Assembly: GCA_021793275.1 (NCBI GenBank)
Contig: JAJYTC010000019.1
Location: 1 to 40,627, forward strand
Length of the DNA stretch: 40,627 bases
Direction: 5' to 3'
Source of the DNA: Deltaproteobacteria bacterium
GTDB taxonomy: Bacteria > Desulfobacterota > Syntrophobacteria > Syntrophobacterales > Syntrophobacteraceae
Below, one piece after another: positions 1 through 40,627 of the stretch (its first letter is position 1; the number at the start of each line of letters is the position of its first letter). Under the pieces are notes generated by a model. That model did not search any database. It was not told where the DNA came from and saw only the letters and a program-made list of their open reading frames with translations. The translations under genes and the position numbers were made by a program.

Positions 1-2
1 TC

Positions 3-68
3 GAAGCCGCCTACGCGGCGGAAGATCGCTTAATGCTTTTGCTGAAACGAGAGGGACTGATGCCATGA
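3..68 (+). CDS. C-terminal end of an unidentified upstream gene (partial)
   Basis: The first bases read in frame 3 as an uninterrupted C-terminal tail of 21 residues ending LLLKREGLMP and a TGA stop. The stop overlaps the hsdM start codon as ATGA, which is typical of translationally coupled genes in one operon. The tail is too short to assign a family. By position it should be a gene co-transcribed with the type I restriction-modification locus. It could also be chance reading; the ATGA overlap is the main support. Confidence 0.5.
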   Translation, partial: EAAYAAEDRLMLLLKREGLMP

Positions 69-544
69 CGGCCGGACCCATCACAAAGACAGAGCTCGAA
101 TCCTACCTCTGGGGCGCCGCCACGTTACTGCGGGGCTACATCGACGCCGGCGATTACAAACAGTTCATCTTCCCGCTCCTCTTCTACAAGCGCCTCTGTG
201 ATGTCTACGATGAAGAGGTGGCCGCAGCCCTGGCGGAATCCGATGGCGATGCGGAATATGCGGAGCTTCCCGAGCAGCATCGTTTTCAGATCCCGACAGG
301 CGCCCACTGGAAGGCGACTCGAACGAAGGTCGAGGATGAGGTGCGCGAGAAGGGAAACAGTCTCAGCATCCCGCTCTATGTCCGCCAGAAAAATGGAAAC
401 GGGGCGGCGTCCCGTGGAAATGCGATCCAGGAAGAAACATCGCTCCGGGAAGTGATCGAGAGATGGCAAGAGAGCTCCGCAGCGTTCCGCTTGTCGATGG
501 ATCAGCTCTTTACCACACTCAATAAAATGAAAAAAAGTAACTAA
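65..544 (+). pseudogene. hsdM: hsdM remnant, type I DNA methyltransferase with the catalytic core deleted
   Basis: This 159-residue frame joins the two ends of an HsdM-type N6-adenine methyltransferase. Residues 8-80 match the HsdM N-terminal helical domain (LWGAATLLRGYIDAGDYKQ, then FPLLFYKRLCDVYDEE). Residues about 90-157 match the extreme C-terminus (GNSLSIPLYVRQ, then a REVIERWQESS-like helix). Intact HsdM is about 500 residues. The S-adenosylmethionine-binding and NPPY/F catalytic motifs between the two ends are missing, and the join is in frame near residue 82-85 (AHWKATRT). The product cannot methylate DNA by itself, although the short protein may still be made. It begins 3 bases before the upstream gene stops. 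No specificity gene (hsdS) follows; a toxin-antitoxin pair occupies its place. Confidence 0.8.
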
Positions 545-577
545 ACAGGTTAATTTTTTCTCGGTTTGTGTTACCTT

Positions 578-925
578 ATGGACATCACCTTTAAGAACAG
601 GAAGCTCCAGAAGGACTTCAACGAGGGGGCGCGGCTCGAAAAGGTCCATGGAGCTTTGAGGGCGAACAAGATCCGCATCCGCATGAAAGAACTCCGCGCA
701 GCGAGGACCCTGATGGATTTCTGGCCTCCCAAAAGTCCGCCGGCCCGATGCCATGAATTGCCCCATGGGCAAAGAGCCGGGCAGTTGTCGGTGGACCTGG
801 ACCATCCCTATCGCCTGATCTTCATGCCGGACCATGATCCCTTACCCGAGCGTGAAGAAGGCGGGCTGGACTGGTCAAAAGTCACGGCCGTCAAGATCCT
901 GGGAGTGGAGGACACGCATGGTTAA
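578..925 (+). CDS. higB: HigB/RelE-family toxin
   Basis: The predicted 115-residue protein resembles host-inhibition (HigB) toxins of the RelE/ParE fold, which are ribosome-dependent mRNA endonucleases. Visible features are the N-terminal MDITFKNRKLQKDF helix, a middle segment (ARTLMDFWPPKSPPARCHEL) and the RAGQLSVDLDHPYRLIF strand pair typical of the family core. It is a little longer than most HigB proteins because of a C-terminal DPLPEREEGGLDW loop. The ATG at 578 is preferred over an in-frame TTG at 566; neither has a strong ribosome-binding site. The last 8 bases overlap the antitoxin gene. The toxin-first order and XRE-type partner fit HigBA. An AGGTTA...TTACCT imperfect inverted repeat at 546-577 could be the autoregulatory operator (inference). 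Confidence 0.75.
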   Translation: MDITFKNRKLQKDFNEGARLEKVHGALRANKIRIRMKELRAARTLMDFWPPKSPPARCHELPHGQRAGQLSVDLDHPYRLIFMPDHDPLPEREEGGLDWSKVTAVKILGVEDTHG

Positions 926-2012
926 CTCAAATCGCAACCAATACATCCCCGATTACCTGGTGACGCCGGGTGAAGTTCTCGAGGAATATCTGGCCGCCTA
1001 CGGCATGAGCCAGGCCGAGCTTGCGGCCCGTACCGGAATGGCGAAAAAGACCATCAATGAAATCATCAAGGGCAAGGCGTCCATCACCCCTGACACGGCG
1101 CTCAAGCTGGAGCGCGCTCTCGGTCGGCCCGCTCATTTCTGGAGCAACCTGGAGCGTCAGTTTCAGGAAGATCGCACCCGGCTTGCCGAAAAAGAGCGTC
1201 TCGAGACCTACGTCGGTTGGCTCAAGAAGATTCCCGTCAATGTGATGGTCAAGCATGGATGGTTGCCGAAGCAAAGAGACAAACTGGCGCAGCTTGAGGA
1301 CGTTCTACGTTTTTTTGGCATCGCATCCCCGGATCAATGGGAAACGGTCTGGCGGGAGCACCAGGTGGCCTATCGACAAACGCAGAGGTTTGAAACCTGT
1401 GCCGAGGCCGTTTCCGCCTGGCTAAGACAAGGCGCGATCCAGGCCCTGCAAATCCAGTGTGAGCCGTTCGACAGGAAGAAATTTCAGCAGACGCTGGAAT
1501 CCATTCGCTCCCTGACCGGCGAACAGTTTAAGGTTCTTGTGAACCGTTTGACCGAACTCTGCGCCTCGGCGGGCGTGGCGGTTGTATTTGTGCGGGAGTT
1601 ACCCAAAACGGGTGTGTCCGGCGCCACCCGATGGATCGGTGATAAAGCCGTTATCCAATTGAGCTTGCGATACAAGAGCAACGATCAGCTTTGGTTTACC
1701 TTTTTCCATGAAGCAGGACACATTCTAAAGCACGGTCGAAAGGAGATTTTCATCGAGGGCAACGGCCTGGACGGAGAAAAAGAAGAAGAGGCCAACGCTT
1801 TTGCCTGCGACAAGCTCATACCTCCCGATGAACTGCAACGCTTTCTCCAGCACTGGAATCAATCCAACGAGGGAATCGTCGCCTTTGCCGACCGGATTGG
1901 CATCGCTCCCGGAATCGTTGTGGGACGGCTCCAGCATGACGGGCTTTTACCCAACTCTCACGGGAACAGGCTCAAAGTCTATTATTCTTGGACGAGCGAG
2001 GAAGCCGCGTGA
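918..2012 (+). CDS. higA: HigA-like antitoxin: XRE helix-turn-helix fused to ImmA/IrrE metallopeptidase
   Basis: The 364-residue protein starts at the ATG at 918, preceded by GGAGG six bases upstream, and overlaps higB by 8 bases. Residues about 12-66 form an XRE/Cro helix-turn-helix (EVLEEYLAAYGMSQAELAAR, INEIIKGKASITPDTALKLE), as in HigA antitoxins. A helical linker follows. The C-terminal part carries a zinc-protease motif HEAGH at residues 264-268 and a downstream EEEANAFACDKLIP segment that supplies the third ligand in the ImmA/IrrE (DUF955) family. Such proteins bind their own promoter and neutralise the toxin; the peptidase half is thought to cleave a regulator in related phage and mobile-element systems. 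Here the target is unknown. All catalytic residues look intact, unlike the decayed restriction genes on both sides. Confidence 0.8.
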   Translation: MVNSNRNQYIPDYLVTPGEVLEEYLAAYGMSQAELAARTGMAKKTINEIIKGKASITPDTALKLERALGRPAHFWSNLERQFQEDRTRLAEKERLETYVGWLKKIPVNVMVKHGWLPKQRDKLAQLEDVLRFFGIASPDQWETVWREHQVAYRQTQRFETCAEAVSAWLRQGAIQALQIQCEPFDRKKFQQTLESIRSLTGEQFKVLVNRLTELCASAGVAVVFVRELPKTGVSGATRWIGDKAVIQLSLRYKSNDQLWFTFFHEAGHILKHGRKEIFIEGNGLDGEKEEEANAFACDKLIPPDELQRFLQHWNQSNEGIVAFADRIGIAPGIVVGRLQHDGLLPNSHGNRLKVYYSWTSEEAA

Positions 2013-2054
2013 CAAATGCGCATCTGAAAGCCGGCTGGAGGGTGGTGAAGTGCA

Positions 2055-3324
2055 GTGGACGTGAAGCTCCGCATCGATAAGGTAGCCATCGACGAGGCAT
2101 ATCAGCAGATCACGGGAGAGCTGAGCGAACAGGACCGCGACGACCTGGCCAAAAGGGCCGCGAAGATGGCCGTGCTCATCAAGACGCCCTCTCGTGTGCA
2201 GGCCATCTGCCGGCATATAGTGAATCACTACCGGGAGAAGGTTGAGCCGAACGGTTTCAAGGCCCAGGTCGTTACCTTTGATCGGGAATGCTGCGTCCTC
2301 TACAAACGGGTGATGGACGAACTGGTTGATCCGGAGGCCTCCGCCATCGTAATGCACACCCAGGGCGGCAAGTCCGACGACTATTCGGAGTGGAAGCTTT
2401 CCAAGGATGAAGAGCAGAAGCTTCTCGACCGGTTTCGAGACTCAGGCGACCCGCTCAAGTTTCTCGTGGTCACCTCCAAATTGCTGACCGGCTTCGATGC
2501 TCCCATTTTGCAGGTCATGTACCTGGATAAACCCATGCGGGATCACAACCTGTTGCAGGCCATCTGCCGCACTAACCGCGTTTATCCCGGCAAGACCCAC
2601 GGCTTGATCGTCGATTACCTCGGCATTTTCGATGATGTTGCCTGCGCTCTGGATTTCGACGAAAAGGCGGTCCAGAAGGTCATCACAGACCTAGAAGAGC
2701 TCAAAAAAGAGCTGCCGGTTCAGGCGGCCAAATGCCTCGGCGTTTTTCATAGAACTCGTGCACAGGAACGTGCATCTCGAAACCGTGCGTGACGACCTGG
2801 AAACTTTGGTGATGGACGCCCAGGTTCTCGAAGGGCTTCTAAGCTCCAAAGAGACTGAAAAGAAGTCCAGGGAAATCGAGATCAAACTCATCGCTCGCCT
2901 GCACAAGCACAAGGACAAGCCAGAGTTCATCGCCCTGGGCGAACGCCTCGAGAAGCTAAAGGAAAAACACGAGCAGGGCCTGTTGCACAGCCTCGAATTC
3001 TTGAAAGAGCTCCTGACGCTGGCGAGAGAAGTTGTCGAGGCCGAACAGCAGGTAGAGCCCGTAGACGAACAAGCCAAGGCCAAGGCGGCGCTCACCGAGC
3101 TTTTCGCCGAAGTCAAAAACGGCCAAACACCGAAGGTGGTCGAACGGATCGTGGCCGACATCGACGAGATCGTCCGCCTGGTGCGCTTTCCAGGTTGGCA
3201 AAGCACCAAGGCAGGCGAACGCGAGGTCCAAAAAGCCCTGCGCAAGGTGATCTACGTAAAGTACAAAATCAAAGACCAGGACTTGTTTGACAAAGCATTT
3301 GGATACATCCGGCAGTATTACTGA
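2055..3324 (+). pseudogene. hsdR: hsdR remnant, type I restriction motor subunit, 5'-truncated and frameshifted
   Basis: Two frames together carry the C-terminal half of HsdR. The first (2055 to about 2740) has the second RecA-like helicase lobe: VVTSKLLTGFDAP, YLDKPMRDHNLLQAICRTNR and GLIVDYLGIFDD, corresponding to helicase motifs V and VI. The second (from about 2743, reading FFIELVHRNVHLETVRDD, to 3324) is the C-terminal helical domain ending AFGYIRQYY. Intact HsdR is about 1,000 residues. The PD-(D/E)xK nuclease and helicase motifs I-III are gone, as a stop at 2046-2048 closes the frame just upstream. A further stretch of roughly a hundred residues between KCLG and FIELVH is deleted, and that junction changes the reading frame. 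The gene cannot make a working restriction subunit. Confidence 0.85.
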
Positions 3325-3444
3325 TACGGGCTTCGCGATTCGGGCCGCGTCTGACCTGGCGATCAAAGGATCGATCAGCTGTGTTTCCGGCTTCGTTTTC
3401 CCGAACGCTTGCCGCCCATACGACTTCCTTGTGCTGCCCCGCAG

Positions 3445-5229
3445 CTACCCCTCTTTCGCAAGTTCACCCGGTCTCAGAGGATATTGCTTGTAACTTTCGC
3501 GGATCAACTCGTCGAGGTACTTCTGGTGGTCAACCACGGCTTCCCTGGGTATGATGAACTGGGTCCGCCCGCTTCGGTCCGCTATCAGCCTGAACCCGTA
3601 GTCGTAGTCAACTGAAATCCTGTTGCATATGGCTGTGGCGCTTTCATTTTGCTGCAGCGCCTCAAAGATGATCTCATTTGTGGCCTGTTCATTAAAATGA
3701 ACCTTGAATCCGTGTTTTTCATAAAAGTCGGACTCGAACATCCTCACCTGATTATAGAGCGACTGGACTTCTCCGAAAACTGCTTCGGCAGCAATGCCTG
3801 TCTTGACGTGATGGTTTATAACCAACTCGGTCCTCTCAGGAGTGAAAATGAGCGGATAATTCTCGGCGAATTCTTTTCTCGCCTTTAATACGTTCTCCCG
3901 CACAACGGCCTTTTCTTCCTCGACCAGCCTCCGGTATATCTCGAGATTGCCTTCGGTCGGGGCCTTGAGCAGCTTTTCCAGTTCCTCTTCAGGACTGCGG
4001 ACGATGTCGGCGGTAACGGCAAAATGCCGAATCTCCGAGGAGGGAAGCTTTTTTTCAAAGGGCAGCACGACCCTCTCGATCACGCTTACCAAACCGCGCG
4101 CGCCGGTTTTCTCCAGAAAAGCCCTCTCGGCAATTATGCTCAGCGATTCACTTTCGAACCTGATGTCGATTCCGTAGCTGCGGAAATCTTCCTTCTTGGC
4201 ATTGACGATCGGGTTGTTGGGGTTTTGCAGAATGTTGAACAAATCCTCCACTTCCAGCGGTTCGAGAACGGCCACGACAGGGATCCGCCCCACGAATTCG
4301 CTTTCGAACCCGAATGCAATCAGGTCCTCGGCCTTCACACTCTTCAGGAATCGAATATCGTTTTCACGGCTGTGCACCTGGGCGCCGAATCCGATTTCCT
4401 GCTTTTGAAGCCGCTTTTTGATAATCTCCCCAAGACCGTTGAACGCCCCGCTCATAATAAAGAGGATATTTTTCGTATTGACCGTGCGCTTTTCACGTTT
4501 CCCTGTTTTCCGATACTGCTCGATCGCCTGCATCTGGGATACCGGGTCATGCGGTACCTTGAGATCAACTTCGGTCTCCTCCATGGGTTTTAGAAGCGCC
4601 CTCTGAACCCCGGTCCTCGAGACGTCAGGGCCGATCAGGTGCTGTGAGGATGCTATCTTGTCGATCTCGTCGATGTAGATTATGCCATGCTCGGCAAGTT
4701 CAATGTCTTCGTTGGCCTGGATCACCAACTCCCGGATGAGGTCCTCGACGTCGCCGCCAACGTAGCCGGTTTCGCTGAACTTCGTTGCGTCGCCCTTTAC
4801 AAAAGGCACTCCCAGCTTCTGAGCGATCAGCTTGACCAGGTATGTCTTTCCCACACCCGTCGGGCCAATCAGGAGGATATTGTTTTTTATCCTCCCGACC
4901 ATCGGTTCGCTTCCAAACCGGGATATGCTCTTCAGATACCTGATCCGGTTATAGTGAGTGCAAATCTTTGTGGCAAGAACCGCCTTCGGTTCTTCCTGGC
5001 GGATCACATACCGGTCAAGGTAGGCTTCGAGTTCCTCCGGCTTCATGTCGAACCTTATGTTCTCAACTCCGCTCGGCTTCTTTACGCCCTCGCCGGGTTC
5101 ATGACTGTGCTCGGTCGCCATCATTGGTGATATAACCTTGATTCGATAACCGTATTTTTTTGTCAGATAGTCGCTCAGCTCTTTTTCAAGAGTTTCCTGA
5201 TCCGGAAAATCTGGAGGTTCACCATGCAT
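3445..5229 (-). CDS. ClpX-like AAA+ unfoldase with long C-terminal extension
   Basis: The 594-residue protein has a full ClpX-type AAA+ core: Walker A GPTGVGKT (122-129), pore loop GYVG (155-158), Walker B IIYIDEID (about 183-190), an IGF tripeptide of the kind that docks onto ClpP (about 279-281), and sensor-2 GARGL (from about 376). Two things differ from housekeeping ClpX (about 420 residues). The N-terminal Cys4 zinc-binding domain is missing, replaced by an 80-residue segment without cysteine pairs, and there is an extra C-terminal region of about 180 residues (415-594) with a charged helical stretch followed by a compact end. It is probably a second unfoldase that feeds a special set of substrates to ClpP; the extension may recognise them (inference). 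The ATG at 5229 is chosen because GAAGGG lies 6 bases upstream; a TTG at 5247 is possible. No clpP is adjacent. Confidence 0.8.
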   Translation of the reverse strand: MHGEPPDFPDQETLEKELSDYLTKKYGYRIKVISPMMATEHSHEPGEGVKKPSGVENIRFDMKPEELEAYLDRYVIRQEEPKAVLATKICTHYNRIRYLKSISRFGSEPMVGRIKNNILLIGPTGVGKTYLVKLIAQKLGVPFVKGDATKFSETGYVGGDVEDLIRELVIQANEDIELAEHGIIYIDEIDKIASSQHLIGPDVSRTGVQRALLKPMEETEVDLKVPHDPVSQMQAIEQYRKTGKREKRTVNTKNILFIMSGAFNGLGEIIKKRLQKQEIGFGAQVHSRENDIRFLKSVKAEDLIAFGFESEFVGRIPVVAVLEPLEVEDLFNILQNPNNPIVNAKKEDFRSYGIDIRFESESLSIIAERAFLEKTGARGLVSVIERVVLPFEKKLPSSEIRHFAVTADIVRSPEEELEKLLKAPTEGNLEIYRRLVEEEKAVVRENVLKARKEFAENYPLIFTPERTELVINHHVKTGIAAEAVFGEVQSLYNQVRMFESDFYEKHGFKVHFNEQATNEIIFEALQQNESATAICNRISVDYDYGFRLIADRSGRTQFIIPREAVVDHQKYLDELIRESYKQYPLRPGELAKEG

Positions 5230-5283
5230 CTGATACCCTTCACACAAATTGAATTAAACGCTCTCACATGAAATCCAGATTTT

Positions 5284-5312
5284 ATTATAAACCCTATCTA
5301 CCCGAGAGTCAT
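5284..5312 (-). promoter_or_regulatory. Predicted sigma70 promoter of the ClpX-like gene
   Basis: Reading the minus strand, a perfect TATAAT (-10) at 5289-5284 is preceded by ATGACT (-35, four of six matches to TTGACA) at 5312-5307 with a 17-base spacer. Transcription would begin near 5276, giving a leader of about 47 bases before the ATG at 5229. Confidence 0.5.
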
Positions 5313-5430
5313 CCGGCCGGAAGCAAGTGGGCATAATTCAAAGTGATGCGGCTGGCTACAAGTTTTGTGGGACTTTCCAAAAAAAAGCCGGGGACAAAAG
5401 CACGGGGAGCTGTGCCCCCCGGAATCCTTC

Positions 5431-5507
5431 GACTTCCGCCTTTCGACTTCCGCCTTTTGCCTTCCGCCTTTCGACTTTTGACTTTCGACTTTGGACTCTT
5501 GACTTTC
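5431..5507. repeat. Heptanucleotide tandem repeat, 11 units
   Basis: Eleven consecutive 7-base units follow without gap: GACTTCC, GCCTTTC, GACTTCC, GCCTTTT, GCCTTCC, GCCTTTC, GACTTTT, GACTTTC, GACTTTG, GACTCTT, GACTTTC (consensus G[A/C]CTTYY). The array lies between the ClpX-like gene and the ferritin-like gene, ending 4 bases before the latter's stop codon. Both strands are open in places but codon content is pure repeat, so it is not coding. It resembles the short tandem heptamer repeats known from cyanobacterial intergenic regions in form only. Confidence 0.85.
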
Positions 5508-5511
5508 CCCT

Positions 5512-5973
5512 TCAGTCCCAGCCCAAAATGTCCTCGTCGTAGAGCTTTTCCAGCTTTCGTTTGTGCTTTTCTTCTTCGTTTGCAAGAACTTGAAAAAGCT
5601 TGGAAGCCTTTTCGTCCACGCATTTGTCTTTCCATGCGGCATAAAACGCCATGGCCTTTTCTTCTCTTTTCATCGCAATTATGATGGCCTCCTGGTAGGA
5701 GACGGTTTCAGAAAAAGTCACATCGACGAGGTAGTCGCTGATTTTGAGGTTTTCGACTTTTTGGAGCTTGACCTTGTCGAGGTTTAGCGAGTCAAGGTTC
5801 TTCAGCATGTCCCCGTGCCTCTGCTCTTCGGCTGCCATTTCCCTGAAGAATTCTTTTATTCCAGGGTTCTTGGCGCGCTCTGCGCATTCTTGGTAAAACT
5901 GCACCGCTTTTTCTTCTTTTTCGATGGCGAAACCGATTACATCTCCAACGGAATGGCAGGAAAGAACACTCAT
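5512..5973 (-). CDS. Ferritin-like di-iron protein (rubrerythrin-type, no rubredoxin domain)
   Basis: The 153-residue four-helix protein has the paired di-iron ligand motifs of the rubrerythrin/ferritin-like superfamily: EKEEKAVQFY and EEQRH in the first half, KREEKAMAFY and EEEKH in the second. It lacks the C-terminal Cys4 rubredoxin domain of true rubrerythrin. It is probably cytoplasmic and acts in peroxide reduction or iron handling, which are common roles in anaerobes; the exact reaction cannot be told. GGAGG lies 7 bases before the chosen ATG at 5973. An upstream in-frame extension lacks support. A possible promoter with TTGAAA (6038-6033) and TTAAAT (6017-6012) precedes it at a short 15-base spacing. 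Confidence 0.8.
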   Translation of the reverse strand: MSVLSCHSVGDVIGFAIEKEEKAVQFYQECAERAKNPGIKEFFREMAAEEQRHGDMLKNLDSLNLDKVKLQKVENLKISDYLVDVTFSETVSYQEAIIIAMKREEKAMAFYAAWKDKCVDEKASKLFQVLANEEEKHKRKLEKLYDEDILGWD

Positions 5974-6081
5974 CGGAAATCCTCCATAATCTGAAAAAAG
6001 TCGAAAGCCGTATTTAATCATCTCCGGCTAAGTTTCAACGCCATATCTTCGCTCACGCGCCATCAGGCGCCTTTGTGCCCG

Positions 6082-7809
6082 TCAGACCTCTTCGAACAAA
6101 GGCACATGAGAGAATTTCAAGACATCGACAAGCCCCAGATCGGTCAGTTTCAACTCCGGTATGACCGAAAGCGACAAAAAGGCGAGCGCCATGTACGGAT
6201 TGTCCAGTTTTGCCCCCCACTCTTGTACGCATGCTTTTAGCTTCCTCAGTTTTGCGGACACTTCCGGGGCTGCCAGCGGCGACATAAGTCCGGCGATTGG
6301 AAGAGGCAGAATCTCGACTGTGCCTTCCAATGCCGCCGCCATCCCCCCACCGCACTCTCTGACTGCGGAAACCGCCGAAATAATATCGGTATCCGAAACG
6401 CCAACCGTGATAACGTTATGCGAATCGTGGGCGACGGAGGTAGCGATGGCGCCCTTTTTCAATCCGAGGCCGTGAACGAATCCTACCGCAGGCCTCGCAC
6501 CGGGGACATACCGGTTATAGACCGCCGCTTTTAGCAAATCCCGCTCGATGTCACTGACAGCGCAGCCGTTTTCAATTTTGGGCTCCATTATGAGCTTGCG
6601 GGTAAAAAGCGTAGCTTCAAGCACTTCGATTACCCGCAACTTTGCGCCTTTGGCGGGCACGAGCAAATCTTGCGGGTCGATGACGTCGATATGCATAGGG
6701 CTCTCAGGCGGGGAAGGCACGCGCCAGGAGCCGGGATCGACCAGCAGCTTCCCCTCACGCGCAACTTCGATTCCATTTTTGAATACCCGCACCGGCTTCC
6801 AGGGATTAAGAGTCGGACTCAGGCTGAAGTCGGCAACAAATCCCGGGGCAAGCGCCCCTCGTCTTTGCAGGCGGAAAAAGTTCGCAGGGGTCCATGACGC
6901 CATGGCAATGGCGCGCGCAGGGGCCATTCCAAAAGCCATCGCCGCATTTACTATCGCGTTCATATGGCCTTTGCCGACAAGATCGTCGGGGTGCACGTCA
7001 TCGGTTACGAACATGCAGCGGTGCCAGGTGGAATCGTTTACAATGGGGATGAGTTTTTCGAGGTCTTTGGACTGGCTCCCCTGGCGAATCATGACCGCCA
7101 TTCCTCGCGCGAGCTTTTCAGCCGCTTCCTGCGCAGATGTGCATTCGTGGTCGGAGCCGATCCCCGCGGCAACATATGCATTGAGGTCCCTGCCCGATAT
7201 TCCGGGGCAATGCCCGTCCATTACCGACTTCTGAAAAAGCAGGAGTTTGTCGGTAACCTCGACGTCGGCGCCTATTACTCCCGGAAAGTTCATCATTTCC
7301 GAAAGGCCGAGAAGATTTTCGTCGGGCTGCAAAGATTCGAGGTCAACGGCCCTCAGCTTTGCCCCGGAGGTCTCAAGAGGAGAGGCCGGCACGCAGCTCG
7401 GCAAATTGAGAAAAATATCCAGCGGAACCTTTCGAGCACACTCGATAAAATACCTGATCCCCGCCAGGCCGAGCACGTTTGCGATTTCGTGAGGGTCGGC
7501 AACCACACCGCTCGTGCCCCACGGCAGCACCGCAGCGCAATAATTGGCGGGACTCAAAAGAGAGCTTTCGATGTGATTGTGTCCGTCTATAAAGCCGGGA
7601 CTTACGAACATTCCATCGGCCCGAAGAGTCTGCCTGCCTTCGTAGTCGCCCACTCCGGCAATAAAGCCGTTGTGAAGGGCCAGATCTTTTTCCTCGATCT
7701 CCCCGTTAAAAACATTTACCAGGCGGCATCCTCTTATGCAAAGATCTGCCGGGCGCCTGCCGGCGGCAACTGCTATCAGACCCGCCAAACGCGCAGTATC
7801 AAACTTCAC
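6082..7809 (-). CDS. ade: Adenine deaminase
   Basis: This is a metal-dependent amidohydrolase of about 575 residues, the usual length for prokaryotic adenine deaminase (Ade, EC 3.5.4.2), which converts adenine to hypoxanthine and ammonia in purine salvage. Recognisable segments are the N-terminal beta-sandwich, the metal-binding GFIDGHNHIESS, GVVADPHEIANVLG, LPSCVPASPLE, and the C-terminal region with VAHDSHNVITVG and MSPLA. The GTG at 7809 is preferred because GGAGG lies 5 bases upstream of it; an ATG four codons earlier (7821) is the alternative. The gene follows the DUF151 gene by about 140 bases. A molybdenum hydroxylase at the other end of the window could act further along purine breakdown, but that link is speculative. 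Confidence 0.9.
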   Translation of the reverse strand: MKFDTARLAGLIAVAAGRRPADLCIRGCRLVNVFNGEIEEKDLALHNGFIAGVGDYEGRQTLRADGMFVSPGFIDGHNHIESSLLSPANYCAAVLPWGTSGVVADPHEIANVLGLAGIRYFIECARKVPLDIFLNLPSCVPASPLETSGAKLRAVDLESLQPDENLLGLSEMMNFPGVIGADVEVTDKLLLFQKSVMDGHCPGISGRDLNAYVAAGIGSDHECTSAQEAAEKLARGMAVMIRQGSQSKDLEKLIPIVNDSTWHRCMFVTDDVHPDDLVGKGHMNAIVNAAMAFGMAPARAIAMASWTPANFFRLQRRGALAPGFVADFSLSPTLNPWKPVRVFKNGIEVAREGKLLVDPGSWRVPSPPESPMHIDVIDPQDLLVPAKGAKLRVIEVLEATLFTRKLIMEPKIENGCAVSDIERDLLKAAVYNRYVPGARPAVGFVHGLGLKKGAIATSVAHDSHNVITVGVSDTDIISAVSAVRECGGGMAAALEGTVEILPLPIAGLMSPLAAPEVSAKLRKLKACVQEWGAKLDNPYMALAFLSLSVIPELKLTDLGLVDVLKFSHVPLFEEV

Positions 7810-7946
7810 GGCCCCCTCCATCAGTTGTAAAAAACGAGCTAAAGGCGAACGAAACGCGCGGGCGCCTGTTCACCCCTGGATGCGAATCGAATCGGCATGG
7901 CAGGAAACCGCCTTCGCAATTCCTCTTCACTACCGCTCTTATATAT

Positions 7947-8441
7947 TTACATCTTGTACTTGCTGAAATCGGAAGGATCTAGTTTGTCGAGCATTTCGCT
8001 CCACTGCTCCTTATTTTTTTCGTCAAAGGAGGGCTTTGCATCCTCGGATCTGAGATACTTGGAAATCACCTCATCTTTGACAAAAATGGGAGCGTTTGTC
8101 CGGAGCGCGATGGCGATGGCGTCGCTTGGCCGCGAGTCTATGGAACTGACCTCTTCGCCGTTTCGGATATGGATCAGGGCGTAATAGGTATTGTTTTTCA
8201 GCTCGCAGACCTCTATACGCTCCACCTTGACCTTCAGATGATCGAACAGACTCCGGATCAGATCATGCGTCATGGGCCGGGGGAACTGGATGTTTTCCAA
8301 TTCGGTGGCGATTGCCGTGGCCTCGAGCAGACCTATCCAGATCGGGAGTGTTGTTTCGTCGGCAATGTCTTTGAGTACCAGGATCGGCGTGTTCGAATGG
8401 GGATCCATCACCAGCCCGGTCACTTTCATCTGCTTGAACAT
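7947..8441 (-). CDS. DUF151 bifunctional nuclease family protein
   Basis: The 164-residue protein matches the bifunctional nuclease (BFN, DUF151) family: N-terminal MKVTGLVMDPHSNTPILVLKD, the LPIWIGLLEATAIA signature, MTHDLIRSLFDHL, and SRPSDAIAIALRTNAPIFV. Plant members show RNase and DNase activity; the role of bacterial members is not settled. The C-terminal 30 residues are charged and may be flexible. The ATG at 8441 has GGGAGGTGA just upstream; the longer frame to 8504 lacks a good start. The gene sits downstream of miaB with 157 bases between them, and that gap holds its own likely promoter. Confidence 0.85.
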   Translation of the reverse strand: MFKQMKVTGLVMDPHSNTPILVLKDIADETTLPIWIGLLEATAIATELENIQFPRPMTHDLIRSLFDHLKVKVERIEVCELKNNTYYALIHIRNGEEVSSIDSRPSDAIAIALRTNAPIFVKDEVISKYLRSEDAKPSFDEKNKEQWSEMLDKLDPSDFSKYKM

Positions 8442-8535
8442 GCTCACCTCCCAAACGTTTGCTCCGGCGTCCCCCGGCCTGGATTTGGCAAAGTCGGTGG
8501 TCAAGAGGTTTCCTAACAGGCAGGCCTTCCCTCAC

Positions 8536-8564
8536 ACTATAACCCCAACCAGGGGGGGAAGCAA
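8536..8564 (-). promoter_or_regulatory. Predicted promoter for the DUF151 gene
   Basis: On the minus strand TTGCTT (8564-8559) and TATAGT (8541-8536, five of six matches to TATAAT) are separated by 17 bases. The spacer is unusual in holding a run of seven C. A transcript from here would have a leader of roughly 90 bases before the ATG at 8441. Confidence 0.4.
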
Positions 8565-8598
8565 GGCGAAGCGATGCAATTATTGACCTTTTTCGCAG

Positions 8599-9951
8599 CT
8601 ACCGCTCGACCGCCTCTCCTTTAAGGGAGTGTGAATAAGCAAAGGTGATTCTTACATCCAGAATTTTCCCCATGGATGACAGGGGCCCATCGAAGTTTAC
8701 TATCCTGTTTTGAGAGGTGCGCCCGGTCATCTGTCCGTTGGAGGCTTTGCTCGGTCCTTCGACGAGCACCTCCCGGGTCGATCCCGCTTCCGCAAGGTTC
8801 TTTTGCAGTGTGATTTCAGCCTGGCGGCCCTGAAGCTCGGCCAGCCTCAAAGCCGAGGTCTGTCCGTCCACCTTGTCTGCAAATGCCGTCGCCTTAGTGT
8901 TCGGGCGGTCCGAATATCGGAAGGAGAAAAGGTTGTCGAACTGGACTTCTTCGATCAGTTCCATTGTCGTCCTGAAGTCCTCTTCGGTTTCACCGGGAAA
9001 GCCTACGATAACATCGGAGGTGAGAGCTATCTCAGGACAAATCCGGCGGAGCCGACCGACCTTTTCCAGGTATGCGCCGGCCGTATACCCCCTGTTCATA
9101 CGGGCCAGTACGCGGTCCGACCCGGCCTGTACGGGAAGATGAAGGTGCTTGCAAAGGATGTCCATCTCGGCGAAGCACACCATCAGCTCTTCCGTCAGGT
9201 CTTTGGGATGCGAGGTGGTAAACCTGATGCGCGCCACACCCGTCTCCGCCGCTATGCGGCGCAGCAGACCGGCGAAGCTGATCTCTTCATCCAGACCCCT
9301 TCCGTAGGAATTGACGTTCTGGCCGAGCAGAAGGACCTCCCTCACGCCCGAACGCTCCAGCTGCCTTATCTCTTCCAAAATTTCTCCGGGCCGCCTGCTT
9401 CGCTCCGGTCCTCGCACGCTGGGGACTATGCAGTACGCGCAATGGTTGTTGCAGCCCCGCATTATGGTGAGCGGAGCCGTTACGCCACTTTGAGGCATAA
9501 TTTCCCGGCAGTCCAAACCGGCTCCCCAGTTTCCCTCGTCGTGCAAAAAGGTTGCCCTGCCGCCGCTTTCTTCCATCTGCTGCAGCAACTGCCCGATAGA
9601 GTTCACCGCCCTCGTGCCTACAACCATATCCAGGTGGTCGAACCTGTCGAGCAACTTTTGACCGAGTTGCTGGGCAACGCATCCTCCGGCAATGATCTTC
9701 AGGTGCGGCTTTGCTTCCTTAAGCCGTCGCAGGCTTCCCAGAAAAGAGTGCACCTTTTGTTCCGCCTTGCCTCGCACCGAGCAAGTGTTGAGAAAGATAA
9801 CGTCGGCCCGGCCGATGTCGTCTACGGGCACGTATCCAAGGTCTGCCAACTGCCGCCGGACCTGCAGCGAATCGTATTCATTCATCTGACAGCCGAAGGT
9901 GCGCACGTACAGCCGGCGCGGACCGCATGAATGCAAAAGTGGTTCGGACAT
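8599..9951 (-). CDS. miaB: tRNA-2-methylthio-N6-dimethylallyladenosine synthase MiaB
   Basis: A methylthiotransferase of about 450 residues that adds a methylthio group to i6A37 of tRNAs. The N-terminal UPF0004 domain has the three cluster cysteines in TFGCQMNEYDS, NTCSVRGKAEQ and AGGCVAQ. The radical SAM motif is CNNHCAYC, followed by VPSVRGPERSR and SDVIVGFPGETEEDF. The C-terminus has the TRAM domain (VEGPSK to the end), which binds RNA. The starts at 9999 (GTG), 9966 (ATG) and 9951 (ATG) are all in frame; 9951 is chosen because AGGA lies about 5 bases upstream and family members start close to the RLYVRTFG strand. The longest form begins immediately after the stop of the upstream cyclic-nucleotide-domain gene, so the two are probably co-transcribed. 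Confidence 0.93.
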   Translation of the reverse strand: MSEPLLHSCGPRRLYVRTFGCQMNEYDSLQVRRQLADLGYVPVDDIGRADVIFLNTCSVRGKAEQKVHSFLGSLRRLKEAKPHLKIIAGGCVAQQLGQKLLDRFDHLDMVVGTRAVNSIGQLLQQMEESGGRATFLHDEGNWGAGLDCREIMPQSGVTAPLTIMRGCNNHCAYCIVPSVRGPERSRRPGEILEEIRQLERSGVREVLLLGQNVNSYGRGLDEEISFAGLLRRIAAETGVARIRFTTSHPKDLTEELMVCFAEMDILCKHLHLPVQAGSDRVLARMNRGYTAGAYLEKVGRLRRICPEIALTSDVIVGFPGETEEDFRTTMELIEEVQFDNLFSFRYSDRPNTKATAFADKVDGQTSALRLAELQGRQAEITLQKNLAEAGSTREVLVEGPSKASNGQMTGRTSQNRIVNFDGPLSSMGKILDVRITFAYSHSLKGEAVER

Positions 9952-9999
9952 TGTTTCCTGGCTCATTTCAATCGCACGCCGCCTCGGGTCGTTCTCCAC

Positions 10000-10710
10000 T
10001 CAACTCTTCGCCCCGCAGCGTTCGATCATCGCCTGCATGATCTTTAGAGCTGAGTCCGGATAATCTCTTATGATGATATCAAGCTCCTCGGCGCCGTATT
10101 TTTCGACTGCGCTTTGGCCGATGCTCCTGACGCAGGCATTGCGGGGTAAGATGGGAACGCCGAAAAATTCGCCGGGGTTGCTGATTCGCATGATTTCCCG
10201 CCCCTCGCTGGTTACCTGCAGCCAGCCCGCCGTGGAGATGAGCCGGTACAGGGCGCTCCCCCTATCCATCTCCTCCACTATCGCCTCCCCGTCAGAAAAA
10301 AAACGGATGCGCTCTTTCGCCGCCGCCAAAGACTCTGGAGAAGGCTCCAGCAGGTTGAGGGCCGTCCGGGTGAGCTGGCGCAGGATGGAAACAAGCACAT
10401 TTTGAACCATCCTGGGGCTTCCACCAATAAGATAGTCGAGATTTTCAGTTGCGTACTTGGCGATCCTGCACTTTCGCACGGCTTGGGCCGCGTAATGTGA
10501 AGGCCTTTTTAGCAACAGGCTCTCCAAGCCGAAGATATCCTGATCTCCAAGCGTCCTGATCCTCTTGCCGTCATGTCTCAACACCACCTGCCCGCTGAGG
10601 ATCACAAAAAAGTATGGGCTTTCAACGCCTTGAGGGATTATTTCCTCGCCAGCCTGAAAGACGGCTACTTCAATGGCGTGCGCAGGATCTTTTCGGTTTT
10701 CCTCGTTCAC
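10000..10710 (-). CDS. Protein with two cyclic-nucleotide-binding-like domains, no DNA-binding domain
   Basis: The 236-residue protein holds an N-terminal Crp-like beta-barrel (residues about 14-110: FQAGEEIIPQGVESPYFFVILSGQVVL, DIFGLESLL) and a second, more divergent one (about 135-225: FFSDGEAIVEEMDRGSALYRLISTAGWLQV, NPGEFFGVPIL). No winged-helix domain follows, so it is not a standard Crp/Fnr regulator. It could be a regulatory subunit sensing a nucleotide or an adaptor protein; the ligand is unknown. The Arg/Glu phosphate-binding cassette of classical cAMP sites is not clearly conserved in either domain. It starts at a GTG (10710) and its stop directly precedes the longest miaB frame, suggesting an operon. 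Confidence 0.75.
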   Translation of the reverse strand: MNEENRKDPAHAIEVAVFQAGEEIIPQGVESPYFFVILSGQVVLRHDGKRIRTLGDQDIFGLESLLLKRPSHYAAQAVRKCRIAKYATENLDYLIGGSPRMVQNVLVSILRQLTRTALNLLEPSPESLAAAKERIRFFSDGEAIVEEMDRGSALYRLISTAGWLQVTSEGREIMRISNPGEFFGVPILPRNACVRSIGQSAVEKYGAEELDIIIRDYPDSALKIMQAMIERCGAKS

Positions 10711-11052
10711 ATTCGACCCGCCGTTTCTGCAATTTTCGAAGTAAAACCGGCCTGCGGGGCATTATACCCTGTGCCAAAGGCGCCGCAAAACAGCCAGCGT
10801 TGAAAGTGTATCGTACTTTTAAACCATTGTGGAGCATAAGGACAAGAAAATTGGGGCTTCCCCTAAACGAATAGACGGAAGAGAACTCTGCTACAAGAAC
10901 CGATCACAGGCAAAGAGACGGCCTCCGGAAAAAATTTTATTCCGCCGCTGCCGGCAAGTTTTCAACGACTTTGCCCGCGCTATCTGAGGCCTTGTCTTTC
11001 ATGCCGATTCATCAGCGAAGAAAAGGCAGCGGACTATCCTCTCATTCCCAAT
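10711..11052. other. Intergenic region without a gene
   Basis: These 342 bases separate the Trp-rich-domain gene from the cNMP-domain gene, both on the minus strand. Apart from the promoter at 10761-10788 there is only an AT-rich stretch near 10930 (GGAAAAAATTTTATTCC). No coding frame with a ribosome-binding site and no convincing terminator was found. Confidence 0.5.
10761..10788 (-). promoter_or_regulatory. Possible promoter for the cNMP-domain/miaB operon
   Basis: The minus strand has a perfect TATAAT at 10766-10761. The -35 region is weak: TTGCGG at 10788-10783, three of six matches, 16-base spacing. The leader to the GTG start would be about 45 bases. Confidence 0.4.
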
Positions 11053-12192
11053 TCAATCCCGCTCCCACTTCCCCGTGCTGTAATTGTAGAACCACCGAGG
11101 ATTTGAGGACCCTTGCTCATAAAAAAGCCATGCTCCGTCAGAAGCTCGGTACATGTATGGATACACGGTCTGGCTGGTCCACCAGAATGCGTTCATTGTA
11201 TCGTCCCAAAACCAGATGCTGTCTTGAGTAGTTCCGTAAGCATAAAGCCAGCCGAGCGTCTGGTGGTAAATCCAGGGAGAATTGTCCGTGTTGAAGGTGC
11301 CAAACCATTGCAGCCATTTCCAGCCCTTTCCAAGGTCAACGGCGTTTTGCCATAGTGAAAGCGTAGGGGAAAGCGAAGCCGTAATGGTGACTGGCTTTGT
11401 CTCCGTCCCGACGTTGAAGTCGCCGTCAATATTTCCCTGCGAGGCTAAACTATTCGGGTCGAGGTTGTTGAACGACGTCATGACCCCCGGTTGGCTGCCC
11501 CGGCCTCCCGTGTTGGTGACGCCCGAAAAAGCCACCACGAGCTGGTAGGTGTCGCCCGCCACCAGGGTGAGTGTTGCCTGCTGAGACGAAGCCGCAAGGC
11601 TTGAGAGGCTGAATCTTTCTGAGTCTAACACCGTGGTGGTATCTTGGTGGGAATCGGTCTGGAAGATTTGTACCTCTCCGGTCAACTGCGGTTTTGGCGC
11701 CACGGCGGTCCCTGTCGTCGTGCCGCTCCAGTCCAGCGGCGCAACGGCCGAGGCGGAAAAAGCATAATTTCCGGTCGAGCTCACCGTGAAGAGCCTGCTA
11801 ATGAAAGAGCTGACCTTCTGACCGTTCTGGCAGACGCCCAGGGGGTCGTCCAGGGCGTAGCTGTTGTCCGCGTAGCCGTACACCGTTGCGCCCCCGGAGT
11901 CCTGCTCCAAATTCTGGAACGAATTGCCCCAGGCCCCTGAGGCCATGGTCAAACCCGCCTGCGATTCGGTCGCAGTTGCAACGGCCGAATTTTCCGAATC
12001 GCCGTTCGTATCGGATTTTTCGCTCGATACGACTAGAGAGACCGGAGGCCCTCCTCCATTATAATAAAATCCCCCCCGGTCAGTGGTATTGTAATCGAAA
12101 GAGTCGCTCAACCACGTGATGCTCGCCTCCGCCTTCGAGAAGACGAAAAATAAAAATCCAACGATCAGCAACAGGCAGGCTTTTGTCCTCAT
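11053..12192 (-). CDS. Exported protein of unknown function with C-terminal Trp-rich domain
   Basis: The 379-residue protein starts at the ATG at 12192 behind an AGGGGG ribosome-binding site. It has a signal peptide (MRTKACLLL, hydrophobic to about residue 19) with a likely cleavage after AEA (residue 23). Residues 24 to about 280 are rich in Ser, Thr, Gly and alternating hydrophobics and look like beta-sandwich; no family is recognised. Residues about 285-379 form a compact domain with 13 tryptophans (SPWIYHQTLGWLY, DSIWFWD, FWWTSQT, RWFYNYSTGKWERD). The same domain ends the S53 protease encoded next. It is probably periplasmic, outer-surface or secreted. No PEP-CTERM, LPXTG or autotransporter signal is seen. 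Function unknown. Confidence 0.75.
   Translation of the reverse strand: MRTKACLLLIVGFLFFVFSKAEASITWLSDSFDYNTTDRGGFYYNGGGPPVSLVVSSEKSDTNGDSENSAVATATESQAGLTMASGAWGNSFQNLEQDSGGATVYGYADNSYALDDPLGVCQNGQKVSSFISRLFTVSSTGNYAFSASAVAPLDWSGTTTGTAVAPKPQLTGEVQIFQTDSHQDTTTVLDSERFSLSSLAASSQQATLTLVAGDTYQLVVAFSGVTNTGGRGSQPGVMTSFNNLDPNSLASQGNIDGDFNVGTETKPVTITASLSPTLSLWQNAVDLGKGWKWLQWFGTFNTDNSPWIYHQTLGWLYAYGTTQDSIWFWDDTMNAFWWTSQTVYPYMYRASDGAWLFYEQGSSNPRWFYNYSTGKWERD
11202..11282. repeat. Near-identical DNA block, copy 1 (encodes part of the Trp-rich domain)
   Basis: An 81-base block that aligns without gaps to 13037-13117. It opens with 22 identical bases (11202-11223) and closes with 37 identical bases (11246-11282); the 22 bases between differ. 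Conservation at silent positions points to recent duplication or gene conversion between the two genes. Confidence 0.8.
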
Positions 12193-12890
12193 AGCTTTCC
12201 CCCTCTCGTTAATGAATAGATGGTTTGCTCGAACACGCGTAATGAAAGCCGCGGCAAAACAGGGCCAGGTCCCCTGATGGAGAAATGGCCCCGGGAACTG
12301 ATACGCAAAAGCGCAGGACGGCAAAATTTTTCTGCCGTCAGGGTGCTGTTTCTACAGACGGTATCGGCAAGCGTCGCTTGCCAAATCATTTGACTCCCCG
12401 GCCGCATAAATTGAGCGGACCAGGGAAGCCTGGATCTGAGGGTTTCCTGTGAAGCATGGCGCTTACATCGGATATTTCGTGAAGCTATTACAAGGCCCAA
12501 CCGCTTATGCTATAAAATCGGTTGGTGAGAGCGATAATAGATGAGATTCCAACACGAAGGTTATGCACCGTCGTGCGACTGCGTGAAATAATAAGTACGA
12601 CAAAATGGAAACGCATCATTTCCTATAATTTTTTTAGCAGAGCCGTAGGGTGGGTTAAGCGCAGCGCAACCCACCATCAACTCTTCGAAGCAGACAGGCC
12701 CCGAGACGGGTGAGCACCCCCCCCCGAAGCCGTTCTTATAGCTGGCGTCCTCTTCGCTCTTTTCCCGGGGCTTTCTTCCGACAAAGCGGGCCGGACCATC
12801 GCGAACACCTTTTCCGGCCGCCTCCCGATCTCTTTGAAAATGGAGACAGCCCCGCACACACTGACTTCGATGGCACTTCAGGCCATCTCC
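12193..12890. other. Intergenic region between the two Trp-rich-domain genes
   Basis: About 700 bases with no supported gene. Several short open frames exist on both strands, but none has a ribosome-binding site or recognisable product. It contains the REP-like hairpin at 12649-12675 and a run of nine C at 12717-12725. The promoter of the 12192 gene must lie here, but no good -35/-10 pair was seen. Confidence 0.55.
12649..12675. repeat. REP-like palindromic element
   Basis: GGTGGGTT (12649-12656) and AACCCACC (12668-12675) form a perfect 8-base stem around an 11-base GCGCAGCG-containing loop. The form GGTGGGTT-GCGCAGCG-AACCCACC is a well-known dispersed intergenic hairpin type in proteobacteria. 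Related hairpins sit at 27830-27857 and 28102-28129. Confidence 0.75.
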
Positions 12891-15092
12891 TTAATTGACC
12901 TCCCACTTCCTCGTCCTGAAATTGTAGAACAGGGGCGGGGAAGTCCATTCATCATAGTAGAGCCAAGTCCCGTCGCCGGCCCTGTAGATAAACGGAAACG
13001 TCGTCTGGCTCGTCCACCAGAATCCATTCATCGCCGCGTCCCAAAACCAGATGCTGTCCGGAGAAGTCCCGTAAGGATAGAGCCAGCCGAGCGTCTGGTG
13101 GTAAATCCAGGGAGAATCGCCCGTGTAGAAGAAGTAGAACCACTTCAGCCATTCCCAGCCGCCTCCAAGGTTTGTGGCGTTTTTCCAAAGGCCCCCCGCC
13201 TCCTGATACCCCAGGAGGAGGTTGGTTGCATCTATCGAACCCAGACCCGTGACCTGGTCATAGCCGGTCGTGCAGGAATATCCAGGGAGGTCCGCACCGT
13301 TACCGACAAAGCCGTTGGTGCCCGAAGTGATGTCGTTAAAAACAGCGGTTGCTCCGCTTGACCCATATTGCGCGCCGCCGAGTTCATAAAAAACGGTGTT
13401 TGCGCTACCCTGCCGCTCACCTCCCATGCTTTGTTCGATCAGCGCCATAATGCCTGCAAAAGAAGGCGATCCGCAGGAAGCCCCGCCGAAAGCATACAGC
13501 CCGTATGAATCGGACGCGCATGGGGAAGTGTCATCGTCGCAGGTGTAAACCAGATAACCGACGCTGTAAGGGTCGGCATTGAGAGAGACGTCCGGCACAT
13601 CACGCCGGCCGTCGCTTGGAACGCCCGGACAGACCTGCCAGGCAGGTTTACTATAAATGCCGGAGGCCCCTCCTCCCGAGGCCCACTCGTCCCACCCGCC
13701 CGACGAATCCCAGTCGTTCCAGGCCTCCTCCGACATGGTGGGCACGGAGCTCAAAGCCGAAACGCCCTCGACGCTGTTATTTGAGCTCCAGTACTCTGGT
13801 GAATCGCTCAACGATGTGCCGCCCACGGCGATATCGTAAGGCGTCGAGGCAAGACCGTTCACCGCCTTGCCCCCGCTCGGATCGCCGGAACTGTCCACGC
13901 AATCGTATGCGCCGGAGTCTCCCGAGACGACAAACACCGTTATTCCCTCCGCAGCCGCCTGCTCCCACAGTTCGGAATAAAATGCGTTCCCGGACGAGCC
14001 CAGGCCCTGCTCGCAAAGGTTGTAGCTGCAGCTCATTATGGGAGCGAGGTCGTTGTCGACGATGTATTCGGCAGACGTATCAATTCCGCCGTCATTTACC
14101 GATGAGGTGACGAAATCAATAGTGGCTCCCGGCGCAACCGCGCCTGCCCATTCGACGTCCAGATCGCTTTCTTCTACGTCGCCTTCCCCGTCATCGACCG
14201 CGGTACCGCCATTTGGTGGCACTATTACGTGAGGGGCGTTGAAAGGGACTCCAAAGCTCGTCCGGAACTCTGTCCACATGGTGGTGTCGGCGGGGGCTTG
14301 GCCCACGATGGCGATAGTTTCACCTTTGCCGTTATAACCCAGGCTATTATAGATTGTGTTGACATCGTATACGGCCGCGAAGTCGCCCGGCGAAAGATAA
14401 TAGCCCCGGGAAAGATAACCGGAGCCGCCGCTGCCTACAGTGTAGGCAGCCTGCGCCCCCCCGACCGGCGCCGGCAGGGCAGCGGTGTGCGCCGGCTTGA
14501 AGGGAAAACTGTTCAGCGAAACCGGCCCTGCTACCAGATCCGCCAGGGCGCCCGGGATGGAAGGATCGATCGAATTGGCGTGACGCAGACGACCGTTAAC
14601 CTCGTAATCGTGCATGTTCGCCTCGAAGGCGCGGTTAACATCGGCCGCCGTGCCCGAGAAGTTTATCATGGTCCGGCTATTGGAAACGGAATCGATGGTA
14701 AACCCCTCGGAGACTAGCCAGTTCTTTACTGTGGCTATCTCTTCGCGACTTTGTCCAAACCTCCGGCCAAATTGCTCGGGAGTCAGCCATCTGTGATAGT
14801 GCGAAGAAGAAGGCTCCTGCTGTTCGGCAACCAGCCGGTCGAGTTGCGCCTGTTTATGAGGGTCGATCTTTAAAAGAAGGATCATTCCGTTCATCGGCAG
14901 CGAAGAGTCGGCCGGCCCCTGGTCGAACTCTGGTTTTGCCCCGGGATTTACGTCTCCATGAAGAATCACCCTGCCGTTTTTATTGGTAGCGGTACTACCG
15001 GCGGCAAAGGAAGACCTGAGCCCGATAGATGAGCAAGCCGCCAATGCAACTGCAAAGACAACGGCAGTGATGATCGATCTTCTTAACATCAT
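12891..15092 (-). CDS. S53 (sedolisin/kumamolisin-type) serine-carboxyl protease with C-terminal Trp-rich domain
   Basis: The 733-residue preproprotein has a signal sequence with a possible lipobox LAAC at residues 17-20, so it may be a lipoprotein. Residues about 45-200 match the pro-kumamolisin activation domain (SSSHYHRWLTPEQFGRRFG, FEANMHDY). The catalytic domain covers about 230-630. The expected Ser-Glu-Asp triad is visible as E308 and D312 (ESDLD) and S539 in GGASCGSP, where Ala replaces the usual Thr of GTS. The oxyanion Asp is D392 in VVSGDSG. A calcium site is suggested by FNDITSG (D587) and GYDQVTGLGS. The last 95 residues are the Trp-rich domain shared with the 11053-12192 gene. 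S53 enzymes are exported endopeptidases active at acid pH. The ATG at 15092 follows GGAG. Confidence 0.9.
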   Translation of the reverse strand: MMLRRSIITAVVFAVALAACSSIGLRSSFAAGSTATNKNGRVILHGDVNPGAKPEFDQGPADSSLPMNGMILLLKIDPHKQAQLDRLVAEQQEPSSSHYHRWLTPEQFGRRFGQSREEIATVKNWLVSEGFTIDSVSNSRTMINFSGTAADVNRAFEANMHDYEVNGRLRHANSIDPSIPGALADLVAGPVSLNSFPFKPAHTAALPAPVGGAQAAYTVGSGGSGYLSRGYYLSPGDFAAVYDVNTIYNSLGYNGKGETIAIVGQAPADTTMWTEFRTSFGVPFNAPHVIVPPNGGTAVDDGEGDVEESDLDVEWAGAVAPGATIDFVTSSVNDGGIDTSAEYIVDNDLAPIMSCSYNLCEQGLGSSGNAFYSELWEQAAAEGITVFVVSGDSGAYDCVDSSGDPSGGKAVNGLASTPYDIAVGGTSLSDSPEYWSSNNSVEGVSALSSVPTMSEEAWNDWDSSGGWDEWASGGGASGIYSKPAWQVCPGVPSDGRRDVPDVSLNADPYSVGYLVYTCDDDTSPCASDSYGLYAFGGASCGSPSFAGIMALIEQSMGGERQGSANTVFYELGGAQYGSSGATAVFNDITSGTNGFVGNGADLPGYSCTTGYDQVTGLGSIDATNLLLGYQEAGGLWKNATNLGGGWEWLKWFYFFYTGDSPWIYHQTLGWLYPYGTSPDSIWFWDAAMNGFWWTSQTTFPFIYRAGDGTWLYYDEWTSPPLFYNFRTRKWEVN
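13037..13117. repeat. Near-identical DNA block, copy 2 (encodes part of the protease Trp-rich domain)
   Basis: Partner of 11202-11282, same length and orientation. Identical runs are 13037-13058 (22 bases) and 13081-13117 (37 bases). Confidence 0.8.
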
Positions 15093-15416
15093 CCCGGCTC
15101 CGTGAGCTTGGCGTGAAAAGAAAGCATCTTTAAGTCTAACCGCTGGATTTCTCTTTTACGGGCAAATGGGAAAAAATTTTGATTTGTCTGAATAATATGG
15201 CAAGGGAATGAGACGAGGACGCAACGGCTCGGCCTCTATAACGAAAGATAGAAGCACGCCGCCCCTCCGGCCTGGCTGGCCGTCAACTTACAAACGGGTC
15301 AAGGAAGCAAAAAGCGACCCTCCGGCGAAAGAACGCCCGGGATTCCGCATGATCGAATCTTTTGCCGGCGAAGAGCAAAGACATCAAAACCGCGGTCGGG
15401 AATGCACCGCGGTCAT
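15093..15416. other. Intergenic region upstream of the S53 protease
   Basis: About 320 bases. It contains the terminator at 15389-15413 and an AT-rich stretch (15165-15200) that may carry the protease promoter; no clear -35/-10 pair was found. An open frame on the plus strand from 15208 runs antisense across the small Lys-rich gene and has no ribosome-binding site. Confidence 0.5.
15389..15413 (-). terminator. Hairpin terminator after the small Lys-rich gene
   Basis: Two copies of ACCGCGGT (15389-15396 and 15406-15413), each self-complementary, pair across a 9-base loop. Read on the minus strand the stem lies 3 bases after the stop codon and is followed by a T-containing tail (TTTGATGTCTTT). 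Confidence 0.55.
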
Positions 15417-15524
15417 TCATGATTCCTTTGTCAGCTTCTTGGACTTCTTTTCGGCCTTTTTTTCCTTCATGGACTTGGCAGGCTTCTTTTTTACATCCTT
15501 TTTCGTATCCATGTTCCTGCCCAT
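15417..15524 (-). CDS. Small very basic Lys-rich protein (35 residues)
   Basis: A short frame begins at the ATG at 15524 with an almost ideal ribosome-binding site, GGAGGT, 6 bases upstream, and ends at TGA 15417-15419, directly before a hairpin terminator. The product starts MGRNMDTKKDVKKKPAKSM and is over 40 percent lysine, with no hydrophobic core. It resembles small histone-like or nucleic-acid-binding tails, but no family is recognised. Gene signals on both ends argue it is real. It could bind RNA, DNA or an acidic partner (inference). Confidence 0.6.
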   Translation of the reverse strand: MGRNMDTKKDVKKKPAKSMKEKKAEKKSKKLTKES

Positions 15525-15814
15525 GACCTCACCTCCATTTTCACCCTTCAGCGTGTCTTGAAGCCCATATTTTTACGGATTTCGAACTCACGTGCGGCGT
15601 TAAGTCTATACTCTTATCGAACCGGTTACAAGCAGGAACAAACATCCGAAAATTGCAAAAGAACCTGCACCTCACCTGCTCACGGCAACATAAAGGGCCA
15701 CGCTCTTTATTTTCAAACGAAGCACCGAAAAACCGTCCTCTGGAGACAGTGTCGGTCCATACGGCAACAACACTGCCTCTTTTTCCGCCTGGTTCCTGTT
15801 CCAATGCGCCCGGT

Positions 15815-16237
15815 CTATTCGGGGAACGTCAATACGACTTCCTCCCCGCTGCCGTCGCGGTCGAGCTTCATTTCCAGTTCTATGCTGCTGTCGCGAATGC
15901 CGATCACAACCGGCATCCGCCCCTTATTTTCTTCGATGTGGGTAATGTCCCTCACCACATCGAACACTTTTCGTCCGATGGACGACGGTGGCCTGGGCAG
16001 TTCGGATTTCCTGTACTTTGCGGTCACCGAAATAGCCCCTTTCTCATCCACGCGCAGAGAAATCTTTTCAGCGTTCCTGTCGATTCCATGCAAAATGGCC
16101 AAAGCAAGCCACTTCAACGCGCCTTCCTCGGAATCCTTCTCCCTGACCAGTCCGGCCATTTCACCGAGCAAGTCCGTATCGGCGAAGCAATCGGCCTGTT
16201 CTTGCACCTTGGCATGCAGCGATCTTTTATCGAGCAT
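15815..16237 (-). CDS. Hypothetical protein, 140 residues
   Basis: A soluble alpha/beta-looking protein starting at the ATG at 16237, where GGAGGGG lies upstream. It has no signal peptide or membrane segment. A helical N-terminal half (LHAKVQEQADCFADTDLLGEMAGL, EEGALKWLALAILHGID) is followed by a strand-rich half (ISLRVDEKGAISVTAKYRKSELPRPP, PVVIGIRDSSIELEMKLD). I do not recognise the family. It lies 190 bases downstream of glyS on the same strand, so it may be read from the glyQS transcript, but the spacing also allows a separate promoter. The codon and amino-acid pattern is that of a normal gene. Confidence 0.65.
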   Translation of the reverse strand: MLDKRSLHAKVQEQADCFADTDLLGEMAGLVREKDSEEGALKWLALAILHGIDRNAEKISLRVDEKGAISVTAKYRKSELPRPPSSIGRKVFDVVRDITHIEENKGRMPVVIGIRDSSIELEMKLDRDGSGEEVVLTFPE

Positions 16238-16430
16238 TGCAGGTCCCCTCCTTTTGACAGATCGAAACCCAAAGCGGCAACGGGCCGCAATCCCGAAGCA
16301 CATCCGCCCTGGTCGGCGCTCGGACGTAGCCGAGCCTGCAGGGTGCGGGCGGCAGAAACCTCTTTCCTCTAAGAACCGTTCTCCGCTGCCCGTCTTCCCC
16401 TAAAGTAATTATTTCCGACCTTAAATCCAG

Positions 16431-18506
16431 TCAGGAGGTTTGAATTTTGCGAAAATCCGCCATGCGGTTAAAGAAAGCGCGGGTGCGTGTCAGCAGGGCA
16501 AGCCGGTTTCGCCTTACCGACTCGTCACTGTCCATGACCAGCACCGAATCGAAAAAGGAATCGATCATCGGCTTGAGTTGAGCCATGGCCTCGAGGGCCC
16601 CGGCGAAATCCGACCGGGCGAGCATGGCGCCGGCCGCCTCTTCAGCCTTTATCAATTCATTGAAGAGGACCCCTTCGGCGGGGGAGTTGAAAAGAGAAAC
16701 GTCAACCGGAGCAGTCTCCGGCGCCTTGATGATGTTGGCCACCCGTTTGAAAGCTGCAGCCAGGGCGGCAAAATCGGGCCTTAAGGTAAAGCGGGCGAGC
16801 GCTTTGGTCTTCTCGACGGATTCGAGCAGATCGTCTATACCCGAGGCAAGCGCCGCGTCAATCACGTCCGGGCTGAACCCCTCGCCGGAAGACGCCAGGT
16901 AATGGTGAAGACGGCCCTCAAAAAAGGCCGCTATATTCTGCTTCACGTTCTCCGCCGGCTGAGTGAGTTTGTGGGAAAGCAGTTTGAGCGCCCTGTCCAA
17001 AAGGTCGCCCAGCGAAATCCGAAGCGGCGTTTCAAGAACGATTCGGATTATTCCAAGCGTCTGGCGCCTCAGGGCAAACGGATCGGTCGTTCCGGTGGGA
17101 AGCAGCCCCACCCCGAAGCACGCCGCAATGGTGTCGATCTTGTCGGCGATGCTTAAAAGAGCGCCCTCGATCCGTTGGGGAACAGGCCCCCCCGAACGGT
17201 TGGGCAGATAGTGTTCGTAAATCGCCTCACACACGGCTTCCCGTTCACCCTGAAGCCGCGCATAGGTCTTGCCCATTATACCCTGCAGTTCGGGAAATTC
17301 GCCCACTACCCCCGACACGAGATCTGCCTTGCAAAGCTTGGCGGCCCGCCGGACTTCGGCCATACGGTCCCCGGCGACTCGTTCGGCCAGCATGAGGGCC
17401 AGTTCGCTGAAACGCTCCATCTTCTCGAAGCTCGTTCCAATCTTTGAATGGAAAACCACCCCTTTGAGATGTTCAACCCTGTCGTCAAGGCGCACCTTTT
17501 GATCTTCCCCGTAGTAAAAACGGGCATCCTCGAGCCTGGCCCTTACAACCCGGGCGTTGCCCGCCGCAACCACGGAGAAGTCCCGGGGAACGATGTTCGC
17601 GATGGTTACAAAATAGGGAAGAAGAGCGCCCGCGCCGTCGGTAACGGCAAAGTAGCGCTGGTGCTTCTTTATAACGGTAATCAACAATTCGGGCGGCAGT
17701 TCCAGGTACTTGTCCTCGAAACGCCCGACAAGCGGCTGAGGGAATTCGACCAGTTGGGTCACTTCATCCAGAAGTTCGTCATCGGCCAGAATCTTTCCAC
17801 CAACCTCCGCCGCCGCCTTATCCGCCCCTTGACGGATAAGTTCGCGTCTTTCGGCTATGTCCAGAATGACGTAGTTTTTCCTGAGATTGTCCCGATGGCT
17901 CTCGAAGTCTTTTACCTCGATCCACACCGGACTCATGAACCTGTGCCCCATGGACTTTTTCCCGCTTCTCACCAGGGCATACGAGCACTCCAGCACTTCG
18001 TTTCCAAGCATCGCCGCGATCCACTGGACCGGCCTTGCAAATGTCACGCTATAGGACGACCAGTGCATCGATTTGGGAAAAGGAATCCTGGCGATAAAAT
18101 CCGGGAGCGCTCTTTCGATGATTTCGCGGGCTGCAAGACCGGCCTCCTCCTTGGAAACGCACAAATACTCGCCTTTTGGCGTCAGTTTTATCCCAAGGTC
18201 CGCGACACCCACGCCCTGGCCTTTTGCAAAACCCTCGGCGGCCTTCGTGGGTTTGCCCTCGGCATCGTAAGCTGCGCTTTTCGGCGGTCCGACGATTTCG
18301 ATGCTGACCGCCTGCTGGGCTTCGGCTACTCCGGGAATATTCAACACCAGCCTGCGAGGCGTTCCGGCGACCGAAGGCTCGCCGTGCGCTATGCGGTTTT
18401 CATCCAGGAACTTCGCCATCCACGCCGACATCCATTCCAGCGCCGGCTGGATATAGCCTGCCGGCATTTCTTCGGTCCCGATCTCTATGTATAGGGTCTG
18501 CGCCAT
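16431..18506 (-). CDS. glyS: Glycyl-tRNA synthetase beta subunit
   Basis: A 691-residue protein matching the beta chain of the bacterial alpha2beta2 glycyl-tRNA synthetase. Visible segments are the N-terminal LYIEIGTEEMPAGYI, FPKSMHW, FARPVQWI, VEFPQPLVGRFEDKYLELPPELLI, HQRYFAV, the HD-like ELQGIMGKTYA and the late PTGTTDPFALRRQTLGI. The beta subunit binds tRNA(Gly) and supports the catalytic alpha subunit; the C-terminal part is an anticodon-binding domain. Length is normal (about 690). It lies 63 bases after glyQ on the same strand, so the two form an operon, and the spacer holds a heptamer repeat. AGGTG stands 5 bases before the ATG. Confidence 0.95.
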   Translation of the reverse strand: MAQTLYIEIGTEEMPAGYIQPALEWMSAWMAKFLDENRIAHGEPSVAGTPRRLVLNIPGVAEAQQAVSIEIVGPPKSAAYDAEGKPTKAAEGFAKGQGVGVADLGIKLTPKGEYLCVSKEEAGLAAREIIERALPDFIARIPFPKSMHWSSYSVTFARPVQWIAAMLGNEVLECSYALVRSGKKSMGHRFMSPVWIEVKDFESHRDNLRKNYVILDIAERRELIRQGADKAAAEVGGKILADDELLDEVTQLVEFPQPLVGRFEDKYLELPPELLITVIKKHQRYFAVTDGAGALLPYFVTIANIVPRDFSVVAAGNARVVRARLEDARFYYGEDQKVRLDDRVEHLKGVVFHSKIGTSFEKMERFSELALMLAERVAGDRMAEVRRAAKLCKADLVSGVVGEFPELQGIMGKTYARLQGEREAVCEAIYEHYLPNRSGGPVPQRIEGALLSIADKIDTIAACFGVGLLPTGTTDPFALRRQTLGIIRIVLETPLRISLGDLLDRALKLLSHKLTQPAENVKQNIAAFFEGRLHHYLASSGEGFSPDVIDAALASGIDDLLESVEKTKALARFTLRPDFAALAAAFKRVANIIKAPETAPVDVSLFNSPAEGVLFNELIKAEEAAGAMLARSDFAGALEAMAQLKPMIDSFFDSVLVMDSDESVRRNRLALLTRTRAFFNRMADFRKIQTS

Positions 18507-18543
18507 CCATTCACCTTTTCTTAGGAAGCAGGAAGTGACCTCT

Positions 18544-18571
18544 CGCTGCCTGCTTCTTGCTGCCTGCTTCT
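18544..18571. repeat. Short heptanucleotide array in the glyQ-glyS spacer
   Basis: Four 7-base units, CGCTGCC TGCTTCT TGCTGCC TGCTTCT, fill most of the spacer and reach into the glyQ stop codon. Upstream AGGAAGCAGG (from about 18521) is complementary to CCTGCTTC in the array, so the spacer RNA can fold into a hairpin between the two genes. Confidence 0.65.
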
Positions 18572-19451
18572 ATTCTTTCACCCACTTATTGAGGAGCGGG
18601 AAGCCCATCTTCTCGCGCTGGTCGTAATAGGCGTGCGCAACGTTGCGCGCCATGTTTCTCACCCTCGCGATATAATTGGTCCTTTCGGTAACGCTGATCG
18701 CCCCCCGGGCATCGAGCAGATTGAACACATGCGAGCATTTCAGCGTATAATCGTAGCTGGGCAGAACCAGTCCCCGCTCGTTCATGCGCAACGATTCGGC
18801 CTCGTACATGCCGAAGAGTTTGAGGAGCATGTCCACGTCAGCCTCTTCGAAGTTATAATGCGACCATTCGACCTCACCCCGGTGATGAACGTCGCCATAA
18901 GTGACATTGCCGCTCCAGATGAGGTCATAGACCGAGTTGACGCCCTGCAGGTACATCGCGATTCTCTCCAGGCCGTAAGTAAGCTCCAGGCTGACCGGGC
19001 TGAGGCTTATGCCGCCGACCTGTTGAAAATAGGTGAACTGCGTTATCTCCATCCCGTCGAGCCACACTTCCCAACCGAGGCCCGATGCCCCCAGGGTGGG
19101 GGATTCCCAGTCGTCTTCGACGAAACGGATATCGTGATCGAGAGGATCGACGCCAAAACTCTTGAGGCTTTCCAGGTATATGGCCTGGGAGTCGGACGGA
19201 GAAGGCTTGAGAATAACCTGGTATTGGTAATAATGCTGCAGCCTGTTCGGGTTCTCCCCGTACCTGCCGTCGGTTGGACGCCGGGACGGCTCAACATAGG
19301 CCACGTTATAAGGTTCCGGCCCCAGCACCCTCAGAAAGGTGGCGGGATTGAACGTACCCGCGCCGACCTCCAGATCGTACGGCTGCTGGACCAGGCATCC
19401 CCTGTCTGACCAGAACTTGTTAAGGGCAAGGATAAGTTCCTGGAATGTCAT
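18570..19451 (-). CDS. glyQ: Glycyl-tRNA synthetase alpha subunit
   Basis: The 293-residue catalytic alpha chain of the alpha2beta2 glycyl-tRNA synthetase, a class II enzyme. Characteristic segments are [67 protein letters not shown], and [21 protein letters not shown]. It charges tRNA(Gly) together with GlyS, encoded next. Its length is usual. The ATG at 19451 follows GGAGAAGAA. The 107-base gap to the upstream rpiB holds an AAAATCCCCC repeat element. Confidence 0.95.
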
Positions 19452-19485
19452 TTCTTCTCCAGATAAATCAAAAGCAAACCGTCAT

Positions 19486-19512
19486 AAAATCCCCCACCCG
19501 TTTTAAAAAGGG
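19486..19512. repeat. AAAATCCCCC dispersed element, copy 1
   Basis: AAAATCCCCCACCC followed by a T/A-rich centre and GGG, in the rpiB-glyQ spacer. The same AAAATCCCCC-type sequence appears on the other strand at 22087-22117. Similar AAATCCCCC...GGGG hairpins are common intergenic repeats in proteobacterial genomes. Confidence 0.5.
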
Positions 19513-19558
19513 CCAAACCCGCTCCACCCACGGGGGGAGGAGGGCTTGCGGATGGGCG

Positions 19559-19996
19559 CTAATCAGGTGGATTATCTATCAGGTCGATGCGCCTCTTGTG
19601 CCTGCCGCCTTCAAAAGACTCGCTCAGCCATTCGCGCACTACTTCCAGGGCCAGGTCGACGCCGATAAACCGGGCGCCGAGGCACAAAACATTGCTGTCA
19701 TTGTGGCGGCGGCTCATACGCACCTCATAGGTCCCGCAGCCGTTCACCGCCCGCACCCCGCTTATGCGGTTGGCGGCAATGGACATGCCTATCCCGCTGC
19801 CGCACACCAGTATGCCCCGGTCCGCCTGTCCACTCGCCACCGCCTTTGCAACCCGAAAGGCATAGACAGGGTAATCGACCGAACCGGGACCGTCGGTTCC
19901 AACGTCCACGACCGTGACGTCCGCCTTCCTCAGAGCGGAGGCGACAAGATCTTTCAACTCAAAACCGGCGTGGTCCGCTCCAACGTAGACTTTCAT
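19559..19996 (-). CDS. rpiB: Ribose-5-phosphate isomerase B
   Basis: The 145-residue protein matches the RpiB/LacAB family that interconverts ribose 5-phosphate and ribulose 5-phosphate in the pentose phosphate pathway. It has the start VYVGADHAGFELK with H9, the active-site loop GILVCGSGIGMSIAANR with the catalytic C65, and RMSRRHNDSNVLCLGARFIG. Length is normal (about 145-150). The ATG at 19996 has GGAG upstream; a longer frame to 20020 begins at a less likely start. It precedes glyQ by about 107 bases on the same strand and may share its transcript. Confidence 0.92.
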   Translation of the reverse strand: MKVYVGADHAGFELKDLVASALRKADVTVVDVGTDGPGSVDYPVYAFRVAKAVASGQADRGILVCGSGIGMSIAANRISGVRAVNGCGTYEVRMSRRHNDSNVLCLGARFIGVDLALEVVREWLSESFEGGRHKRRIDLIDNPPD

Positions 19997-20196
19997 AATC
20001 CCGCTCCAGCCCTTATCCACAGGATAAACAGCGATACAACCGTCCTCATTCTTTTTGAGTTCTTATTTGGACTATTTTTCATGCCAAATCAAGCTTTTCC
20101 GTGCGCATCGGAAAATTTTCAGCGCTTCGGGCACACGACCGCCTCCTTATGGAGGGCGCGCAAACAGGTTGTTTTCTACAGGGAGGTGTCAAAGGA

Positions 20197-20409
20197 TCAG
20201 CGGGCGGGGCCTGAACTGTCCGGGTCATGGTCATCGGCTTCGTCCCGGCTTCTTCGGCGCTTCATGGCTACAACCCAGACGTAATATACGATAAGAAAGG
20301 GGAAAGTCGCATAGGCGCCCTCGAAGTTGCCCAGAAACAGGCATACCGTACCGTAAATTACGATAAGCCCGATAATCACGACCATGATTATCGAAAGGCC
20401 CTTTTTCAT
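20197..20409 (-). CDS. Small inner-membrane protein, 70 residues
   Basis: The frame starts at the ATG at 20409, with GGAG 5 bases upstream. The product has two predicted membrane helices (residues about 5-26, GLSIIMVVIIGLIVIYGTV, and about 33-48, ATFPFLIVYYVWVVAM), joined by a short loop. A charged cytoplasmic tail follows (KRRRSRDEADDHD). No family is recognised. The hairpin terminator just upstream at 20431-20449 means it is either read from its own start downstream of that hairpin or by read-through from the nitroreductase gene. Good start signals and clear helices make it a likely real gene. Confidence 0.65.
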   Translation of the reverse strand: MKKGLSIIMVVIIGLIVIYGTVCLFLGNFEGAYATFPFLIVYYVWVVAMKRRRSRDEADDHDPDSSGPAR

Positions 20410-20430
20410 CTATACTCCATAAAAAGATAA

Positions 20431-20449
20431 AGCCCGCTTTTGGCGGGCT
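20431..20449 (-). terminator. Rho-independent terminator after the nitroreductase gene
   Basis: AGCCCGC (20431-20437) and GCGGGCT (20443-20449) form a 7-base stem with a 5-base loop. On the minus strand it is followed by TTTATCTTTTTA. It lies about 170 bases past the nitroreductase stop and about 20 bases before the small membrane gene, so it could also act as an attenuator for that gene. Confidence 0.7.
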
Positions 20450-20619
20450 GAGAAAAACCCCTCGGGAGTCCGGTAAGACAGTGAGAGATTTTCGTTTGCA
20501 GCGCTAAAAGCCGAAAGGGTCTCAATCTGGCGTCATGCTGCAACCGCTTGAATAAATAAACTAAAACGCAGAAACAGTCAAGGCCGATTCCAAATATCGG
20601 AGCTTTCCTTAAAGCGTGA

Positions 20620-21138
20620 TCAGACCCGGATTATAAACTTGTCTTTTCTTGGGGCTGCTTTCGGGAGTTCTCCTGCGGGGTAGCCCAGAATGCAGGAACC
20701 CACTCCCACGAAATCTCCGGTGATCCCCCACTTCCTCATTAAATCCTTGCCTTCCTCGGTTTCAAACATCTGTTTTTCACGGTGGACCCAGCACGACCCG
20801 ATGCCCAGGGATGCCGCCGCATTGAACATATTGCCAAGCGCCAGGGTTCCATCCTCGACAGGAGTGACTTTACTCTTGTCTGCAAAAACCAAAACCACGG
20901 TAGGCGCATTGTAATAGGGATCGATATCCTTTCCCAACACGGCTGCGTTCATGGCTGAGAGCTTTTTTAACGTTTCTTTATCCTGGACCGCCACAAAAAG
21001 AGCCGACTGCTGGTTCGCACCGCTGGGCGCATACATTCCGGCCTCGAGGATAGCTTGCAGCTCCTGCTCCTTGATCTGCTCAGGCTTGAATTTGCGCACG
21101 CTCCTTCTTCCCAGTAGAGTCTTTATTGTTTCGTTCAT
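20620..21138 (-). CDS. Nitroreductase family FMN oxidoreductase
   Basis: The 172-residue protein belongs to the small nitroreductase/NADH oxidase fold that binds FMN as a dimer. The family signature is clear: LLGRRSVRKFKPEQI, LQAILEAGMYAPSGANQQ, a central YYNAPTVVLVFADKS, the helix LALGNMFNAAASLGIGSCWVHRE and the terminal GYPAGELPKAAPRK. The physiological substrate cannot be told; members reduce nitroaromatics, quinones or flavins using NAD(P)H. The ATG at 21138 follows GGGAGGGAG, and the longer frame to 21213 is rejected. It is transcribed away from the PilZ gene. Confidence 0.88.
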   Translation of the reverse strand: MNETIKTLLGRRSVRKFKPEQIKEQELQAILEAGMYAPSGANQQSALFVAVQDKETLKKLSAMNAAVLGKDIDPYYNAPTVVLVFADKSKVTPVEDGTLALGNMFNAAASLGIGSCWVHREKQMFETEEGKDLMRKWGITGDFVGVGSCILGYPAGELPKAAPRKDKFIIRV

Positions 21139-21184
21139 GTCACTCCCTCCCCTTTGGGTGATGAGAAATTCCTTTTTGACGATT

Positions 21185-21213
21185 CTGGTAGTATCTGCTC
21201 CGGGCGCTGTCAA
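21185..21213 (-). promoter_or_regulatory. Possible promoter of the nitroreductase gene
   Basis: A perfect TTGACA (21213-21208, minus strand) is followed after 17 bases by a weak TACCAG (21190-21185). The predicted leader is about 40 bases. Confidence 0.35.
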
Positions 21214-21301
21214 TGGACAAAATGCATCTAAACGGATCTGCGAGCTATTTGCTCCGGCGGTTCAGCCGAAGCTCTCATGGGATGCCTTGCGAAAAGGACA
21301 A

Positions 21302-21330
21302 TTGCGTTCTGCTCGCAAGACTGCTAAAAT
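21302..21330 (+). promoter_or_regulatory. Predicted extended -10 promoter of the PilZ gene
   Basis: TTGCGT (21302-21307), a 17-base spacer and TAAAAT (21325-21330, five of six matches) preceded by TGC, which makes an extended -10. The leader would be about 100 bases. It contains a possible 34-codon frame (from an ATG near 21340) whose stop overlaps the PilZ start. Confidence 0.45.
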
Positions 21331-21435
21331 TACACAAGATGTATATCTTCATGTTCATCAAGACGTGGAAACCCCGCCTCGTTTTTGGGCTGCTTTTCAG
21401 AATTTTTGCCGCCGACTTTTCATTCGGATGGAATA

Positions 21436-21819
21436 ATGTGTGAAGAGAAAAGAAAATTCAAGAGGTTCAAGGTAAAAGAAGGGGCATTTGCAGCTTTCAT
21501 TAAGCCTGATGAGCTGATAAAGATGGGTCGGATTCAAAATGTGGGCATGGGAGGGCTTTGTCTGCGCTATCTGTCGATGGACGCGGATGACGAGGACCGC
21601 AACGAGATAAAGATATTCGGCTGCGATGGGCGCTTCATTCACCTGGATAGAGTCGGATGCAGGGTTGTCTATGACTACGAGATCCCTGAAGGTTCCTGGG
21701 AGCAGGTCAGCACCAGGTGCTGCGGAGTTGAGTTTGAAAACCTCTCGGTCAAACTCAAGGTCATGTTGGAAGATTTCATCGACTGTTTTGGTGTCGAGTC
21801 AAACGGGCAGGAGGATTAA
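21436..21819 (+). CDS. PilZ domain protein (probable c-di-GMP receptor, altered motif)
   Basis: The 127-residue protein is a single PilZ domain. The first c-di-GMP contact motif RxxxR is present at R6-R10 (RKFKR). The second, normally [D/N]xSxxG, reads NVGMGG at 35-40, so Gly replaces the Ser. The beta-barrel continues through IKIFGCDGRFIHLDRVGCRVVYDYEI and CCGVEFENLS, and a terminal helix (KLKVMLEDFIDCF) closes it. It is cytosolic, with no attached output domain, so it would act by binding a partner. The Ser-to-Gly change may weaken dinucleotide binding. The ATG at 21436 has GGA 7 bases upstream. Confidence 0.8.
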   Translation: MCEEKRKFKRFKVKEGAFAAFIKPDELIKMGRIQNVGMGGLCLRYLSMDADDEDRNEIKIFGCDGRFIHLDRVGCRVVYDYEIPEGSWEQVSTRCCGVEFENLSVKLKVMLEDFIDCFGVESNGQED

Positions 21820-21963
21820 AAAGCGTGATGCCCTGGTCTGCCGTTCATCGTGAGCCGTTCCAGCCTCTTATCTCTCTGCTTCTCTTCTTTTCTTCGATCG
21901 TTCCCATTTTTATCCGAGGCCGCCCGCTGTCTTCTCGGCGTTCGCACCAAACGGCGCCGGTTC

Positions 21964-21991
21964 TTGACATCAGGTTCATCATAGCTATCTG
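21964..21991 (+). promoter_or_regulatory. Possible promoter of the sucAB-lpd operon
   Basis: A perfect TTGACA (21964-21969) with a 16-base spacer to TATCTG (21986-21991, three of six). The leader would be about 150 bases. Confidence 0.35.
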
Positions 21992-22086
21992 TAGGCTGAA
22001 CACGATTTATACGATCGACATACGGTGAATAGGCGTCAATCTTACCTTCGGGGCACCATTAAACCACCAAAAGGGCACGCCGGTCA

Positions 22087-22117
22087 CCCCTCTTTTCCAA
22101 AGGAGGGCGGGGGATTT
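22087..22117. repeat. AAAATCCCCC dispersed element, copy 2
   Basis: Inverted relative to 19486-19512: CCCCTCTTTTCC then AGGAGGGCGGGGG and ATTTT. CCCTCTT and AGGAGGG can pair with one mismatch. It lies in the presumed ribosome-binding region of sucA. Confidence 0.5.
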
Positions 22118-22146
22118 TGAAAACCTTTCAAAGCGGGTTTTTGCCT

Positions 22147-24861
22147 ATGAATTATTCTTTGAATCTGCAAGCCGACTTTTTCGAATCGGAATATCTCAAA
22201 TGGAAATCGAACCCGGAGAGCGTAAACCGCGAGTGGCGGATTTTTTTCGAGGGCTTCGATCTCGCAGCCCGTTCCGGAAAGGCGGGCCCGGGCCTGTTCG
22301 ACAGAAACGAAATCTTGAGGCAATGCGGCGTGAATGAACTCATTTATCGCCACCGTGACCTGGGCCACATTTTAACTTGCCTGGACCCATTGGGCAGGTG
22401 CGAAGACGAACATGCGCTCCTTGCAATTTCCGGTTTCGGGCTCTCGGAACAAGACCTCGACAGCCCCTTCTACGCCCCTTCCACGCTGTTCGGCCAGGAT
22501 ACCCCGCTCAGGCAGATCGTTGCGGCGCTCAGGGAAACATACTGCAGATCGCTCGGCGTCGAATACATGCACCTTCAGGACCCGAGTGAACGTTACTGGC
22601 TCCAGGAGCGAATGGAGCCCATTCGAAACCGTCCCCGTTTTAACAGGGACGAGCAACTTGAAATTCTCACCAAACTCTGCCAGGCCACTCTTTTCGAACA
22701 TTTCCTCCACACGCGCTACATCGGCCAGAAACGCTTCTCATTGGAAGGGGCCGAAGTCATCATTCCGATGCTTCACTTCCTGCTGAGGTATGCGAGCCAG
22801 GCGGGATGCCGCGAAATTCTTATGGGAATGGCGCACCGGGGGCGTCTTAACATACAGGTGAACGTTCTTGGCAAGCTTTACGAGCATCTTTTCTGCGAAT
22901 TCGAGGAGCATTACGACCCGCACTCTATTTTCGGCTCGGGGGACGTAAAGTACCACAGGGGATATATGGTCGACGACCTCGACGTCGGACAAGACCGGCG
23001 GATCAGCGTGTTGATTCCGAGCAATCCGAGCCACCTGGAGGCGGTCGATCCCGTGATCGAAGGGCTGGCGCACGCCAGGCAGGAAAAGCTGGCAGAGCAG
23101 GGGCGCAGGCAGGTGCTTCCCGTTTTGATCCATGGAGACGCGGCTTTCGCTGGCCAGGGAGTGGTGGCCGAAACCCTGAACCTCTCACAACTCGAAGGCT
23201 ATTCCAATGGAGGGACCCTCCACCTTGTGATAAACAACCAGATAGGGTTCACCACCCTTCCCGAACACGCCCGCTCGACCCGCTATGCCACGGACATAGC
23301 CAAGATGCTGATGGTGCCGATCTTTCACGTGCACGGTGAAGACCCCGAAGCCGCCATCTACGCCGTGAAACTGGGCCTGGATTACCGCAACGAGTTCGCA
23401 AAGGACGTGGTAATAGATCTGGTTTGCTTCAGACGCTACGGGCACAATGAAGGAGACGAACCTTACTACACCCAGCCTCAAATGTATGCCAGGATCAAGG
23501 ACCGCCCTCCGCTATACAAGATATATTTCAATTCCCTGAAAGAATCCGCTATCGCTTCGCAGGAGGACCTCGACCGGTTTACCACGGGCACAAACGAATG
23601 CATGGAACTTGCCTATCAAAAGGTGCACGACAAGCTCTGCGAAATGCCCGAAGAAAAATATTACGACGTCTGGCGGGCAATGAGCGGAAAATATTCCCAT
23701 GAGGCGGTCGAAACAGGCGTCGGGAGCGAACAGCTCCTGGAACTTGCAAGGAAACTCAATTCCTTTCCGCAAGGCTTTGCAGTTCACCCCCGCCTGCAGC
23801 GCATTCTGGAAAGAAGGCTTCGAAGCATCGAAAACGGAACCGACATAGATTGGGCGAACGCCGAGGCCCTCGCCTTCGCCTCGCTTGTCACGGAAGGCAC
23901 TCCGGTTCGCCTCAGCGGACAGGACAGCGGCAGGGGTACATTCAGCCAGAGACACAGCGTCCTTTTCGACGTCAATACCGAAGAGCGCTATACCCCGCTA
24001 AACAACCTCTCCACCGGTCAGGCCCAATTCATGGTCTACGACAGCGCGCTTTCGGAAGAAGCCGTGCTGGCCTTCGAATACGGCTATTCGCTTACGACCC
24101 CCGAAACCCTCACAATCTGGGAGGCCCAGTTCGGCGATTTCGCCAACAACGCCCAGCCGGTTTTCGATCAGTTCATTTCGAGCGCCGAGGCCAAATGGCG
24201 CCGGCCAAGCGGCCTGACGATCCTTCTGCCCCACGGACTCGAGGGACAGGGGCCGGAGCATTCGAGCGCTCGTTTCGAGAGGTGCCTGCAGCTTTGCGCC
24301 GAGGACAACTTGCAGGTTTGCTATCCGAGCACGCCCTCGCAGTATTTCCATCTTCTGCGCAGGCAGATGCGCAGAAATTTTCGAAAACCCCTGATCGTTC
24401 TGACTCCCAAAAGCCTGCTGAGGCTTCCCGCGGCAGTCTCGACGCTCCGTGAGCTCTCTTCGGGCCGGTTCCGGGAAATAATCGACGACCCCGGTTTTGA
24501 AAAAGCGCAGAAAATATATTTTTGCAGCGGGAAAATTTATTACGAACTGGTCGAAAGGCGGAAGGCCGCCGCAGTCACCGACACGGCAATCCTTCGGGTC
24601 GAACAGTTCTACCCGTTTCCGGAAGCTTCTCTTTTGAGCGTCCTTGCCCAATACCCTTCCGCCTCCACGTTCTACTGGGTCCAGGAAGAGCCTCAAAACA
24701 TGGGCGCATGGAATTTCATTCTATCCAGGCTGAAGACACTGACGGGCAAAGACCCTGCTTATATTGGAAGAGCGCCGGCGGCGACTCCTGCCCCCGGCTA
24801 TCTTGCAACGTACAGGCAAGAGCAGGACGTGCTGATGGAAAAGGCCTTCGGATCACCGTGA
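22147..24861 (+). CDS. sucA: 2-oxoglutarate dehydrogenase E1 component
   Basis: A thiamine-diphosphate enzyme of about 904 residues that decarboxylates 2-oxoglutarate and passes the succinyl group to the lipoyl arm of SucB. The N-terminal helical region has the usual [26 protein letters not shown]. Further segments are [29 protein letters not shown], the cofactor-binding [18 protein letters not shown] to [20 protein letters not shown], and the pyrimidine-domain [13 protein letters not shown] with PLEHL-like [32 protein letters not shown]. Length is normal (about 900-950). The ATG at 22147 is chosen; a TTG ten codons earlier has a better purine-rich upstream stretch and cannot be excluded. sucB follows after 11 bases. 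Confidence 0.93.
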
Positions 24862-24872
24862 CAGGAGACACC

Positions 24873-26186
24873 ATGACGGAACTAAAAATCCCCGAAGTTG
24901 GCGAATCGGTCCAGGAAGCGCTCCTCGCGCAGTGGCTAAAGCGGGATGGAGAATCGGTACGCAAAGACGATGTTCTGTTCGTTATCGAAACGGACAAGGT
25001 CACCCTCGAAATCTCGGCCCCCGTGGACGGCGTATTGAAAATCCTTGTCCCCGAGGGAGTGACGGTAAAGGTAGGGACGGTCGTCGGCCACCTCGAAAAG
25101 GCTGCCGCGAAAGCACCCGAGATGCCTGAAAGAGCCGAAGTGGGACCTGAAGAGGCCGCTCGTCCGGAACCACCCAAACCCGTCCCTGCGGAGCAGCCGC
25201 CCGCCGAAGCCGTCTCAGGGCCTGCAAAGGCTGAAGAAACCGCTGCTTCTACGGGTGTGCAGGTTTCGCCCAAGCCCGTGATTTCGCCGGCGATCCGCGC
25301 CCTGGCGGAGCAAAAAGGGGTCGATCTTTCCGCCGTCGCCCCGACCGGTCCGGGGGGAAGAATCACCGAGGGAGACGTCCTTCTCTATCTCGAAGGGCGC
25401 GCCCCGGCAAAACCGGAGGCGGCCCCGGCCGCCGAACGGGGGTACGCGCCGGCCGCAGCCGAAAAGCGACCTTCCCCTGCCGGCCCGGAGGAAACCTTCC
25501 GAAAGCCGATGTCCCCGATTCGACAGCGCATAGCCGCAAGGCTCCTCGAAGCCCGTCAGAATACCGCCATGCTCACCACGTTCAATGAAATCGACATGAG
25601 CCGGGTGCAGGCGCTAAGGAAAAGCTTCGGGGAAGCTTTCCATAAAAAATATGGGGTCAGACTCGGGCTCATGTCTTTTTTCGTAAAGGCGACCGTCGCC
25701 GCGCTCAAGGAAATGCCCGTGGTCAACGCTTTCATCGAGGGAAATGAAATCGTCTACCACAACTACCATCACATAGGAATGGCCATAGGCGCCGAGCGCG
25801 GGCTGGTCGTGCCGGTGATAAGAAATGCCCACACGCTGAGCTTTGCGGCCATCGAGCAGGCTATCTCCGATTTCGCGCAAAAGGTGCGGGAAAACAAGCT
25901 CGATATCTCCGATCTCGAAGGAGGCACATTCACGATAACCAACGGAGGGGTCTTCGGCTCGCTTCTGAGCACCCCGATTTTGAACCCTCCCCAGAGCGCC
26001 ATTCTGGGCCTGCACAAAATAGAGGACCGCCCCGTCGCGGCTGCCGGGCAGATTGTCATCCGGCCCATGATGTACGTGGCGCTCAGCTACGATCACCGGA
26101 TAATCGACGGCAGGGAGGCGGTCACCTTCCTGCGAAGGATCAAGGACTTCGTCGAAAACCCTGAGCGGATCATGATGGAGATATAG
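24873..26186 (+). CDS. sucB: Dihydrolipoamide succinyltransferase, E2 of 2-oxoglutarate dehydrogenase
   Basis: The 437-residue core protein of the complex transfers succinyl groups to CoA. An N-terminal lipoyl domain carries the modified lysine in ETDKVTLEI (K42). A Pro/Ala/Glu-rich linker (about 75-135) follows, then the peripheral subunit-binding domain ([31 protein letters not shown]), a second flexible linker, and the catalytic domain ([47 protein letters not shown] with the active-site His). An AGGAGA ribosome-binding site stands before the ATG, and the gene is 11 bases from sucA and 4 from lpd, so the operon is tight. Confidence 0.95.
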
Positions 26187-26190
26187 AAAT

Positions 26191-27585
26191 ATGCCTGAAC
26201 AGTACGATTTGATCGTGATCGGCGCAGGGCCCGGCGGATACGTCGCTGCCATCCGGGCCGCGGAACTGGGAATGAAGACGGCCTGCGTGGAAAAGGATGC
26301 GCACCCCGGAGGGGTCTGCCTCAACGTGGGCTGCATTCCCAGCAAGGCGCTCCTCGAATCGACGGAAAACTATCATATCGCAAAAAACCGGCTGGGCGAA
26401 CACGGCATCCGCGTGGAGGGGGTTTCGATCGACCTGGCTGCCCTTATGGAGAGAAAGCAAACAATAGTCGCCGCCCTTGTTGAAAACGTCCGCAAGCTTA
26501 TGGAAAGAAGCGGCGTCCGGCTCATCCGGGGCTCAGCGCGCCTGAAATCCGCCCGGGAAGTGGAAGTGAGCGCCCCGGATAGCGGCCTTTCGTCATACAG
26601 CGCCAAAGCGGTGTTACTGGCTACCGGAAGCGAACCGGTCGAACTGCCTTTCCTGCCCTTCGACGACAGGCTGGTTGTAAATTCGACCGGGGCGCTGGAA
26701 TTCGAATCGGTTCCCGAGCGGTTGGGGATCGTGGGAGGAAGCTTTATCGGCCTTGAACTGGGGTCGGTCTGGGCGCGCATGGGTTCCCGGGTCACCGTGA
26801 TCGAACTTCTGCCGCGCATAGCCTTTACCCTTGACGGGCAGGTCGGGCGGCTTCTCGAACGACTGCTCGCCAGGCAGGGGATCGATTTTCGCGTAAAGAC
26901 AAAGGTCGTGCGCGCCGAAAAAAGCACCCGGAACGTCAGACTTTTCCTCGATACGGGCGAGGGCCGGCAGGAGGAAGCCGTATTTGACAAGGTGCTCGTC
27001 GCGGTCGGCAGGAAGCCCCTTGTGCGCGGTCTTGGCCTCGATGAGCTCGGAATCAGGCTGGGTCCCGGCGGCTTTGTCATGGTAGACGAGGATTACCGGA
27101 CAAATGTTCCGGGAGTCTATGCCATAGGAGATCTTATACCCGGCCCCATGCTCGCCCACAAGGCATCGGCTGAAGGCGTGGCCGCGGTCGAAAGACTGGC
27201 GGGACTTTCAAGCGAAGTCGACTACGATTCCATTCCCGCCGTGCTCTATACTTCGCCTGAAGCGGCCTCGGTCGGGAAAAGCGAGCAGGAGTTAAAGGAG
27301 CTGGGCGTCGATTACAAGTTGGCGGTTTATCCTTTTACCGGGACCGGACGGGCGCAATGCCAGGGCGAGACGGCAGGATTTGTCAAGATTCTTGCAAGCG
27401 CGCGCTCCGGGCGCGTCCTTGGCGTACATATCATCGGTCCGCACGCCTCCGAGCTGATCGGCGAATGCGTCGTTGCGGTCCGGTCTCACTTGAGCGCCCG
27501 GGAGCTCAGCCGAACCGTTCACGCGCACCCCACGCTCTCCGAGGCGGTGCACGAAAGCGCGGCGATGCTTGCACGGCAAATGTGA
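26191..27585 (+). CDS. lpd: Dihydrolipoamide dehydrogenase (E3)
   Basis: The 464-residue flavoprotein reoxidises the lipoyl arm of SucB with NAD+. It has the N-terminal FAD motif GAGPGGYVAA, the redox disulfide in GGVCLNVGCIPSKAL (C43 and C48), a second Rossmann motif IVGGSFIGLELGSV for NAD, the FAD-binding YAIGDLIPGPMLAHKA, and the C-terminal dimer domain with the catalytic HAHPTLSEAVHE. Residues and length are typical. Its position in the sucAB operon suggests it serves this complex; other lipoyl enzymes could share it. Confidence 0.95.
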   Translation: MPEQYDLIVIGAGPGGYVAAIRAAELGMKTACVEKDAHPGGVCLNVGCIPSKALLESTENYHIAKNRLGEHGIRVEGVSIDLAALMERKQTIVAALVENVRKLMERSGVRLIRGSARLKSAREVEVSAPDSGLSSYSAKAVLLATGSEPVELPFLPFDDRLVVNSTGALEFESVPERLGIVGGSFIGLELGSVWARMGSRVTVIELLPRIAFTLDGQVGRLLERLLARQGIDFRVKTKVVRAEKSTRNVRLFLDTGEGRQEEAVFDKVLVAVGRKPLVRGLGLDELGIRLGPGGFVMVDEDYRTNVPGVYAIGDLIPGPMLAHKASAEGVAAVERLAGLSSEVDYDSIPAVLYTSPEAASVGKSEQELKELGVDYKLAVYPFTGTGRAQCQGETAGFVKILASARSGRVLGVHIIGPHASELIGECVVAVRSHLSARELSRTVHAHPTLSEAVHESAAMLARQM

Positions 27586-27793
27586 AATCGCCTGTATACT
27601 TCCAGTATCAATCGGGTTCAAGAGGAACCAAATCCGATGGGTTTCGCTCCACCGTTAAATCCCGCTGGAGTGTCGGCCCTGAACTGGGGTGTAGATATGC
27701 AAGCAAAAGGCGAATATGACACTGGCAAGCTCCGAAGCTTTGGTGTTGGGATTCGCTAGGTCCCGCCCCGGCCTTCCGTACTCCGAGCACGTC

Positions 27794-27818
27794 ACCCCGG
27801 CAGGCTTTAAGCCGGGGT
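27794..27818. repeat. CCCCGGC hairpin element
   Basis: ACCCCGGC (27794-27801) and GCCGGGGT (27811-27818), a perfect 8-base stem around a 9-base AGGCTTTAA loop. The flanks GTC and CCAG match a common dispersed proteobacterial hairpin form. Confidence 0.7.
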
Positions 27819-27829
27819 CCAGCCGGGTA

Positions 27830-27857
27830 GTTGGGGTGAGCGCAGCGAACCCCCAAC
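27830..27857. repeat. REP-like hairpin with GAGCGCAGCGA centre
   Basis: GTTGGGG (27830-27836) pairs with CCCCAAC (27851-27857) around TGAGCGCAGCGAAC. It belongs to the same type as 12649-12675 and 28102-28129. Confidence 0.65.
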
Positions 27858-28101
27858 ATTTTCCACAGATTGCCACCCGACGCGATACCGACGCGCCCAC
27901 ACATCAGGAGTTGCCAATCCCCTCACGGTCAATCCGGCTGGGCGAGTGCTGACGGCGCCCGTGGGCAATATGGATTCACCTTTGCCGTATTCAAACATCC
28001 AACGTTACATCGTGACTGGAATGCTGGTTTTGAATTGGAATTGGGATGATGATGTGCAAATCCAAGGCGAATAAGGCCTCGGCGGGATGCGAAGCCCGGG
28101 T

Positions 28102-28129
28102 GTCGGGGTTCGCCCTCGCTCACCCCAAC
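28102..28129. repeat. REP-like hairpin, inverted copy
   Basis: GTCGGGG (28102-28108) and CCCCAAC (28123-28129), one mismatch in the stem, centre TTCGCCCTCGCTCA. Its reverse complement reads GTTGGGGTGAGCG..., matching 27830-27857. Confidence 0.6.
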
Positions 28130-28181
28130 CTACCGCACTGATGCCGATGGCCGCCGACCCGCCCCGTTATCCGATCTCCGC

Positions 28182-29705
28182 TTAAACGCTTATCCCACTA
28201 AGCCATTCTTCCAATTTCACGGGAAGATTCGGGGAGTAGAACAGCTTTCGGAAATGATAGCCGTATATCGCCATGGTGACTATTTCGCCAAAGGCGTCAT
28301 TATAACCGGAGAAAGCTTCTCTCAAAAGTTTCCAGTAATAGTTCCTGGATTTGTTATCGACAATCCCCAGGTACCAAAGCGAGCGGACGAAGGCCATCAC
28401 GTCATGGTTCTGGAGGTAGGTCTTGGCCTTGGGGCGATAGGTGCGAAGAAACGCAAGCACCCGGTTATAATACATCTCCGGAGAATATACGCTGTTCATC
28501 ACCCACCGGTAGCCCTCGATTATCTTCGTGCGATCCATCTTGGTGACAAAATTAAGAGAGCCGTGCACGTCCGTGTTGTCGCCCGAAGAGTTGAAGAGCA
28601 TTCGTCCCTCTTCTTCCAGGCGAGAATAAAGCCGGGTGCCGGGGATGGCGGTGAGCAAGCCTATCATGGCGGTTACGATCCCGTTTTTCTGGATGAAATT
28701 CACCTGCCTCTCGAAAACGTCCGGCGGGTCGTTGTCAAAACCGATTATGAAACCGCCCATGACGGCCAGGCCGCTCCCCTGGATCGCAGCCACGGATTCC
28801 GAGAGGCTGCGCTTCAGATTCTGCGATTTGCCGCATTCCCTGAGAGCGTCCTCGACCGGCGTCTCGAGGCCAAGAAAGACTTTATTGAAGCCTGCCTGCA
28901 CCATCAGGTTCATCAATTCCGGATCTTCGGCCAGGTTCACCGAAGCTTCCGTAAAGAAGTTCAGCCGGTACCGCCTGGTTTTCTGCCAGAAAATGATGGC
29001 CCGAAGAAGCCCTTTGACCTTCTCCTTATTGCCGATGAAGTTGTCATCGACGATGAAGACCGATCCTCGCCAGCCGCGGGCGTAGAGCGACTCGAGTTCG
29101 GCCAGCACCTGTTCGTTGCTTTTGAGCCTGGGCACGCGTCCGTTCATCACGATCACATCGCAGAATTCACAGTTGAACGGACATCCCCTGGAATACTGAA
29201 CGGACATGGTCGCATAGTCGTTCATATTTATGAGGTCCCACTGGGGTATGGGCACAGCGTCGAGATCGGGAAACCCCGAGGCGCGGTAAGACCTCTCTAT
29301 GCGACCCTCCTCGATGTCTCTGGCCAGCAGGGGGATAACGGCCTCGGCTTCCCCGAAAATCAGGCTGTCGAAATCGGTGAAGCCCTCCGGATAGGCCCTG
29401 AAAAGAGGCCCGCCTCCTACTACCCTGACGCCGAGCCGGCGGCAACGATCCGCTACCTGCCGGGCGGAATTTTTCTGGGCAATCATGGCGCTGATGAATA
29501 CGTAGTCCGCCCACAGCAGGTCTTCATCCCGCAGCTGCCTCACGTTTAGATCGACCAGCCTTTTTTCCCAGAGCGCCGGCAGCATCGCGGCTACCGTCAA
29601 GGCCCCCAGCGGCGGGAAAGCCGCCTTTTTGCGCACCAGTCTCAGGGCGTGTTTAAAACTCCAAAAGGTCTCGGAAACCTGCGGATACACAAATAGAATC
29701 TTCAT
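28182..29705 (-). CDS. B12-binding-domain radical SAM protein (DUF4070-like C-terminus)
   Basis: The 507-residue protein starts with a cobalamin-binding-type Rossmann domain (MKILFVYPQVSETFWSF, AAFPPLGALTVAAMLP, DYVFISAMIAQ, VRVVGGGPLF, IFGEAEAVIPLL). The usual DxHxxG cobalt-ligand motif is not seen. The radical SAM motif is CPFNCEFC near residue 174, followed by FIVDDNFIGNKE and MGGFIIGFDND. The C-terminal part (from about 370, GYRWVMNSVYSPEMYYNRVLAFLRTYRP) resembles DUF4070. Related proteins modify lipids such as hopanoids or small molecules, but the substrate here is unknown. AAGGTG stands before the ATG at 29705. It is monocistronic, with its own promoter. Confidence 0.85.
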   Translation of the reverse strand: MKILFVYPQVSETFWSFKHALRLVRKKAAFPPLGALTVAAMLPALWEKRLVDLNVRQLRDEDLLWADYVFISAMIAQKNSARQVADRCRRLGVRVVGGGPLFRAYPEGFTDFDSLIFGEAEAVIPLLARDIEEGRIERSYRASGFPDLDAVPIPQWDLINMNDYATMSVQYSRGCPFNCEFCDVIVMNGRVPRLKSNEQVLAELESLYARGWRGSVFIVDDNFIGNKEKVKGLLRAIIFWQKTRRYRLNFFTEASVNLAEDPELMNLMVQAGFNKVFLGLETPVEDALRECGKSQNLKRSLSESVAAIQGSGLAVMGGFIIGFDNDPPDVFERQVNFIQKNGIVTAMIGLLTAIPGTRLYSRLEEEGRMLFNSSGDNTDVHGSLNFVTKMDRTKIIEGYRWVMNSVYSPEMYYNRVLAFLRTYRPKAKTYLQNHDVMAFVRSLWYLGIVDNKSRNYYWKLLREAFSGYNDAFGEIVTMAIYGYHFRKLFYSPNLPVKLEEWLSGISV

Positions 29706-29752
29706 TGGGCACCTTTATGGCATGTGGGAATTGCAGTCGAATTTGCCCGGAG

Positions 29753-29781
29753 AGTGTAAAGCCTTAAATCTCCAGGGTCAA
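29753..29781 (-). promoter_or_regulatory. Predicted sigma70 promoter of the radical SAM gene
   Basis: On the minus strand TTGACC (29781-29776, five of six) and TACACT (29758-29753, four of six) are separated by exactly 17 bases. The leader would be about 40 bases. Confidence 0.5.
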
Positions 29782-29915
29782 TGGAATATCTTCCGTACTC
29801 ACACATTATGTCCCAAGATTTTTGTTTTCTTGTGGACAACACGTCACATTTTGGTTACTTGCCTAAAGAATCTCATGTGCATAAAACTCATATCGCCACG
29901 GAGGATTTAGAGCTG

Positions 29916-31151
29916 ATGGCTCTTGTTGTGCAAAAATACGGCGGGACTTCGGTCGCAAACGCCGAAAGGATCAATGCTGTGGCCCAGCGGGTGCTGGCCA
30001 GAAAAAAAGCGGGCGACCAACTCGTCGTGGTCCTTTCCGCCCGCGCCGGTGAAACCGACCGGCTGATCAAGCTGGGACAAGAGATCTGCTCTTGTCCGGA
30101 CCCCCGCGAGATGGACGTTCTCCTCTCTACCGGCGAGCAAACGACTATAGCTCTGTTTTGCATCGCCGTGAAGTCGATGGGGGCCGAAGCCGTATCCATG
30201 ACCGGTTACCAGGCAGGGATCATGACCGACGGTCGATTCGGCCAGGCGCGCATAAACTGGATACAGACCCAGCCAATGCTCGATCATCTGCAGGCGGGTA
30301 AAATCGTGGTTGTGGCCGGGTTCCAGGGATATGACGACGAAGGCAACATTACAACGCTTGGGCGCGGAGGCTCCGATACCTCGGCGGTAGCTCTTGCCGC
30401 GGCGCTTCAGGCGAGCGTATGCGAGATCTACACCGACGTCGAAGGGGTGTTCACCGCAGACCCCAATATATGCGCCAAGGCGCGCAAGCTTGACAGAATA
30501 AGCTACGAAGAGATGCTGGAGATGGCGAGCATGGGCGCAAAAGTCCTTCACCTGCGTTCGGTCGAATTCGGCATCAAGTACAATGTGCCCATAATGGTGC
30601 TTTCCTCGTTCACAGACGCCCCGGGCACCCTTGTCTCACGGGAGGATGAAATCATGGAAAAGGTGGTGGTTTCCGGAATCACCTACAATAAGAACGAATG
30701 CCGGGTTACGATCACCAACATTCCCGACCAGCCGGGAATAGCCGCGAAAGTCTTCCGGCCCATCTCGGCCGCAAACATAAACGTTGACCTGATTGTCCAG
30801 GGCGCAAGCGGCGTCCCCGGCAGGGCGCATATCTCATTTACCGTTCCCAGGGGCTCCTACGATGAGACGATCCGCATCCTCGAGTCCATCGCCCCGGAGT
30901 TTGGCGACTGCCAGGTGGTGGGCGACCCCGGCATAGCCAAGGTTTCCATCATCGGAGTAGGGATGAGGAGCCATAGCGGAGTGGCGACCAAGATGTTCCA
31001 AACGCTGGCCGCAGAAAACATCAATATCAAGATGATCGCCACTTCTGAAATAAAGGTCTCCTGCATAATCGACGAAAAATACACCGAACTGGCGGTAAGG
31101 GTCCTTCACGACGCTTTCGAACTGGACAAAAAACCGGTTAATAGTGAATAG
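29916..31151 (+). CDS. lysC: Aspartate kinase (lysine/threonine-sensitive type)
   Basis: The 411-residue enzyme phosphorylates aspartate, the first step to lysine, threonine, methionine and diaminopimelate. Family marks are VQKYGGTSVANAERI, the GRGGSDTSAVALAAALQA nucleotide-binding segment, YTDVEGVFTADPNI, YEEMLEMASMGAKVLHLRSVEFG, and two C-terminal ACT domains (VTITNIPDQPGIAAKVF, VSIIGVGMRSHSGVATKMF) for feedback inhibition by lysine and/or threonine. The ATG at 29916 is used; GGAGGA lies about 11 bases upstream, rather far. Longer starts back to 29781 lack family similarity. Length is standard. cimA follows after 53 bases, so the two genes probably form an amino-acid biosynthesis operon. 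Confidence 0.95.
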   Translation: MALVVQKYGGTSVANAERINAVAQRVLARKKAGDQLVVVLSARAGETDRLIKLGQEICSCPDPREMDVLLSTGEQTTIALFCIAVKSMGAEAVSMTGYQAGIMTDGRFGQARINWIQTQPMLDHLQAGKIVVVAGFQGYDDEGNITTLGRGGSDTSAVALAAALQASVCEIYTDVEGVFTADPNICAKARKLDRISYEEMLEMASMGAKVLHLRSVEFGIKYNVPIMVLSSFTDAPGTLVSREDEIMEKVVVSGITYNKNECRVTITNIPDQPGIAAKVFRPISAANINVDLIVQGASGVPGRAHISFTVPRGSYDETIRILESIAPEFGDCQVVGDPGIAKVSIIGVGMRSHSGVATKMFQTLAAENINIKMIATSEIKVSCIIDEKYTELAVRVLHDAFELDKKPVNSE

Positions 31152-31204
31152 TTGTGAAACAATTAGCGGCAAACTGCTCAACCTTCAATCGGAAAGATAC
31201 AGTC

Positions 31205-32794
31205 ATGCAGGTTAAGATCTACGACACTACGCTCCGGGACGGCACGCAGGCTGAGGATTTCAGCTTTTCAGTGGAAGACAAGGTCCGTATAGCCCTGAAG
31301 CTCGATGACATCGGTATTCATTACATCGAGGGGGGCTGGCCGGGATCGAACCCGAAGGACGCCGGCTTTTTCCGGGAAATCGGAAATTATCAGCTGAAGC
31401 AGGCCAGGATTGCCGCTTTTGGATCGACCTACCATCCCAGTTCCACCGCTTCCTCCGACCTTAACCTCAAGGCGCTGCTCGAAGCCAATACCGAACTGGT
31501 GACCATATTCGGCAAAAGCTGGACGGTGCACGTAAAGGATGCGCTCCATACGACCCCGGAACGCAATCTCCAGCTCATCTCCGAAAGCATCGCCTTTCTC
31601 AGGCAGCAGGGAAAAACCGTCTTCTACGACGCCGAGCATTTTTTCGACGGATTCCGGGACGACCCGGAATATGCCCTTGCCACCGTCGGAAGGGCGTTAG
31701 ACGCGGGCGCCGAGTGCGTCATTCTCTGCGATACGAACGGCGGGTGCCTCCCGAGCTATATCCAGAGCACGATAAAAACGGTCAAGGAAAATTTCCCCGG
31801 CATCCAGTTCGGAATCCACGCGCACAATGACTCCGACCTTGCGGTTGCCAACTCTCTTACCGCCGTCGAGATGGGCGCGGTCCAGGTCCAGGGAACGATA
31901 AACGGCATGGGCGAAAGGTGCGGCAACGCCGACTTGTGTTCCATCATGGCCAATCTCTGCCTCAAAATGGGATACGCTTGCCTTACCGACGAGAACCTCA
32001 AAAAACTGAGACAGGTAAGCCGGTTCATATTGGAACTCGCAAACGTCACGCCCAACCGCTATCGGCCGTTTGTGGGCCAAAGCGCCTTCACACACAAGGG
32101 GGGCGTGCACATCAGCGCCGTAGCCAAGAACCCCAAGACATACGAGCATATCGAACCCGCCCTGGTAGGCAACACTCGACGGTTCCTCGTATCCGACCTT
32201 TCCGGGCGCGCCACGATTAAGCAAAAAGCCGAAGAATTCGGCCTTGAGCTCTCCAAAAGCGATCCCGTGGCCATGCAGGTGCTCGAAGAAATAAAGGAAC
32301 TCGAAAACCAGGGCTTCCAGTTCGAAGCGGCGGAGGCAAGCTTCGAGCTCCTTCTCAACAAGGCGATGGGCAAGAGCAAGAAATATTTCGAGCTTGTCGG
32401 CTTCCGCGTGATCGATCAGAAGCAGAGCGAAAACAAAGAGCCGGTGGCCGAGGCGACCATCCAGATCCGCGTCGGAGGGCAGCTCGAACACACCGCCGCC
32501 CTGGGGAAAGGCCCTGTCAACGCGCTGGACAAGGCGCTAAGGAAGTCGCTCGAAAAATTCTATCCCGAGCTCAAAGACGTCGAACTAAACGACTACAAGG
32601 TGCGCGTGCTGCCCTACCAGCCCGGCACGGGCGCCAAGGTGCGAGTCCTGATCGAATCGACCGACGGCCACGATCTCTGGAGTACGGTCGGCGTCTCCCA
32701 CGACATTATCGAAGCAAGCTGGCAGGCGCTGGCCGACAGCTACAACTTCAAGATGTACAAGGCGGAAAAGGCGGCCGCTGCAAAAAATCCGTGA
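31205..32794 (+). CDS. cimA: (R)-citramalate synthase
   Basis: The 529-residue enzyme condenses acetyl-CoA and pyruvate to citramalate, the entry to isoleucine synthesis that bypasses threonine. It is of the HMGL/isopropylmalate synthase fold: YDTTLRDGTQAEDFSFS with metal-binding Asp, GWPGSNPKD, CDTNGGCLPSYI, HAHNDSDLAVANSLTAVEMGA, GERCGNADL and HKGGVHISAV. A regulatory C-terminal LeuA-type dimer domain (from about 400) is present. The GWPGSNPKD and AEDFSF signatures and the length (about 530) fit the CimA group rather than LeuA. The start at 31205 is weakly supported by an upstream GGAAAG; an in-frame extension to 31154 is not conserved. Confidence 0.9.
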   Translation: MQVKIYDTTLRDGTQAEDFSFSVEDKVRIALKLDDIGIHYIEGGWPGSNPKDAGFFREIGNYQLKQARIAAFGSTYHPSSTASSDLNLKALLEANTELVTIFGKSWTVHVKDALHTTPERNLQLISESIAFLRQQGKTVFYDAEHFFDGFRDDPEYALATVGRALDAGAECVILCDTNGGCLPSYIQSTIKTVKENFPGIQFGIHAHNDSDLAVANSLTAVEMGAVQVQGTINGMGERCGNADLCSIMANLCLKMGYACLTDENLKKLRQVSRFILELANVTPNRYRPFVGQSAFTHKGGVHISAVAKNPKTYEHIEPALVGNTRRFLVSDLSGRATIKQKAEEFGLELSKSDPVAMQVLEEIKELENQGFQFEAAEASFELLLNKAMGKSKKYFELVGFRVIDQKQSENKEPVAEATIQIRVGGQLEHTAALGKGPVNALDKALRKSLEKFYPELKDVELNDYKVRVLPYQPGTGAKVRVLIESTDGHDLWSTVGVSHDIIEASWQALADSYNFKMYKAEKAAAAKNP

Positions 32795-32856
32795 GCGCCT
32801 GAGGCTCCAGTCACATTGGAGTGCGGGAGGGCTTGAAATCGTGAGATAAGAAACGG

Positions 32857-33060
32857 CTATACTTTATTCGCCGCAACGAGCCGGGCGAAATACTCGAAGG
32901 AACGGTCGTAAGTCCTCTCGGCATCGGGGGAAAAACAGCACCCGGGAAGTTCCCTGCTTTTCAGGTGATATTGGATGCATTCGCAACAAAGACCGTTCCT
33001 CGGGCATCCTGCATAGGTACACGTGCATTTGGCGCTGTTTTGCTCTTTCTTGCATTCCAT
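32857..33060 (-). CDS. Cys-rich DUF6485-type protein
   Basis: A 67-residue protein with nine cysteines, arranged CK..., CTCTYAGCPRNGLCCECIQYH and GCCF, followed by a helix (AERTYDRSFEYFARLV). The spacing matches the small DUF6485 family of strict anaerobes (MECKKEQN...CTCTY..CPR.G.CCECI.YH). It probably binds zinc or an iron-sulfur cluster; function unknown. The ATG at 33060 lies 2 bases after the response-regulator stop, so it is translationally coupled to that gene. ATG codons at 33075 and 33069 are alternatives. Confidence 0.7.
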   Translation of the reverse strand: MECKKEQNSAKCTCTYAGCPRNGLCCECIQYHLKSRELPGCCFSPDAERTYDRSFEYFARLVAANKV

Positions 33061-33061
33061 A

Positions 33062-34453
33062 TCATTCATCCTCATCGCTTTTATTCGAGCGCTTTCCGCA
33101 GTCGATTCCGTATTTCTTGATCTTGTAGTGGATGGCCCTGCGGCTTATCCCGAGAAGCTGAGCGGCCTCCTTCTGCACGAAGCCGGCCTGCTGCAGGGCG
33201 CGCAAAATCGCATTGCGCTCGCTTTCCTCTAGAGACAGCGCCGAAGTATCGCCTGCCGCCGGCGCCTGAGATTTCTGCGGCTCCTCGGGAAGCCCGGAGA
33301 GGCACAGGTCGCTTTTGCGCAGCACGCCGTCGCGACACAAAACAACACCACCTTCCAGGGCGTTTTTGAGTTCCCTCACGTTCCCCGGCCAGGGATATTC
33401 GCAGAGCCATTTGACCGTTTCGGCCGGCAGCTTCACCAGAGGTAAGTCTTGATTTTTACAAAAGTTTTCCACAAAATACTGCGCAAGGCCGGGAATATCC
33501 TCGCGCCGTTCCCGCAGAGGCGGAATCTTCAAAGTCACCACGCGAAGCCTGTAATAGAGGTCCTCACGAAAATTCCCCGAAACGACTTCCTCGCGCAGAT
33601 CGACGTTTGTCGCCGAAATAACCCTGCAGTTCACGGGGATCTCCTTGAGATCTCCGATCTTCCTGATCTTCTTATCCTCCAGGAACCGGAGCAGCCTCAC
33701 CTGCATGTCGTGGGAAATATTGCCGATCTCGTCGAGAAAAAGGGTGCCCTTGTCTGCCGCCTCGATCAATCCCTTCTTGTCCTTGATAGCGTGTGTAAAT
33801 GCCCCGCGAACATGGCCGAAAAGTTCGCTTTCCAGCAGCCCGCTGGGCGTAGAGCCGCAGTCGACGACGACGAAGGGCTGCTCGCGCCGCGGTCCCCTCT
33901 GGTGGAGCAGATGGGCTATCCTCTCCTTGCCCACCCCGCTTTCGCCAAGGATAAGCACGTTAACGTCACTCCTGGCGATGCGGTCGACCAACTCGTACAG
34001 TTCGCGCATGGCCGGGCTTTTCACTCCCCCGAACACCTCGCTTAGCGACGGGAGCGAATCGAGCGCCTGCTTGGGCGCGCCTTTTTTTAGCACCTCCTGG
34101 ACTTTCGCGACCAGCTCACGGCCATTAAACGGTTTTGTCAGGTATTCGACCGCCCCGGCTTTCATGGCCTTGACCGCATCGGGAATGGTCCCATAGGCGG
34201 TAAGAAACATAACGAGCAGTCCCGGATAGATCTGCTGGGCGGCGGTAAACAGGTCCATGCCTCCCAGGCCGGGCATCTTCACGTCGGTAATCATCAGATC
34301 CACCGGCCCGCTTTTTAGAAGCCGCAAGGCCTCCTCGCCTCCCGCGGCAGTAAGGACCCGATAGTCGAACGACGAGAGTCTGGCCTCCAAGACGGCCAGG
34401 ATACTCCGATCATCATCCACTACTAGAACTGTTGGTTTGACGGGTGCGCTCAT
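33062..34453 (-). CDS. GlrR-like sigma54-dependent response regulator
   Basis: The 463-residue protein has a receiver domain (TVLVVDDDRSI, phosphoacceptor D57 in LMITDVKMPG, YLTKPF), an AAA+ sigma54-activation domain and a Fis-type helix-turn-helix. The AAA+ domain has Walker A GESGVGKE (170-177), Walker B GTLFLDEIG (236-244) and arginine-finger region NFREDLYYRLRVVTLKIPPLRERREDI. The C-terminal HTH is AQLLGISRRAIHYKIKKYGI. The sigma54-contact loop, normally GAFTGA, reads GAFTHA (217-222). The upstream kinase and QseG-like gene give the same order as the enterobacterial glrK-qseG-glrR operon, so this is called GlrR-like by context and domain content. It would activate RpoN promoters. Confidence 0.88.
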   Translation of the reverse strand: MSAPVKPTVLVVDDDRSILAVLEARLSSFDYRVLTAAGGEEALRLLKSGPVDLMITDVKMPGLGGMDLFTAAQQIYPGLLVMFLTAYGTIPDAVKAMKAGAVEYLTKPFNGRELVAKVQEVLKKGAPKQALDSLPSLSEVFGGVKSPAMRELYELVDRIARSDVNVLILGESGVGKERIAHLLHQRGPRREQPFVVVDCGSTPSGLLESELFGHVRGAFTHAIKDKKGLIEAADKGTLFLDEIGNISHDMQVRLLRFLEDKKIRKIGDLKEIPVNCRVISATNVDLREEVVSGNFREDLYYRLRVVTLKIPPLRERREDIPGLAQYFVENFCKNQDLPLVKLPAETVKWLCEYPWPGNVRELKNALEGGVVLCRDGVLRKSDLCLSGLPEEPQKSQAPAAGDTSALSLEESERNAILRALQQAGFVQKEAAQLLGISRRAIHYKIKKYGIDCGKRSNKSDEDE

Positions 34454-34469
34454 CCGGACATGCAGGAAA

Positions 34470-35093
34470 TCACTGCGTCATTTCCTGTTTCTTCTCCTCG
34501 TATTTGCGATGTATTGCGTTAAGGGATTTAATATCGTGGCGCAACTTCTGGATTTCGCGTTCGGCAAGATCGAGCTTCGCCCGAAGGGCCTCGACCACCT
34601 TTTCCTTCATAATAACGATCCTCGGGGAATTGTCATTTTTGGCTTTTTGACCCAGCGGGCCTCCGGCGCCTTTCTTAATGGCCGCCTGGAGCCTCAGGAG
34701 GAAAGGAGTGATCATTCTCGGATCCTCCATGCCTTTCGATGACTTGGCCTCCTCGGCCCATTTTTCCCATGTCGCGACCGCACTGTTGTATGAGTCTTCG
34801 CTATCGGCAAGGACCAGCTTGGTCGCTGCAAGCCCGTAGAGGGCCTCTTGTCTGATATCGGAGTTCTTCGCCAGCTCGCTCAGCATCGCGAACTCGTTTT
34901 GCGCCTTTTCCAAATCGCCCGAGTCGAAGGCCTTCTGCGCCTTATGCAGGAACTCCAGCTCGACACTGCGCCGAATGGACTGCGCCGTGGTCTGGTTGGT
35001 TTCTGTGGCTGCGGACAGTGAGGGCGAGGCGGCAATCAACAGCAATATTACAGGCACAAGGACGAGGAATTTGCATTTCGTCGTAAAACCCAT
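34470..35093 (-). CDS. QseG-like exported protein with coiled coil
   Basis: The 207-residue protein has a signal peptide (MGFTTKCKFLVLVPVILLLIA, cleavage near SLSA-A). A helical, TPR-like part follows (FLHKAQKAFDSGDLEKAQNEFAMLSELA, ALYGLAATKLVLA). The C-terminus is a strongly charged coiled coil (EKVVEALRAKLDLAEREIQKL, then SLNAIHRKYEEKKQ). QseG of enterobacteria has the same layout and modulates the GlrK sensor from the periplasm. No lipobox is seen, so this one is probably soluble in the periplasm. The ATG at 35093 begins 2 bases after the kinase stop, and the regulator follows 16 bases later, so the three genes form one operon. Assignment rests on layout more than sequence. Confidence 0.65.
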   Translation of the reverse strand: MGFTTKCKFLVLVPVILLLIAASPSLSAATETNQTTAQSIRRSVELEFLHKAQKAFDSGDLEKAQNEFAMLSELAKNSDIRQEALYGLAATKLVLADSEDSYNSAVATWEKWAEEAKSSKGMEDPRMITPFLLRLQAAIKKGAGGPLGQKAKNDNSPRIVIMKEKVVEALRAKLDLAEREIQKLRHDIKSLNAIHRKYEEKKQEMTQ

Positions 35094-35095
35094 CT

Positions 35096-36547
35096 TCAAT
35101 CTTTCCCATACAAAGGCAGCGTGAAGCTGAAAGTGCTGCCTTCCCCAAGTTTGCTTCGAAGGCCGATTTCGCCACCGTGCGCCTCAACGATATACTTGGA
35201 AATACTCAGCCCCAGGCCAACCCCGTCAAATTCTTCCCGGACCCCGGATGCTCTGAAGTACTTGTTGAAAACCAGGGCCTGCTCGGAATCGGCAATCCCG
35301 GGGCCCTTGTCGGTAACGGAAAATACCAGACGAGGCGTCTTCTCCCACTCCTCTTGCCTGACCGAGACAAGAATGTCACTCCCGCCGGGCGAAAACTTTA
35401 TAGCATTTCCGAGCAAATTGAGCAAAACTTGCTGTAAATTATCCGGATCGCAGTAAAATTCCGATATTCCCCCGGTAACTTCCGAGTGTATCGCTATGCC
35501 CTTCGCCTCCGCAGCGGGAACCAATCGAGATATGGCGCCCTCAACGAATTCATCGAGGTCGATCGCCCTCGGATGGAGTTCAACCGCTCCGGCCTCAAGC
35601 CGCGATATCTGCATGAGATGGTTGAGCAGCGTCGTAATGCGCTCCAGCTCACGGCTCGCTATGAGCAGAAAACGCCTCTGTTTTTCATTTATGCCTCCCA
35701 TGACTTCTTCGCAAATCAGGTTCACCGATTCGCGGATGGAAGTCAGAGGGGTTCGGATTTCGTGGCTGAGCATCGATATGAAATCCGACCTCATGCGTTC
35801 TTCTTCCGTAAGCCGCGCAGCCATGTCGTTAAATGCGCCGGCAAGCTCGCCGAATTCATCCTTGGAATGAATCCGAATCGGGGCGGTGATCCCCGAGCTG
35901 GACAAGGACTTTATTCCGCGCCTCAGTTCGCGGAGCGGGCGGATCATACCGAAGCTGAAACCGATGATTCCGAGCAGGCCGAGCACCAGGGAGGCCAGCA
36001 CACCGACAATCCCGAACTCATCGGCCCTTCGGCCCCGCACGTTAAGGCTTCGGACCATATCCTCGATCTGCCGGTCGTTGGCCGTCCTGGCTTTCTCGAT
36101 TTGGTCGGCCCATTTGCTTATCACCTCCTCCTTAAGCCAGGGAGCCTTCGCATGAAGGTAGTCGTTCTTATTGTTGCCGGATTCAAACTGCGCATCGAAT
36201 TCCTTGTAAAGAACGCCCCAGGGATTGTAGCCGCTTTTGGACGTACCGAGCCACACGATACTGAAGAGGTTGGTTTCGTATTGTTTCAGGGCTTCTCCAA
36301 AATACTGCCTGTACTCCTCCTCCTGCATCAGCTCGTATTTCTTTTGATTTTCCGCCATCGACCAGAGTGCGTCTATCATCAGCTTGGAAGAAGTCGCAAT
36401 GAGAAAATTGCGGTTTACGATATTCTCGGTAATCCTGGCCAGGTTCTTAATATGCGCGAAAAGAAGAAGAATGGTGGCGTAGAAGATAAGGCATGCCAAA
36501 AGATACCAGGCAAAAAGCTTGAATAGTATTCCGAATTTAATCTTCAT
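35096..36547 (-). CDS. GlrK-like sensor histidine kinase
   Basis: The 483-residue kinase has two membrane helices (about 8-31 and 178-200) bracketing a periplasmic sensor of about 145 residues that looks all-helical, then a HAMP linker (PLRELRRGIKSL, FGELAGAFNDMAARL). The phospho-accepting H262 is in SMLSHEIRTPLTSI. ATP-binding boxes follow: N (LLNLLGNAIKFSP), G1 (VTDKGPGIAD), F (FNKYFRAS) and G2 (GVGLGLSISKYIVEAHGG). The all-helical sensor, HAMP and operon neighbours match GlrK (QseE). The cognate regulator is the sigma54 activator at 33062-34453. The ATG at 36547 has no clear ribosome-binding site. Confidence 0.88.
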   Translation of the reverse strand: MKIKFGILFKLFAWYLLACLIFYATILLLFAHIKNLARITENIVNRNFLIATSSKLMIDALWSMAENQKKYELMQEEEYRQYFGEALKQYETNLFSIVWLGTSKSGYNPWGVLYKEFDAQFESGNNKNDYLHAKAPWLKEEVISKWADQIEKARTANDRQIEDMVRSLNVRGRRADEFGIVGVLASLVLGLLGIIGFSFGMIRPLRELRRGIKSLSSSGITAPIRIHSKDEFGELAGAFNDMAARLTEEERMRSDFISMLSHEIRTPLTSIRESVNLICEEVMGGINEKQRRFLLIASRELERITTLLNHLMQISRLEAGAVELHPRAIDLDEFVEGAISRLVPAAEAKGIAIHSEVTGGISEFYCDPDNLQQVLLNLLGNAIKFSPGGSDILVSVRQEEWEKTPRLVFSVTDKGPGIADSEQALVFNKYFRASGVREEFDGVGLGLSISKYIVEAHGGEIGLRSKLGEGSTFSFTLPLYGKD

Positions 36548-36893
36548 CGGCGCTCGGCGACACGGTTTCGGTCAGTCTGGAAAAAACCCGGCCGGGGCAT
36601 TATGCACCCGAATGGTGCTAATAGTAAATCATGGGATAAACGCGGGAAAGTGAAAAATATCAGGCTTCGAAAGCCTTCGGCTTGGCAGCGTTTTCAAAAC
36701 TCGGCGCCGTTTTTCCCCGGCATGGAGAGACGCACGAAGATGCAACAGCTCGGCACAGGCAGTTTTAGATTTTTCCCTTGTGAAAAAAATGACAGCATAA
36801 TAAATTGTTAGCTACTCAATAATGCCCCTTTATGAAAGAGATCCGGATGACCCGGATCTATCCTATAACGCTCAAGCCAGGAGTTATTTTCAA
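36548..36893. other. Divergent intergenic region (kinase operon / molybdenum hydroxylase operon)
   Basis: About 345 bases. It holds a weak minus-strand promoter for the kinase (CATAAT at 36604-36599), a short AGGCTT-CGA-AAGCCT hairpin (36662-36676), an AT-rich stretch (36765-36820) and the palindrome at 36839-36859. No gene is seen. Confidence 0.5.
36839..36859. promoter_or_regulatory. Perfect 8-base inverted repeat upstream of the molybdenum hydroxylase operon
   Basis: AGATCCGG and CCGGATCT flank ATGAC. A possible -10 (TATAAC, 36864-36869) follows 4 bases later, so a bound repressor would cover the -35 and spacer. No -35 was seen. It could instead be an mRNA hairpin; position and symmetry favour an operator. 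Confidence 0.45.
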
Positions 36894-37388
36894 ATGAAGC
36901 AGGTTATCACCTTGTCTGTGAACGGAGATCCGTACACCGTTGCCGTCCATCCATGGCAAACGCTCAATGAAGTGCTCAGGGAAAATCTCAACCTTACAGG
37001 AGTAAAACTCGGCTGCGGCGAAGGAGACTGCGGGGCATGCACCGTCCTGGTTGACGGGCGGGCCGTCAGTTCGTGTCTGAGCTTGGCCGTGGAGATGGAG
37101 GGCAAGGAAATCCTCACCGTGGAAGGGCTCGCCCCCTCAGGGGAAACCCTGCATCCCATACAGGAGGCTTTCATAGAAAAAGGGGCCATCCAGTGCGGCT
37201 TCTGCACCTGCGGGATGGAAATGGCCGCCCTGCACCTTCTTGAAAAAAATCCCTCTCCGACTGAAGCCGAGATAAGGGAAGGCATCGCCGGAAACCTTTG
37301 CCGGTGTACGGGTTACGCCAAAATTGTGGAGGCGATTGCAGCGGCCGCGGAAAAGATGAGGGAATCCTCGGAAAGGAAGTCGTCATGA
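36894..37388 (+). CDS. Xanthine dehydrogenase family, 2x[2Fe-2S] subunit
   Basis: The 164-residue iron-sulfur subunit of a three-protein molybdenum hydroxylase. The plant-type cluster motif is C41-GEGD-C46-GA-C49 and C61; the second cluster has C101 and C104 in QCGFCTCGM and C136/C138 in NLCRCTGY. In most relatives the segment reads CGFCTPG; here Cys106 replaces the Pro, giving an extra cysteine next to the cluster. The protein passes electrons from the Mo centre to FAD. The ATG at 36894 (AGGAG about 10 bases upstream) is preferred over a longer frame to 36822. Its stop overlaps the next start as ATGA. Confidence 0.92.
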   Translation: MKQVITLSVNGDPYTVAVHPWQTLNEVLRENLNLTGVKLGCGEGDCGACTVLVDGRAVSSCLSLAVEMEGKEILTVEGLAPSGETLHPIQEAFIEKGAIQCGFCTCGMEMAALHLLEKNPSPTEAEIREGIAGNLCRCTGYAKIVEAIAAAAEKMRESSERKSS

Positions 37389-38260
37389 GGCTCTCTCATT
37401 TTGAATACCGCGTGCCCAAAACACTCGAGGAAGCCATCGAACTGCTCGAATCCGGAGGGCCGGACGCAAGGCTGATGGCCGGCGGCACGGACCTGCTGAT
37501 GAAGATGAAGCACGGCGCCATCAAGCCCAAGCTTGTCATATCCCTCAAAAAAATCGATGGACTGGACACAATAGCCTTTAGCGAAAAGACCGGCCTGACC
37601 ATTGGCGCCACAGCTCTTTTGGCCGATGTGGCAAGCCATCCCGATATCATCAAACACTATCCCGCAGTCGCCGAGGCCGCCCGGGGAACCGCCAACGTGC
37701 AGGTGCGAAACATGGGGACCGTGGTTGGAAACCTCTGTAACGCTTCACCGGCCGCCGACAATGCACCCACGCTCCTTGCGATGGGAACAACGGTCCATAT
37801 ACAGGGCGCCGGCGGCAAAAGAGACCTTCCGCTCGAGCAGTTTTTCAAGGGGCCCGGCCTTACCGCCCTGAAGGGCGCCGAGATTGTCACGGCGCTCACC
37901 GTGCCGTTACCGCCTCTTAACGCCGGGGCGGCCTACCTCAGCCTCTCCGCCAGAGGAAAGCTCGACTGCACTGCCGTGGGGGTCGCCGCGATGGTTACCA
38001 TGAAAAAGGATGTTTGTGACGATCTGCGCCTCTTCATAGCGGCCTGCGGCCCTACTCCGCTCAGGGCCCCCGGGGCCGAGGAGATCATGCGGGGAAAGAC
38101 GCCCGCCGACGATCTCCTGGAGAGGGCCGGTGAGCAGGCTGCCGGGGAAGCTTCGCCCATTAACGATCTCAGGGCAAGCGCTGATTACCGGACCAGGGTA
38201 GTTGCCGTTCTGACAAGCAGGGTAATAAAGGAAGCTAGCAAGAGGGCCCTGAAAAGATAG
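37385..38260 (+). CDS. Xanthine dehydrogenase family, FAD-binding subunit
   Basis: The 291-residue flavoprotein subunit has the family signatures PDARLMAGGTDLLMKMK (FAD pyrophosphate loop) and NVQVRNMGTVVGNLCNASPAADNAPTLLAMG, then a C-terminal CO-dehydrogenase flavoprotein domain (LRLFIAACGPTPLRAPGAEEIMRG). It lacks the [4Fe-4S] insert of 4-hydroxybenzoyl-CoA reductase, so that enzyme is less likely. The ATG overlaps the stop of the iron-sulfur subunit by 4 bases (ATGA). The large subunit follows after 17 bases. Confidence 0.92.
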   Translation: MRLSHFEYRVPKTLEEAIELLESGGPDARLMAGGTDLLMKMKHGAIKPKLVISLKKIDGLDTIAFSEKTGLTIGATALLADVASHPDIIKHYPAVAEAARGTANVQVRNMGTVVGNLCNASPAADNAPTLLAMGTTVHIQGAGGKRDLPLEQFFKGPGLTALKGAEIVTALTVPLPPLNAGAAYLSLSARGKLDCTAVGVAAMVTMKKDVCDDLRLFIAACGPTPLRAPGAEEIMRGKTPADDLLERAGEQAAGEASPINDLRASADYRTRVVAVLTSRVIKEASKRALKR

Positions 38261-38277
38261 CCGAGAGGATGGATGTG

Positions 38278-40548
38278 ATGAAGGACTTCAGCATAGTAGG
38301 AAAACATGTCCCTAGAAACGACGCCAGGGCCAAGGCAACGGGAACGGCTGTCTACACCGACGATATAAAGCTGCCCGGAATGCTTTACGGAAGGCTTTTA
38401 AGGAGCCCGCTTCCCCACGCCCGCATACTCAGCATAGACACCCGCAAAGCTGCATCTCTTCCGGGTGTAAAATGCATAATTACCGGCCAGGACATTCCGA
38501 AGGTAAAATTCGGCAACTGGCGGCTTTTCCCCGAAACTCAGGACGAGTATGCCCTGGCCGTAGACAAGGTGCGCTTCATCGGCGATGAGGTGGCCGCGGT
38601 TGCCGCGGTCGATCTGGACATAGCCGAAGAGGCCCTGAGCCTTATAGATGTGCAATACGAAGAGCTTCCGGGGGTCTTCGACGTGGATTCGGCGATAAAG
38701 GAAGGCGCCCCCGTCATTCACGATTATTGTCCAACCAATATAAGCGTCAACCGCAAGATTCAATACGGCGATGTCGATAAGGCCTTCGCCGAATCCGACT
38801 ATGTCCGGGAGGATTTTTTTACCGTCCACGCCGTATCGCACGCCTATCTCGAACCCTGTGCGGCGCTCGCTCAATGCGACCTCGACGGCAGGATCACTCT
38901 TTGGACCTCGACTCAGGTCCCCTATATCGTCCAATGCCTTCTGGCTTCGACCCTCCAGATGCGTGAAAACGACGTCCGCATCATCAAGCCTTTCGTAGGC
39001 GGAGGCTTCGGCGGGAAAATGGAACTGAGGGCCTGGGAATTTTGCGCCGCCTTTATGGCCAAAAAAACCGGAAAACCCGTCAAGTTCACCCTTTCGAGGG
39101 AAGAGGAATTTCTCGCAGGCAGAAGAAGACATCCGATGAAGATCTATTCCAGGATGGGCTTCAAAAAGGATGGCACAATCACCGGCAAGGATTTCAGGGT
39201 CCACCTAGACGGCGGGGCATATAATGCGATGGGGCCTACCGCAACCTTTCTATGCGGCAACTTCGGCGCCATGCTCTATCGCTTCCCGAGCTACCGATAC
39301 CTCGGAGAACATGTCTACACCAATAAACCTCCGGCAAGCGCCATGAGAGGGTTTGGCGCTCCGCAGGCCATTTTCGCCACCGAGACCCAGATGAGCATCG
39401 CCGCCGAAGAACTCGGCATCGATCCGATCGAGTTAAGGATTAAGAACGCCCAGGTAAGCGGAGACGAGATCCCCGATGTCGCCACCATATCGACCTGCGG
39501 GTTTGTCGAGGCATTGCAGAAAGTGGCCGAGATGAGCAAGTGGAAGGAGAAGAGGGCGAACCCCGAAGAAGGCCGCGGGATCGGGATCGGATGCTACAGC
39601 TTCATCTCCGGGGGCGTCTTCAACTGGTTCAACACACAGTATCCTTTCTCCGCCGCCGAGGTCAGGGTCTTCGACGACGGGACGGCGCATCTTCTCACCA
39701 TGGCCGCGGATATAGGCCAGGGATGCGATACCGCCCTCAAGCAAATCCTCGCAGAGGCGCTCGGCCTCAAAATGGAGGACATAAGGATCACCTCGGCGGA
39801 CACTTCGACCACCCCGCAGGCAGATCTCGGGGCATGGGGAAGCAGGCTCACCCTCTTTAACGGAAACGCGATCCTCGATGCCGCCGAGAAGATCAAGGCC
39901 CAACTGTTCGGCGCCGTGTCCGCGCGCTATAACCTGAACGTAATCTACGATATGGAATGTAAAGACGGCAGGGTTTATCCCAAGGGCAGACCGGATCGCG
40001 GAATGTCTTTCGCCGAGGCTGTCGCCATGGTGCAAAAAGCCAACCGGGGTGAACCCCTCGTTGCTTTCGGCTATTATACGCCAAGAGGTAAAGGGCTCGT
40101 ATCGCCCGCCTTCAGTTTCGGCGCCCAGGTGGCTGAAGTAGAGGTGGACAAGAAAACGGGAATCGTCGAGGTGAAAAATTTCTGGACGGCCCATGACTGC
40201 GGTACGGTCATAAATCCCAAGGCGACAGAAGGCCAACTCGAGGGTTCCATCCAGATGGGCCTGGGCTACGCCCTCTCGGAGCAGTTCATCATGGAGGGCG
40301 GAAAGACCCTCAATACCAATTTCCTCGACTACAAGATGCCCAACGCAATGGACATGCCTCCAAGCGAAGTGGTCCACATCGATACCTATGAACCCGAGGG
40401 GCCGATGGGCGCCAAGGAGGCGGGCGAGGGACTGGCTATTCCCACCGCTCCGGCCATTGCCGAAGCCGTTTTTAACGCAACGGGCTACCGGTGCCGGGAC
40501 CTTCCCATTACTCCCGAAAAGATACTCAATGCGTTAGAAAAGAAATAA
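38278..40548 (+). CDS. Xanthine dehydrogenase family, molybdopterin-binding subunit
   Basis: The catalytic subunit (about 756 residues) hydroxylates a substrate at a molybdenum-pterin centre. Order of motifs: DDIKLPGMLYGRLLRSPLPHA, DEVAAVAA, FVGGGFGGKMELRAWE, SAMRGFGAPQ, TMAADIGQGCDTALKQI, AWGSRLTLFNGNAI, and the active-site glutamate in GPMGAKEAGEGLAIPTAP. The family includes xanthine, nicotinate, aldehyde and hydroxybenzoyl-CoA enzymes; substrate-pocket residues cannot be assigned by eye. No maturation gene (XdhC type) is next to it. The ATG at 38278 is used since GAGAGG lies 9 bases upstream; the ATG at 38269 abuts that site. Confidence 0.92.
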   Translation: MKDFSIVGKHVPRNDARAKATGTAVYTDDIKLPGMLYGRLLRSPLPHARILSIDTRKAASLPGVKCIITGQDIPKVKFGNWRLFPETQDEYALAVDKVRFIGDEVAAVAAVDLDIAEEALSLIDVQYEELPGVFDVDSAIKEGAPVIHDYCPTNISVNRKIQYGDVDKAFAESDYVREDFFTVHAVSHAYLEPCAALAQCDLDGRITLWTSTQVPYIVQCLLASTLQMRENDVRIIKPFVGGGFGGKMELRAWEFCAAFMAKKTGKPVKFTLSREEEFLAGRRRHPMKIYSRMGFKKDGTITGKDFRVHLDGGAYNAMGPTATFLCGNFGAMLYRFPSYRYLGEHVYTNKPPASAMRGFGAPQAIFATETQMSIAAEELGIDPIELRIKNAQVSGDEIPDVATISTCGFVEALQKVAEMSKWKEKRANPEEGRGIGIGCYSFISGGVFNWFNTQYPFSAAEVRVFDDGTAHLLTMAADIGQGCDTALKQILAEALGLKMEDIRITSADTSTTPQADLGAWGSRLTLFNGNAILDAAEKIKAQLFGAVSARYNLNVIYDMECKDGRVYPKGRPDRGMSFAEAVAMVQKANRGEPLVAFGYYTPRGKGLVSPAFSFGAQVAEVEVDKKTGIVEVKNFWTAHDCGTVINPKATEGQLEGSIQMGLGYALSEQFIMEGGKTLNTNFLDYKMPNAMDMPPSEVVHIDTYEPEGPMGAKEAGEGLAIPTAPAIAEAVFNATGYRCRDLPITPEKILNALEKK

Positions 40549-40588
40549 ACCGCCAACGACCCTCTCGGTGGCTCTCAAAAGCTGAGAC

Positions 40589-40617
40589 AAAGGCGCCTGA
40601 CAGTGTCAGGCGCCTTT
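40589..40617 (+). terminator. Strong terminator hairpin of the molybdenum hydroxylase operon
   Basis: AAAGGCGCCTGAC (40589-40601) and GTCAGGCGCCTTT (40605-40617) make a perfect 13-base stem with a 3-base loop. The A- and T-ends allow function in either direction. It lies 40 bases past the stop codon. Confidence 0.85.
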
Positions 40618-40627
40618 CTCGCCTTTG

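Follow-up and report, generated by a model that had tools for sequence, protein, structure and literature searches.

Choline-binding repeats, GW repeats and other cell-wall-binding repeats of Gram-positive bacteria are short, terminal beta-hairpins rich in Trp, Tyr and Gly, by which proteins are retained non-covalently. The C-terminal domain (CTD) of type IX secretion (T9SS) is a beta domain of about 80-100 residues with which many exported proteins end. In the PEP-CTERM/VPLPA-CTERM and exosortase system (TIGR02595, TIGR03370, PF09721; PMC1569441), a C-terminal signal of about 25 residues comprises a transmembrane helix and a basic end; exosortase hosts encode it many times per genome, on diverse proteins with a signal peptide, and PEP-CTERM proteins have been tied to exopolysaccharide (PMC1569441). 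The GlyGly-CTERM signal is a short transmembrane-type signal processed by a rhomboid protease (rhombosortase), and published swaps include S8/S53 proteases with or without the C-terminal sorting tail (PMC3237569). Finally, NCBIfam contains "choice-of-anchor" families, such as TIGR03803 (GloVer) and TIGR05002, with their recorded anchor types.

Here we analyze a Trp-rich terminal module, the Trp tail, present on two neighbouring genes of a 40,627-nucleotide stretch of DNA (contig JAJYTC010000019.1; hereafter the window) from a Syntrophobacteraceae-type metagenome-assembled genome (MAG). An earlier note, made from the letters of the window, had described the shared tail and offered surface anchoring, polymer binding or sorting as its role.

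Two neighbouring genes share a Trp-rich C-terminal module

The features of the two genes are as follows.

11053..12192, reverse strand: P0001 gene, 379 amino acids from the ATG at 12192; Shine-Dalgarno-like GAGAGGGGGA 5' of the ATG, signal peptide after it, N-terminus common to orthologues
11056..11355, reverse strand: Trp-rich tail 1 (P0001), 100 residues, 13 Trp
11202..11282, reverse strand: block 75/81 identical to 13037-13117 (identical runs of 22, 7 and 37 bases); probable short gene-conversion tract
11356..12123, reverse strand: P0001 body; no match in Pfam or NCBIfam, beta-rich low-confidence model
12124..12192, reverse strand: predicted P0001 signal peptide (MRTKACLLLIVGFLFFVFSKAEA), from sequence by a home-made hydrophobicity rule
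12891..15092, reverse strand: P0002, S53 (kumamolisin-type) serine-carboxyl protease with prodomain and Trp-rich tail, 733 amino acids
12894..13190, reverse strand: Trp-rich tail 2 (P0002), 99 residues, 13 Trp
13037..13117, reverse strand: partner block of 11202-11282
13215..14393, reverse strand: S53 catalytic domain, residues 234-626; Ser of GASCGSP and the Glu/Asp/Asp positions retained
14526..14921, reverse strand: pro-kumamolisin activation domain, residues 58-189 (PF09286, Pro-kuma_activ, 6.4e-29)

No RNA families were found within the window.

P0002 had been assigned to the S53 proteases, and both its similarity to kumamolisin (phmmer, 1.3e-25, residues 41-626) and the Pro-kuma_activ match agree with this; its body combines the prodomain and the Glu-Asp-Asp-Ser catalytic domain of the sedolisin/kumamolisin family. 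For P0001, the start codon is almost surely the ATG at 12192 and not the TTG at 12324, as judged from the sequence, so that the listed open reading frame is probably too long and the protein would comprise 379 residues. GAGAGGGGGAAAGCT-ATG directly precedes the signal peptide, and the P0001 orthologues start with the same MRTK-type signal peptide. The model of the P0001 body had a mean pLDDT of 61; Foldseek matches of this body to lectin- or CBM-like folds were weak, and they were set aside because none had an E-value below 0.001.

Each of the two proteins terminates in a module of about 95 residues with 13 Trp, in which the motifs DSIWFWD, FWWTSQT and KWE appear in the same order. BLASTP aligned the proteins over their last 98 residues alone (64/98 identical, E 4e-43) and gave chance-level matches outside the tails. 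The earlier description of two otherwise unrelated proteins with a common tail is therefore correct.

The Trp tail is absent from the domain libraries

Neither tail matched a model in Pfam or NCBIfam at E-values up to 10, or in PHROGs at E-values up to 1, which excludes a known domain of these three libraries, and a tail profile searched against PDB sequences gave nothing credible (best E 0.72). We also scanned tail-bearing proteins against Pfam and NCBIfam: the most frequent family matched 8 of 42 proteins from the genus at most, and 3 of 40 from Opitutia at most. A model of the tail would have matched them all, and hence none exists in these libraries. Literature word searches, including "choice-of-anchor", retrieved no publication about the tail. 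The module is thus real, widespread (see below) and without description in the libraries; its function is considered in a later section.

On average, the tails contain 11.7 Trp and 27.5% aromatic residues, and the W, G, H, P and F columns of their alignment are near-invariant. They have no PEP or PxPx motif, transmembrane helix or basic C-terminal cluster. Structure modelling predicts an all-beta module consisting of a run of beta-hairpins. A fold prediction had been envisaged before; it yielded hairpins in one confident model of five (mean pLDDT 85.8; 57-68 for the other four) but no convincing fold relative, since Foldseek gave no significant match to the tail and the best VIA-align Z-score was 5.3, to a designed beta barrel. 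By analogy, the tail may be compared with the choline-binding and GW repeats, with which it would share the predicted hairpins, aromatic richness, a terminal position and, in the role proposed below, non-covalent retention. Unlike these repeats, it appears to be single and non-repeated, occurs in Gram-negative hosts and has no Pfam match at E-values up to 10. Periodicity of about 10, 20 or 40 residues inside the tail was not significant (P 0.12).

Many copies in an order of Opitutia and an isolated occurrence in one Syntrophobacteraceae-type genus

The tail is not confined to the two genes of the window: the source genome contains seven copies, and more than 100 instances were examined in total. 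Within the genus, for which 11 MAGs were analyzed, six genomes carry the tail, with 3-16 copies each. It was found in none of 29 sampled relatives beyond the genus and in none of 344 other genomes sampled from the same phylum. A scan of GTDB contigs revealed 22 tail loci in Deltaproteobacteria/Syntrophobacteraceae MAGs (the contig coordinates of these loci identify G009 as JAJYDE01 and G007 as JARLHO01) and three in Opitutia (Verrucomicrobiota), and each of the three Opitutia genomes turned out to have about 20 copies. When an order of Opitutia was sampled, the tail was present in 32 of 103 genomes, with up to 58 copies, the maximum being reached in one single-contig genome of 5.8 Mb. A phylum-wide sample of Verrucomicrobiota gave matches in 6 of 338 genomes, four of which had already been found in the order. 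The earlier note had mentioned similar tails in Verrucomicrobia-type secreted proteins, which is borne out by Opitutia.

The tail has probably moved between Opitutia and the Syntrophobacteraceae-type genus, and, judged from the distribution, transfer from Opitutia to the genus is the simplest reading of its direction. A phage or plasmid origin was set aside, as the tail had no match in phages, plasmids or viral contigs. Contamination of the MAG is also unlikely because six genomes of the genus carry the tail and because the window contains ordinary bacterial genes (glyS, miaB and a 2-oxoglutarate dehydrogenase operon).

The Trp tail is joined to diverse, mostly exported proteins

All 103 open reading frames examined contained a single tail, on unrelated partners. 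According to a home-made rule, signal-peptide-like N-termini are present in 34 of the 38 N-terminally complete tail proteins of the genus, and in 48/55 of those from the three Opitutia genomes. The earlier proposal, a portable module carried by exported proteins, is strongly supported by these more than 100 instances on diverse partners, most of which start with a predicted signal peptide. Three tail proteins of the genus have no obvious signal peptide; one has an uncertain annotated start, and the other two are related, apparently cytoplasmic P-loop proteins (motif KTGTTTLQ) that are sulfotransferase-like by motif only, with no Pfam match. In the source genome, the gene of the P-loop protein is flanked by those of a GT2 glycosyltransferase and of an MsbA-type ABC transporter.

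The partners in the genus include SBBP and NHL propellers, GloVer, HAF and NxxGxxAF repeats, FG-GAP, fibronectin and Ig domains, proteases of the S53 and papain types, an AcpA/phospholipase C-type phosphoesterase, a choloylglycine hydrolase and L110, a PMT_2/GT39-like membrane transferase, and chondroitinase B and subtilase are also found among tail partners. Proteases, phosphoesterase, chondroitinase B and subtilase, combined with an aromatic-rich tail, would be expected if the tail targeted enzymes to a substrate, binding in a CBM-like manner to an external polymer such as plant, algal or microbial polysaccharide or protein aggregates. However, the partners in the genus are mostly non-enzymatic propeller and repeat proteins (SBBP, NHL, GloVer, HAF), and a membrane glycosyltransferase is ill-suited to an external substrate, and we therefore regard substrate targeting as quite unlikely.

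The position of the tail bears on another possibility, namely that it is an export or sorting signal: a folded tail that a dedicated apparatus for secretion or processing recognises and that is required for crossing the outer membrane, like the T9SS CTD. In the genus, all 43 tail-containing open reading frames end at most nine residues after the tail, and this extreme C-terminal location, the single copy per protein and the many copies per genome are all consistent with such a signal, as is the presence, in two Opitutia genomes, of a tail gene directly behind an exosortase gene. The 60 tails of the three Opitutia genomes, however, are less uniform: 45 are C-terminal, nine are located right after the signal peptide, and six are followed by at least 51 (to more than 100) residues. 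These nine show that the tail is not bound to one position in Opitutia, and N-terminal tails argue against a C-terminal sorting signal and in favour of a binding or anchoring module. Moreover, the T9SS, PEP-CTERM and other sorting models of NCBIfam do not match the tail. Like the T9SS CTD, it is a (predicted) beta domain of similar size on many exported proteins, but it has no NCBIfam match to it at E-values up to 10 and is not strictly C-terminal in Opitutia. With PEP-CTERM signals it shares the C-terminal location, the many copies per genome, the diverse signal-peptide partners and the exosortase hosts; in contrast to them, it is a soluble, predicted beta module of about 95 residues with neither transmembrane helix nor basic end, and it may be N-terminal in Opitutia. 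Finally, near-orthologous bodies that lack the tail retain their signal peptides. The free position in Opitutia and these tail-less orthologues disfavour an obligatory export signal, and we consider a sorting function unlikely.

A co-occurring export or processing gene had been envisaged. Exosortase (PF09721) is indeed present in G000 and in every other tail-bearing genome of the genus, but it is encoded in 10 of the 11 genus genomes, tail-less ones among them, so that its presence is not specific to the tail and it was rejected as the matching partner gene. None was found in the small Opitutia assembly G042. We also observed in two Opitutia genomes a row of genes encoding a polyprenyl synthase, an exosortase and a tail protein.

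Related bodies carry different termini in different genomes

The S53 body is present in seven genomes of the genus, with homologues that are 54-74% identical. It ends in the Trp tail in G000, G004 (C176), G007 and G010, in GxCGSSNG Cys-repeats in G009 (n = 2), in Ig-like and FxIDNGA repeats in G002 (n = 4), a genome without a Trp tail on any protein, and in a short Ser-rich end in a second G004 protein (C275). Similarly, the Trp tail forms the end of the GloVer proteins of G000, G006, G009 and G010. Those of G002 terminate with Cys-repeats or fn3-like domains, and those of G003 and G008 with GWTP...LLWAGTGGYAALW repeats.

The P0001 body also behaves as a "choice-of-anchor" body, with different termini in different genomes. 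Five genomes of the genus encode it with the Trp tail, which in L016 and L130 is preceded by NHL and Cys repeats. One member in G006, a genome with exosortase, ends in APIPGSVLLLLSGLGSMVILKRKRA / SLSPAPIPGSVLLLLSGLGSMVILKRKRA, which has the form PIPG-transmembrane segment-KRKR. The sole NCBIfam match of this end is VPLPA-CTERM, below the curated cut-off (E 0.006; 16.6 bits versus 25.35). In this single case, we read the end as a probable PEP-CTERM-type signal that stands where other members have the Trp tail.

These comparisons show that the Trp tail is a terminal module that can be carried by different proteins and exchanged with other modules. The logic of swapped tails is that of the GlyGly-CTERM system, but the Trp tail has no transmembrane segment or known processing enzyme. 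In the genus, four GloVer proteins and one NxxGxxAF protein carry the Trp tail as their C-terminal end; it is absent from the anchor types recorded by NCBIfam. Judged by sequence and profile comparison, the tail is outside every known anchor family tested.

Among the 11 genomes of the genus, the P0001 body is present in exactly the six that carry the tail, a coincidence with a chance of 1 in 462 if both patterns were independent, and the S53 and P0001 genes are adjacent in the source genome and also in G010. This would fit a tail that docks, in a dockerin-like manner, onto a surface scaffold to which the P0001 body could belong. However, shared descent within the genus may alone account for the co-presence, and the P0001 body itself bears the tail, which makes docking very unlikely in our view.

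Proposed role of the Trp tail

Of the roles offered earlier, surface anchoring through polymer binding fits best, and strict C-terminal sorting is weakened by the N-terminal Opitutia tails and by the tail-less orthologues with signal peptides. We propose, with a probability of roughly 0.55, that the Trp tail is a non-covalent surface-retention domain with a polymer ligand, the latter suggested by composition and partner context. The partner would be exported via an ordinary N-terminal signal peptide, as predicted from its sequence. The tail would be one of several swappable modules in the terminal slot of one body, as found by the comparisons above, a slot in which, in one case, a PEP-CTERM-like sorting signal appears to be present instead. 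Beyond the inner membrane, the aromatic-rich tail would bind non-covalently to the cell's own envelope or capsule polymer, most likely a polysaccharide, so that proteases, propeller proteins and phosphoesterases would be kept on the surface and not be lost to the medium. In the Syntrophobacteraceae-type genus, this would apply to 3-16 proteins per genome. A surface polysaccharide is suggested as the ligand because some tail partners are glycan enzymes and because, in two Opitutia genomes, a tail gene lies next to an exosortase gene; both are evidence from context. More tentatively, and at somewhat less than even odds, the tail may represent an undescribed, position-independent family of non-covalent retention domains with a polysaccharide ligand of its own, an alternative to sortase-type anchoring in Opitutia and the Syntrophobacteraceae-type genus, which was passed between two phyla and can replace PEP-CTERM-type signals.

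In an order of Opitutia, one unnamed domain is found on up to 58 proteins per genome. If surface retention is true, one could predict where hundreds of unannotated proteins reside, NCBI's choice-of-anchor families would gain a new anchor, and a natural surface-display tag for Gram-negative bacteria would be available. The function of the tail is directly testable because natural swaps occur on near-orthologous bodies.

A short tract is shared by the two tail genes of the window

The gap-free alignment of 81 bases noted earlier was recovered (75/81 identical); it contains a run of 7 identical bases in addition to those of 22 and 37, and DNA similarity around the blocks reaches 251 bases at 77%. 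Among the 861 tail pairs of the genus, no identical run is longer than that of 37 bases. Within the block, 17 of 19 synonymous codons are identical, versus 20/32 outside it (Fisher P 0.035), and the all-pairs background is 0.48. These statistics are modest, and the block is likely the result of a short conversion between the two neighbouring genes.

The earlier suggestion that the domain was recently duplicated or is being homogenised may thus hold for this tract of about 81 bases, but not for the tails overall. Identity at four-fold sites is 0.40 for tails within genomes and 0.38 between genomes, which rules out wholesale homogenisation, and the P0002 tail groups with the tail of the S53 orthologue of another species, G004 (support 95/87).

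The Trp-Rich Tail in a Conserved Gene Row and on a P-Loop Protein

In the Opitutia genomes G040 and G041, the same gene order is kept: polyprenyl synthase, exosortase (long form) and a Trp-tail protein, the last being about 267 aa long with a signal peptide and the tail at its end.

L246 4776-7298: this row, G040
L247 4838-7262: this row, G041

The tail also forms the C-terminal end of a P-loop protein without a signal peptide, whose KTGTTTLQ motif is sulfotransferase-like.

L014 9569-10897 (contig C225): P-loop protein, own genome
L120 886-2247: P-loop protein, second locus

At L014, its gene has that of a GT2-HAD protein on one side and that of an MsbA-type ABC transporter on the other. Such a carrier of the tail is odd, as the module is otherwise found on exported proteins.

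Other Repeats and a Regulator

Long arrays of a Cys/Trp repeat of about 48 residues (NGACGSSNGGxFTSAPTSNLCSSGTASxVSGTGPWSWTCAGxNGGT) are present at loci L016, L101, L104, L106, L130, L197 and L202, either upstream of the Trp tail in the protein or in its place on an S53 protease. In the tail-less genomes G003 and G008 of the window's genus, GloVer proteins (L219, L221, L227) carry a different aromatic-rich terminal repeat, GWTPxSYxxNPDGTRTLLWAGTGGYAALWTLDSSNT, which may be another type of surface module.

The window also encodes a fusion, assigned by eye from its translation, of the kind typical of toxin-antitoxin-like regulators.

834-2012, + strand: HigA-type antitoxin joined with a metallopeptidase domain that is ImmA/IrrE-like and has HExxH
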